Shown here: in pieces, positions 1-64,000 of the stretch
How positions within the stretch are numbered: the first letter of the stretch is position 1
Layout: each line of letters opens with the position of its first letter
From: Thereva unica
Lineage: Eukaryota; Arthropoda; Insecta; Diptera; Therevidae
Assembly: GCA_949987705.1 (NCBI GenBank)
Contig: OX465281.1
Span: 178,450,516-178,514,515 of the forward strand
Length of the DNA stretch: 64,000 nt
Direction of reading: 5' to 3'
Made by a program: the position numbers and the translations under genes
Notes under the pieces: generated by a model
Seen by the model: the letters and a program-made list of their open reading frames with translations, nothing else
What the model was told of the DNA's origin: nothing
Databases searched by the model: none

Positions 1-13
1 GGAAACAGCCCCA

Positions 14-1060
14 ATGCTACGTAAAATGTTGGATAAACTCAACGAGGTATTGGAGGCACTCAAGGGTCTGCACATCAACACAGAAACTTGGGATCCAATA
101 TTGATTCATATACTATCTCAGAAATTATGCAAGGAGACAGTCACCCACTGGGAGGATGCACTGAGCTCCCATGACGCCAACTACTTGCCAACCATAAAAG
201 AATTCAAGGAATTCCTAGAGAAGAGATTCCGCACTCTCGAAGCCATAGGGGGAACCAAGCCAACAACACACAAACAATTCCTAGGAAAATCAGAACCGGT
301 AAGAATTCATTTAACAAGAGCGACTGAACACTGAATGCAGCCTATGCCAAAAGGATCACCCTCTTCGGACGTGTGTTCAATTCATTAAAATGAGTGTCAA
401 CGACCGAATCGCTTACATCAGGTCACATGGAAGGTGTCTCAATTGTTTGGGTACCTCACACTCCATCAGAACCTGCCCAAGTAGGGCACATGTTTTAAAT
501 GCCATAGATGGCACAACACTTTACTACATTTGGAGGAGCTCAGTCATAGCAAGAGTCATCCAGAGTAACCAAGAAACGGAACCACATCCGCTAAGGTCAA
601 CTTGGGGAGAAGGAACGAAGTTGACTGCAACCAAACACCAGATAAACAAGAAATAGTTTCATTTCAATGCAGAGGGCAGCAGGGATGTGAACAGGTTAGT
701 AAATCCGTCCTGCTAGCCACAGCACTCATTCAGGTCTACTCTAGTAAGACAGAGACTAAAACACTTAGAGCTCTCATAGACCAAGGTTCAGAGGTCTCAT
801 TCATTACTGAAAGGAGCGTCCAGCTTCTACAACTCGATAAAACAAACACTTTCGTGACAGTCTTCGGAATAGAAAACCAACAGTGTGGGCCAAGCAAACA
901 TACAGTCAACATGAGGCTCAGCTCTCGCTACGCTTGCGATCACTACATAGATATGAATGCGTTAGTAGTGAGGCAAATTTCAGCGGACCTCCCCACTCAT
1001 CAAATTTTAGCACAAGTCACACATCAAGGGTCTATAATTAGCAGACCCTCAATACTTTGA
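14..1060 (+). pseudogene. BEL-A gag and protease, frameshifted
   Basis: Codons 14-334 give a C-terminal gag piece (TWDPILIHILSQKL and LEKRFRTLEAIGG are BEL gag hallmarks). Positions 390-500 encode a zinc knuckle, CLNCLGTSHSIRTC (C-X2-C-X4-H-X4-C), whose second knuckle is lost. Positions 602-1060 hold an aspartic protease core, ALIDQGSEVSFIT, with DQG instead of the common D-S/T-G. I see DQG as a plausible BEL variant and not proof of inactivation. The protease tail continues in another frame (about 1068-1250, DVLLGADVYPELIEEG). At least three frame changes make it non-functional. Confidence 0.8.
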
Positions 1061-1254
1061 ATCACAGCGCATCGACGTACTCTTAGGAGCCGATGTCTAC
1101 CCCGAACTAATTGAAGAAGGACAAATTAAAGGTCCTCCAGGAACACTATTAGCGCAACGTACCATCCTGGGATGGATTTTGTCAGGACCGGTGAAAGGTA
1201 CCTGTCATAGTCTCAAGGTTGCAACTAGTCTACACTGTGACATAAAACAATAAA

Positions 1255-2902
1255 TTGTTACAACAATTTTGGGAATTAGAGGAATTGACCGACCGATCGA
1301 CCGAAGAAAAACATCTCACTGAAGCCGAAGCTCAATGCGAAGCTCACTTTAAGGCGACACACCGGCGCAGAGAAGATGGTCGATATGAAGTACAACTGTC
1401 GTTCAAGTCACATCCAGAACCACCAGCGCTCGGCGACTCGAAAGGAATGGCATTAAGAAGATTTTTTAGCCTGGAGCGAAAACTGGAAGCACATAGCGAA
1501 TTGAAACAAGAATACGAAAAGTTTATGGCTGAATATCTGGAATTAGGACACATGGAATTAATGATTCCTGAAAACCACGATACTCACACACTCGGTAAAC
1601 CATGCTACTTACCACATCATGCAGTGATAAAGGAGCAAAGTTCCACTACAAAGGTAAGAGTGGTATTCGACGCTTCCGCGAAAACCACTAATAATTCATC
1701 ACTGAACGATCACCTACTAACAGGGCCCACCATCCAGGCAGATCTAGCATCCACCCTGCTGAAGTGGAGAACACATGCCATCGCTTTCACTGCTGATGTT
1801 GAAAAAATGTACCGGCAGATAAAAGTCACCCAAAAGGACCCTGATTACCAACGCATCCTTCGGAGGAGCGAGACAACGAAACCATTACAAGAATACCGCT
1901 TGCTTACCGTTACATACGGAACATCACCATTCTTAGCCGTACGTACCCTTCAACAGATAGCAACTAACGCTGCGTCTCAGTCCGAAAGAGCGGCAAGGAT
2001 AATTTTAGAAGATTTTTATGTGGATGATTTAATGTCAGGATCAGATTCAATTCCCGAAGCCCTTTATCTGATAGAAGAGGTACGAAAAATACTCAGAGAA
2101 TCCGGTCTACACTTACGAAAATGGACCAGCAATCACAACCAAGCATTACGTGATATAGCAATTCAAGACAGGGAGCTGAAAGACCCTCCCGAAGTCAACA
2201 TCAACACTACGATCAAAACATTAGGGATTCATTAGAACCCCGTCACTGACACATTTCATTTTAAAATCAAGAACAATTCAAGAAAGGTGGAGACTAAGCG
2301 AGAACTATTATCAGAAATATCTCTACTTTTTGATCCATTAGGATGGTTAAGCCCAATAGTAATTTCAGCTAAAATACTAATGCAAAAGGTATGGCTTGAG
2401 AAAGGCGAATGGGATTACCTACTACCTCAAAGGCTTAGCGATACATGGCGTAACTTCAGGAACCAACTTCACATGATCGAGGAACTTACAATTCCACGCT
2501 GGTTACAAACACGCAAGGATGAAGAATATGAACTACATGGATTCTGTGACGCATCGAATCTAGCTTATGCAGCTGTATTATACGTAGTCGTTAAAACTAA
2601 CAATAAAACAAAAACATCACTGCTAACAGCTAAAACAAGAGTAACGCCAGTCAAGCCGATAAGCCTCCCGAGATTGGAGTTATGTGTCGCGTCCCTACTA
2701 GTAAAATTAGTACAAAGGACACAAGTGATACTTCCAAGCAAGCCAATTCAAATTCATCTTTGGAGTGACTCCACTATAGTATTATCATGGCTACGAGAGC
2801 ACCCATCAAGATGGAAGACGTTTATAATTCCAGCTAGAAGCACAGTGACCAACCTGCTAATTGATGATGCTCATAGAATCATGTTACACGGAGGAGCACA
2901 AT
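1255..2902 (+). pseudogene. BEL-A reverse transcriptase and RNase H, disrupted
   Basis: The reverse transcriptase spans 1255-2235, with the RVVFDASAKT region, FTADVEKMYRQIKV and the catalytic box YVDDLMSG. A stop and a frame change follow, then 2287-2902 with the SLLFDPLGWLSPI connection and RNase H (HGFCDASNLAYAAVLY, LPRLELCVASL, LWSDSTIVLSWL). The ORF jumps from the RNase H region straight to the pre-integrase LLIDDAHRIMLHGGAQ. The sequence normally between these, including the end of RNase H, is missing. The frame is then cut by the transposon starting at 2903. Confidence 0.85.
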
Positions 2903-4091
2903 CAGGGGCGGATCCACAGGGGGGGCGATGGGGGCGATCGCCCCCCCTAAAATAAAAATTTTAGCATTTACAGCCTCAACCTCATTTTCATTTCACTCAG
3001 ATTTCATTTTATTTCTTAGACATATCCCGAAGTAGAAGCATTCAAACAGTATATTTTTAAATACATATTCACAAGTTCATTAACATATAAACACTACAAA
3101 TAATAAGGGCCGGTTTCACCGCTTGCTGATAAATCCCCGGATAGCCTATTCGGAACTTATCTGCCAGATAAACTACAAATTTTGGTTTCACAGGTCTTGG
3201 ATAGAAATATCTGGCAGATAATGTTGCTGGTAATTTAGCAGCCGATTTCAGTGGCTGTTAAGGCTTTATCTGGAAGATAATTAATATTATGAAAATATTA
3301 CGCGACCTCGTAGAAGCCGAGCAATTTGTTATAGACCAAATTTTTTTTAAGCATTAGATGACGAAGATTTTAGAATTCGTTTCCGCCTTACCAAATTTAG
3401 ACCCTTGTTTGTAAAATTTCCATCAAATATAGAAAATATAACACAAGGGTTTTATGAAATTGCAAGATTTCCTAGGGTCGTTGAAGCCATAGATTGTACT
3501 CACATCAACATTAAAACACCAGGTGTAAATCTTCACGAAAAATAGTAATTTATGAACTTTGTTAAAAAGTATGTACTGCAACTTTACACAATAAAGTTAA
3601 GAAATTTCTGTTTGTTGTATTAAATTTAATTAATATTTTTGCATAAATACATCAATTTTATATTAATATTAATTGCTGCTACTCGTTTATAGGAGGAGAA
3701 ACTGCTGAATAGTATAAACACCGGAAAGGCAATTACTCTATGAAAGTCCAGACAGTTGTGGACTCTCCATTAAAAATTAAGGACATAGTTGCCAGATAGC
3801 CTGGATCATGTCATATTCAAACTATTTTTAATAACTCCCATACCAAGCAAAGATTGACTGACACTGGAAAATTACAAGTGGCAGATATATTTATCTGCCA
3901 GTTAGTTTATCAGGAAGTTTGATGGTGAAACAGAAAAAACATATCAGCAGCCTTTATCTGTTAGATACTGATATATGGCAGATAACTATCTGAAACTTTA
4001 TCAGCAAGCGGTGAAACAGGCCCTAAATATCCTTAAAATTTTTTATTACTCAGATCGCCCCCCCTAAAAAACTTTTCTAGATCCGCCCTTG
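2903..4091 (+). mobile_element. hAT-like element with 8-bp target duplication inside BEL-A
   Basis: The termini are CAGGGGCGGATC (2903) and GATCCGCCCTTG (ending 4091), inverted with one mismatch. They are followed inward by G/C runs (GCGATCGCCCCCCCTAAAA and its partner GATCGCCCCCCCTAAAA). The exact 8-bp direct repeat AGCACAAT flanks it at 2895-2902 and 4092-4099. Terminal CA and an 8-bp TSD suggest hAT. No transposase of its own is left. It interrupts the pre-integrase region of BEL-A and itself contains a Harbinger element. Confidence 0.85.
3107..4023 (+). mobile_element. PIF/Harbinger element with TSD TAA nested in the hAT-like element
   Basis: The 27-bp inverted termini start GGGCCGGTTTCACC and, from the other end, GGGCCTGTTTCACC (one mismatch over the repeat). 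They are flanked by TAA on both sides (3104-3106, 4024-4026). Several TATCTGGCAGATA-like palindromes lie subterminally. Inside, about 3300-3540 encodes a broken HARBI1-like transposase stretch (FYEIARFPRVVEAIDCTHIN), which contains the first catalytic Asp (IDCTH). The remaining catalytic residues are absent, so the copy is defective. Confidence 0.85.
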
Positions 4092-5224
4092 AGCACAATT
4101 AGTGACAGCTATGATAAGAAAGGAATTCTGGATAGTAGCGGCCAGAAATCTCATAAGACAGCGAATACATACATACATGTTTTCCATGCTGGAAACAGAA
4201 GGCAGCTACAAGTCAGCAACTGATGGGTGACTTACCAGAGTATCGTATAAAGCCAAGTCATCCATTTGCACACACAGGAGTAGACTTTTGCGGTCCCTTG
4301 ACAATAAGAGAATCGAAATGTAGAGGGAGAGTGCGAACTTCCAAAGGATACATTTGCATCTTTGTCTGCATGGCTATCAAGGCGGTGCATCTCGAAGCAG
4401 TAAGCGACATGACTTCAGACGCATTCATCGCTGCCTTCCGTCGATTCACATCTAGACGCGGCAGAATCAGCCACTTGTACAGTGACTGTGGTACTAACTT
4501 TATTGAAGCCAGCAGACGAATGGCACAAATCAACATGCAAAAGGATTGTGGAATATCAGAAGAAGTCTTCGCATCCATCGAGGAAGCCAGCACTGAATGG
4601 CACTTCATCCCGCCAGGTTCACCGCATTTTGGCGGTATCTGGGAAAGTGGAGTAAAGTCCATAAAACACCACCTGAAAAGAACTACAGGGAATACAATAA
4701 TGACCTTTGAAGAATTAAGCACACTCTTAACGCAAATAGAAGCTTGTCTCAACTCGCGACCATTATGCCCTATAACAAATGATCCGGAAGACTTAGCAGT
4801 CCTAACACCAGGACACTTTTTAATCGGTAACGCAATCCTAGCTCCAGCAGATAACTATTTATTAGAACCCAACATCAGGATCACAAGCAGATGGCAAATG
4901 CTGCAGCAAATAAATCAAACCTTCTGGAGGCAATGGCAGACAGATTACCTACATCGATTACAACAAAGGCCTAAATGGCTACATCGAACTCCAAACGTAG
5001 AGATCGGTGATTTGGTATTAATCAAAGATGAACGATTACCGCCAACAAACTGGGCACTGGGACGAATCATTGAAGTGCATCCAGGAAGAGATGGACTGGT
5101 CCGAGTTGTAACGATAAGATGCAAGACCACAACCTTAACACGACCCATAACAAAAGTAAGCGTGCTGCCTATAGAAGACAATGGTCCGATAGTCACACCA
5201 GACTGTAGTACAAAGAAGAACTAA
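4092..5224 (+). pseudogene. BEL-A integrase and DUF5641 region
   Basis: After the nested element the retroelement resumes with ...RKEFWIVAARNLIRQRIHT (degenerate zinc-binding region) and then a long ORF (4223-5224). The DDE integrase core has D in GVDFCGPL, D in YSDCGTNF and E in FGGIWESGVKS. The DUF5641 tail (LTPGHFLIG, LVLIKDERLPPTNWALGRI, HPGRDGLVRV) is complete. The catalytic triad is present but the reading frame is no longer joined to the reverse transcriptase. Confidence 0.88.
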
Positions 5225-5359
5225 GATAAACCAATCATAATCCTTAAAGTTAAACAAATAAGTAAGATAAGCAAGAAAGAAGCTACAACTCAATAGAAAA
5301 TAAGAAACTCCTCAAAAATTAGCCATAAGAATTTAAATTATCATCAATTTCAGAATAAC

Positions 5360-7125
5360 ATGTACAACACAAAAGTGGTAATACTCTCCTTATTAGGACT
5401 ATGTGCTACAGCAAGTGCCATAATCGCCTACGACTGCGGACACGACAGCATAAACATTAGCGCCGTTTCTCTAGTGGAAGTCGCGGAATGTCAATTTGAA
5501 GAGACAAAAACTCGACATGAACAGGAAGAAATACAGCTTTTGCAACTAAGCGAAGTTGCAGTGGTCCAGACGTATCAATGCAAAATAAGCATTATACAGT
5601 CCATATTCCACTGTGGGATGTTTAGTCATCTATCACTGGTATCAGGTGGATTAAGTACCTTCATCGCAGAAATAAGTCAAGAGGACTGCATGAAGATCCA
5701 CAAGAGTGGAACCTATCAGTTAATTAATGGAAGAATTATCGCTGACATCAAACCAAATAGCAGCTCCATAGTTTCTGAGTATAACTATTGCCGGAAGCTT
5801 AGACAGTGCTGGCAACTGCCAAGGCATCCGATACAGCAGTGGTGGTCACGACTGGGACAAGGTAATTGTCGTACAATCAATTACTTTAACCATCACAGAT
5901 TGTCCCAGCACTGTCCGTCTACACGACAACAAAATTGTCATTCGCAACAACATAATATGCACATATCTCGATGGCCACTGCACTGATCCCGAGAACGGCA
6001 GAAGCTTCTGGGACATCATTCCAAACACGGCATGCGAGGAAACAAAATATGATGTATTATGGCAAGGACGAGCAGATAAATTAACCGTTGAAAATTATGA
6101 CAAAGGAACCAAGGGAGGTAGCGTGGTCTACACTGTAAATACAGAAGAATTCATCTTCGCACTAGAGATAAAGAAAGACATAACGGTATGCCGATTCAAG
6201 GGTTTTCAAACGGAGCATCCAAGACTGATCATTGTACCCAAAACATCAAGTGAGTACTTTTTCACAAAGCATCCCACGAACGCGAGGAACCTAGACATAT
6301 TGATCTATGTCAACTCAAAATTTGTGTACACTGAGAGGCATATGCGAATGCAAATAGAGAAGTTATATATTAACCTGGTAACTCGACGATGTGAGCTAGA
6401 AAGAGATGACTCCAAGGACCCATCTGATCCAAGATTTCGGCACAGAAGTAGCATGTTCACCCTTAATGACTTCAGGATACCATATTTTAGGAGAATGGTA
6501 CGGACTCAGTCCAGCAATCCATAGAATACGCACACCGAACACGCTAAAACCGTCAAGTACCATCGATTGGAAATACGAAGACTCAGGAGACCTAATGAGA
6601 GCAGGTATATACTCCACAGAAGCACTAGAAGACCTTCGAAGACAAGTGATGTATCCGTCAGAGCAACAAGCCAAAAACAACATCATAGCTCAACGACTAC
6701 TCAGAATCAATGTAGACCACCAGGAAGTAGACGTGTTAAACTTATTAACTCTCGGGGCTATACACAGCGCAATGCAGGTAGTCAAGGAACGACTGTGGAC
6801 ATTTCTCATCGACGCAGGACAAATATACTTGGCCATCTTAGGCGCTTACGCTGTCTTCACCATCATCAAGCAGATATGCAACATGATTATCAACGCTCAG
6901 ACTATTCACGAGCAGTACGGTTGGAATTGGCGACTCGTGGCGGCATCATGGAGCACACTCACAAATCATCTCACAAGAGAAGCAGATCTCACAACCATCG
7001 CAGTTCAAGAGTCAGAAGACAAGAAAGCAAACGAGAATGTATACGCAAGCATACAACACCTCGACACTATGGTACAACAAACTTCACTCTACCCATCCAC
7101 TTCCTTGTCCACCTCAGGCCAATAA
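5360..7125 (+). pseudogene. BEL-A env-like gene (roo/chuvirus-type glycoprotein), frameshifted
   Basis: This gene sits in the third-ORF position downstream of integrase. A hydrophobic leader (VVILSLLGLCATASAI) precedes a Cys-rich ectodomain starting AYDCG. Later parts are in other frames (roughly 5790-6520 and 6406-7125). The last part has a membrane segment near IYLAILGAYAVFTIIKQI and a polar tail. The layout fits the env of roo-like BEL/Pao elements, a glycoprotein type I associate with chuvirus-like glycoproteins. That family call is from memory of general features and is tentative. At least two frame changes make it an inactive remnant. Confidence 0.65.
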
Positions 7126-7313
7126 AAATCATAACCACCACCCTTAACAGCTTCAGCACTAAGGCGAGTCGAGGCGCCTCAAAACCTCTAAAGAACCCAT
7201 GAATCTACGTCTAGCACGGAGGAAATGCCGCTAGATGAACACAACACACTAACCAATTTTCATTCCAGCTACACACTTCAAACTTGAAATCGGAGATTTC
7301 AACGGGGGCAGAA

Positions 7314-7352
7314 TGGTCCTTCGAGCCGGATATGAACCAGCGACCTATGGAT
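7314..7352 (-). repeat. 39-nt complement of a tRNA-Tyr 3' half right after the BEL-A polypurine tract
   Basis: TGGTCCTTCGAGCCGGAT followed by ATGAACCAGCGACCTATGGAT is the reverse complement, with one mismatch, of what I recall as the 3' half of a eukaryotic tRNA-Tyr including the added CCA. The first 18 bases are the same as the BEL-C primer-binding site. Here they lie where the 3' LTR should begin, not after a 5' LTR. This is not a tRNA gene: the 5' half is missing and CCA is encoded. Confidence 0.7.
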
Positions 7353-8760
7353 ACATATGTTTTCTATTTCTAAGTTTTATTCTAAAATTATTAAAAACTT
7401 AAAATTAAGCACTCCAAAATAACATACGTATATATGTATTTGCTAGTTTTAATGTAACAATTTTACTTACACATACTTACACTTTCAAATTTTCCATCTT
7501 TCTCATGCCCATAGTTTACTGTTCTGTAACTCTGTAACAGCCCGACCAAAAGTGACAGCAAAATTACAATAAAAACGACTGTCAGCACACCAAATAAGCT
7601 GTCGTTTATGTCAGCAGATTTTACACGACAAGAATCGACTATCAGTACACCGTGTTATGTAGAAATTTTGAGCCGCCCTCAAAATTATTCAAGTTCCAAT
7701 ATAAATCTCCAAAACTATTTCTTAATATCAAAAAACCTTGAACCTTTAATGTTATATACACTAAATGTGCACGGGGCCGGTAAACGACCCGTGCACAAGT
7801 TCTAAGTGTAACCTGAAACGCCAAAGGAAATTGGCAACAAATATTTAGCGCAATTTGCCTTGCGAAATAAATTAAACGGAAGAAAAAGCTCGTAAGCAAA
7901 TTGCGCCAGTTTCGGGCCACTTAAAGAAAAATCTGACGAATGCATTTTTCCGGCCGGCGACCTCAACCTTGGGTCAAGCAAGCACCAGCGGGTGACTTTT
8001 GCACCAAGGTTGAAGGCCCGGAAGAAAAATGCAAACGGAAGATCTTTTCGGAAGAAAGGTTTCGGGAAAATGAGGATCGATCGAGTGATCGATCGAAGAG
8101 TCTCATTAAAACTTTCCACGGCGACGGTTGTTTTCCCGCTACATTTTAAGGAGTCTTATTTTTATCTTCACCAGCGGCGGTGGTTTTTTTCGAAAAAACG
8201 GAGTCTAATTTTGTTCTTCACCGGCGGCGGTGGACTCGTTTTTTTAGAGTGTGGCGTTTTAATCTTTCACGGCGGCGGGTCGTCGGTAAAATAGTAGTTT
8301 ATTACATATAAGTAATAAAGAAAACAGAATTGTTCAATAGTTTAAGTAAAATGTGAAGTTATTTAACTGTTTTATATATTGTTAGAAATTCATATTTGCA
8401 CGGTGCCAAATAGTGTAGTGCCCATTATACTTTGTGTGTAATAACAAAAAATAATAAAATAGAATTGTTTATTAAGTCCTAAGTAAAAAAAAGGTGAAGT
8501 TATTTTATTGTTAAAAATTCATAATAACCAGTTAATTAACATTACCTTGTATAAAAATACTTCGTTAGACTTAGAAAGGAGATTGTTTTCATCCGGTTAA
8601 AATATATATAACAACCGCTGTATTAGCTTCACTTCTTATGACAGCAAATACGACTGTCAGCACATAGGCCAGTAACTCATCTAGAATTCCATTGGAGTGA
8701 CAAATATGATTTCTTACGTGTTAACCCGCTTTCGGTTTTCGAAACTAGCTGTTGTGTGTC
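7353..8760 (+). other. Non-coding tail, possibly the 3' LTR of BEL-A
   Basis: No credible gene. It contains a strong hairpin (TGTGCACGGG at 7766-7775 pairing with CCCGTGCACA at 7788-7797), duplicated TGTCAGCACA motifs (7580-7660 and near 8655), palindromic GATCGATC pairs near 8076-8100, and four degenerate units ending in a GGCGGCGG-like core (8097-8290). Such structured G/C islands in AT-rich DNA are compatible with an LTR, but without the 5' copy the limits cannot be set. Short open frames at 7608-8294 overlap this repeat structure and look non-coding. Confidence 0.35.
8097..8290 (+). repeat. Four degenerate ~50-bp tandem units with GGCGGCGG cores
   Basis: Successive units read GAGTCTCATT...CCACGGCGACGG, GAGTCTTATT...CACCAGCGGCGGTGG, GAGTCTAATT...CACCGGCGGCGGTGG and GGCGTTTTAATC...CACGGCGGCGGG. 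The spacing is 49-55 bp. Confidence 0.6.
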
Positions 8761-9093
8761 ACCTGCACCCACTTGCTGGAAAATCATTTGCGCATGCATG
8801 CAAGTATGCATTAGTGAACTTGTTTCGCCACAGTTAAATATGGCGCTGATTAATTGTCATTTTTGCTGTCAATATTCGCTTCATCGATCAATGTTATCAT
8901 CCTATACTTTGACATTTGACATCAAAGTGGCTTCTCTTCTGCTTTGAAATTTGTTCGCATTTACTTCGCATGTTTGCATTTATGAACTCTAGTGCAGTAA
9001 AAAAAGGCATTTTAATTTGTTTGTGGTATTCCCAGAAGTATATCGGTGGCGGATACAAGGGGGGAATGAGGGACATCCCTCCAAGAGCTCTAT
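8761..9093. other. No gene recognised
   Basis: AT-rich unique-looking DNA. Two overlapping short open frames lack any recognisable motif. Confidence 0.4.
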
Positions 9094-9310
9094 TACCTAG
9101 TTTATAGCAGAAAAATTAAATCGATTTAACTCAAAGTTACATCCAAATTTCGAATTAGCGTATAAACGGGTATTTAATACATTCTTATAACTATGGCTTA
9201 AGCCGAAATATTTCGGTTTAAGCCATAATTCGAATTACCTCGTTTATAGGGTAAAACTTTTTGGATGATCCATAATTCGAATTATTTTTGGAGTAGCTAT
9301 AAACTAGGTA
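9094..9310. mobile_element. Fold-back MITE with TA flanks
   Basis: TACCTAGTTTATAGC at 9094-9108 is inverted as GCTATAAACTAGGTA at the other end. The centre (9193-9229) is itself a near-perfect hairpin (TATGGCTTAAGCCGAAATA against its partner, one mismatch). TA at both outer ends fits a Tc1/mariner-type target. There is no coding capacity. Confidence 0.65.
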
Positions 9311-9821
9311 TATGATTACTTTAGCTCTGAAAAAATCACCAATTGAACTAAGAAATTTAGTTCTATACATAATCCTAAAAACTACTGTCTTTCTTTTCAA
9401 CGAAGAAAAAATCGAACCAAATTTTTAAATTGTAACTGTTTGAAATGTTAACTAATGAAAATTGCGGCTTAATAGAAAACTTATTTTATAAGCTACATCT
9501 AGGTACAATAACTCTGAAAGTGCTTGGTTAACATTTGTCCCTTACACGACAGTGAATCGTACCAAGGCCTCAATTCAAATGCCCTACTACTTTGGTATGA
9601 GCGTCCGTCACCCGTCCAAACCCACGAATCTTAAGGAGCACATTCACTCTAACCCTTTCAGTGCATTTGTTGCATTGATGAAGAAAGTCTCATATAAATT
9701 GATACCGACAGGGTTAAATAGATGACATCATGAACATATTAGTCAGGACTAAAACTTACGTGTACCTACACAGTTTTTATTATGTATATCCAGTCAAAAT
9801 AGACATTGAACTGCAGCACAA
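9311..9821. other. No gene recognised
   Basis: AT-rich spacer without recognisable motifs. Confidence 0.4.
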
Positions 9822-10723
9822 GGGCGATTCTCCGGAACTTTTAACCTGCTTGTCGCTTCAAAAATTTTATGAATTACAATTTTTGTAGGAAGATTAAAAA
9901 TAAAAGAAGCTATCGATAATGTTAAGAAATTATTAATGAGCAATGAGATGTAAGTACGAAGTCATTTAAAACGATATTTTGCAATGAAATTTGAAAAAAT
10001 GTTCCGTTATCTGTCACTTTTCGGCCTGTCTTTAGCACTAATCTGAATGAAAAACTATTTATATTTGTGATAGGAAGCGTTGAAACAAATAGTGAAAAGT
10101 GAAAAGTTGTAGTTTAACTCTTAAGGAAAAATGCAATTGTGTTCGGTGCAGTGTCAAATCGCTATATTTTCCAAAAAAACAACTCTGAAGTTTGTACCCA
10201 GGTTTTGACGTCAAAGTTGTAACCCGCATGGTAAGTCGAAGTACTCCGAATTGCATACATTTTGTGACAAAAATAAGTTGAAATTGGTTGATTTTTGGGC
10301 AAAACTGGCTAACGTGAACGTAGGTTACATTTAAATGTCAAAGTTGTAACTGCAATTAATTTGCTCATATTCCATTAAATTCATCCCCGTAAAATTTCTT
10401 ATGACCTATTGTAACTAGTTAAATCATATGTAACGTTTCCTTCGCTTAAATTGTTTCATGAATCTTTAAAAAAAAGCAATTTAAGCGAATGTCAAAATTG
10501 TAACCATGTCAAATTTGATACCGAATTTGAAATGTCAAAATTGTAACCATGTCATGTCATGTTTTCATAAAAAAATATGCGCATTGAATTTTTTAATGTT
10601 CTACATCAGAAAACATTTATTTATGAAGTAAGAAACACAAAAAGTATCATGGCACGGTTGTGCTATCAATTTGAAATTTCATTTTTCCAATTAGCTCAAG
10701 TTAAAGGTTCTGGAGAATCGCCC
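9822..10723. mobile_element. Non-autonomous TIR element with internal TGTCAAARTTGTAAC repeats
   Basis: GGGCGATTCTCCGGAAC at the left end is inverted at the right end (about 22 of 24 match). The motif TGTCAAAGTTGTAAC or TGTCAAAATTGTAAC occurs at least four times between 10200 and 10560. No transposase frame is seen. Target duplication is not clear. Confidence 0.65.
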
Positions 10724-11515
10724 ATAAATCGAGAATAGCTAAAAATTGGAACAGCAAATAAATTATCGAATTTCTCCCAATATAGGGGCAAAAAAATACC
10801 TTCAAAAGGTCAAAAAATCAGTTTGCAAATATGTATGTATCTCTGAAACGCTAAGTCAAAATTTTGTAGGTTATGCGATTATTCCCGTTCGAATTGCCAT
10901 TTATAAGATATCGCTGTTTTGAAGATTAAAAATACTCATATGTTCACAGAGGTAGCCCTAGTAAGGCATCCCGCCAGCTTAACCGGTTAATAATAGGGTG
11001 CCAAAGTTCCGCTTAGGTCTGGTCTTCACCTTGCTCACCTGCTAGTTTGGTACTGCTCGCGTCACAGACTTAGCGTAGCCTAGAACAGGTGGTATGTAGA
11101 CAGGCCTTTGTGCTTCGTTCTGGGCTCAACACTCATCTTTCTTTTGGCAGAATCAACCCAAAAACTATCCCAGCGTGAAAAGTCGAAGCGCTACTAAGAG
11201 GAGAAAATTTGGAGTGCTGTTAATAATTCTTGATTGGAGCTTTAAGGAATTGTATGAGGCGAAGAAAATGTACAAACGTAGAACGGTTCTCTCGGTCGAT
11301 GCGTGGTGCTGCTTGACCCTTGATTTGATGTGTTGGTACCTAGTTGGGAGACCGCTAGGTAAAACTGCTGTCGACACTCGCGTTTAGAGGGTCGAAAAGG
11401 CAATTGCATAAGGTGAACAAAAAATAGAAATGATAAAAAGTTATCTAAGACCATGTATAAGTCACGTTTAAAACATTGAATGATATTATCAATAGAATGA
11501 GAGCTGGCAGAAAAT
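10724..11515. other. No gene recognised
   Basis: Spacer. Opposing overlapping open frames at 11165-11454 are on both strands of the same segment and show no family motif. Confidence 0.4.
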
Positions 11516-11831
11516 GGGCCTTATCATAGTTAGCACGGCGAAAAAATGACAGCGCCGTTTGTCGTTGTCATTTTTCATATCATAGTTGGCGAATGCAGCG
11601 ACACGGCAGTTTTCAACAAAACGTTATCATGGTTGTCGCTTGAAAGTGTTTGCATATTTTTAACAGTGAAGAAAGATTGTTTGTTTAAATTGTGGTGTGT
11701 GGTGTGAAGTAGTTTTTATATTTTGGCAAACATTAAATTAATTTTATTAATAGAATAAATATTAAAAAAGCGTATAAAAAAGAAAATCATAATCATATAA
11801 ACAATTAGTTTGTGAAATACTTATATAGAAG

Positions 11832-13055
11832 ATGAGTTCGTTTGAGGTTTGGTTCCACGACTCAGAGGATGAAAGCTCTGACAATGACCAAATTGATAAG
11901 ATGGAAAATTTAAGGATCAAAAGGCAAAAATGAGAGACGATTCTAATCCTTTAGAATTACCTGACACAATGTAAGTTAAATTAAATTATTCCCAAAAGTT
12001 ATATTGATGATGCTATTAGATTTGTTGCATATTTTCGCCTATCGAAAGAAGGATTTATGTATTTATTAAATATATTTGAGCTTAAATGCAAACCAGCCAA
12101 AAGAAGTTTTTCTGTCCCATCGATAGTAAAACTAGCTGCTTCATTATGATTTTTTGCTGAGGGAGCATATCAAAAAGGTGTGTTCAATGATTTCAATGTT
12201 GGTGTAGCACAGTAGACATTTTCATACATTTTATCGGAAGTGCTTGAAATTTGCCCAGCATTAATCAATTTCCCTAATGAAAACGAAAGAAAGGAAATTA
12301 AAAGGGATTTTTTATAATAAGTACGGATTCCCTGGAATTATAGGATGTGTGGATGGCACACATGTAAAAATTATTTCTCCAGCAAAAAATATACATCTGT
12401 TTTATAACAGAAAAGGCTACCATAGCCTTAATGTAATGCTTGTATGTAGGTTTCATAAATAAAAATTTTACAATTGAAGTAAAAGGATTAATTTCTTATT
12501 TCAAAAGGTATGCGACAATAAAATGAGCATTCGCTTTGTTGACGCCAACAGTCCAGGATCATCGCATGACTCTTTTATATGGAATAACTGCATTATAGAT
12601 AATATGCTGTCAAAGGAAAGTGCTGAAGGAGAGGGAAATACTTGGATTCTAGGTAAGACTTTAATTTTTGTTAACCATTTCAACTGTACAAAATGATTTA
12701 ATGTCATATTACTTTCAAAGGTGATGCCGGCTATCCCCTCAAATCATATTTAATTACGCCATTTAGAAGTCATCGTGATAGAGGGGACAACAGTGATGAA
12801 GGAAGATTTAATGAAGTTCACTCCAAAGTGAGGATCATTGTAGAAAGGACGATAGGGGTGCTTAAAAATACATTTCGCTGTTTACTGGGCGCCAGAGAGT
12901 TATACTACAAACCAGAAAAAGCTATTAAAATTATAAATGTTTGCTGTGCTCTCCACAACTTATCTAAACATCACACAAAGTATTGCAGTCTGTTCATACA
13001 TAGTTGTATCCATCTCCAATTTCTTTTTTTCAATTTCCATTATCTCTATTTTTAA
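11832..13055 (+). pseudogene. HARBI1-like DDE transposase, degraded
   Basis: The first exon-like start is MSSFEVWFHDSEDESSDN. A decayed N-terminal half follows, with two in-frame stops (YIDDAIRFVAYFRLSKEGFM; GAYQKGVFNDFNVG). The core is FPGIIGCVDGTHVKI with the YNRKGYHSLNVMLVC block at 12277-12462. The second Asp region is VDANSPGSSHDSFIW and the third region is GDAGYPLKSYLITPF. The Glu-containing segment is near FNEVHSKVRIIVERTIGVLK. Family DDE motifs remain recognisable but frameshifts and stops make the gene dead. Confidence 0.85.
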
Positions 13056-13835
13056 TTTGGTGGCACTTTGTTTAAGTTTTTGAGTTCCCTCGAAAATTTT
13101 AACCTTTTTTTCTGTTGCATCGGACAATCTTTTTAGATATTTGTTCGCATTTTCTAGATGGTTGGTAATTTTATTTAATAAATTTGTTTGCTTATCCAGC
13201 ATCTCTTTTCTAAATCCCGATTATTCATCAACGTGTTTTCTTCTTTTTCCATGTTGGTTTCTAACCACATGATCTTGTTGCTGCTGTTTCTGTTGTGAGC
13301 TCTGCTGCTGTTCTGGCTCCTGCTGCTGTTCTGACTCCTGTTGTTGTGTTCTGGCTCTCGTTGCTGCTCTGGATATTGCTCTTGTGTTGAATTAACGTTC
13401 TTATTGTTATTGGCACCTAGTATGCCAAAAACTTTGGAATTCAGTTGAACAACTTCATTTAATGATAGCAAATTAATTACTTGTTCCTCCAACGGTGATA
13501 TATGTGCCATTTTAAATGAGCCACCACCAGTTGATTTTAATTGTTTTCGGTTGTGTGCCAACTTTTTCTTAAGTTTTACTTTGTAGTCGGACCAAACCTG
13601 AAAATTACATATTATTAATAAACAATAAAATTAATGCAGTTTTTACTACCTTTTGCCATGCTAGACTATTCCTTAATGGTGGCCCCAAGGAATTTATTTT
13701 CTGGGTCAACCTCTCCCATTCTCTTGAATATTCTTCTTTAGAAGAGTTAAAATCCGCGAATTTCAGTCCTTTAGCTAAGCCCGGGTGCTTAACCATAAAT
13801 TCCACCATTTCCTGAAATTGGCGTCTCGTCGTTAC
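12960..13835 (-). pseudogene. Myb/SANT-like DNA-binding protein of the Harbinger element
   Basis: Read on the minus strand: MVEFMVKHPGLAKGLKFADF followed by EEYSREWERLTQKINSLGP, then W residues spaced as in Myb/SANT-like (MSANTD-type) domains. A Gln/Asn/Ser-rich linker and a C-terminal coiled-coil-like segment (LLNKITNHLENANKYLKRLS) follow. Two frames overlap (13605-13808, 13175-13561) and the tail is at 12960-13202, so there is a probable intron or frameshift. It converges with the transposase gene, as expected for a two-gene Harbinger element. Confidence 0.65.
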
Positions 13836-14125
13836 TTTTAAGCAAAAATTGAAATAATAGGGTTTGTTACTATGTTATTTAAAAACTAATTTTGAATAAT
13901 TACTGAATTTTTTATAGCGATATGTTTACCGCTGTGTAAGTTAGCGGGATGAACTGCCAACGAGATTGTATGTTGTTTTTGGTTTAGGTGCATAAACCTA
14001 TACCAAGTTAATGTACCCAGGTACTTAAAACCAGTGTACAGATATATAATTCAGCCCAAGTGCTTAAACTTGTGCTGTAAGTGATGGATGTAGAAAAAAC
14101 TCGACAAGAAAAATTGAAACGCACC

Positions 14126-14326
14126 AGTTACTTGTTTGTTAATAACTAAAAATCTTTATTTCATTACTGGTTTATATACAAGAACCTTATTTGCGATGTA
14201 AGGGTTTTTATGTAATGTAAAAAATTAATTTCTATAAATGCCCATTTTTCAATATCAGCGGATATATTTAGGCTTTATTGATTTCAAAATTTCACTTACG
14301 GAATTCGCTGATTTTGCAAAATAGGC
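14126..14326 (+). repeat. 201-bp direct repeat, copy 1 (in BEL-B 3' LTR region)
   Basis: Identical, base for base by reading, to 15028-15228 (constant offset 902). It contains TTTATT and CTTTATT motifs, which are AATAAA on the element's strand. It lies beyond the polypurine tract of BEL-B. Confidence 0.9.
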
Positions 14327-14456
14327 TTTAAATGAATTTATTGACACCAAATTAGTTCAATCGAGTACAAAAATATTATTACATACGTGATTAATTTTGA
14401 GTGCATGAGTATATTTTTTTTTTTTTTAAATAAGGTCACACAAGAGTAATGACCTT

Positions 14457-16620
14457 TTAAATTGTACATTCTGCCCCCGTTGATCTCTGATCAAATATTG
14501 AATCATTGTCCAAGTCGAAGGTGAATGCTGGATTGCGTTGGTTCTTCTTGGACGCTTTAGTTTTTACCTTTGATGTGGCTGTTGGTGGCTTGGATCGTTG
14601 AGACGTTTCACTATTGGTTGTAACTATAGGGTTTTTAGCTTTAAAGTACAAAAATGCTATTACTGCAACACCAAGAGCCAGGCTGATATATCCTATGGTA
14701 TACTGATGAATATCGTGATGCTGGAACCGCGAAACACCCCTTTCTGCTTCTTTTAGTTCATTTATTCCTCTGTGTATTTTTTCATATTCATCTGGTAAGT
14801 TGTTGATTGCGATCATATCACGCTTTATTTCTGTTATTTGTGGCAATTTGCTGATGTTAAAATTATTTGTTGATGCGACAAATGATGTTTTAAATGATGA
14901 CGTATATAACTTGTGTGGCTGAATCGTTGTGAATTCGTCCTTTATGATACAGTCATCATCCATTTCAATAATACCTGTGCCATCCAATGTTTTTTGATAG
15001 GTGTCTTCATTACAAATGATGTTGATGAGTTACTTGTTTGTTAATAACTAAAAATCTTTATTTCATTACTGGTTTATATACAAGAACCTTATTTGCGATG
15101 TAAGGGTTTTTATGTAATGTAAAAAATTAATTTCTATAAATGCCCATTTTTCAATATCAGCGGATATATTTAGGCTTTATTGATTTCAAAATTTCACTTA
15201 CGGAATTCGCTGATTTTGCAAAATAGGCAGGAGGTCTGTTTGAAGGCTACGTATAACCAATGATTTCGTTGAAAAAGCTGAATCCATCTAGGTCCGTTGT
15301 TGACTTCTATAACTTGACAGTTATTCAATGAAGATCCATGAATGAGTAAATCTAATTCACAGATGGTAGATTTTGGACTAGCGCGGAACATAAGATGGTG
15401 TTGCTTACACATATATTGGAGAGTAGTGCTGATCGTGCATAAAGCTAATTCTTGGTCCTTTAATGAATAGTACTGGTCTCTGTGCATATCCACAATGAGG
15501 TAATTATTCTCAATGAAAATCATTTTTGCTTTGCCATCCTGTAACCATGGTACTGGAACAATGTGGAATAGTTCGAAACGTTCGTACGTTACTAGTGGAA
15601 TCTTTAATTTGAAGATAACACATGTAGGCGTAATTCCTGTTTCAATTGTTATAAGACTATATAATTCTAAAACGTTTGATACTGGAGGTAATCGTAGCGA
15701 GGATGGCAAATTATCTTTGATGTTTTGCATTTTACTTGTCATTTGATCTGGTGTTACAATGCTTGGATTTATTTTCCCGTGATGACTGTCTATGACCATT
15801 TGTATAAGAGAATCTTGTAGTCTTCTGTAATTTTCCATCATTATCAGTAGCCTGGTTGCTGCTTGGTTATACAATTTATCTAACTTCTGTTGATGTAATT
15901 CTTCCCCTACCTTGGACGTCACTTTGTTAGTTTCTTTAATGAATCTGTTGATCTCTTCGAAATGCTTTTGATTCTCTAATTGAGTATGTTCCATTAGTTG
16001 AATGGTGTTGTCTATAACTGACGTCTGATTCTTAACTAATGTAAGAATTTGCTCGTCATTTTCTCGCATATTGTTAACAGTAGCTTCCATTCGTTGAGCA
16101 TAGTTTGAGTCGAGTACTCCAAACAATGAGTTGGCTATGTTTCCCACAATATTTAAAGCTCCTCTTTTTCTTCTGACGGTAGTGTTATTTCGCCTTAAGT
16201 AATGACCTTGTTCTCTTAAATATTCCAATTGTCGAATGAAATGATAGGTTGTTGTATTGCAGTATTTATCTGTTCCACGGGTACATATATCTCTGAGTTG
16301 GTTGACTCCTGCAGACATTGTGTTGAATTCCCCCCAAAATGTTGACATGTTGTAGTAAATGATCAATGTCCATTCGTTATTAATCATATTAACCATTCCC
16401 ATTCTTTCAAAAATTGCACCTGGTGACGATGTGTGTGGTGTTATTTTGATTGCATGTGTGCCCATAGTGGTTGCTAACATTGTGGTTAGCAACAAAGTTG
16501 TTGCAACTGATGCGTTAGAGTTACCTTTTTTACGTTTTGAAGGGGGTTCGCAATCTTGTGATTTGGGTTCATTTGATGAGCTTGTCGGCTCGTTGGATGG
16601 TTGCTCTTGAGTTGCATTAT
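14457..16620 (-). pseudogene. BEL-B baculovirus-F-like env, split by a 201-bp insert
   Basis: In frame after the integrase tail comes a hydrophobic leader (ATTLLLTTMLATTMGTHA), then an ectodomain with a furin-type site RRKR, followed at once by a fusion-peptide-like stretch (GALNIVGNIANSLFG). This is the layout of gypsy/errantivirus env and baculovirus F proteins. The ectodomain stops being env-like at 15229. After the 201-bp repeat it resumes at 15027, and a transmembrane segment (YTIGYISLALGVAVIAFLYF) with a basic tail ends at 14457. The insert breaks the gene, so it is inactive. Confidence 0.8.
15028..15228 (+). repeat. 201-bp direct repeat, copy 2 (inside BEL-B env)
   Basis: An exact copy of 14126-14326 that interrupts the env ectodomain between CAGACCTCCT and CATCAACATC (minus strand). 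It adds a frame disruption. No clear target duplication is visible. Confidence 0.9.
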
Positions 16621-17980
16621 CTGCTTCCATAGGTAAGACAGCTAATTTGTGTATTGGTCGTCTCAAAACTCCACTTGATGTTTTAACGTCTGCTACTCGT
16701 ACAAATCCATCTTCTCCTCCTTCGATTACTTTAATGACTCTACCCAACACCCATTTTAGTACCGGCAGATTGTCCTCCTTTATCAGTACTAAAGCTCCTG
16801 TTTTTAAGTTTTCTCTTGGTGTTTTCCACTTATACCGCTGTTGAAGACTACTAAGATATTCTGTAGACCACCTCTTCCAAAAGTCGTGCTTTATCTTATA
16901 TAATGCTTCATAACGATGTCCTAAGGTCTTGTTGTTTTCTGAAGCTTGGGAATCAATTGTACTTGTAAGAGGTTCTCCAATTAAGAAATGCCCTGGCGTG
17001 AGTGCTGTTAAATCATTTGGATCGTCTGACATGGGTGTGAGTGGTCGTGAATTAAGAACTGCTTCGATTTCCACTATTACTGTTTCCAACTCTTCATAAG
17101 TTAACGATGCTTCTCCAATGTGTTTTCTGAGTAGTCCTTTCGCTGACTTCACGGCTGCTTCCCACAGTCCTCCAAAATGGGGTGATCGAGGTGGTATGAA
17201 GCTGAACGTAATACCTTTATTGTGATAAAAAAATGTAATATCCTTTTCGGCCTTGGAAGAATATATTGTCTCGTGCAATTCTCCGAGTTGATTTTTTGCA
17301 CCGACAAAATTGGTTGCATTGTCACAATAGATTTTATTGCAATTTCCTCTTCTGGATGTGAATCGCTTCAATGCTGATATGAACGCATTCGTGCTTAAAT
17401 CGGTAACAAGTTCCAGATGCACTGCTTTAGTGGCAAAACAGCAAAAAACTGCTATATACGTTTTTTGTGGTTTCTTACCTCTTACTTTGTAGTGTGTGTA
17501 TATAGGTCCTGCAAAATCGACTCCAGTATTAACGAATGGTCTGGCTGGTTGGACTCTTGCTATTGGTAAATTTCCCATTATCTGGTTTAGTGTTATAGGC
17601 TTCCTCTTTACACAAATAATACATTTACTAGTAACATTTCGTGCCATAGTTTTACCCTTTATCGGCCAATATTTTTGCCTGATAATGTGTAGGAGTGCTT
17701 GTGGGCCAACGTGTTTGTTGGTCTTGTGAATATGATCTAGTACGAGCCTCGTAAACCAATGATTATAAGGTAATAATGCCGGATGTTTAGCTTCATACGT
17801 TAATTTCGATGATTGTATTCTGCCACCTACTCTCAAAACGCCGTTCTTATCGATGAAGGGTGACAAACTACTAATATGGCTTGATGAAGGTAAACTCGAA
17901 TGTCTTTTAAGTTGCTTCAGTTCTTCGCCGAACGTATCTGCTTGGATTATCACAATGATTTTCGTTAGAGCGAACGCCAA
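16620..17980 (-). pseudogene. BEL-B integrase with DUF5641 tail (first half of a 928-codon frame)
   Basis: Zinc-binding region: HKTNKHVGPQALLHIIRQKY with CIICVKRK. The DDE core has NTGVDFAGPI, YCDNATNF and PHFGGLWEAAVKSAKG (D, D, E all present). The DUF5641 tail includes LTPGHFLIGEPL, LVLIKEDNLPVLKWVLGRV and GGEDGFVRVADVK. No stop separates this from the following env-like sequence. Confidence 0.9.
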
Positions 17981-20900
17981 TTCTTCTGTTGTAAGTTACT
18001 TTGGGGCTCCGTTTTCGTCTCTTTAAAAAATGTTCGTGACAGTCGTAAACAATAAGCGATAATTCTGTTCAGTTTCATTAAAGAGTTCCCATGATTGATC
18101 TGTTCTAATAGTGAGTGCGAATCCACAGACATTATCAAAACCTCTTTTCTTTGCTTTGTTTCATATTGTGACACTTCCCGTTTGTACAGACTTGGCCATT
18201 TTGTTTCAGGACCGTACAAGAACAATGGACCATAAGCCCATAAATGACAATCTTTGAATTTTGCGGCTGTGGCTCCTCGTGAAAGGATATCTGCTGGATT
18301 TTGTTCTGATGGCACATGCTTCCACTGCGTTGTACTGGGTAACTGTTGAATAGATGCTATTCTGTTTGCAACAGAAGTTTGATGTAAAGCAGGTTGAGAG
18401 TTGATCCAGTCTAATGTTATTGTTGAATCAGACCATAGAAAGTTTTCACATTTTGTTAAATGTAAGTCCTGCTTGATTCTACCATTTAATTCTGCAGCTA
18501 GAAGGGCAGCACATAATTCCAAACGGGGAAGTGTTGTACCTGATGCTGGCGCTACTTTTGATTTTCCACATAAAAGTTGAGTTGATATAGTACCATCTTT
18601 GTATTTTGCTCTAATATAGACTGCTGCTCCATATGCTTTCATGCTGGCATCTGCAAATGTGTGAATCTGAATGTCCACTGGAACTCTTTTCCCAAAAAGA
18701 TGTCTTGGAAATCGTACATCATTTAAATTTTCTAAGTCTTCTCTAAATTTCATCCATGCTTCGTGATATTCTGTTGGAAGTGCTTCGTCCCAACCAAGTT
18801 TTGATTTCCATAATTCTTGCATGAATAATTTAGCTCGAAGAATTACCGGTGATACTAATCCTAATGGGTCAAACAAGCTGGATATATCAGATAATACTGT
18901 TCGTTTGGTAACTCGTTTGTATTTTGGTTTACTGACTTTAACTTTTAATTCATCTATATATGGAATCCAAACGAGTCCTAAGGCTTTCAATTGATTGTCT
19001 TCACCAAGTTCGTTGAATTCTAGTTGGAGTGCTCTATGCTCTACTGGTATGTTTTCTAAAAGCTTTGCATCATTAGCGCACCATTTTCTTAACTGGAAAC
19101 CTGCTGACTGTAAAATTTTTTGAATCTGTTGTTGCATTTCCAAGGCTTCTGTCAAAGAATCTGCTCCGGCCATTCCATCGTCCACATAAAAATTATTGTC
19201 AATCATTTTACAACCCAAAGAGTATTTATGTCTATTTTCTATTGATAGTTGTTTAAGACATCTCGTAGCTTGATATGGTGCTGGTTTAGTCCCAAAGGCA
19301 ACACTTCGTATCTCATAGCATTGTAGTGGTTCTTCTGGGCTCTTTCTATACACCATAAGCTGGAAACACCTGTCACTCTCATCGAGATGAATCCGCAAAT
19401 ACATTTGCTTTATGTCCGCTGAAAACACGAATCTCGGCAACCTGAACCTCAATAATACAGTGAATAACTCTGGATGTTGAGTTGCACCATTCATCAATAT
19501 GCTGTTTAGGCTGACGTTGTTTTCTGTTGTGGCTGAGAAATCGAATACTGGACGAATGCTTGTTGAAATGCTGTCTGGTTTTTCAACATAAAAATGTGGT
19601 ACAAAATGATCATTTGCTGAAGGATCTGGAAAGGGAACCTTTGCTATATAACCAAGATCCTCGTACTCCTGTAAAATCTGACGATATTTAATGTTTATCT
19701 CTGTATTTGCCAGTAGTTTCCTTTCCAGTTGAAGAAATCGTCGTGTAGCACTTCTACGGGAATCACCTAAGCAGCTTGGATCTTTAGAAAACGGAAGTTT
19801 AACTATGAATCTGCCATTGCTGTCTTTCTTGAAGGTTTTTTGAAAATGTTCTTCACATTGTTCTTCTTCTTGAGTTAACCTCTTTGTAGTTGGTTGAGTG
19901 TCTTCAATCTTCCAGAATCTTTCAATTGAGTCTTGTAGAGTACTATCTTCCACTGTGTTGACTGCACATGTTTGATTAATTTCTTCAAATGATTTCGACG
20001 GACTTTTTCCTGCGACAATCCATCCAAATACTGTGTTCTGCAGTCTTGGCTTGCCTTTTTCGAGCTTGATTTGTTTCATTATAAGAACCTCACAAAAGAG
20101 CTCGGCGCCAATAAGTAGATCTATTTTTGAAGGTTTGTCAAAGTTTGGATCGGCTAACATAATGTTATTTGGTATCTTCAAAACGTTTCGGTCTATTTGG
20201 TGGGCTGGTTGATCTGATACTACTTGAGGGAGCACAAATGCGTCTAAGTGTGCTGTATAACTTGATGTGCTTGATGAAAGTTTGATGTTGACTCGCTGTC
20301 TGCTTCGTTGTTTAATATTCCCAACACAATTCATATGCATTTCGGTTGAATTCTTTGGAAGACGTAAACGTTGAACTGCTTCAGTTGAAATAACACTAAT
20401 TTGAGATCCTGCATCTAACACTGCTCTTAATGAAACAAGATTTCCATCTATGTCACTAACACTCACTATAACGGTACTCAAAAGGATTTGGCTGTTATTT
20501 GTTAGTGTGCTACCTGCTGCGACTGTAGAAACCGCACCTTCAATTTCAGTGCTATGTGGGCTGGCAGTAATGTTCTTCTTAGCCCCTTGCTTTGACGTCT
20601 CGGTTTGACTTTGATGGTCTGTAGAATGCAACAAGGTGTTGTGACGCTTGTGGCACTTGGTGCAGTTGCGAGAGGGACATGACTGAGCTGAGTGACCTTT
20701 CTTTAAGCAGTTATAACATAATTTCAACCTTTTCACTGTTTCCAATTTTGCTGGCAGACTCTGTTTCAAAAATGCTTTACAATTGAAGATTTGATGTTTT
20801 TCCGGACAAATTGAACAGTTAACATCGTTGGTTATTGATAATGCTGTGCGAAAGCGTGGTGATACCTTGACCATACTGTCTGCAGTTGCCACACGTCTCT

Positions 20901-21112
20901 CCTTTCCTAAAGCTTCTAGAGCTTGAAATCTGGATTCTATAAACTTCAGCAACGTGTTAAGTGATGGTAAGTCCCTTGGATTCTCTAATCGTTGTTCAAA
21001 GAGTTGATGTGTTGATCGATCCAACTTTTTGATCAAAATGTGAATTAATAATGGATCCCAATCACGTGTCGAGATACCGAGATTAGCAATACCCGAAAGG
21101 CATTCCTTAGTA
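17965..21112 (-). pseudogene. BEL-B gag C-terminus, protease, reverse transcriptase, RNase H
   Basis: The frame begins TKECLSGIANLGISTRDWDP right at the BEL-C target duplication. Zinc knuckles are CSICPEKHQIFNC and CYNCLKKGHSAQSC, plus a further Cys/His set. The protease motif is AVLDAGSQISVIS (DAG). The reverse transcriptase has FSADIKQMYLRI and the catalytic YVDDGMAG. RNase H has IHTFADASMKAYGAAVY, LPRLELCAALLAAEL and WSDSTITLDWI. A single frameshift near 17985-18000 separates this 1023-codon frame from the integrase frame. Otherwise it is intact, so the copy decayed recently. Confidence 0.9.
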
Positions 21113-21117
21113 GTATC

Positions 21118-22094
21118 TGTATGGGCTGTGAAAAGCCTATTAGAATGCTCAGTGGATGGCTACAACGTGTAATTCCAGAAAAACAAATTCTTACACTTCA
21201 CTTTAAATATTTTTATTTGTTAAAAATAAACTCGAAAATTCATATACAAACTTCCACCTTAATACTAAAAATTCTCTTAAAAAAATACAGTTCAAATTTT
21301 AATTTTATTTACAATTTGATATGAACTTAGTTCCGATGAATAGTTTTCAATCCAATATCAACTCCTTGTTCCAATTCTGCGTGTGATCTATGGCTGCCAC
21401 TTGCTTGTTTAACTAAAATTCAAATAACTTTAAAGTTTTATTAGGGTTCGGGAATGTAAAACAAAATATCCCGAGTCAAAAACCTTCGAGATGTCTAGGA
21501 TATGCGGAAAGGCGTCAAAGACCGACCTTCTGGATAGGATAGGGAATATAAATATTGTTAGATAAATCCTGAGTCAAAAAACCTACAGGATTTTCGAGTA
21601 GAAATATTATTAGATAAATCCTGAGTCATAAAACCTACAGGATTTTCGAAAGGCGTCATAAACCGACCTTTTTTTGGATGGAGATCACTAGCCTCAGCTT
21701 GGGTCTTCTAGCTCATAGCACGTAGAAGATCAGATTGTGATCTAAGTTTGTGCCCAAAGTGCTCCGATATTTATTTGCAATTTCACAATAGATCAGTCGA
21801 ACTTGGTGGGGAGTTTCGAATTCCCACTCTCCATTGTGAATAAAGTTTATTTGTGTGTATTCGTGTCGCTGACATCGGCTGTCAGAATGTCAGCCGGGTA
21901 AGTGTTTATTTTATGTTTTTGATCATAAATTAATTTATTGTATATATTTTATATATTTTTTTTAGATGCTTGGGACATTGGGGGCCGTGTTCGAGGCAAA
22001 CTTTTAGAGTTTTTTAGTGTTGTCAGGTATGTATTGTTTTTTTATAAGATTAATTCTTTTTTATAAAGTTTGTTTACTTTTAGGATCCTGAACA
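21118..22094 (-). repeat. BEL-C 3' LTR (977 bp)
   Basis: The same sequence as the 5' LTR, apart from one fewer T in the T-run near 21960. The near-identity indicates a recent insertion. Confidence 0.92.
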
Positions 22095-22261
22095 TTCTCC
22101 GGGGCCTTGAAGCGCTGGCTTCAAAATTTTTTGTATGTTTTTTTTTTGTTTTTGTTAGAATAAGGTTTATTATTATCATTTGTTATTGTTTTGTTTTTTT
22201 TAATAAAATTCTAGTTTAAATTCATATATTGGTTATTTATTTCGATCTTGTTTGTTGGTTA

Positions 22262-25200
22262 TTAGTTTTTTTTGGTTTCAGAAGTTTGTTGACTTTGGAG
22301 GTATGCTATGCATTTCTTTTCCTTGTTGAACGTAAAACGCAGGGTTCCTTCTTGAATTTTCGTTCGGTAAGCCCTTTTTGCCCTTAGAATTTTATCCCAG
22401 GGCAGTTGGAGGTGTATAATTTTATCCCATAACGATGGCTCGATGGTTAGATTTGGTGGTGGGTGGCTTTGCTGAGGTTGAACTTGTTTGGCTAGATTCA
22501 AGCTAACATCAGAACCAAGTGGGCTTTTAAGTTGTCCTTGATTTGATTTCATATACGCTGCTATCTGCGGTGTAGGTCCGCCACGAAACTGATTAATAGC
22601 AGCCGTCGTTATTAGTGGTGAATTTATAAACTGTGAGCTAAAATTTGCGATTTGTCGTTGCGGCGGTGCTGTTGACGGTGCTGGTCCACCATGACCACCA
22701 AATATACCAGCTGCAGCCTGAAGTCCGTCGCTCTGTGTCGCTCCAGCCGCTGTTGGTCCTCCGAAGACTGCACCTTGTCCACCAGCGGAATTTGAATAGT
22801 AATTATTATATTGTGGTGGCGGTGGTGCCTGCTGTGCTGGATACAAGTTCTTATATTGCTGTCCGTAGGGTTGTCCAACAGATGCTGCTGCTGCTACAGC
22901 TGCAACGTTACTCTTGGATCCGATTGCTCCAATTTGTTGTGAGGATGGCTTTACAGAAGCCGACATCAGCGAGTTCGAGCTGGAAGATATCAGTATAGTG
23001 CTAGGATTGTTCAGCTGTTGAGATTGATTGAACGGAGTCTGTACAGCCCCGCTCATACGGAATTGTGAAGTCAAACTGGGATACATGTCTGGCGCCGGCG
23101 CCGTTGGCATATTAGGTGGAGTTTGCATGTATGCATTGTATGGACCACTGCCCGCTGTGCAGTAATGTCCTAGGAACTGCGAGAACTGTGATCTGCCGGC
23201 TTCGATTTGGAATGGCGAAGGCATTGGAGATGAGTTAAATAGTACTGCCGGTGGACTAGGTATCGTAGGCATTGCACCAAACTGCGACGGCTGGTAGAAA
23301 GGCTGCGGTGCTTGATGTAGCTGTGTTGTTCCCTGCTGCATTGCAGGTGGAGCAGAGTGTCCTAGTCCGGATTGATGCATCTGCTGCTGTGTTGGCTTAC
23401 CTTTACAAACATTTCCATTACTAGACGACAAAGCTTCGGCTGCATGCTTTAACGCTAGATTACTCTGGGTATTTGCTTGATGGTGAGCTTGTGATCCAAT
23501 GACATGTTGGGGGCTAGGACTATAGCCACTGTTTTCTGCATCTTGTTGATTAGCACTTGCGTTTCCAACAACTACGGTATCTTTATTCCCAAAATGTGGG
23601 TCGAAACTAGGGTCAAACGTATTCGCATACGATGGTGGTCCGGGAGAAGATAGAGCATGTTGCATATGAATATTATCATGGGCGGCATGGGCAGCTGCAG
23701 CAGCAACCGAAAAGTGTTGTAGATGCTGCTGATGTTGGGAAGTAACAAAACTCGAACCTAAATGGGACTCAGTATCGTTTTGTGCAACGCCTGCGTGCTC
23801 CAGTACTGTCGGCGTAGGAGGAGAGCTTTCCCAAACTTTCTTCACACTTGCTATCTTCATATCGAGATCAGCGGTTGAATGCGATATTGTATTCTGAGAC
23901 GTCGACGAATGTATCACAGATGAAGATATTGGCAGACATAATCCAGCTTTTGTCGCTGACGCTGTACTCTTGTCCTCCGTTAAATGACTGAATTCTGTGT
24001 CGAAGGCGAACCCAAGTTTCATGTCCTTATCATAAACTGATTCGGTTTTATCGAATGTCATCTGTGAGAGAGCAGTAGTTATAGCTTCGTGTTGGCTATG
24101 TGATGGGTGTTGTTGGTGTTGCGATTGTTGGTGTTGTTGTTGTTGTAAATCAACTGTCATATGGAAGTTGTTGACTTGGATTGATGGCGCGGTGTCTCTC
24201 ACTTTTCCGGATAGGATCCACCCCAAAAAGGTATTTTGTGCAATAGGTGATCCTTCACAACTGAGCATTAGTCCCTTTTTGATTATGTCACCGTAAACAT
24301 CTGCACCCAACAACATGTCAATTTTTGCGGGGCGATCGTACCAAGGATCGGCTAATGCTAGCTGCTTTAGGTGATGCCAGTCTCTTTGGTGTATTTCTCT
24401 TGATGGGAGCAAATTGGTTATTTTGTTCATTACGAGTGCGTCCATATTTAGTTTGAAGTTATCGTTGTAATTCGACTTAAGAGTTAGATGGACTAGTCCC
24501 TTAACATTACCGGCGTTTATTACTCCGACTCCGTTTATTTGCGCCCATATTGGGTCTCTTTTTGGTCTGAGTTTCTGTGCCACGTATTCTGTTACCAACG
24601 AGACTTCTGATCCTGGGTCGATTACTGCTCTCACCTTTAGTTCATGACCAGTGTCAGATCGAAGCTTCACTATGGCGGTTGCCAATAAAGTCCGATTTCC
24701 TGTAGGGCCACTGCTCACCGTCAATGAATTCAAGCTGCATGCTTGGGGATTGGACTTAGAGGAGGATGAAGATGAGTCGTTCTGATTACAGGATTGCTCT
24801 ACTGCGAGATTAGATTTGATTATGTTCCCTTCTGCCGAGCGATGTAATAAGGAGTGGTGTCGTTGGTTGCAGTGGTTGCATGTGTGTCGGCTTGGACATT
24901 GAGCCATCAAGTGCCCATGGCTTAAACAATTAACGCACAACGCCTTTGACTTTACGAAATTCATTTTTTCTGACCCCGATAGTTTAAAGAACTTCTGACA
25001 CTGTCGAACATGGTGACTGTCTCGACAGTAGCTGCATGTTTGATTATTTGTAACGTGTAATGATTGCGACGTAAGCCTTGATGAAAACCCTCTGTAATTA
25101 TTACTTGCTGATGGTCCTTTCTGTGCGACGGCTTCTAAAGTCCTGAAACGTCCTTCCATAAATTCTCTCAAAGTTTCCCACGATGGTATTGTTGTCTCTT

Positions 25201-26050
25201 TGCTTATACTTTGCTCCCATAGTTGATGGGTGCCTGATGGGAATTTTTGGACTATCGTATAGATGATCACAGCGTCCCAGCTTTCAACCTTTATTCCTAA
25301 ATTGAATAAGGCTTGTAGACACTCGGTGGTAACGTCCATTAAATTCTTTATTCCTTGTGCAGACTCATTCGTCACTGTGGGCTGAGAGAAAAGCAATTTC
25401 AGTTGCGCATTAACCAATACTCGTTTGTTGTCGTATCTATCCACTAGAAGTTTCCACGCAGGATCATAGTTATCATTGGATACATGAACTTGGCGTAACA
25501 GTCCTTCAGCTTCTCCGCTTAAATGCATTTTTAAATATTGTAGTTTTTGTGCCTTTGATAAACTATGGTTCTCGTGGATTAAACTAGTGAATAGATCGTG
25601 GAATGTTGTCCATTTCTGATAATCTCCCGAGAATTTTTCTAAGGAAATTTTTGGCAATTTGATGAACACTTCCTTGTTGGGTAGAGGCAATTCGTTGAAG
25701 CTCTCAGAATGTTCTTGCGGTTGTGGTTCTGATTCTGTTTTGTGATATTCCTTTTCGAATCGGGTTTGTATTGCGGCATAATTTGAATAAAAGAATTCCT
25801 CCATGTCAGAGTACCAGTCCTCTGTGAGATACACATGCGATAAATTCGTCGAATCCGCAGGTTCCCGAATTTTCTCCACCAGGATGTCGGTATGCGCTTT
25901 CTGGAATTTGTTGAATAAGTCCTGGAAGTCTTGTAGGCGTTTTTTATAATATGAGGGTGTTCTTCGATCCGCTCCATCCTTTTTGTAATTTGTCATAAAT
26001 TTTTCCAGGAGTTCCATACGAGCTACTTGAGTATTTAGTAACTGCTCCAT
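22262..26050 (-). CDS. BEL-C gag-protease fused to a Gln/Ala/Pro-rich nocte/PRRC2-like host segment
   Basis: An uninterrupted 1262-codon frame starting MEQLLNTQVARMELLEKF, 63 bases after the PBS. Residues 1-420 are BEL gag (LEKFSGDYQKWTTFHDLF; knuckles CSYCRDSHHVRQC and CVNCLSHGHLMAQC). Residues 470-630 are an aspartic protease (VRAVIDPGSEVSLVT, LLGADVYGDII, LGWILSGKV). At about 634, within DLQQQQHQQ, the protein changes to a low-complexity segment up to about 1197. That segment contains ASVKKVWESSPPTPTVLEH, PTIPSPPAVLFNSSP, PDMYPSLTSQFRMSG and SLMSASVKPSSQQIGAIGSK. It resembles the C-terminal region of Drosophila nocte, a PRRC2/BAT2-family protein, as I recall it. The match is moderate confidence and could be another Q-rich gene. 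The last ~65 residues (LTIEPSLWDKIIHLQLPWDK...) are unrecognised. Pol is missing. An intronless, open host part suggests capture from spliced mRNA. Confidence 0.85.
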   Translation of the reverse strand: MEQLLNTQVARMELLEKFMTNYKKDGADRRTPSYYKKRLQDFQDLFNKFQKAHTDILVEKIREPADSTNLSHVYLTEDWYSDMEEFFYSNYAAIQTRFEKEYHKTESEPQPQEHSESFNELPLPNKEVFIKLPKISLEKFSGDYQKWTTFHDLFTSLIHENHSLSKAQKLQYLKMHLSGEAEGLLRQVHVSNDNYDPAWKLLVDRYDNKRVLVNAQLKLLFSQPTVTNESAQGIKNLMDVTTECLQALFNLGIKVESWDAVIIYTIVQKFPSGTHQLWEQSISKETTIPSWETLREFMEGRFRTLEAVAQKGPSASNNYRGFSSRLTSQSLHVTNNQTCSYCRDSHHVRQCQKFFKLSGSEKMNFVKSKALCVNCLSHGHLMAQCPSRHTCNHCNQRHHSLLHRSAEGNIIKSNLAVEQSCNQNDSSSSSSKSNPQACSLNSLTVSSGPTGNRTLLATAIVKLRSDTGHELKVRAVIDPGSEVSLVTEYVAQKLRPKRDPIWAQINGVGVINAGNVKGLVHLTLKSNYNDNFKLNMDALVMNKITNLLPSREIHQRDWHHLKQLALADPWYDRPAKIDMLLGADVYGDIIKKGLMLSCEGSPIAQNTFLGWILSGKVRDTAPSIQVNNFHMTVDLQQQQHQQSQHQQHPSHSQHEAITTALSQMTFDKTESVYDKDMKLGFAFDTEFSHLTEDKSTASATKAGLCLPISSSVIHSSTSQNTISHSTADLDMKIASVKKVWESSPPTPTVLEHAGVAQNDTESHLGSSFVTSQHQQHLQHFSVAAAAAHAAHDNIHMQHALSSPGPPSYANTFDPSFDPHFGNKDTVVVGNASANQQDAENSGYSPSPQHVIGSQAHHQANTQSNLALKHAAEALSSSNGNVCKGKPTQQQMHQSGLGHSAPPAMQQGTTQLHQAPQPFYQPSQFGAMPTIPSPPAVLFNSSPMPSPFQIEAGRSQFSQFLGHYCTAGSGPYNAYMQTPPNMPTAPAPDMYPSLTSQFRMSGAVQTPFNQSQQLNNPSTILISSSSNSLMSASVKPSSQQIGAIGSKSNVAAVAAAASVGQPYGQQYKNLYPAQQAPPPPQYNNYYSNSAGGQGAVFGGPTAAGATQSDGLQAAAGIFGGHGGPAPSTAPPQRQIANFSSQFINSPLITTAAINQFRGGPTPQIAAYMKSNQGQLKSPLGSDVSLNLAKQVQPQQSHPPPNLTIEPSLWDKIIHLQLPWDKILRAKRAYRTKIQEGTLRFTFNKEKKCIAYLQSQQTSETKKN
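22456..24150 (-). other. Host-derived insert within BEL-C (nocte/PRRC2-like, ~1.7 kb)
   Basis: On the minus strand the retroviral-type sequence ends in a CAA run (24136-24150). A Gln/His/Ser/Ala-rich coding sequence follows without stop or intron. Composition (poly-Ala, poly-Gln, PPPPQYNNYY, GG-rich) is unlike any BEL gag or pol part. In BEL-A the corresponding place reads LQQFWELEEL and goes into reverse transcriptase, so the insert replaces pol. The right-hand edge near 22456 is set by the change from SHPPP to NLTIEPSLW. Confidence 0.75.
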
Positions 26051-26112
26051 TGCGATTGTTTCTTATCCACTTTGATTTTTATAATCTATTTTTCTAAAAT
26101 TCACGTTGCACC

Positions 26113-26130
26113 ATCCGGCTCGAAGGACCA
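26113..26130 (-). promoter_or_regulatory. BEL-C primer-binding site, tRNA-Tyr type
   Basis: The minus strand reads TGGTCCTTCGAGCCGGAT, complementary to the 3' end of tRNA-Tyr including CCA, as I recall that tRNA. It lies five bases after the 5' LTR. Confidence 0.8.
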
Positions 26131-26135
26131 AAAAA

Positions 26136-27113
26136 TGTATGGGCTGTGAAAAGCCTATTAGAATGCTCAGTGGATGGCTACAACGTGTAATTCCAGAAAA
26201 ACAAATTCTTACACTTCACTTTAAATATTTTTATTTGTTAAAAATAAACTCGAAAATTCATATACAAACTTCCACCTTAATACTAAAAATTCTCTTAAAA
26301 AAATACAGTTCAAATTTTAATTTTATTTACAATTTGATATGAACTTAGTTCCGATGAATAGTTTTCAATCCAATATCAACTCCTTGTTCCAATTCTGCGT
26401 GTGATCTATGGCTGCCACTTGCTTGTTTAACTAAAATTCAAATAACTTTAAAGTTTTATTAGGGTTCGGGAATGTAAAACAAAATATCCCGAGTCAAAAA
26501 CCTTCGAGATGTCTAGGATATGCGGAAAGGCGTCAAAGACCGACCTTCTGGATAGGATAGGGAATATAAATATTGTTAGATAAATCCTGAGTCAAAAAAC
26601 CTACAGGATTTTCGAGTAGAAATATTATTAGATAAATCCTGAGTCATAAAACCTACAGGATTTTCGAAAGGCGTCATAAACCGACCTTTTTTTGGATGGA
26701 GATCACTAGCCTCAGCTTGGGTCTTCTAGCTCATAGCACGTAGAAGATCAGATTGTGATCTAAGTTTGTGCCCAAAGTGCTCCGATATTTATTTGCAATT
26801 TCACAATAGATCAGTCGAACTTGGTGGGGAGTTTCGAATTCCCACTCTCCATTGTGAATAAAGTTTATTTGTGTGTATTCGTGTCGCTGACATCGGCTGT
26901 CAGAATGTCAGCCGGGTAAGTGTTTATTTTATGTTTTTGATCATAAATTAATTTATTGTATATATTTTATATATTTTTTTTTAGATGCTTGGGACATTGG
27001 GGGCCGTGTTCGAGGCAAACTTTTAGAGTTTTTTAGTGTTGTCAGGTATGTATTGTTTTTTTATAAGATTAATTCTTTTTTATAAAGTTTGTTTACTTTT
27101 AGGATCCTGAACA
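26136..27113 (-). repeat. BEL-C 5' LTR (978 bp)
   Basis: It starts TGTTCAGGATCC and ends CACAGCCCATACA on the minus strand. It contains a doubled ~45-bp unit (AATCCTGAGTC...CTACAGGATTTTCGA on the plus strand). Confidence 0.92.
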
Positions 27114-27118
27114 GTATC

Positions 27119-27945
27119 GTGTAGCAATCTAAGCGGTTGAGAACCCTCACTAGAGATTGTCGGTTGAGCCAGTAATCTATTTAACCATGCATTCACTAGA
27201 AGTCTCTTGTTATCATATCTGGTCTTTAAAATTGCCCATGAATCGTCATAATTGTCCTCTGTAATAGTTAGATGTTGTACTAATGTTTTCGCTTCTCCAG
27301 AAAGATTGGAGATCAAATAGTACATTTTCTGGGCCTTTGACATCTCTGTGTCATGTATCAATGTTGTAAAAAGATCTTTGAATGACATCCATTTTAAGTA
27401 GTCTCCATTGAATATGGGTAAGACCACCTTCGGTAATTTTATATTGGGGGTAGAGGCACTGGTAGCTGAATTATGTTGCCGTTTGTTGATGTGTTCCTCC
27501 AAGGTGATAAGTGTGTTTTGCACATAACTCTCACACTCCAAATATTGTAGCATGGTGTATCCTTGTGGCTCTGAGTCAGTGGTTACTGACCATATGAAGT
27601 CATTATTCTTATCGATTTCCTCCCATTTTCGGTGGATGAATTCTCTTTTCACTGTGTAGTAAGCCTGTTGATGCGTTTGTCTACATTGATCGTTGATATC
27701 GTTAACGTAACGTAGTATGGCCTCCATTAAGCGTCTTTGCTTCTTGATGGCAATAGTCAAAGGAGATGACTCACTTGATGCTGCTACCTTTCGTTCTCCG
27801 GGCTCACTAATCTGTGTACTTAATATGCCCGATGTTCCAGCTGTGTTTATTTCATGAAGTTGTGCTGAAGACCATTCCTCAAGCTCTCTTTGAAGTGCCT
27901 CCAGACAGACTTTAAAATTGTTCCTAGTTATTTCATGATGCTACT
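27119..27945 (-). pseudogene. BEL-B gag N-terminal part
   Basis: A DUF1759-type gag with the hallmark block LPKVVLPIFNGDYLKWMSF and the DLFTTLIHDTEMSKAQKMYYL region. The open frame extends above the first Met (27760) to about 27940 (EALQRELEEWSSAQ), so the true start is probably lost at the truncation. It ends in the BEL-C insertion at ...RLLHDT, and the same protein resumes at 21112 with TKECLSGIANLG. Confidence 0.85.
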
Positions 27946-28195
27946 CAAATTCTATACCGACACGTGCTCTGTTCTCACGTTGCCTCCATTTTAATGTAAA
28001 CATTGCAATAAAAAGGGAAATCAAGGAAAATTTCTGTTTCGTTCATACTCTTCTGCTTTTTGCGTAGAACATATCTGCATCGCGTGTTTGTTCATAATTT
28101 TTCTTTAATTTTATTGCTTCTTTCTTCTTTCATATGTTTAACTCTTTTACTTGTCCTTGAGCTCTACCTAATCACTCTTGTTATTATTGCTCGCT
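27946..28195 (-). repeat. Partial copy of the hAT-like MITE found at 54503-55058
   Basis: It matches the reverse complement of 54503-54785 at high identity, with small gaps, and ends in TTATTATTGCTCGCT as that element does. Its other half is replaced by BEL-B gag at 27945/27946. Confidence 0.75.
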
Positions 28196-28379
28196 GCTAA
28201 AACCAAGTGCCTGAAATAGTTGACACTCGTGAAAAACGCAATTCGCTCTCTTAAAACGCTATCTGTTATATGCCTGAAATGCGTTTTTCCTGACAAATGT
28301 CAGTTTTTTCGAGAACTGCGATTCCGTTTAACAGTCGCCGCGCCATCTCTCACTTCAAGCGCCAACCATGATAAGGCCC

Positions 28380-28663
28380 AACTATGATGATGTCATCGAC
28401 GACTTTGCGGAAATGGAAGAAAGAAAAAGAGAATGTTTACTATATATATAAATGTGATGAGTAGAAGAATCCATACCTATACTCAAACGTGCTTGTGTTT
28501 AGGTTTTAAATTACTTTTCCTTGATAATTAGGACGCAGGGATATGGTGGTTTTGACCTTTTGGGTTTCAAACTAGTTACGGCGCCCCTAGACGATTTCTC
28601 TGGCCTGGGGTCCAGAGCAAATCGTCCCAAATCGGGCAAGGGCATATCACTTCGCTATCTCAA
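28380..28663. other. No gene recognised
   Basis: Spacer to the right of the Harbinger terminus. A short open stretch (DDVIDDFAEMEERKREC) is seen at 28388-28440 but matches nothing I know. Confidence 0.35.
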
Positions 28664-29112
28664 GGTCCAATTATAATGAACGGATTTGAGCGCAACAAAA
28701 CGGATTGAACTGTCAAATTGGTTTTCCCTGCATACATTTTAGACCTGACCGATTATAATGAACGCATTCAAGCGGATTCGGTCGGATTTGAGCGCATTCG
28801 TTTTTAAAAGATTAGAAATTGCCGCATTGAACTGTCAAAAATTTGATAAACATAAGGTTAAAAGTTGAAATGTAAAGATGTTTACCGGCGACCAGCTCGT
28901 CATCAAGGTTAAAAATTATGAAATTATTTATAAAAAGCGAAAAGTGGCTATAAAAACCACAAAATGAAGAATTTTTTTGCACTCTTGTTTACAATAGATT
29001 TTGACGTTTGAATTCGAGCAGATGCGTAATTATAACCAGTCAATTTCCCATCCGATCAAATGCGTTTTTTTGACATTCCAATCCGCTCAGATCCGTTCAT
29101 TATAATTGGGCC
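28664..29112. mobile_element. MITE with GGYCCAATTATAATG inverted termini
   Basis: The left end GGTCCAATTATAATGAACGG pairs with the right end ending CCGTTCATTATAATTGGGCC (one mismatch). The similarity continues as GATTTGAGCG/GATCTGAGCG. It has no coding capacity. Termini GGGCC recall the other Harbinger-like elements here. TSD is not evident. Confidence 0.7.
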
Positions 29113-29525
29113 TTTAAGCTAACCCAGACGGTTGTGGCTTAGTCGGCAGTTAAAAAAATACACTCATACAACATCCAAGAGTTCAAACAAAATTTCATTT
29201 TGGCCTCAATGGCATAAAATAGTGGGCATTTCAAATTTTAGATCACTATTTTGACACCAATTTTCCAGGGTCTTTTTATAACATCAAAATGTATATTTTC
29301 TGTAAGTTTGATGCAAATTGGTCTAGTCTTGCGTTCTAAAAAAATCTGTTTTTTTCTCGTTTTTACAGTTTCGTAGGTTATGTACGTACATCAGAGACTC
29401 GAAACCAAAAACAATTAATGAATCTAATGCAAAAGCAAATATGCGCAAACTGCATTACTGACAGCACCCGACATTTGTATACTTCAAAAAGAATACAATT
29501 TTTCCTTTTTAAGAAATAGATGCTG
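29113..29525. other. No gene recognised
   Basis: AT-rich spacer without supportable features. Confidence 0.4.
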
Positions 29526-29837
29526 GGGCCGTATTTGGTTTCTCGAGTACTCGACAAAAAAAGCTTCTCGATTTTCTTTAAGTTTCATATTTGGTTTCAC
29601 GGCCAAATCGACAGCTAAGCGCAGCCATATAAAACCATCAAATTGGGTGGTATTACTCCAAGGCAGCAAACCACGTATATTTAATTAAAATAGAAATTGT
29701 TAAAAGTCTATTGCATGCATAAATTGAGCTTTTTAATAATCGTCAAACGTCTTTATCGACACGTAATCGTGTCCCCAAATGCCAATTTTTATTTATCGAC
29801 AGACGACAATGTCGACTCGAGAAACCAAATACGGCCC
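29526..29837. mobile_element. 312-bp Harbinger-like MITE with TSD CTG
   Basis: GGGCCGTATTTGGTTTCTCG at the left is perfectly inverted at the right (at least 23 bp of perfect TIR). The 3-bp repeat CTG flanks it (29523-29525 and 29838-29840). There is no coding capacity. Confidence 0.85.
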
Positions 29838-29929
29838 CTGATGTGAAAAAAGTGGAATCAAAACAGAATCACCTTTTGTATTACCAATCTATCATACTGA
29901 GATTTGAAGTTACAAGGTTTCAGGAGGTG

Positions 29930-30470
29930 GTTGAAGAATGTAGATGACGGTGATTTGGTCGTTTTGGATGTTTTAGGAGCTCGGAAATACTGATTGCGAA
30001 AAATTGTTCCACTGTCGAGTTGTGCTATTTAAAAACGAATTCCTAGCTTGTTATACGCCCGAAAAGGGACGTTGCAGACAGAGGAAATAATATAGCCGGG
30101 CTAATTTAATGTTTCGGGTAAAATATTGCTGTGGAGAGAACAACATTTTTCACGATTGAACAATCGCTATGAACTAGCAACGTTTTTCAAGCCTGATATA
30201 TTCCTATGGGGATTCAAAGAGTCGATGGTGGAGAGAATGGCGTCGTTATCGATCAGGTTGAAAGGTTTTGGGTGTACTTTATCTAGCCACGCTAGGGCAG
30301 TGTTCGAAGCCTCGCTTCAAGGAGAAGCCAAATATCGGATTTTTATATTGCAGCTAAGAGGGATTATCTTAACAAATCCCCCAGGCCGAGTGATGCTTGT
30401 TTGGCGATTTGAAATATGTGACCTTTCCAACGCAAATCCACAGCTAATCTCACGCTTAGGATATTAAGGG
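29930..30470 (-). pseudogene. Jockey-clade non-LTR retrotransposon RT C-terminal remnant
   Basis: Minus-strand translation shows LAVDLRWKGHIFQIAKQASL, then IDNDAILSTIDSLNPHRNIS and RLFNREKCCSL, then a tail like NSTVEQFFAISI. These resemble the region after the reverse transcriptase in Jockey-type elements (DLxWxxHV; SLxxRRxVA; LFYRYFxGxCS; NSxxxxFFPxS). Several stops are present. The longer plus-strand frame over the same place (30126-30467) has no motif and is probably a shadow. Confidence 0.45.
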
Positions 30471-31436
30471 TGGGTCAGCCATTAGGTTTACATCGTCTTC
30501 TGACACAAATAGGTGGGTGTTGCAAGCTTTCATGTAAATAAGTCAGTACTTACTTTTGGAATTTGAATTCGACACAAAACTTGCGGCACTAGTCTGCGTT
30601 AATAAAGACTGGATCTAGCACATGCTTCTCCTTCATTACCAAAGAAGCAAGAAGGCCTAAATTTAAAATGACTGTTTAAGAATGTGTTTCTTAGTTCAAT
30701 ACTAAAATTTATTAAGTTCGTGCTAAGATGGTCGAATAAACAAAGCACGAAGCGCATAATTATGAGGAGTATGAGGTCAAAGTGCGCAAAAATCACTTAA
30801 AAACTTTTTTTTTCGAAAATTTTATTTTGTAGGTAATAATGTTTGATTTAAGTAGATGAGAAAAACTTTGCAATAACAGTAGATGAGAAAAACTTGCGAA
30901 TAACTTCGAAAGGGTTAAGTTTTCGAAAATATGACAACAGGTCCTTTTGCAGGCAATAACGTTTTGTATTGACTGATCAAAAAACAATTTCGAATATCAC
31001 TTTTTGAGTGAAATTTTGGCCAAAAACTGATTTTCGTAAACTTTGACCTTGAATATATTTCAAAGGGTTAACCGCGTCAACTTTTTTGTAAGAACTAAAG
31101 TTGTAGAGAATTTCATTGTCAATGCTTTGGGCCGCGGGGTTGTATGATCTATAGAAACCGAGATACATGGAAAACTCGGGAAAAACGTGATATATCCGGC
31201 GGACGTTTTTTTGGGGTTCCGAAATTGTTTTCTTAAAAATTCACAAGGAATCTGCGTACCACTTTTCCGCCATTTTGTGGTTTTGTCTCTGCCGTACAAA
31301 AATAACGATACCGAAAACCAGAATAATTTTTGAATTTCTGCAAATTTTCCATCCATCCATCCATTCCATTTTGATTAAATGCTGCATCTTTGTGGTCTTC
31401 ATAAAGCTTGATTCGTATGCTCGGTTGATTAGCTCT
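30471..31436. other. No gene recognised
   Basis: Repetitive-looking AT-rich DNA. Short minus-strand frames (30599-31463) show no recognisable domain. Confidence 0.35.
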
Positions 31437-31548
31437 GGGGTGGTAGCACAGAAGTCGTTTCAACTCATTTGTTATGAGTGGTTAAATGGAAAAATGCAAT
31501 GGAAAACTAGATGCAGAACACTTTAAACGACTTCTGTGCTGCCACCCC
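31437..31548. mobile_element. 112-bp miniature inverted-repeat element
   Basis: GGGGTGGTAGCACAGAAGTC at the left and its inverse at the right match over 24 bases with one mismatch. They enclose only about 64 bp. Confidence 0.65.
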
Positions 31549-34214
31549 TGGGAATACAAATAGTACATAATAAATAAGGCGCCCAACCGGCACATTGGTA
31601 TAGATGCTGCTCCAGGCCGCATGGTAATTATTAGCATCCATTCCAATAAATAAGTACTCTTTGTATTTTCTTGCTATTTACCTGTTTTAATATAAAAGCT
31701 TTACAAATTAAAATAAATAATTACCAACGCATTTTGTACAAATTACATTTATTTCGTATATATAATATACAATAATAAAAAATTAATATAAAATATTTTT
31801 TTTTTAAATTTGAACTAAAAGATAAATTACATTTAAATTACAACATAAGACGGATTTAATAAAAATCATTTGAAAAGGAGATCTTTCTTCAGGAAACACT
31901 TAAAGAAGAGAACAACTTAATTAGAAAGAGAGAGAAAATTGGCAGTCTTCAATAATTAAAAAATTACTATAAAAATTTTACTAAAAATTCTGTTTCTACT
32001 GAAAATGTTTTAAAAGTGTTTTTTATTTTCATATAAGATTTATTTATGACTTTTGTACGTTCTTCATTATTTTGTTTTATTGACTTCGATGATTGATTTT
32101 GATTTGTCTCCTTTCTGTGGTATTTATTTGAAAAACTACAAATTAGAATTATTTTTTATATATAATCATGAGCTTTTTTTATAATTTATGAAATTTTTGC
32201 TGTTTTCTCTGTTTATTTTGCACATAGTCAACTAAATAAAACTTTTTACAATATTTTTTTTAATTTAATCATATATTTTTTAAAGTTTTTTATTTAAATG
32301 CTAGAAAGAAGCTCAAATGATATCAGGCACTCTTTTATACAAAATAAATAAATTATTTTTATTTATGCAAAATGAATGGGATTTGAAGGTTGAATTGAAT
32401 AAGAATGCGTTTATTATGAAATCGTACGGTTTTAATGAAGGCTTTAACACCAGTTTCAGTTGACAATGTTCGATCGTTAAAGTGTAAATTGGAGCACGTG
32501 TACGTTTAGCAAATATACAGTAGTTTAATGAATCATCTCAGCAGATTTTGTTCTTTTGTTGCTTAATATTGAATACATAAAAAATAAAATAGAATGACTA
32601 TTTTATTTATCAGTTGATTGAGTAATTGCCCTCAGCTATAATATTTTTATGGCCACAACTTTTTGTAGTTTAAAAACAGCGTTGACAGCGTGATAGCGTC
32701 AAATAGATAGCGTTGCGAGGTATTTATTATTTTAATCTAACACGATTACTTTGGAACGATAACCTTAAAGCGACAATTTTAATTCTCGACGAAAAGAAAA
32801 GAAAACATTATCGAGTTAGATTTTTATAAAGTTAAAGTAGCAGTGTTTGATCAAAGAAAAATTATAAATATACGAAGAGGAAAAACGTTCTCTGAAGTAA
32901 ATCAAACTATCAAAACTATTTGAGCCATTAAATTGCGTTAGTAAGAGAAGGTTTCTATGTCGAGGAGAATTAAACAATTATTATATATTTATTATAATAT
33001 ATTTTTCCTCAAAACTTTAGTCACTTTGGGAAAGAAGATATACAAACGTGGCAGTACTCCTTTTTTATGTAAAAAATCAAGGGTTCACCCTTTGTTAAAT
33101 CGATCTGTCCTGTTCTTCAGATCATGGTGCAATGCGAGTGGCAGGAGAACTAGTTTTACAAATTAATCTAGGTATACACTGGTCTTCTTTCATCGCCATC
33201 AACTTTCTTGCCTTTACACGGAGACGATAATTCTGCTACCCACGGTAAAATTAGCAGAGTATGCAGAAGCACTTTTTGTATGTGTTAAGTTTTCCCGCCA
33301 AAAGCTTCTCATGAACGTGTTACTACACTATCCTCTTATACTTTCTATACCTCCTTCGTAAAAAGTGTATATTGGGCCAATGTATTGTAGTAAGCTGGTA
33401 GAAAATATTAGGAAAGGTTACGAATTTGGGAAATGCTCGAGTAGAGATATTAATGGACCTTAGGTTTAAACTTTGGGACGTTATATAAGTTTAGAACTGT
33501 TTGCGGAAGATTATTTCAAAATCGAGTTTTTCGGTTTATAATCAACTTCTAGATAGTAGTGTGAGGGAAAAGAAGGACTGCAGTGTGGAGGAGTAAGCCG
33601 AGAGCCGAAGGGAAGTAGGAATATTCTTAAGGAATCCCACCCATTGAGATGCTTTTGCGATTTGGAATGTGAGATTATTACATCGCAGACCTTTAGTAAA
33701 AGTTATGAGTAGAATCCTAAGAGATGGACTAAAAGAAAGGTCTGTGCAAGTTTCATTAGAGATGTGTCAGTACTTCGTTTTGGAGATGTCATTTGACACG
33801 ATTCTTGTGATCCCAATTACGGTCTATCCCCTAGGGGCCTTGAAATTATTTTTAGTTTTACATTTCACCCTAAATTTCTGTAACTATCCTGTTTTCATGG
33901 ATAAGATGCGAATATCCGCAGAATAATAGAAATCTGTCTTTTGTTAAAGTTATGAGTCGCCAAAGCGTATTTTAGGCTTTTTTTCACTCGATCCGAAATA
34001 ATTATATTGACAGGGATGGACGAGCCGTAATGGGTTGTGTAGATCTTAATACTGATGGATTTTTATTAATTGTCTGATAGCCAATTTTATAGAAATAATC
34101 GTACATTCCTGTGTCCTGTCACTTCAAGGCATTATTGCTTCAACAGGCGGAAATACTATTGATAATTATGGTTTATCATCTCGGCAATGCAACAATGAGC
34201 AAAAGAAGTCTAAA
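31549..34214. other. AT-rich stretch, no gene recognised
   Basis: Very AT-rich from 31680 to 32950, with no long frame. Frames at 32957-33166 and 33669-33926 have no identifiable motif. Confidence 0.4.
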
Positions 34215-34497
34215 AGTACGAGTGTGGCACTGGCAAGATTTTCTTTATTAATCTTATATTAGCCAACATCCATACGCGCAGATAGAAAGAATTGCCATAG
34301 CAGTGGCATCATCGGGGATTGCTGCAATATTACTCCTTGGGTTAAACACAATTCATTCTATGTTTAAGATACCGATCAAAGATCATATGGAAAATCCTGC
34401 GTGCAATATATCTAAAAACAGTCACAAAGCTCAAGTTTCACAGGTCCGCTCTTTCGTTGTTTGGGATGAATGTACCATGGCAAATAAAGTATCTATT
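34215..34497 (+). pseudogene. Helitron helicase fragment (Walker A region)
   Basis: It encodes a GTGK Walker-A-like loop followed by IFFINLILANIH. After a frame change comes AVASSGIAAILLLGLNTIHS, then KIPIKDHMENPACNISKNS and VVWDECTMANK (Walker B DE). This order is typical of the PIF1-type helicase of Helitrons. It is truncated at both ends by stops. Confidence 0.75.
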
Positions 34498-35833
34498 TAA
34501 GCCGATCACAGAACAATGTAAGATTCAAGAAGTAATAACCAATTATTTAGTGGAGTAACTAAACAAGAGCAGGAGCAGAGCAAGCAAGACAAGAGAGCAG
34601 GGCAAGAGAAATTTCAGGCCAGTTGAGGTATGGAGGCCTATGAAATTAATGCGTGTCTAAAACGATCAGTCATTTGCGGACTGATAGAAAAACTTAATTA
34701 TAAACAAAATATTAGAGCGCAATGAGGAAACTCAGAATTCAGTGTTATTTTTCTCAATATAGGAGATGGAAAGTTTTAATCGGCAAAATCCCGGGACGGA
34801 AAAATCTACGCGGATAAGATCGCGGGGAAAGCTAGTGTTATATAAATTTATATATTTTTTAGTTCTGACTTACATTCTTACGACACAAAAATTCTGTTTT
34901 TCCTAACTAGAATATTTCTCATCCTTTCTGATAGTAATATATAAAAATATAAGAAACGGCGTAACATTGTCGAACTGTATAGGTTTTGCTTGGTTATAGA
35001 TAAATAGCTGCATCGAAAGAGCTCTAACTTATTGGTCTCTCACCACCAAGAATGTGATCTAGGGCCGGCAATGATTCTAAATGTACATTTAGCGCATTCT
35101 ACGTTTTAATTGAAATAGTAATCCTATTTTCCGGAAACAAGAACAACTAACACCATTCAAAATTGCGCTTAAATAATATTTGTATTTTGTTTTTCTCACT
35201 GGCAAAAAAGCGTACATTAAATAAAGCTTACAAATATATTATATGTTTATATAAAAGTCACAACTAACACTTTATACTTAAAATTAAATTCATATAAAAA
35301 ATTATATTCCATGTATGAGAGCAAAACATTGAGTATGTTTTCTTTAACGAAATTTTGATCTGATAGTTATAGAGGAAGCTCCTATATATATTATTTTATT
35401 TTCAATACATTAAATATAAATTCCATAAATTTCAATGAAATTCTTTTTTATATATATAATTTTTAAATGCATTTTTTTAAATGCATATACATACACACAT
35501 GCATTGATAAATGGCAAATGTAGTTTGTTTTTTAAATTTAATATTAAAGTCAATTATCTGTTTATAATTTACTTAAAAGATTACTCTCCAAAAATTTTAA
35601 ATAATGTTTCAATATCAGTCACGTATTTTTGTGTTTCATTTTGTTTTTAATTAATTTTCATTTAAAATATTTTTTTTAATCATTTATGGCTTTACACAAA
35701 TATATTCTTAAATGCTATTTTCAACACAGTTTTATATTAATTTTATTATATTGATTTTAATTTTGCATTATCCTTTAGCTATTTTAACTTTAAATGCTAA
35801 AAACTCTTTAATAAAAATTGGATGAGCTTGTGG
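34498..35833 (-). other. AT-rich region after the stan stop; probable 3' UTR and flank
   Basis: Downstream of the micro-exon stop the minus strand is very AT-rich, with several possible AATAAA signals (for example near 35745 and 35400). I cannot decide which poly(A) site is used. No coding region is convincing. The short plus-strand frame at 35435-35650 is low-complexity and probably chance. Confidence 0.4.
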
Positions 35834-35867
35834 TCATACTGTTGTCTCGTCGTCATCAATATTCTTC
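35834..35867 (-). CDS. stan: stan C-terminal micro-exon encoding PDZ-binding tail ETTV
   Basis: After a TTTTCAG acceptor (35870-35868 is CAG), 34 bases encode, in the phase left by the 43001 donor, E-KNIDDDETTV and then TGA. The C-terminal four residues ETTV fit a class I PDZ ligand. This is the C-terminus I recall for Drosophila Flamingo isoforms, and the phase match supports it. The exon is 7.1 kb downstream of the preceding one, and the interval is filled with transposon insertions. It is too short for ORF-based gene finding and could easily be missed. Confidence 0.85.
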
Positions 35868-37263
35868 CTGAAAATGGGATTAAAAAAAATTCAATTGTAA
35901 TTATCGCTGCTTGCCTAGATATACAGAGCAGACAGAAAATGGGCATGCAAGCAGATTATTGGTAGGATAATTGTATATGCTGCTTATTCAATGGGATCAA
36001 TTCAATTTTAGTTGATAGGTCATACATTTTAATGGAAGCAATGAATAAATGTGTTTAAACCTAAAAAATGTACGTGCTAAATTTAATTCACTCGAAACTC
36101 ATTTTGTTAAGTTCGTGCTCGTCAATGATTTATTGACTTAAAAGGATAATATCGTTAATGTTACTGAATTTTTATAGTAATTAAATTTACTGGATGAATG
36201 AAATATAAAATGTTCGAGTTAATCATGAACTCATATATAATATGGTTATATTTACAAATGAAGACGAACTATGTATCGAGCATTCTAACTACATATACTA
36301 AAACTTTGCAAATGAAAATTTAACTATGAAAATTATAAGGGCTCCAAAAGCAAAAATTTAAAATAGTTTGTTCAATAGGTGGCACTCTGGCTTTAATTGC
36401 CGTTTTGAGAAATTGGCTTGTTTGCTTGAATTTGCTATAATTGTTTATTATGTGATATTTTAAGGTCAAGAGTCACCCTTTATACAACCAGTCCGTCATG
36501 TCGTTCCATGGTGTAATGTAGATTTTCATAAAAATCGGACAAGCCGTTTTCCTGTTTAAAAGACTTTCGTGGCTTTTGAACCTACACGATGTCGCATAAA
36601 TCAAATATGATACTGATTTTTTTGAGTTGCCAATCGAAACATATTAATGCTTTCGTTCGCTCTGAAGAAAATTTTATAGCATTCGATAAAGCCTTTTTTG
36701 TTTAAATGGAAACAATTCGGTCCTTATATTGATTTGTTTTGCTAATATCTAATAAACAACATTATCAAACATTGAGCCAAAATATGAAAAACTCAAATTT
36801 ATGGTATTTTTGATGGTTTATTATTATCAACCAAATTGTTCTGTCGAAAATGTTATACTACGATAAATTGATTGGGGTGTTGAAATAGTGTAATGTACTG
36901 TTGTGTACGTGAATAACCAGGGCTTAGTTAATACACTGAGCAAGTGTAGGATGAGGATATTGATACTGTCGACGACAGTGCTTGTGAAGATCCAAATATC
37001 GGATAATTTGCTCTTCACCATTTTGCGAATTTTATAATAAGATTTAAAATCATTCACTTACGTAGTTTTGCTAATTGATCTCCTCAATAACTTACCAATT
37101 GTCATTTTAATTGCGAAATTGTGTCTAATAATAAAGTTAATTTCTGATTAAATAGTTAATACAAAGTTGCTGCACTTTTTATTCAAATAAAAATGATTTA
37201 CAGGCTATGCATGAAGCTCCTTTACACCCAAAAATAGAATGATACGAATTACATATAACCTAC
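35868..37263. other. stan intron, no further feature recognised
   Basis: AT-rich intronic DNA between the micro-exon and the palindrome. The minus-strand frame at 36827-37057 is not recognisable. Confidence 0.4.
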
Positions 37264-37873
37264 TTAGCTCAGTGCAATTAGTCGAAAAAAGGGCATGAAA
37301 TTGCATTTCATGATGGTCGAAATTTTTTTTTTTGGAATTTGTTGGGGTACATTTGACATTGTTAAAACCAAGTTTGTGGGGTCGCAGTGTGATGGGAAAA
37401 GCCGCCATCTTGAAAAAGAAGTAGAGATCGTTTATACCAAATAACTCGGTTGTGTGCAATGATAGCTGAAAATGAGCAATACAAAGTCATTAGAGAATAA
37501 AATTATCTACAAAATGAGCCCTCAACGAGGTCTGTAAGTTGATTTGGCTCAAAGTTATGGCTGCTCAAAGTTCGAAACTTTGAGCGACCATAACTTTGAG
37601 CCAAATTAACTTACAGACCTCGTTGAGGGCTCATTTTGTAGATAATTTTATTCTCTAATGACTTTGTATTGCTCATTTTCAGCTATCATTGCACACAACC
37701 GAGTTATTTGGTATAAACGACCTCTACCTCTTTTCAAGATGGCGGCTTTTCCCATCACACTGCGACCCCACAAACTTGGTTTTAACATTGTCAGATGTAC
37801 CCCAACAAATTCCAAAAAAAAAAATTTTGACCATCATGAAATGCAATTTGATTTACTAATTACACTGGACTAA
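37264..37873. repeat. 610-bp near-perfect palindrome (fold-back element)
   Basis: The two halves are reverse complements about the centre 37574 (CTCAAAGTTCGAAACTTTGAG). The arms extend to TTAGCTCAGTGCAATTAG on the left and CTAATTACACTGGACTAA on the right. A few substitutions and short indels are visible, mostly in the outer arms. It would form a ~300-bp hairpin if transcribed. The mirrored open frames at 37205-37459 and 37658-37873 result from the symmetry. Confidence 0.9.
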
Positions 37874-38117
37874 CTGGAATAATCGGTTTTCAAAGTCTAG
37901 TAACCATAGTCAAGTCGCATAATATTGATGTGAATGGAGTATATCAAGATTGTATAACGAGTCATAACTAATTTATTAGTTAAATTATTTTAACAGGAAA
38001 TTTTTTTTAAAGATGCGAGCATTTGATTTTGCATTGATCTTCGCTTATTTACGTTGGGTATATTTAAAACCGAAAATCAACAATAACATCTGGTACTAAT
38101 AAAATTAAATGATATTA

Positions 38118-39950
38118 TCTATATATGTATAAAAATGGAACGTGATTTGTGTTCGGATGCTTAAAACTTGAAAACGGCTGGACCAAATTGTATACTTTCT
38201 TTGTAGGTTTTTTTCGTAATTGCTATGTGAAGGTTTAGGAAAAAAAAACTGAAAACATTCTCCACTGGTGGCGCTGTAAGCGCACATTTCCTTTTTCAGT
38301 TTAATTTGTAGCAACCAAAATTTAAAAAATAAATTGAAATATTGTGTCACTGGCGAAGACCCCTTTGAAAATTGTAACTTAGCATTAGACACTTTTTATA
38401 ATGATAATAAAATGTAATTGTCAAATTCGGGGAAGGAAGTTCAAACACATGACCTTTTTAGTTGCGCGCGTCGTAAAGTAGGATTAGAGAACAAAGAGAT
38501 TCTTGAATCAAATTTTATGCATAAAAAAGGTCACAGATGTAAGAGCTTCCTCCTAATGGGTTTATGATTTAGTGAGCCCTGGTTTTGCATTGGTTATTTT
38601 TAGATGTAATTAAAGTGCGATGCCGTAGGATTTGCAAAAAGTGAAAATGTATTATTGAATTTCTAGGGCGACTTCCGACAAACACTTCCCGTGATTCCGA
38701 ACTCAACACCGGCGGATGAATTAAATGCATGTCTCAAGTCATCGTATTTCTGACGATACGTGAAAACCATTTCATTGAGTATTAATATGCGAGTGTTCCT
38801 GCAACAGGATAGAACCGCAGAAATTTTCTCCAAAGAACTGCTGAGAGTCGGAAATGGACAAATTCCGGTAGATACTTCCAGTGGTTTAATATCGATTCCA
38901 CCTGCAATTTGGATGTATATCCGAGCATTGGTCAAAATTACCGTAACTACGATTGGTTGAGCGCTCGCGCAATTTTAGCTGCGAAAAATACTGATGTTAA
39001 TGACTTGAATTGGACGATTCAAAATCAAATTCCGGGAGAATTGCGTTCATATAAATCAATCGATCGTGTTGAAAATGAAGACGAAGTCGTAAATTATCCA
39101 GTGGAATTCCTAAACTCTTTGGATTTGCCTGGCATGCCGCCTCATCATTTACGTCTTAAAGTTGGATCTGTCATCATTATGCTACGAAATCTTCATGCCC
39201 CGAAACTGTGCAATGGAACCCGACTCATTGTGACAAAGCTAATGAACAAGGTGATAGTGGCAAGGATTTTGCAGGAGCCGTTTAAGGGAGAAGAATGCCT
39301 TATTCCGCGAATTCCCTTGACTTCGACCGATTTGCCGTTGCAGTTCAAACGTATTCAGTTCCCAGTCAAACTTGCATTTGCGATGACCATAAACAAGTCA
39401 CAAGGGCAGTCGCTGGAAGTGTGCGGCATAAATCTGGAAATGTCATGCTTTTCACACGGCCAGCTATATGTGGCGTATTCCCGAGTTGGGAAACCATCCT
39501 CACTCTTCATTTACGCTCCGAATCAGAAAACAAAGAATGTTGTGTATCGCGCAGCCTTAAATTGAATAAAATCATTGTTCTATTCTTTTTTTTAGATTTA
39601 AAAAAAATATATATTCCTTTAAATCTATTAAATTAATACTTGATTTTATTTTATTATTATTTTATTATATTTTTGCCAAATATTGGACCGGACGAAGTCT
39701 GTGGAGTCAGTTTTGCGTATAAATACAAGATTTTCAAATCAATTGAATTCGAAAAGTGTTTCATTCAATCTATAATTGAAGTTGTATTATTGCGTCATCT
39801 GTAAACTTTAGATAAAAAATTTAAATTTCGGGTGGAGTCGTGAATGATCAAAATTAATTCAATCAAAAAATCTGTTTTGGGCGAAACAAAGTTTGACGGG
39901 TGAGCTAGAAATAATTTATATGGCAAAACTAGGTTTGCCGGGTCAGCTAG
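38118..39950 (+). mobile_element. Helitron with C-terminal helicase region
   Basis: The left end TCTATATATG followed by TATAAAAATGGAACG resembles insect Helitron 5' ends. The right end TTTGCCGGGTCAGCTAG at 39950, followed by T, is the classical CTAG 3' end. Between them lies the C-terminal helicase frame. The Rep domain and helicase N-terminus are missing, so it is non-autonomous. Confidence 0.75.
38655..39565 (+). pseudogene. Helitron helicase, C-terminal part
   Basis: It begins GDFRQTLPVIPNSTPADELN (motif III region), continues RYVKTISLSINMRV, and after a frameshift near 38900 runs open from 38909 to 39565. That part has LDLPGMPPHHLRLKVGSVII, LMRNL-type LRNLHAPKLCNGTRLIV, FAMTINKSQGQSLEVCGI and HGQLYVAYSRV, the end motifs of PIF1-like Helitron helicases. 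It is the continuation, in protein order, of the fragment at 34215-34497, but 4 kb away. Confidence 0.85.
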
Positions 39951-40064
39951 TTTTGTTATATGTATAAGTTATTTAACGACATGACAGTTCAAAGGGTGAT
40001 TCCTAAGCTTGGTTGATTTTTATTGTTAGCCATCGAAAAAGCAGAAGAAGAAATATTTTAGTAC

Positions 40065-41710
40065 TAGCAAAAACCCGCGTGCGTTGCAACGCCTTTTAAT
40101 AAAAAAAAATTATGTGGGCATACTCCGGGATAGGAAATGGTTATAATGAAGCATGGTTATGGGTACATAAAAGAATTTAGAGTTACCTATAAAAAATATG
40201 CTTCAAATTTATTAAAATTCGAGGTTGAGCACCACCTATCGGAAAAATTGTGTACTACGTGCATAACAGACACCTAGGCAATCATATTCAGAATACGTTG
40301 GCAACATTAGCTGTGTTCCTTTTCTACTTTTTAGTACTTGTGAGCAGAGCAGAAAAGGAACGCAAAATTTGCTGATTTGAGTAAAACCTATCTTAACATT
40401 TTTGATGTTATTTTATTTGTATATAAACAAAAAGTTAAAAGAATTTACAACAAAATAGAAATTTATCATACATTATATTCGTGTAACTTTTAAGCTTTTT
40501 GCAGCGCACGCCAGAATGGGCGAATTTTTTCCGATTTACGTGATACTTATATTGTTATATTTTGGCCTATTTACTCAATAGCTTTATAAATTATAGCCTA
40601 TAGCAAAAAACCCGTGTGCGTTGCAAGGCTTTTAAATAAAAAAAAATTATGTGTGCGTTGTACGCGGTAGGAAAAAAAGTATAATGAAAAAACAATAAAT
40701 CTGGAAAAAATTGCCTCTTCCCAATCTTATCGGTGATTCAATTAGAACAGCGTTATGTATTCAAGTAGATGCATCTAAACATATAACTTCTCGGTGAATT
40801 GGAATTTTAACTTTCTCTTTTCGGTTAGCCGTTACACTGCTCCCTTCTTACTCAGTATTCGTCCCGAACACAGCTTCCTCCAGGTCCCGTTTTTTCCGAT
40901 CGAACTTTTTGGAAGCGATAGATGACATCGTTTAACCTCGTGATGACAATGTAGGGGCGCACAAATTTGCAAACTTCGACTCTTTCTACCGTTTTTACTG
41001 TTTCTATACTGGTTAGAGGGAATTTTAGAAATTTACTACATTTCAGAATGTGGCTTGGGAAAATTCGTGCGTCATATTGGACCCGCAATTTTGAATTTAT
41101 AAGCTTTGATCATAAATTCGTTGTTTGCCCTAAAAGCCCCCAGATACCGATTTTCATTGCAATCGGAATACAATTGGAAAAATTCGTCGGCCATATTGGC
41201 GCGGCCATTTTGAATTTATAAGTTTTGATCATAAATTCGTTATTTGCAACCTTAAAAACCCCTAGATATTCACTTTCATTGGAATCGGAATACAATTGGA
41301 AAAATTCGTCCGCCATTTTGAATTTATAAGTTTTGATCATAAATTCGTTATTTGCAACCTTAAAATCCCCCAGATTTCGATTTTCATTGGAATCGGAACA
41401 CAATTGGCAAATTCGTCGGCCATATTGGCACGGCCATTTTGAATTTATAAGTTTTGACAACAAATTCGTTATTAGCTACCTTAAAAACCTCTGTATACCA
41501 ACTTTCATTGAAATCGGAACACAATTTGCGTGGCCATTTTGAGTTTTCGGCGGCCATCTTGAATTTTTTTATAAATTATAGCCTATATGTTATTCTGATA
41601 TATGAGCTATATTATTGTAAAGTTTCATTAAAATCCATTCAGTAGTTTTTGCGTGAAAGAGTAACAAACATACATACAAACATTCACGTTTATAATATTA
41701 GTAAGATAAG
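40065..41710 (+). repeat. Dispersed repeat, one partial and one longer copy head to tail
   Basis: TAGCAAAAACCCGCGTGCGT at 40065 and TAGCAAAAAACCCGTGTGCG at 40601 start two copies. Both contain TTATAAATTATAGCCTAT (40586 and 41569). The end near 41610-41710 (AGTTTCATTAAAATCCATTC, CATACATACAAACATTCACG, TATAATATTAGTAAG) is a common insect repeat tail. I cannot place it in a superfamily with certainty. Confidence 0.6.
41093..41566 (+). repeat. Minisatellite, four ~108-121-bp units
   Basis: Units start at GAATTTATAAGYTTTGATCA (41093, 41212, 41320, 41441; the last is diverged). They contain AAATTCGT, TTGCAACCTTAAAA, TTTCATTGGAATCGGAA and CGGCCATTTT blocks. Confidence 0.85.
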
Positions 41711-42994
41711 ATCCTTTGCCTTAACGGCAACTATAAAGTAAAGCGTCTTTCCGCTTGTACAGCATGAGAAGTTCAGTTACTTATTTTTGGAGAAAGAGGT
41801 AGGTGAAGTTGACATTTTTGTTAAAAAAATCCAAAAGTTGGACTTGGACGCCTCATAACTCCTAAATTTGGAAAAATAGAACCATGAATTTTACATATGA
41901 ATGAATAGATAGGTGGATGAATTCTTCTTCATTGGTACCTTATTAATGGAAATAGGTTATAGCGTTACAAAAATACGGGGTGATATGTAAAACTCTACCT
42001 TTGTACACAGTTCTGACCGTACTACTCAAAACGGACAAAGATTTCGAACTAGTAACGTCTTAACAATACACAAAACTTGTAGGAAATTTTATGCTCTACA
42101 ACTTTGCTCTGTTGATCTTTTCACCAAAATGCATAGTTTCTGCTGAACATAGAGAAAAAGGCGGAAACACACGAAAAAACGCTTATTAAATATAGCCTTG
42201 AACATATTTCGTTAGGCAACCCAACACCGTTACGTTAGCATATTTTTTATCATAGAAATAAATTTCATTCGGTTTTTAATTTTAAGCTTATGTTTGCTTT
42301 TTATATTTATTTTTTCTTTCTTTTATATCCACCTTATTATGTACTCTAAAAGATGTAAATCTTGTGTACTTTCTTTGAAATATAATTATTATTATTATTA
42401 TTATTACTCGATCGGTGAAGGTCATTATTTTACGAGTCTTAGACTATATTATTATTAGAATATGTGGGATATTTTAAATTTCTTAAAAGATATGCTTTCG
42501 GGCTTAGTTTTAAAACAATATAGCAATATATTTTTGCAAATTTAAAGAAACGGACTTTTCACCAATTTACTTTACTTTTATATACCATAACGTTTTTCTA
42601 GCTTTCAAGCTTTTTGCAACCTTATAAATAATAATATTAAAGAAGAAATAAATTCATTCCAAATTACCATTTCATATTAAAAACAGCAATTCAAATTTGT
42701 ATTTACTAAATCATGCAGTCATGCAAGTTGTTTGGAAAGAAATTAGGTGAATCATGCTTATTGTAAAAGCAGCCTCTCTTCACTCAATGAATAACTCAAT
42801 ATTATTTGCACATTTTACCTCCGATCTGCATTTTCCAATAAATCACCAAAGCCAGATAAAAATAAATAGAAAAAATCAAATTAGATTTTCTTAAGACGTT
42901 CCCAACACCATCTGTCTCAAGCGATGAAAAGAAGAAACATTTATGATCAAATTAAGAATAATTAAATGGGATGAGATTTTCTACTTTATTAAAT
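41711..42994. other. stan intron, no further feature recognised
   Basis: AT-rich. An (ATT)n run is present at about 42386-42410. A segment near 41786-41850 resembles 45881-45945 (TTTTTGGAGAAA...TTTGTGTTAAAAAAA), so an undefined dispersed repeat. Confidence 0.4.
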
Positions 42995-42996
42995 AC

Positions 42997-44132
42997 TCAC
43001 TCGCTAGTATCTGTTATACTAGTTAAAGGTGCTAGTGGCTGCATAGGTGCTATGCTTGGTGGGGATGATGCTCGCGATCCATGCCTAGATGACATCCGGC
43101 TTGATAGCACTCCGGGATTGTTTATGTCGTTAACTAAAAGATGATTTGAATTTCTTGATAATGACGCTGGCAGGTGGTCTTCTTCTGCTGTATAAGGAAA
43201 ATGATAACCATTTTTATCAGACCCTTCTGACATTCTGTCAGAATGGTAATCCAACTGTCGATGTTGACTCTGCTGGTAGTCATTCTTCAGTAGTGAATGG
43301 ACGCTATGAACTGAATCTGCATACAATGGGGGAGATTTCAATGTATAGTGACTTTCCCGAGCACTATACAAATCGGGTGCTATCCTTTCTTTGGACATGT
43401 AGGGCGAATCTGTCTTTGCTCCAAGATATCCAACAGGTCGTTGCTTGTCGTACAAAGGATCTTTCAGATAAGGACTTTCATGGTAAGTCCTTATGTGATT
43501 AACTACTTGGGTGCTGCCATAATCCTTTTCACTTCCATAATGAGCCGCCTTGTAACCTGTTGTAGGCTCAAATTGTCCGTAGTTATCCTGGTAATCCTTT
43601 CTCCTGCCATATAAGCTTTCTCTTTCAACGTCGTACGTGTTGTCATTTCGCACATTCTGAATATTTTCCAGGATTGAGGGTGGCATGTTGATTTTATTTT
43701 GATGTTGGTGTAGATATGATGTATCCGTTAAGTCAGGATTTGGTAATGGGTTTGGGGAATTTGTTTTGTGTGAATGAATTTCATTATCCGATCCAGTATC
43801 CTGTGACCATCGACCAACATTTGCAGGTGATGGTAGATAAGCTTCAGGCAATTGACTAGACCACCGTGGCGCGTATATAGGTTTATTTACACTTGGAAAC
43901 AGTTGTGGACTTTGGACAACATTCAATTCGGGCGGTGTAGTCGCTTGAACGTGTTCTGTTATATTTGGTAAATATGAGGGGGCAACACTCACGCCAGTGC
44001 TTCTGTGGGGGCCTGTATTCCGCCCAACACGTGATTCATCATCGTCGCTTGAATGGCTGCTAGCAAGCTCTAAACTTCGACCGTCTGTCTCGGATCCAGA
44101 ATCAGAGTCTTTCCTGTGTCTGCGATGTTTTT
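42997..44132 (-). CDS. stan: stan long cytoplasmic-tail exon (with alternative stop)
   Basis: The acceptor ATCGATAG ends at 44133. The frame begins EKHRRHRKDSDSGSETDG, continues through SLELASSHSSDDDESR and PNITEHVQATTPPELNVVQS, and ends PMQPLAPLTSITDTSE. It is a disordered intracellular tail, Ser-, Tyr- and His-rich. The final codons are GCGA|GTGAGT. If unspliced, TGA at 42999-42997 terminates the protein. If the strong GTGAGT donor at 43000-42995 is used, the exon ends at 43001 in phase 2 and joins the exon at 35867. The reading frame actually begins at the splice acceptor, upstream of the first Met (43992). Confidence 0.92.
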
Positions 44133-44194
44133 CTATCGATAAAAATGAACATTGAGAAGGAAGCTCGTGGTAATTAAATTAATAAAGTTATTAC

Positions 44195-44295
44195 CTTCCC
44201 TGCGGGTCTCGAATCCTCTTGCGTAAGTTGGGGCTTCACTTGCGGAATTATAATTAGAGGTTGACGTTGAAGTATGTCTTAATTGCCCATCGCTT
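44195..44295 (-). CDS. stan: stan short cytoplasmic-tail exon with tandem NAGNAG acceptor
   Basis: This 101-bp exon was found by reading the minus strand. It is bounded by TTTCAG on the acceptor side and GGGAAG|GTAATA on the donor side. In phase with the upstream exon it encodes SDGQLRHTSTSTSNYNSASE followed by a short Arg/Glu-rich end, a stretch I recognise from the Drosophila tail. The acceptor reads CAGAAG, so use of the second AG would start the exon at 44292 and drop one Arg. The donor is phase 1. A 62-bp intron separates it from the next exon. Confidence 0.88.
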
Positions 44296-46194
44296 CTGAA
44301 AGTAAGGATTTCAAATTTGAGAAAAAATATGGCTTCGATTATAAATTTATAAATGGGGTCCCTGAAAGTTTGAAAATTAAGTCAAATAGAGATAAATTTC
44401 AATCAATTTATTATTTGTATTTATTAGTCGGGGATTTTGTGATCGATTTTAAGTTACTTTGGTATTTTCCAAACATGTAGGTTAATTAGATTGTTTATAG
44501 CAAATGCAAAAATATATTACTTTCGTTTGTATTAGAGAGATTTGTGTCAGTTCTCAGTAAGTTGTACAAATATTACATTTCTTTTACCATTTAAGGATGT
44601 ACATACAAAGAATTTATTACTAGATTGACAGTAAAGCAAGTATTAAAAACCCAGCGTTTCCAAAATTATCTCCAATTTCTCTGGAGAAATAAATTAAAAG
44701 AGCCAATTTACAAAATAACCTACTTCAATATCTCCAATACCTGCGTTGATAACCTACTTTCAATATGGTGCAGGTACCCAACGATTCAGGAATTGGCAGC
44801 TGTTATCGCTATTATCAGCTTTAACTTAATCAATCCAAATGTAACTTTTAAGTATCATCCTTTCCTAGGTCGTTCTAAGTAAGCCATCATTTGAAATAAT
44901 CCATTGGATTTGGAACTTTACAGAGTGGAACAGCAATTTGATCAAATTACTGTGATAATGCTGTAAATAAATGAATATAATTCCAAAGAAGGAAAATAAA
45001 CTGCCGCGATTTTATTACGACAATCTATGCATTCTTCTAAATATAAATATGTCTAATACTTAAAAAATAATTATATAATTTTGAGATATCAGATAGCTGC
45101 AAAATATTGTTTTGAACATCGACGTCTTCGACAAAGATGAGTATATGTTTTTGGGAAATTCCGTATTATATCAGTTCTTATCGGACAGCGCATTTTTTTA
45201 AAAGAGTGCTGCAATAATCTCAGATCACATCTAGCAAATAGTTTTAATTGGATATTGTTTTATGGTAGGAAAATACTAGTGAACTAGTGCGATAAGTGCT
45301 AAGTTACTTATTTTTCAACAGATTTAACGACTAGTGGTGGGCAACTGGATTCAAACGTGTTCGGAACAATAAAGTCCAAACAATCTAAAATAGCTCCATG
45401 TAATTTTTGCGTTAATTGCCAACAGAAAACAAAAAATATGTTGATATAGGAAAAAAATCTAAAAAAGGTAGCGTTTTTGATTTTTGAATTTGGAATAGCG
45501 AACCTAACCTAAAAAATCCCGGAAAGTGTAAAAACGCTTTTCAGCGAATAAAAGAAAAACGTGACTTCGGATCGAAAAAAATCAAATTACAAAGTTGTAG
45601 GTATTTAAAAAAACCATTCGATTAGTATATTGCGTTATAGGTTAAGGTACAAAGCATAGGGAAAAATGAAAAAAAACTGTTAAAGTTAAGTGTGTCGAAT
45701 GAATAATTTGGATGCTACTTTTTCACTTAAAGTTATGTCGAAAGGTACCAAATAAAGCTAATTTTAACATCAAAATTGTTTATAATTTCAAAAGTAAAGA
45801 CAGGAACATAAAAATTGCCTGGATATTATTCATAGGAAACACTCCAAGATTTCTTATTTTAAAAAAAAATTAATTGACTAGGTATTTTTTGGAGAAAAGG
45901 GTGGTTGAGGGTGAAATTTGTGTTAAAAAAAAGTTGAGGTGACATTAGGATTTCCCGTGAATTAAAAAATAGCAATATCATACAGACGATATAGCAATAT
46001 AGCAATATTATACAAATCGATAATTTTAGATACTATTCTTTTGCGCCTGACCTAGGGTAATTTTGTATGGGCTGTGACCTACCTCCTTGGATACAGGTGA
46101 AGGCTGCCCTATTTTTTTTGTAAGAGACATAATGAGGACTCCAGTGAAACGATACAATATGCAAAGCGCCAATGCTAGAACACAACACCGCTTA
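44296..46194. other. stan intron, no gene recognised
   Basis: Intronic AT-rich DNA. Plus-strand frames at 44283-44480 and 44625-44882 carry no identifiable motif. Confidence 0.4.
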
Positions 46195-46379
46195 GGGCGA
46201 GGCACACATATCCACACCGCGTCCGCATCGCATCCGCACCGTGTCCGGGAAAAAACAAAACTCAAGTAATTTGACCCGGTGCGGAGACGGAAATGTGGGG
46301 ACTGACTAGTATAACTGTACTTGCTTACTTTCGCTCCGACATACGGTGCGGACGCGATGCGGATATGTGTGTCCCGGCC
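46195..46379. mobile_element. 185-bp Harbinger-like MITE
   Basis: The left end GGGCGAGGCACACATATCC and the right end (inverted) GGCCGGGACACACATATCC match over at least 40 bases with several substitutions (CGCATCGCGTCCGCACCG blocks). The outer flanks are TTA and TTT, an imperfect TWA-type target. Confidence 0.65.
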
Positions 46380-46479
46380 TTTACTGGTGTTCTTTAGCAT
46401 AGATAACATAAAAAAAACTATGTCTTCGAACGTCAACCTGTTTGCAGTCTTTATCTAAACAATCTCTAACCGCTTATAC

Positions 46480-47000
46480 TATATAAGCAACGAAATTCCT
46501 CAACTATGGAAATCTTCAGTGGCACAGACTATACAGATAATTCAGCTTGGTGAAGCTACTGCAGCCTGAAATAAGCGATGAAACCAGTCGGCCGCAAGTC
46601 GCGATGGTTATATTTTTTGAGGAACCGTTAAGGACATATGTAGGTGTTACAAGAAATAGAGGTGGATGAGTAAAAGATATCATTCAGAGTTGTATGAAAG
46701 CATTAAAATTTCAAATATTGTCAAAGTAATTAAAATAAACAGACTACTATGCATTGGTCATGTCGCACGAAGAATGTAAAGGAACTGGTAAAGGTAATGC
46801 TGGAAAGTACCGGTAAGAAAACGGAGAGCAAGATGCCCTAAGAAAAGATGTATAGAGGATGATGAAGAAGACATAGGAAAAAATTGGAAAAGATGGGCTT
46901 AAAAATGCCAATGGTGAGGTTAATGCTGGAGGAAGCCACATCAATAATAGGCTGTAAAGCTCCGGATGATGATGAATACATTGCAAAATTTGGTTTACAT
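46480..47000 (+). pseudogene. Non-LTR retrotransposon C-terminal remnant (RTE-like)
   Basis: Broken frames show LYESIKISNIVKVIKINRLL, then CIGHVARRM, then GKKTESK, and EEDIGKNWKR. This is the pattern of the post-RT tail of RTE/BovB-like elements (LRWLGHVxRM ... RPKxRWxDDV). Multiple stops. Confidence 0.5.
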
Positions 47001-47800
47001 AGGATAGACTGCTGTCACCCAGCCGTGGTAGTCATTTGAATGAAATAAGTAAATTAAATAGAAATCTTGAAGAATTCTAACGTTTCTCTTTTCATAGTAA
47101 TTTAAAAAACGAATTGATAACTTATCCTGGTTCTCACTTACGTGATTGATTCTCACAGATCACAGCAATACCTTTGCATAAAAAGCTTTTTTAGTTTCTG
47201 TTCTTTGCTGTACTCTGAATGTAAAGACAATTATGCTTTTTAAAAGGATATATTTTTGGAAAAAAACTAACAGGGGCACTAATGACAATCACCAAAAATA
47301 AAGAAGCCCATAAATAATGGGCCATTATTACTTCTTGTAATGAGAAATGCGAAATGATAAATTACCTACTATTGTATTGTATTATCTATTGATCAACAAT
47401 TTGTTTAATCGAAACGCTAATTTGCTAAAACAAAATGGCCGGGCACCGATTTTTTTATAAATAGTTGACTCTTTTATATACTACTGCATTAAAGAAAGTC
47501 GCACGAAATATTTACTTACGCAAGGTGTTCTTGAATTTCGGGATGAATTGAAACCAACTAAGATAAGCAAATACTGTGCATTGGTAAAAATATCGTGGTT
47601 TGGGAGAATACTTAATATTAACATTTATATAGGTGGTCAGTCATCAGCGGAATAGGGGTAATAACATGTAGCATAAGATGCACGTGCCGCAACTATTTCG
47701 GACTAATGGAAGTGCGATCATATCCTCCTAGCGGTGGCCACTGATAACTATTCTATGACAGAGGATAGGCTAATATGATCGGACTTGTCCCTTCCAAGTA
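47001..47800. other. stan intron, no gene recognised
   Basis: AT-rich intronic DNA. Nothing supportable. Confidence 0.4.
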
Positions 47801-50345
47801 AGGTTGGCGTAAGGTTAATAACCTCAACCGGAAAAAATGATTATAACGAACGAGCAACGAAAGGCTATGCACCTTTCGTGTGCGAGGTAAATTTAATAAC
47901 ATCAGCCTCATAAACGTTCATGCACCTGCAGAAGAGTCTCCTGATGAGATAAAGAATAATTCGTATTAGTTGAACGCGAACTTAATGCAAGGTATGATGT
48001 AAAAATCATACTGGGAGGAAGGGGGTGCCTGTATACAGGCAATATGTCGGCACCCACAGCTTGCATAAAAACACTAATGACAATGGACAGCGAGTTATAG
48101 AGATGGCAGCATGTAAGAACTTGGCCGTTGCCTAGATTTGCGCGTAAAGATATCCATAAAGCCACCTGGGTATCTCCTGATGGAGCCACTCGCAACCAAA
48201 GAGACCATGTGTTGATAGACTGCCGTCACCTTTCGGGTCTGATGACGGTACGAACGTGCCGAGGTGCCAACTTCGACTCGGATCACTATATTTTTGGTAT
48301 GATGCTCCGAAAAGCTTTGTATCTGCTGATCAGGCTCGAATCAATACAACTGCACTACGCAATGAAAGGGTCAGAAACAGCTACAGTCATGCATTATAAC
48401 TCGCCATAAGTCCTAGGGATGAGATGCCGGGAGTTGACGAGAGCTGGACCCGTCTTAAAAATATTGTGTTTGGTACTGCTTATTCTATCTTAGGCAGAAG
48501 CCGTAGAGATCGGAACGAGCAGACGGCCATAAATATGAAGGGCCTACATTACACCAAGCAATTCATGAATAATTGCGCAAGTGTGAGAGCAGGAAGTGAT
48601 CCAAGAGGCCTGGAGAAAAGGCATCCTCTTCCCGGTACATAAAAAAGGAGATTTCACAGCGTGCACTAATAACGTTTTTGAGTACCGTGTATAAGATATT
48701 CTCCGCTATTCTTCAAAATAGATAGGGGCCTCGGTAGTCTAGGGGTAAGGCGCCTGACTACTATCCCAAGAGGTCCCGGGTTCGAATCCCGGTGGTGCCA
48801 CGGTCCTAGCCTTTCCCAATTTCCCGCCTACATAACTTTCCTTCTTTCTTCTTCCCTCTTTACATTCCTGATTCCTCCTGTCATAGCCTTCACTAGTTCT
48901 CTTCCACGCTCCACCAAGCGCATGCCATCGGTTGGTTGAAGAGATTCAACTCGTTTCAGGAGGCATAACACTCCAGCGAGTTGTTCTCGATGCCCCGATG
49001 TCAGAGTCGCGAAATGGTTGAGAGTTGGTGGAATAAAAATATCGCAGTCAGGTTGTGACAGTTCCTTCCTCTCTTCTTTCTCTCTCTCTTCTCTCTATCT
49101 TCCGGCTAGAGCTGCTGTTCGACGGTGTATATGGAAAAAAATAGATTGTCGACAGTACAAAGGGACTTTCCCTAAGCCTCTAGTCTGCCACTTAAAAAAA
49201 AAAAAAAAAAAAGAATGGCCCATATGCCAGAAACATCAAAGGCCATTGCCAGTGTGGCTTCATCCCAGGCAAACAACTGATTAGATTTTCACCTTGAAAG
49301 TCTATGGAAAAATGTGAGTTTCAAAACTCAATTCAACACCTCTCCGTAGACTTTAAAGCCGCCTACGACATATTAGCCAGAGCAGAACTCTACAAAGCCA
49401 TGAGAGAACACTATCCAGACCAATCAATCTAATGGACTCCGACAAGGGGACGGTCTGGCCTGCCTCCTAATCAACCTGGCGTTGGAGAAAGTGATCCGAG
49501 ATTCGGGCGTGAAATCAAGGGCACAATCCTCCACAAGTCCCAATTACTGACTTATGAAGGCGACATTGATATCATTGGAAGAACAACAACAGCTGTATAA
49601 GAAGCTCACTCAAATTGAGCAAGCGGCAGGAAATTTGGGACTACACATTAACGAACGCAAAACAAAGTACATGGTGGCCTCGTCTACAAGAGCACCTAAC
49701 ATTGGTCCCACAATCAAGGTAGAGGAACACGACTGTGCAGTGGTAAAATCATTTACCTACCTTGGGTCAATAGTAGCAGCCGACAATTGCATGGAACCAG
49801 AAATACGCGCACGACTGCTAAAACCCAACAAAGCTTACTATAGTCTGTCAAGGCTCTTTAAATCCAAGCATCTAACCATACCGTCTAAACGTTTACTATA
49901 TAAGACGATGATCTTACCGGTTCTCACATATGCATCTGAAACGTGGGTGCTTAGCAAAAAGCACTCAAACCTCTTAGCCTTGCTAGAGGAAAATTACTTC
50001 GGAGGATTGTTGGCCCCTTATGTGAGGAAGGAAGACTCAATAATGACGAGATCTACGAGCGCTATCGCGCGTTGTGAAGTAAATGGGCGCCTAGCTCGTA
50101 TGAGTGAAGATGAGCCTGCTCGAAAAGTTCTTGCGGTAAGAACTATGGGGTGCGACAGCGAGGGAGACCCAACCTTCTCTGGAAGGATGGTGTTGACTAG
50201 GACGCTCAGAACTTAGGGATGCCAAACTGGATGACACCGGCTCAGAATCGGGACCAGTGGAGAGAACAGTTGCGAGAGGCCAGGACCGGATCCCGGGGTA
50301 GAGCCGTTAAAAAAGAAGAAGAAGATATTTATGTTAAACAATATT
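47801..50345 (+). pseudogene. RTE-like non-LTR retrotransposon, decayed and interrupted by a SINE
   Basis: Endonuclease remains: NNISLINVHAPAEESPDEIK near 47890, and IHKATWVSPDGATRNQRDHV with ANFDSDHY at 48150-48290. Reverse transcriptase start: VYKIFSAILQNR just before 48721. After the SINE it resumes QCGFIPGKQLIRF (near 49245). Frame 49554-50216 holds EQAAGNLGLHINERKTKYM, VKSFTYLGSIV, ILPVLTYASETWVLSKK and a C-terminal tail with RNRDQWREQLREA-like ending at 50310. Internal deletions and stops are numerous. Confidence 0.75.
48725..49212 (+). repeat. tRNA-derived SINE, copy 1, inserted in the RTE-like RT
   Basis: The 5' part is a tRNA-like fold with box A (TAGTCTAGGGGTAAGG) and box B (GGTTCGAATCC at about 48779) and ends GGTGGTGCCA. 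An unrelated ~390-bp body follows (GCGCATGCCATCGGTTGGTT, CCAGCGAGTTGTTCTCGA, CTAAGCCTCTAGTCTG), then an A-run. A second full copy at 57816 shows it is a SINE, not a functional tRNA gene. Confidence 0.88.
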
Positions 50346-51022
50346 TTTTACGAGATGATATCAAGTTTCTTGGTTCTTATTGCGATTACTGCATTATAAA
50401 ATCTTTTAGATGAATTTTAGCTGAATTATAACAGTATGGAAAAGGCAAATGATCTCATTTAGAAATTTTGAATATCTGGCACTATAAGCCTAAACTGAGG
50501 CTTATTTGGCGTTTAAACTCAATTAGATTAAAACCTGTGCATTGCTTTTCGAAGAGCGAATAATACACTAAATCAGATTTGTAGAAAAATCTACTAACCA
50601 ATATTCATAATGCAGAAATAGAAATATTAGGTTTATAAAAACTGGAACAGTTATCGACGAACAAAAATATATCAGCGACTACAGTGAATATCTCAAAGAA
50701 TGTTAATGTTAGTTAATGGAATATAAATAAGATTTACTTTCTTGCCAAATCGTGTCGAATTTTGCAGTTTCCTTGGACACGGGGTCGTATTTAGGAGTCT
50801 ATACCTACATACATACATAATATGTTTTCTTTATAGTGTTTTATTTTTTATGAATTAATGATATAATTACGACGTTGTGTATAATTTTTAAATCGATTCT
50901 TTTTACCGACTTCAGATTTAAGATTTCCATACAACATGCAATATTTAGCGTACTTGATATTTCTAAATCAAGACTTTATGAAATCTAAAAAAATTATATA
51001 ATACAACTACTTAATAAATTAC
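50346..51022. other. stan intron, no gene recognised
   Basis: AT-rich intronic DNA up to the donor at 51022. Nothing supportable. Confidence 0.4.
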
Positions 51023-51562
51023 CTATAAGGACTTGAACTAGTTTTAGCTGTGCTCCTTGAAGTTGTACTCGAAGCACTGATTCCAATATTCCTTCTTGCT
51101 GTATCGTAGCTTCCGGCTAAGAAATTGCTTCCTCTTCCAGCACCATTAACATTATGAGAGCTGCTGCTAACAACTAACGAAGAATCCAACAACGGCACCT
51201 TACGGCCCATGCATCGTAAAAATGTTCTATGTAAATTTTCTCTAACACGTTTGTTTATGATGCAGTAACCAACTAAACAGAATATTGCGTGAAGTAATAC
51301 AACGCCAGAGAGAAGTATGCTAAGTAGTTGAGAATTTTCAGATGCTGCAAGGACTGCTAGAACCCACATCACCCCCATAAGTGGAAGTGATACCACAGAT
51401 AACCATAAAAGTGTTCGAAGATTACCAAAACCAAGAACGTGATCTTTCAGTGTAAAAGCAGCTTTCACTGAAACAAAAAGGATGAGAAGATTTATGATTG
51501 ACATCCCTGCGATTGGACCCACTAGCCACCAAACAACTGATTCATAAACAGAAAGCCAGCAA
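51023..51562 (-). CDS. stan: stan exon: remaining transmembrane helices and proximal cytoplasmic tail
   Basis: The acceptor TTTTTTTCAG ends at 51563, and the intron between this exon and 51620 is only 57 bp. The exon starts at the FCWLSVYESVVWWLVGPIAG helix and contains further hydrophobic segments (MSIINLLILFVSV, LSVVSLPLMGVMWVLAVL, LSGVVLLHAIFCLVGYCII). It then enters the cytoplasmic tail (KRVRENLHRTFLRCMGRK) and a Ser/Thr-rich stretch ending SSSPY. The donor is CTTATAG|GTAAT, phase 2. The apparent stop at 51019 is intronic. The following intron is about 6.7 kb and full of transposon relics. Confidence 0.94.
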
Positions 51563-51619
51563 CTGAAAAAAATATTCAGATTAAATAGTTAATTATAAAT
51601 ATACATTAGTACTACTTAC

Positions 51620-53984
51620 AATAGGCTATTTCCGTATTCATGAGCCCTAACACCGACAGAAAGTCCAACTACTATAGCTGGAGCTCCATATCCCATTGAG
51701 AAATAAAATCCCATCGGACCATGGTTAATATCTCGCATCTCTGTGAGCATTCTATAAAGGTGGACACAATCCACAGTTGTCCAGGCAAATGCAGCTAACC
51801 AGGAATAATGTAAGCAAATCGCTACCAACTTACATGGAAATTCATTCTCTAGTAAACTTCGTCTGGATTGCATACCAACAAAGAACAACAGCTCTGCACA
51901 AAATACACAAAGTACAAGATTTTGGTGGATTGTATTCGAGTTCGTTTGCATTCCTCGTAGTAAGGCAAGCGCTATCAGAACACTTACAAGAATTGGCAAT
52001 GATAGTAGGAAAGCAGAATATGAAGTTATCTGCACGAGAAGTGAAGGCTCTGGTATATCTTCTGGATCTATTACATCAACAAGAACAGCATAGTTTGAGA
52101 CATGGGTGCAGGAACAGTTTACCGTAATTGGTTGATCAGCAGGTAAATTTTCGTAATCTGGGATTTCTGTTTGACAACCAAGGCGTGTCCAAGCATTCGC
52201 AAAAGTGTTCCATCGCACGCACTGTGGATTAGAGCGTGGACCGAATCGTGAATGATCAATATCTAGCCAAACTTGAATTTTAATTGGCTGTGATAGATGA
52301 GGTGATCCGAGGGATCTGTATACTAGTGGTTTTCCCATATTCTCTGAAGGTGGCTCTATGTAATCTGAAATCTGCCTTTTAACGAGTCTGCGTTCATTAT
52401 ATGTTGATTCATTTTCACTAAAATCTTCATTTTCCATTTTCTTTGCACTAGACAAGTCTTGATTATCTTCTTCTTGTGATTCTTCGAATTCTATTTCATC
52501 ATTAAAATGTACTTGGATTTCTGGATCCTTGTCTATTTCCTCGTGTTCTTCAATATCATGTGCCATAATTTTAATATCTTCATGCATTGATTCCACATCT
52601 TCTTCGCTAAATTTATGTGAGGTGTCAAGCATTTCAGCGTCCTCGTTAGTAACTTTCTGTTGCTTTTTAACAATTATATCAGGGTATATGATATCATCAC
52701 CAGAACTTGGAACTAAAATTGCTAGGGATAAAATGGGACTTACTATTTGGATATCAACTCCCCATCGTCTGGTTACGGTTTCATCGTATGATTCAGGAAA
52801 CAGTGCACCAACGTCTTTATATTGACCGTAACTAACGATGGCTCTGTAATCACTGGTACTATGAGTAACTTCATTCTTTTCAGGTGGTTGAATGCCAAGC
52901 ATATCCAGCGGAACCAAAATCTTACTGTATTTGTCGAACTTCGTTTTATCCTGAAGGTAATTATTGTACTTAGGGAATGATATAACAGGTTTCTGTTTTG
53001 CAGAATGTTGAAGGAATGAACTTGTATCAGGAAGGATGACACTTTCAGTTGTGTATTGATTGGGCTTTGTAAATTTGGTTTTGTGGTATTCGCTTATTTG
53101 CTCAGGCTCATACCCGAATAAAGATTCAGCAGTTACAATATCTAATCCGAAGGCCATATTTTTGTTCACAATTTCAAAAGGATTCGTGTAAGTGTCATGT
53201 TGAGATCGGGCTAGAATAACCATATACTTATTGAAGACATCGATTAGATCATCTGGTCCACGCTGAATAAGTTGTGTAGCACGATTCCATTCTGATTTAT
53301 ATTTTTTATCTAATATAGTTCCTGCACTATCGACTAGGTTCTTTATAAAATACTTATCCTGACTATGCGAGAGATTCAATCCAGTTTGCATAAGCTCGTA
53401 ATTTATGAGTTCATGTAAAATTCCTTCAGTTACTAGGAGATCAGCACCGTACAGTCTATCATGCATGAACTTAATATCGTTTGAAAGATAATCCATTTCG
53501 AATTCATCTGTCCAAACATCATTCGTTTCATCGTTCAGTAAAAATGATGATTCAAGCTTAAATCTTTTCCCTTCTGCTCTTGTACTTTTGCTGCTATTGC
53601 CGTCGATGATTTCGCACGCATGTTGTAGTGTTTCAGCCATTTTAACAGAAACAAATGAATTCAATTCTAGTTCTAATTTTTCAAGTTGTGATAGTTGTTT
53701 TCTTAGCTCAATAAAAGGTTCCGATGTGCAGTTAAACATATCCGGATGACTCCAGCCGCCTAATTTATTATCACAAACCCTTGAACCTTTTCCACGTGCT
53801 GGTGATGGACAGTTTTCAAGTGCCATTTTCCCTAAGGGCGTTCGAGGCCACCAAATCCCATTAGAAAATGATCTGGGACAGGAATCGTATACAACTTCAC
53901 ATCCGGTAAGTGTGACCTCGGCGTACGGATTTGAGCATGAGTCACATCTTCGGCCGATAACACCTTCACGGCACTGACATTGTC
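51620..53984 (-). CDS. stan: stan exon: laminin-EGF end, HRM, GAIN/GPS, first transmembrane helices
   Basis: The acceptor TTACAG lies at 53990-53985. The exon opens with GQCQCREGVIGRRCDSC, which completes the laminin-EGF begun in the upstream exon. A hormone-receptor motif follows (CPRSFSNGIWWPRTPLGK, then CPSPARGKGSRVCD), then a long GAIN region with an acidic insert. The GPS has W and paired Cys (CVRWNTFANAWTRLGC, CSCTHVSNYAVLVD). Hydrophobic helices follow, including SLLVQITSYSAFLLSLPILV and the stretch HQNLVLCVFCAELLFFVG. The exon ends at ...AHEYGNSL with a GTAAGT donor at 51619-51614. The short ORF that begins at the internal Met 53826 understates the exon, because coding runs another 158 bases upstream to the acceptor. 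Confidence 0.94.
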
Positions 53985-54502
53985 CTGTAAGTAGAAAAAG
54001 GAAGTATTATGAGGAATCTGATGAATAAACTATGGAATTTAAAATAAATATAAATTTAAGTTCTTTTGCCGGCTGACAGCAAAGCTTTTTTATGGTGTTG
54101 TAACTCTTACTTTGGGCATATTAACCTGTGCTAGTAATATATTCACCTTTAATTTTTTTCTTTTGTCAACCTCGTATTAGTTATACAAAAAAAAAGTTTA
54201 TGGAATTATGGTATTAACGTTTAAATAATAATTCGCTTTAAAAGAGTGATTTTATAAGGAATGATGTATTTTTATTTGCAGCAATGCAATTGGAAATGTT
54301 AAATACACACTGCATCGATAAGTTGTAAATCAATTGGGAGAGAGTTGCTATGCTGAGCTGTGAAGATAAAGAAAGAACGTTGTCCAATTAACGTGCGGAA
54401 AAGCGAAATATGTAATCCAATTATTTTTTCTGATCAATTCCGGGAGCTGCTCAAAGGTTGAGATATCGCAGGATATCGTGGAACAGTCGCAGAAGCCTTT
54501 AC
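53985..54502. other. stan intron, no gene recognised
   Basis: Intronic DNA adjoining the acceptor at 53985. No motif. Confidence 0.4.
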
Positions 54503-55058
54503 CATCGAGCAATAATAACAAGAGTAAGAGTGATTAGATAGAGCTCAAGGACAAGTAAAAGAGTTAAACATATGAAAGAAGAAATAAGCAATAACATTAA
54601 TGAAAAATTCAAAAAAAAATATTAACAAACACGCGATGCAGATATGTTCTATGCAAAAAGCACAAGAATATGAACGAAATAGAAATTTTCCTTGATTCCC
54701 CTTCCTATTGCAATGTTTACATTCAAATGGACGCATCGTGGGAACAGAGCACGTGTCGGTATAGAATTTGAGTATGTATGCGGTTAAATTTCGTTTTGGT
54801 ACAGCACTCACGTTACTTCATTACACTTGTATTGTCCATTATTGTTCACTCGTACTTCCCCTTCATTTTTTATCTTTCTTTCACACACATTGCGTATAAT
54901 GTGAAAGTAATGCTACCTCCTTTTATCATAGATATTACATCTGCGATATTTTGACTTTTTCACTCGCATTGGAATTTTTATCAGCTGATCTCAAGGACAA
55001 TGAAATATTTTTAAAAATTTCTTCTAGCTCATCACTCTTATTATTATTATTGCTCGCT
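54503..55058. mobile_element. hAT-like MITE with 8-bp target duplication
   Basis: The inverted ends ATCGAGCAATAATAA and AGCGAGCAATAATAA (from the right) are flanked by GCCTTTAC at 54495-54502 and 55059-55066. About half of it recurs at 27946-28195 in inverse orientation. The minus-strand frame 54545-54811 is not recognisable as a protein family. Confidence 0.75.
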
Positions 55059-55190
55059 GCCTTTACTCACAACAAACACTCAAAGGGACCCCTAAACGGA
55101 GTTCGAATAGGGAGAAATGTACTCAAAACGCAATCGTTAAACGCTTCTTCAAAAGACGGAAAGATATGTATTAGCAGAGGTAGGAGTAAT

Positions 55191-55826
55191 GTCCACACTA
55201 CGCGGACTTAGATCCCACGCGCTTTTCGCCGTACGGGCTCAGCCAAAAGCGCGCATGAACTTTTAATTTTTTGCATCGTGAGTAAATTGAGAAAACAAAT
55301 CAATTTTCATTTGCTCGGCCGTACGCGCTTCTGAAAAGCCCGTATTGTGTGAACGTAAAATGTACCTTTTTAAGCACAGCCTTTTGTCCGTGTAGTTTGG
55401 TCATACTGCCTTTGCCATTAAAAATATCACAAAAAAAGCCATTACACTCTATATGAAAAAAGAGACAAAAGCCCGTATGATCTAAGTCCGCATAGTGTGG
55501 ATGCACCATTATAATGTAATGATGCAAGTTGCAAAATTTAAGAAATTGGTTGGAATTTTGAAAATGGCTGAAGAAATTGAAAATAACACAATTAATTCGA
55601 AAAAGACCTAAAATAAAAAAAACGCCATTTTCTTTTTCAAAATTGTCCAAAATCCGTTTCATTTCTGTCTTGACAACGCCATGTCTTGATTTCTGTCCCC
55701 ATGTTTTGACATGAAGATTTTTGTGGTCTACACGAGACTTATTGCCAGACTTACAGATGTCAAAATAGAAAATATGACTCGTCTAGACGGCGGGTATGAG
55801 CTAAGTTCGTGTAGTGTGGACGGCCC
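55191..55826. mobile_element. TIR element with three CCACACTACRCGRACTTAG ends
   Basis: GTCCACACTACGCGGACTTA at 55191, inverted copies at about 55480-55503 (TAAGTCCGCATAGTGTGGA) and 55802-55826 (CTAAGTTCGTGTAGTGTGGA then CGGCCC). The full right end thus starts GGGCC when inverted, as in Harbinger-like elements. The inner copy suggests a nested or internally duplicated element. Confidence 0.6.
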
Positions 55827-55869
55827 ATAAGGCTTTAAGTAAATTTATACCGCACAACCCTTTTCAGCA

Positions 55870-56665
55870 AGCCACAATGGTATCGAAGCTTCTACAAGAG
55901 TCCTTAAGTTTTATCAATAGTGCATCTAATGTGATCGCAGCAGGTCATGCTGCTATTCAGTACCACCCCCACATATAGCTTAGCTTAGTCTTGGGTTTTA
56001 TAAAAAGGTGGTCCAAAGAATTTAACAGCACCCTGATCACTAAACACCTCTAGATTTCGCTTGTCATACCTTTACTTGAATATGCGTCCCAGGTTTGGTC
56101 TAATCACTATTCTTCGCATGTTGGAAAAATTGAGTCGGTTCAACAATTCGATTCGCTTTGAATCACCTTCCTTGGGAAGACCCTTTAATTCTTCCACCAT
56201 ATGAATACCGACTTAAGTTACTCAACTTAAACACTCTCCACAAGCGTCGTGAGGTGGCCGATGTTGTTTTCGTCCACCAGCTTCTTAATGGACGTGTCGA
56301 CTCAGGTTTTCTAAGTCGCTGTGCGTCGTTTAGAGAGAGCCGATACAATTTGAGAGGACCACCGCTCTTACACATCAACTCCTCTAATACCAATTATGGC
56401 CGATTCGCATGTTCATTAATGTAAATAAAAATATTAATGTTTTTAGCGTGAGCATTGGTAAAGATCTCCTTAAAAGGAGTCTCTTTATTCTCTCATAACT
56501 GTTTATGTGTTTTGCATGCAATTTTTATGGGTACTTAATTTTTTATGTTTGCATGTCTCAGCCGAGCCCACGTGGTCGTGGTAAATGTTTCTCAGCCCAG
56601 CTGAGAAGTGCGCCTTCTTCATAAGAAGGGAAACTCTATTATTATTATTATATTACTTTATCAAC
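55870..56665 (+). pseudogene. Jockey-clade non-LTR retrotransposon 3' end
   Basis: Broken frames read LGFIKRWSKEFNSTLITKHL, IPLLEYASQVWSNHYSSHVG and KIESVQQF. The open piece 56158-56424 has LPPYEYRLKLLNLNTLHKRR and ADVVFVHQLLNGRVDS. It is the post-RT region of Jockey-like elements. A 3' UTR with a GTCTCTTTATTCTC stretch ends in a (TTA)n tail at about 56638-56652. Confidence 0.75.
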
Positions 56666-56899
56666 AAAAGGAAGAGCAACATAGTTTAATGCGATATTAG
56701 AGAAGTCAGGACTAGCAATAACAAAGCGAATGAAAAAACAATGTGACTTCGAAGAATTTAGCCGCATCAAATTTAATGTCGGTCAGTAGGATACATGGCG
56801 CAAGTCAGCAGCGATCTTCTTTCTGCACCACATACATACATATCTATTTGATCTTATGGCGCAGAGAAATAAAGTTGCAATCGTCTCCGTATGTATGAT

Positions 56900-57796
56900 T
56901 CTTACAATATTTTACGAAGAAAAGATCGTTAATAAAAGTAATGAATAAAAATGACCCAAGAATGGAACCCCGTATCTAGTAGGGCACTTGAAGAGCTAGA
57001 GCCCCCCTAGTTTAACCTTTTGAAGTGTTACTTAAAAGACTTTGAAAAGAGTAAAAGCAGAAAAATAAAAATGAGTCGGAGAGTCGTTTCAGCAAATTGC
57101 CAAGTTTGCGACGTTCACAATACGAAAGTATTTGAGTAGCTATTAGATTTTCAAAGACCTTTGACAGAATTGAAAGAATATTGATAAGGCGAAAATCGGG
57201 GGACTGGTAGGAGAAGGGCACTTGCGAATGAAAGTGATTAAAGCTTGCTTTCAAGAAGAGGGAAACTTTGATACTTTAAACCAGCAGTTGAGAATATGAG
57301 TTGAAGCTATCGGAAGAAGTTGTAAGGAAGGTGAAACCTTGTTCCGCCGCTTGGTTAGATGTAAAATAACGTTTAACAGGACAGATGTTGCCTCGACGTG
57401 AGTACACACAAACAAGATATGTGTTAGTTTATCTATAGCAGTAGAAATTTCAACGCAGATAAATTCTTTCCGGCAATTGAGAAAATTCAACGATTTAGAA
57501 TTTTAATATTCACGCAACTAAATAGCAGCACCCCCACCGACACGTCCTTGTGGATCACTGCGGAATAATTTGTAACCATCAATGGATATGATGGAGGAAG
57601 GAATTGTATGGTTGACCAAGCTTTCGCAAATAAATAAAGCCTGAGCTAATAAATTTTCATAATGAGACAAATATTTGAAAAATGCTTGGAGGAAGAAAGC
57701 ATTGATATACATCTTTGTTTTGTAGACTACAGAAATGCTATGACCTGTTTTACAAAAAAGAGCTACGGAGCAACATGAGTGCAATGGGTTTCCCAA
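56900..57796 (-). pseudogene. Jockey-clade non-LTR remnant, endonuclease to RT start, opposite strand
   Basis: Minus strand: VNHTIPSSIISIDGYKLFRS then DPQGRVGGGAAI is the endonuclease block (SIDGYxLxRxDR...GGGVAI). Further down come NCWFKVSKFPSS and SPDFRLINILSILSKVFENL, the reverse transcriptase start. Frames are broken between 57250 and 57520. Confidence 0.7.
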
Positions 57797-57815
57797 AAAA
57801 TTATTAGAACTGTTA

Positions 57816-58283
57816 GGGGCCTCGGTAGTCTAGAGGTAAGGCGCCTGACTGCTATCCCCAGAGGTCCCGGGTTCGAATCCCGGTGGTGCCACGGTCCTTC
57901 GCCTTTCCCACCTAACTTTCCTTCTTTCTTCTTCCCTCTTTACATTCCTGATTCCCCTGTCATAGCCTTCCCTAGTCCTTCCCCGCTCCACCAAGCGCAT
58001 GCTATCGGTTGATTGATGAGATTCAACTCGTTTCAGGAGGCATAACACTCCAGCGAGTTGTTCTCGACGCCCCGATGTCAGAGTCGCGAAATGGTTGTGA
58101 GTAGGTGGAATCAAATATCGCGGTTAGGTTGTGACAGTTACTTCCTTCTCTTCTGTCTATCTTCCGGCTAGAGCTGCTGTTCGACATTGCACTCTATACC
58201 AATAAAATAGATTGTCGACAGTACAAAGGGACTTTCCCTAAGCCTCTAGTCTGTCATATAAAAAAAAAAAAAAAAAAAAAAAA
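57816..58283 (+). repeat. tRNA-derived SINE, copy 2
   Basis: The same tRNA-like head (GGGGCCTCGGTAGTCTAGAG, box B GGTTCGAATCC), body and A-tail as 48725-49212, with scattered substitutions and small deletions. It lies next to a decayed RT sequence. Confidence 0.88.
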
Positions 58284-59130
58284 CTGACTACCAAAAATTG
58301 TAGAACACAAGTAAGAAAACGAGGTTGTAACTCAATCAACTTCCTTCAAGAATCAGGCCTGCAACTAGGAGATGCGATCTCACCAATACTTTTGAACATT
58401 GTTCTGGAAGCAATTCTGGATTTGTTCATTTGTTGGAACAAATAACATCTTCACAAGAAACATTCTGATACTATTGTAGTCTTGTCAAATGACATAGCCA
58501 CAATTGCACGCAAGACGTAAAGTAAACCTTCTCAATAATTGTAGAAAGCTTAGCAAAGTTCAATCTATCAATCTATCTATCGATCACACGATATACATAT
58601 ATGATTGTATTAAAAAGAGGGTAACGATCGAGGCAAAGCATCAGCTTTGATGATCATAAAGTGGAAATTGTAGATAATTTTATCTCGTTAGTGGATGCAT
58701 TGTACCCGCAAGTTTTTCGAAGTAGTTCGGTCGTAATATATAAAGGTGAAAATATAAAAAACATTAATTCGTCCAGTTCAATGGACATTGACCAAACAAA
58801 CGGAAAAGCTTAGATGAATGTTTGGACCTGTAAGGGTTAACCAGAATGAATTGCGCATTATAACCAACGAAGAGCTTGAAGAGCAGACTGCGATGGCGTG
58901 GACTCGTGGTACGAGCTTCTAAAGAAAGAATACTTGCAAAGATTTTTAATGGTAGACCATCAGGAAAAAGAAGAGTAGCGTGACCAAGAAAAAAGTCGAT
59001 GGATGATGTAATGGAAGATATATGGAGACGTTTAACGAATTGGAGAGAACTAGCAAAAGGGTAGAGACGACTAGAAGACGAGACCACGAAGCCCGAGTCC
59101 TACAACGACTGTAGCGCCATTTAAGAAGAA
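58284..59130 (+). pseudogene. RTE-like non-LTR retrotransposon remnant
   Basis: Right after the SINE tail: SGLQLGDAISPILLNIVLEA (58340-58430, the RT GxxQGDxxSPxLFNIxLE block). Further down come RMFGPVRVNQNELRIITNEE (one frame change) and NELERTSKRVETTRRRDHEA near 59050. Both are typical of RTE/BovB-like element ends. The active-site part is lost. Confidence 0.55.
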
Positions 59131-59580
59131 GAAGAACAAGATTATCATTATCTATTACACTCTATTATTAAGCAGATCTATAACTAAGCGTATAATTCAG
59201 TTTCACCCTTTTTCAATGGCAGGAACTTTCGAGTAAATGATCCGTAAATGCGTAAATGCGCGCCCTATTATTTTATGCTATAAATTGATGTAAATAAAAA
59301 GCCACTCTTGCATACTGGCATATTCCAACCAGGATCAGTTTTTAACATTTTCCAAAACGACACGGTCGTTTATATCAGTTCATGTTTGAATTATTCAAGG
59401 CTTGACCAGCATTTTTACAAACTCTCGGATGAAGTAGTTGAAGCTATTTAGAACCTGTTGCTTCACCCATACATAAATTAAAATGCCATTGGAATAAATT
59501 TTAAAAATGAAAACTCTTAAAACATAAAAACACAAAAAAGCATGGGTTAAGGACATAAAAAACTGACAAAGATTTTTTAC
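59131..59580. other. stan intron adjoining the donor, no further feature
   Basis: AT-rich intronic DNA. The donor GTAAAAAATC starts at 59580. The frame 59395-59763 is a shadow of the stan exon. Confidence 0.4.
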
Positions 59581-62500
59581 CTGTAATTTGATTGCATCCT
59601 CCGTTAAATGCACCAATTGAGTAGCAGTCACAAGGTAGGCAAGCAGTTTCATTCGGCGGCTGATAATGGTTAGTCTTACAGTAGCAGTGTCCTGTTGTCT
59701 TGTTGCAATCGGGATGATAGCCTTGCTTAAGATTGCATTTACAAGGACCACAACCTCGTTCACCCCACCAACCTCCTGGACATGGTTGTTGCACTGTTAC
59801 TTCACAATATTCCCCAGAATTAACAGTACTATTGCACTCGCATCTATATCCTCGTGGATCGTCAAATTCAGCGCGACATATTCCAGCAGAACATGGCTTA
59901 ACTGTGCATACAGGAGAACAATCAGGTCCAACATAACCATTAAGACACTCACAATGTGCTTCATCCCAGCTTGTTATGCAAGTAGAATGATTTGGACAAG
60001 ATTCTGGACATTGTGCATTCGAAACGCATCCATCTTCAACATTTTCTCTAATCGCCGGTCTATTTAGGACGGATTGAGCTCCACCAACACGAACATCTTG
60101 AATACAGCCCTTATAGTGTTCAAATTGTCCAACAGTTCCAATTGTGCTATCGGGACTTCCAATAACAACTTTGCCAACATATAATCCTTGCACTTTTTGC
60201 GACATTGGCACAACTCCAGATCTTTGTCCATAGTCAATTGAAAGTTGAATTTCAGATCCAAGCCATTTTATTTCAATTCTATGCCACTCTCCATCAGCTA
60301 AGTTAGATCCGGCTAAGAACATGGGTTCATTATCATAGAGATAGTAAAGAATGCCCTCCTTAAGGGCTACTATTGCAGAATTGTTTTGACCAACTTGAAC
60401 CTGAATAAGGAAAGCATCTCTTTGTCTAGTTCTTACGGAAAGTGCAGTTATCCAGGGTAATTGTATAGGTCTTAAAAGTGGATTGAATGTCAAAGCTCCG
60501 TCGCCAGAAAATCTCCATGGTGGTGATATGGATTCTTGGCAAGCATTTCCTGTAAATCCTTCAGGGCATTCACAAGTATGTGTCCCCCATCCTTCACTAC
60601 ATGACCCACCATTAAAGCATGGCTCAGAGGCACACGATGGTGACTTTTGTGGACATCCAGAAATTGTTCCATTATCCGCAACATAAGAGTTTAAATCAAT
60701 AAATCTGTCGTCAATTTTTAGATCTGAAATACAACCCACGAAATCACGTGTTTGAACAGGAAAATGTGCTGGAATCCGTGGTAGTCCTCCAACTTGTAAA
60801 GGTCCAGTTAAATCCAAAAATCTGTGGCATGTTTCTGTTAACGAAGCACATCTCTTGTCCAATATTAATGTCGTTTGATTTGCGCAACTCCATTTATCTC
60901 CTAAATTTCCAGCAACTGCCAATGCTGTATCACAATCATCTAAGATTAAAGTTACTGTTCGGTTCAAATACATTACTTCCACCGAATGCCATTGGCCATC
61001 AGATACTTTCGCCTTTTGTTCTACAACAACAGTTTTAATGGAATCTCCTAAGGAGTATGAGAAAGATACGTGACCGTCAACGATTTCTAAGGCTATAAAG
61101 TCGTGAAGCTCATTATATCTTCCATTGTAGAGTAGGAGGCCATTCTCGTGAACAGTTGCGAACTTAAGTTTCAAATTGAACCTATGACGTTGTCTAAGGC
61201 TCTCAAAAGTAAGAAATGAGTTCCTTGAGAAAGACCTAGACTTGAGCTCACAAGTAGCTGTGTAAGGAGGGGGCTGAGCACTTGGGTGTGCGTTATGCAC
61301 ACACGAATAGGATCCTTCACATATGTCTGTCATGCAAGGCTGCAGTCCTTTTATGTCTGTTTCGCATGTGATTCCGGTAAAATCAGGTTCGCAAACGCAA
61401 GTGTAGCCACCCTCGCGACGAACACATTTGCCTCCATTCTGACAAGGATCCGAGTAACATAAATCCACTTCCGTATCGCAAAGGTAGTGCTCTTTGCTGC
61501 CAGTGAATCCTTCGGGGCATTCACAGGCAAATGTATTAACTGGATATATTGGACGGAAGAGTACAGTGTCGCTGTGTATGAAGTCTGAGGCATTTCCGAA
61601 TTTAAGTACAGTTAAGCACTGTTCAAAGTTCAGGCATGGCTCTCGAACGCAGAGATTATCATCAAACGGAAGGACTTCAACAGTGGCCAGACGAGCTAGA
61701 ATTGCTCTGTTGAGGTAGACCCTCTCTTGTAAATACTGTGGTGTATAATACTCCTCATGTGGAACGTCTGGTCTTCTAGCTGAAAAACTTACATTGAGAA
61801 TTCTTGCAGTCACGTCTGTATCATCTTGAATAGAAAAGAGGAAAATATTTTCCTTTGGGCATGGTATTATGGCTGCCAATCCGTCCAGGAAGAAGTTCAG
61901 AAGGGGCGACAAGAAAGCTTCTTCAGTCATCTCATTCAGTCTTATGGTCACCGAGTTAAAGAGCATGTCTTCAGTTATCAGTCGTACAATCAGTTGCATA
62001 ATAGCCTTGGCCTCGTTTATTCCGTCTGTTACAGATACTTCCATTGTAGCAAACTTAGGAACATTTGTGTTCAATTGCGGACTCAGGGAAAGACCCCCAG
62101 AGCTTGTATTTAATCGTATAAGATTCGCATTGTTTCCAGACAGAATTCGATATGTAAGTTTGTCGGTTACATCAGCATCAAATGCTGGTATTCGACCAAT
62201 TTCGCCGCTGGGAAAATGATCTCGGAAATTATTGAATATAACTTGGAAATCCTTTAGTATTGGAGCGTTGTCGTTAACATCTGTTACAAGAATTTCTACA
62301 TGCACATCATTTCTTAATGGAGGACTCGCCGCACGAATGATTAATTCGAATCGTTTCCTTGTTGATTCATAATCCAATTCCGTCATGGTTAATAGTTGCG
62401 CTCGTTCAGATCCTGGTCGAGTTACTAGTGAAAACGAATTCGAATCATCCCCGCCAATGATTGAGTAATGTACAACCGCGTTGACTCCTTCGTCAGGATC

Positions 62501-64000
62501 ATGGGCATGAATTTCGCCTACTACAGAGCCGACAGGAGAGTTTTCTGGGACATAAAGTGTGATTTTATCTGATTCAAATGTTGGTGGTGAGTCGTTTACA
62601 TCTTCAAGGCGAATCTGAACTTCAACAGACGTGCTTAATGGTGGTGATCCTTTATCAACAGCAATTGCAGTAAGGTGATACATAGCCACACTTTCTCTAT
62701 CCAGAGCTTTGTTGGTTCTTATGGTACCGGAGGTTGGATCAATAACAAATGATCCGTCTTCTACATCTTTTTCACCAAGCATGTACTTAACTTTTCCGTT
62801 CAAGTTGGCATCGGCATCAGTTGCTTGTATTTGGATAACGGATGTTCCAATTAGAGCATCTTCAGGTATAGAGGCTTGGTATAGTGGTACTTTAAAAACT
62901 GGCGCATTGTCGTTAACATCTGTAACACTAATCTCTACATCGGTCGTGTCACTTAGAGATGGATTACCACCATCCTTGGCTGTCACAGTCAAAAGATATC
63001 CAGGTGTAGTTTCTCGGTCGAGTAGTGCTGTAGTAATTATAGCACCAGTTTGAGCGTTAATTGTGAAAGGGTCATTAGCTCCAAGTCCATTTACAGTTTC
63101 GTCATTTAAAGAATAAGTAATTTGCGCATTGATACCAACATCACTGTCAGTTGCTGATACAACAAGAATAGTTGTACCAATTGGCGCATCTTCAAACACT
63201 GACGCACTATAAGGTGCGTTTTCGAAGATTGGCGCAAAATTATTGGCATCTGTAATATTAATGTTTACAGTCGCGGTATCGCTTCTGCCTCCCGAATCTG
63301 TGGCTGTAATAGTCAAAATAAATCTTCGCTCCTGTTTGTAATCTAAAGGCTGGGCGACTGTTATTAAGCCTCGTCCGTTTTGTGAAGTAATTGCAAATCT
63401 TCCTCTAGTATTCCCTGCTGTTATTTCGTAATGTAATCGAGAATCCTCATCAGGATCTGTAGCTGTAACTGTTGTAACGGGGGTGCCTTGAGGCTGGTCC
63501 TCGCCGATGGTCGCTTCATAATACTTTGGACTGAATGTTGGATCGTTGTCGTTGACATCTAACACAGTTATAACAACAGAAGAACTAGCTGATTTTGGGG
63601 GAATGCCTCCATCGACGGCAATGACCTGAAATGAGTATCGAGCTTGCTCTTCGCGGTCGAGCTGTTTTACTGTATGGACCCAACCCGTTCTCGGGTCTAT
63701 TGCTAATGGAAAGTTGTCATCTCGTTCGGAAATACTGTATGTGATCTCAGCATTGGCACCCTCATCTGCATCGTATGCTTGCACTCGAATTATATTATAA
63801 CCAATTGGAACACTTTCCATTACAGACTCTTGAAATTGCGATGTGTAAAATCTCGGAGCGTTGTCGTTGGCATCTAGGACATTTACTAGTAGTTGAGTTG
63901 TATTACTACGAGAAGGACTTCCACCATCTTGAGCTCTTATAACCAAACGATAACTTCTGACACTTTCATAGTCTAGAGGTTTAACCAGTGACACTTCACC
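59581..64000 (-). CDS. stan: starry night/flamingo (Celsr) large extracellular exon, partial at window edge
   Basis: Seven-pass atypical cadherin of planar cell polarity and axon guidance, acting at the plasma membrane through homophilic contacts. The open frame runs off the right edge. Reading right to left, it shows cadherin repeats marked by DANDNAPRF, DVNDNDPTF, DVNDNAPVF, DVNDSPPTF and DVNDNAPIL (one repeat has a degenerate DANNFAP). A last divergent cadherin repeat and the flamingo-box region follow. Then come EGF domains (CQNGGKCVRREGGYTCVC), a laminin-G domain, an EGF (CFNGGSCSEGWGTHTCEC), a second laminin-G, more EGF, and the start of a laminin-type EGF (CPGGWWGERGCGPC). The exon ends at ...NQITG with a GTAAA donor at 59580, in phase 1, which joins in frame to the exon ending at 53984. 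The frame continues 26 codons past the donor to an intronic stop, which is not coding. The N-terminal part lies outside the window. Confidence 0.95.

Follow-up and report, generated by a model that had tools for sequence, protein, structure and literature searches.

The locus analysed here raises the question of how a retrotransposon without pol comes to carry one long open frame in which gag and protease lead into foreign sequence, and of what keeps that frame open. The window, by which we mean the whole stretch of 64,000 nt that was analysed, is taken from the forward strand of the Thereva unica assembly GCA_949987705.1 (OX465281.1:178,450,516-178,514,515). A preliminary description had placed an intact 1262-codon frame at 22262..26050, and this ORF is present on the minus strand and encodes 1262 aa. 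We find that a BEL/Pao lineage took up part of a spliced nocte mRNA in the sense direction and lost pol together with the first part of a previously undescribed accessory ORF (ORF2). Our fuller reading joins this capture and pol replacement to a probable spread on borrowed enzymes, a role for the captured piece as a bridge and the nocte gene of a relative as donor; taken together, we put its probability at roughly 0.65.

Structure of the fusion element

The whole element occupies 21118..27113 (edges TGTTCA..CATACA; all features given here are on the minus strand), with a 5' LTR of 978 nt at 26136..27113 and a 3' LTR of 977 nt at 21118..22094. The LTRs had been described as nearly identical, and they differ by one 1-nt gap and no substitution over 977 aligned bases. 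The accompanying 5-bp target site duplication (TSD) also holds: it is GATAC on the element strand and lies at 27114..27118 beside the 5' LTR and at 21113..21117 beside the 3' LTR. When the element and one TSD copy are removed, one frame is open across the entire 1.4-kb joined stretch, which places the element inside the gag of another element, BEL-A, whose pol side is at 17965..21036 and gag side at 27119..27760.

Gag and protease make up residues 1-633 of the fusion ORF (24152..26050), and a match to DUF1759 at residues 140-283 (E 1.2e-34) bears out the claim of an intact gag in frame. Residues 1-642 match gag-pol frames of 1763 aa elsewhere in this genome at 93-94%. In the autonomous relative L023, NNFHMTVDLQQQLKQFWELEE runs on into pol, whereas the fusion ORF has NNFHMTVDLQQQQHQQ at the corresponding place and then foreign sequence, in keeping with the reported lack of pol past residue ~634. 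Reverse transcriptase, the Peptidase_A17 region and integrase are present in L023; a search of the fusion element for these three found none, and the element is a non-autonomous derivative and not a complete BEL element.

The 5' breakpoint zone (24137..24145) is a CAA run common to BEL (DLQQQL) and the nocte poly-Gln. Beyond it lie ~557 nocte residues and then the last ~60 residues of the accessory ORF. The host origin proposed earlier for the middle of the frame stands for residues ~639-1195 (22466..24136) but not for residues ~1196-1262 (22265..22465), which are the C-terminus of BEL ORF2.

A spliced nocte segment in a BEL/Pao lineage

The resemblance to nocte/PRRC2 proposed earlier is supported by the assembly itself. 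A likely source gene, which is intron-bearing, lies at C4:10.08 Mb, and the captured segment corresponds to C4:10081079-10082645(-) and the next exon, with 93% DNA identity over 1638 nt (93-94% in the large exon). The gene has a BAT2_N exon (Pfam E 1.4e-26) and PRRC2 relatives, and in a tree of 16 nocte proteins its product adjoins that of Phlebotomus with support 0.986, on long branches. The best named database matches are insect PRRC2/nocte proteins. The accessible part of one report describes PRRC2 as a translation-related protein (PMC10123092). BAT2_N was sought in the element cargo and none was found, the cargo being a late part of the protein only; the predicted fusion protein is not a PRRC2 protein.

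A DNA search of the genome with the cargo, suggested earlier as a way to find a source gene and further copies, located 18 places, namely the nocte gene and 17 element copies. The gene's 59-nt GT..AG intron is missing from all 16 copies that reach its position. The exact exon-exon joint is kept in seven of the 17 (L006, L015, L029, L030, L032, L033 and L034), nine lack 27 nt at the joint, and one ends before it. The window copy alone is ambiguous as to splicing, since at the site of the joint (22531..22536) it lacks 27 nt between GACAA repeats, a loss that could be a genomic deletion. The seven copies with the exact joint settle the question, and the proposal that a spliced host mRNA segment stands in place of pol is thereby confirmed.

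Three of the copies have the same TSD, CCTTC, and represent one insertion that was duplicated, so that the 17 copies amount to 15 insertions. LTR pairs have 0-1 substitutions in 12 of these, and a perfect 5-bp TSD is found in eight of the ten insertions for which both outer LTR ends were found (L005 and L030 have none). Breakpoints are common to the copies, which means a single capture, and indels of 6 and 18 nt relative to the gene are identical in 17/17.

The lineage would likely rely on Gag-protease of its own making, with reverse transcriptase and integrase supplied by autonomous BELs. Gag is mosaic with autonomous-BEL tracts in five insertions (L015, L016, L017, L032 and L034), which points to co-packaging, and the LTRs of L029 and L034 are 99.6% and 99.8% identical to those of L023; gag, tail and LTR sequence have all been exchanged between the nocte lineage and autonomous BELs. 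Gag-protease is under purifying selection, with w 0.3-0.4 (0.31, or 0.38 by the observed spectrum, and 0.41 in the long copies alone, p 2e-4), and the lineage is therefore not a non-coding element of the TRIM/LARD type. Two gag 'stop' events appear in the change count, although the frames of L015 and L016 are intact (one event is also in L034); in L015 and L016 they arise from codons with several differences being counted one base at a time.

For the origin of the fusion, BEL RNA and nocte mRNA would have been packaged in one particle, and reverse transcriptase would then likely have switched templates at the CAA run on the 5' side and at an AGCC match on the 3' side, the latter short enough to be due to chance. 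The lineage has since multiplied to at least 15 insertions, likely by means of these borrowed pol enzymes.

Possible donor and role of the captured segment

The gene and the elements are separated by 42 silent and 8 missense fixed differences, which suggests that the donor nocte had probably diverged already. Derived changes found in 4-13 copies are 10 silent and 19 missense, fixed differences between long and short forms 3 and 4, and singletons 22 and 70. The donor was probably the nocte of a close relative, perhaps a sister species, and not this genome's own allele. On raw counts the mutation spectrum leans the same way, polymorphic changes being 39 G>A against 9 A>G and fixed ones 10 against 7. 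That the donor belonged to this genome's own nocte lineage, with purifying selection in the stem that was later relaxed, would need no interspecies transfer, and some early constraint is possible because the share of missense is lower among old changes than among recent ones. We consider it rather unlikely, as the fixed differences depart even from the 4-13-copy class (p 1.5e-5) and selection would have to have relaxed immediately ahead of the last ancestor that all copies share.

The cargo behaves differently from Gag-protease. Purifying selection on its amino acids, as in transducing retroviruses, was tested and is absent (w 0.93, p 0.69 against neutrality), with 87 missense and 37 silent changes where 84.9 and 33.6 are expected. 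Stops number 0 against 5.6 expected, a deficit with p 0.0034 over 124 events under a binomial model that leaves sequence context aside, and p 0.003-0.011 when copies are left out singly. A plausible but less certain explanation is that the nocte piece acts as a disordered bridge, tolerant of sequence change and kept open since read-through reaches the conserved ORF2 tail. ORF2 is conserved (dN 0.24, dS 2.2), including the tail segment (dN 0.16, dS 0.96); it has no Pfam match, and a protein search gave no relatives among 21 candidates. Strong constraint on the tail within the lineage is not evident, however, as the tails of L001 and L005 differ by 1 silent and 4 missense changes. The autonomous L023 itself has a frameshifted ORF2. 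Against our reading as a whole, frames are broken in four of the 15 insertions (L017, L031, L033 and L034), L006 has lost the end of the tail, the seven copies of the short form lack 432 nt of cargo relative to the window copy and yet spread, and gag w is 0.52 (p 0.051) in the four short non-mosaic copies. The more specific history, in which the segment was captured in a related species, crossed the species border and now spreads by use of, and recombination with, resident BELs as an amino-acid-tolerant bridge from Gag-protease to the ORF2 tail, is tentative, and we would rate it a little below an even chance.

The neutral missense changes and the low LTR divergence of most insertions would also fit a cargo that is useless as protein, its frame being open because a stop would create a very long 3' UTR and subject the genomic RNA to nonsense-mediated decay, or simply through youth. 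Youth by itself fails to explain the lack of stops alongside 87 missense changes (RNA decay might), and we regard this account as doubtful. By analogy with the Ty1 Gag prion-like domain, described as interchangeable in the accessible part of one study (PMC10372613), the cargo (Q 11.6, S 13.5, A 11.6 and P 9.4%) might instead help Gag to gather or assemble as a prion-like domain in which composition counts and sequence does not. Its tolerance of missense while staying open would agree with this, but autonomous BELs of the family have no such domain, a quarter of the cargo is gone in the short form and the protease between Gag and cargo may cut the cargo off, so that this role seems improbable. 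Chance similarity had to be weighed because the cargo is compositionally biased, but a reading of the cargo as a standard BEL domain or as a frame open by chance can be dismissed given its 93% identity to an intron-bearing PRRC2 gene, the 17 copies with perfect TSDs in 8/10 testable insertions, and the lack of any BEL with the cargo among the best 120 of 134 protein matches. Tests of the two outcomes that the preliminary description had set against capture, a standard BEL domain and the lack of a related host gene, found neither: none of the best 120 protein matches joins BEL Gag to the segment, and a related host gene is present.

Relation to known elements

LTR elements are already known to transduce host mRNA, as in Bs1 and retroviruses. 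As far as we have searched, what is new is the BEL/Pao case, the Gag-PR::host::ORF2 layout and the apparent frame-only selection. With the whole ORF as query, the best 120 of 134 protein matches are all PRRC2 or BEL Gag and none is both, local alignments covering at most 53% of the query. In titles and abstract openings, with most subscription papers out of reach, we found no BEL/Pao capture of nocte/PRRC2. The approximately 15 insertions, the second fusion, the BEL mosaicism, the missense drift without stops and the probably foreign donor are additions to the preliminary description.

Host-gene transduction is mostly known from single retrocopies or from old, broken elements. Here a single assembly contains the nocte gene, elements that likely serve as helpers, fifteen datable insertions and recombination intermediates, so that the capture event, mobilisation in trans and cargo selection can all be measured. 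A pattern of free missense and forbidden nonsense would be a testable mark of selection that acts on captured sequence through its frame alone. Should the donor prove to be a sister species, a retrotransposon would have moved a host gene fragment between animals.

The acutely transforming retroviruses resemble the nocte element in having an in-frame Gag-onc host fusion, loss of pol and need of a helper; the nocte element differs as an intracellular BEL/Pao element that spreads in the germ line, with PRRC2 and not a growth-control gene as cargo. Bs1 is a plant element, from which the nocte element differs in being BEL/Pao, in carrying a single host gene, in its selected Gag-protease and in the accessory-ORF fusion. 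The likeness to Bs1 of maize, as far as the accessible parts of two papers describe it, lies in an LTR element that has lost coding parts and has pieces of host mRNA aboard (PMC5408686, PMC7264820). The accessible part of a report on crocodilian ERVs describes host mRNA in six and nine proviral copies of CrocERV31 (nectin3, in place of env) and CrocERV29 (KIT-ligand), with captured frames sited either in the env position or in the interval separating pol from env and reported to be under purifying selection (PMC4299795); the nocte element differs in that missense changes in its cargo are neutral and that the cargo stands in place of pol, as a continuation of the Gag-protease frame. Semotivirus of the Belpaoviridae is similar in its DUF1759 Gag, its LTRs and the single gag-pol frame found in the partners, and differs in that the nocte element has no pol; the ICTV profile of the family mentions env-like genes and no captured host gene (PMC8742986). 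Retroposition mediated by LTR elements in metazoans (Tan et al. 2016), as described in PMC5408686, resembles the capture proposed here in that templates are switched where element and mRNA share short stretches of similarity. Unlike a single retrocopy, the nocte element forms a lineage that is mobile, present in multiple copies and open in frame across the fusion.

The captured nocte segment and its source

The nocte-bearing LTR element spans 27113–21118 on the minus strand; its LTRs measure 978 and 977 nt, its target duplication reads GATAC, and it contains an unbroken fusion ORF of 1262 codons (26050–22262, minus strand). Fusion residues ~639–1195 derive from nocte/PRRC2. A DNA search of the genome with this cargo finds 18 places, namely 17 element copies and a single gene-like match at C4:10.08 Mb, a gene with a 1716-codon frame in its large exon and a BAT2_N exon upstream (E 1.4e-26). 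Among the best 120 of 183 matches to this gene, the best named ones are insect PRRC2/nocte proteins. Identity between cargo and gene is 93% across 1638 nt, and 95% across a 78-nt stretch of the following exon; the 59-nt GT..AG intron at the matching point is absent from all 16 of the 16 copies that extend that far. Seven read exactly from exon to exon (L006, L015, L029, L030, L032, L033 and L034), 27 nt around the exon joint are missing from L001–L005, L016 and L017–L019, and L031 stops short of it. These junctions show that the captured template was a spliced nocte mRNA. Host mRNA transduction has been reported for LTR elements of plants (Bs1; PMC5408686, PMC7264820) and for retroviruses, crocodilian ERVs included (PMC4299795), which likewise carry transduced host mRNA; we found no published report of BEL/Pao transducing nocte in the literature searched.

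The 5' joint sits in a CAA run common to BEL (DLQQQL) and nocte (poly-Gln), which varies in length and has lost an extra 27 nt in L016 and L034. The 3' joint is identical in the 15 copies aligned, agrees at the protein level in L006 and is missing from L031, and losses of 6 and 18 nt relative to the gene are common to all 17 copies. This pattern points to a single capture, followed by many copies. As L017–L019 have a common TSD (CCTTC) and lie ~77 kb apart, we count them as one insertion duplicated with its surroundings, giving 15 insertions; at G000:C1:126.09, 126.17 and 126.25 Mb the element is within a large segmental duplication.

The gene differs from all elements by 42 silent and 8 missense fixed changes, as against 40 silent and 106 missense changes among 15 elements (Fisher 2e-12). 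Outgroup proteins polarise the 8 fixed missense changes as 6 element-derived and 2 gene-derived. At the later ratio only 2.6 of the 42 silent changes (upper bound 5.6) can be assigned to the element stem, so that most arose in constrained nocte genes. Because a captured copy should change no slower than silent sites of the host gene, a donor nocte with ~10% silent-site divergence is probable; it would be that of a sister species, or else a highly divergent haplotype or sex-linked copy missing from the assembly. It is possible that the cargo was instead constrained to some extent early on, as older within-element changes are poorer in missense (10 silent/19 missense in 4–13 copies; 3/4 fixed between long and short forms) than singletons (22/70), although the 4–13-copy class is still unlike the fixed 42/8 (p 1.5e-5).

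Mobility and exchange with autonomous elements

The LTR pair of the window element has no substitutions and one gap, and its host site is the gag of another BEL element. LTR pairs have 0 substitutions in L001–L004, L029, L031 (over 229 nt only), L032 (over 861 nt) and L034 (over 830 nt), 1 in L005, L006, L015 and L030, 2 in L033 (704 nt), 6 in L016 and 10 in L017–L019, that is, 0–1 in 12 of the 15 insertions. The fusion frame is unbroken in 11 of the 15, among them L006 with an altered end, and broken in L017, L031, L033 and L034. In each LTR there are two copies, 93% alike at 52-nt spacing, of a 54-nt unit (21544–21649 and 26562–26667).

Gag and protease occupy fusion residues 1–633 (DUF1759, E 1.2e-34). 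Residues 1–642 are up to 93–94% identical to elements of the same genome, some with 1763-aa frames, and none of the 37 scored of 9305 candidates was an autonomous element more than 94% alike. In the autonomous relative L023 the frame continues past DLQQQ into reverse transcriptase (RT), Peptidase_A17, an integrase zinc-binding domain and DUF5641. Fusion residues 478–482 (24605–24619), in the protease, read DPGSE, identically in L023; D-T/S-G is the usual reading in many aspartic proteases.

At 107 gag alignment columns (gap columns counted) where five long copies can be told apart from five autonomous elements, we see autonomous-type gag tracts in L015, L016, L017–L019, L032 and L034; LTR identity to L023 is 99.6% for L029 and 99.8% for L034. 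Such mosaics are expected if element and autonomous RNAs share a particle, and RT and integrase are therefore probably lent by autonomous BELs. Gag-protease is still under selection, with a dN/dS-type ratio of 0.31 (83 silent, 75 missense), 0.38 using the observed mutation spectrum (p 2e-9), 0.41 for long copies alone (p 2e-4) and 0.52 for four non-mosaic short copies (p 0.051).

Apparent selection on the cargo and origin of the tail

The last ~67 fusion residues are BEL sequence. Two autonomous BELs encode an accessory ORF between pol and the 3' LTR (L025:7237–7686, 149 aa, and L026:7288–7728, 146 aa, both + strand), which is conserved between them (dN 0.24, dS 2.2) and frameshifted in L023. 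A Pfam search gave no match to it and a protein database search no relative, and it is so far undescribed. The C-terminal ~60 residues of this ORF form the end of the fusion, frame preserved; against L023 this tail has dN 0.16 and dS 0.96 (48 codons). The cargo itself occurs in full or with an in-frame 432-nt loss (426 nt counted against the gene). Tails of long copies are of a diverged BEL subfamily type (L036–L038, 80–87%); in 6 of the 7 short copies having a tail, a switch to the L023 type has taken place directly after the joint.

In 14 young insertions (L017–L019 excluded), amino-acid change in the cargo is neutral (87 missense against 84.9 expected, 37 silent against 33.6). There are 0 stops against 5.6 expected (p 0.0034; 0.003–0.011 leaving out each copy by turns, 0.001 once L017 is added), and the host frame of the cargo is free of stops in all 17 copies. 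Cargo indels mainly keep the frame, the exceptions being 5 nt in L033, 4 nt in L017–L019, the truncated L031 and a single-nucleotide gap where the alignment of L016 ends. Selection seems to target the open frame of the cargo, not its sequence. Most simply, the cargo would serve as a bridge leading to the conserved tail of the accessory ORF (ORF2). The frame may instead stay open because this avoids RNA decay, or the cargo may have a prion-like role resting on composition only, by analogy with that reported for Ty1 Gag (PMC10372613). On the sense strand, cargo changes in 15 copies show an excess of G>A (39, against 9 A>G).
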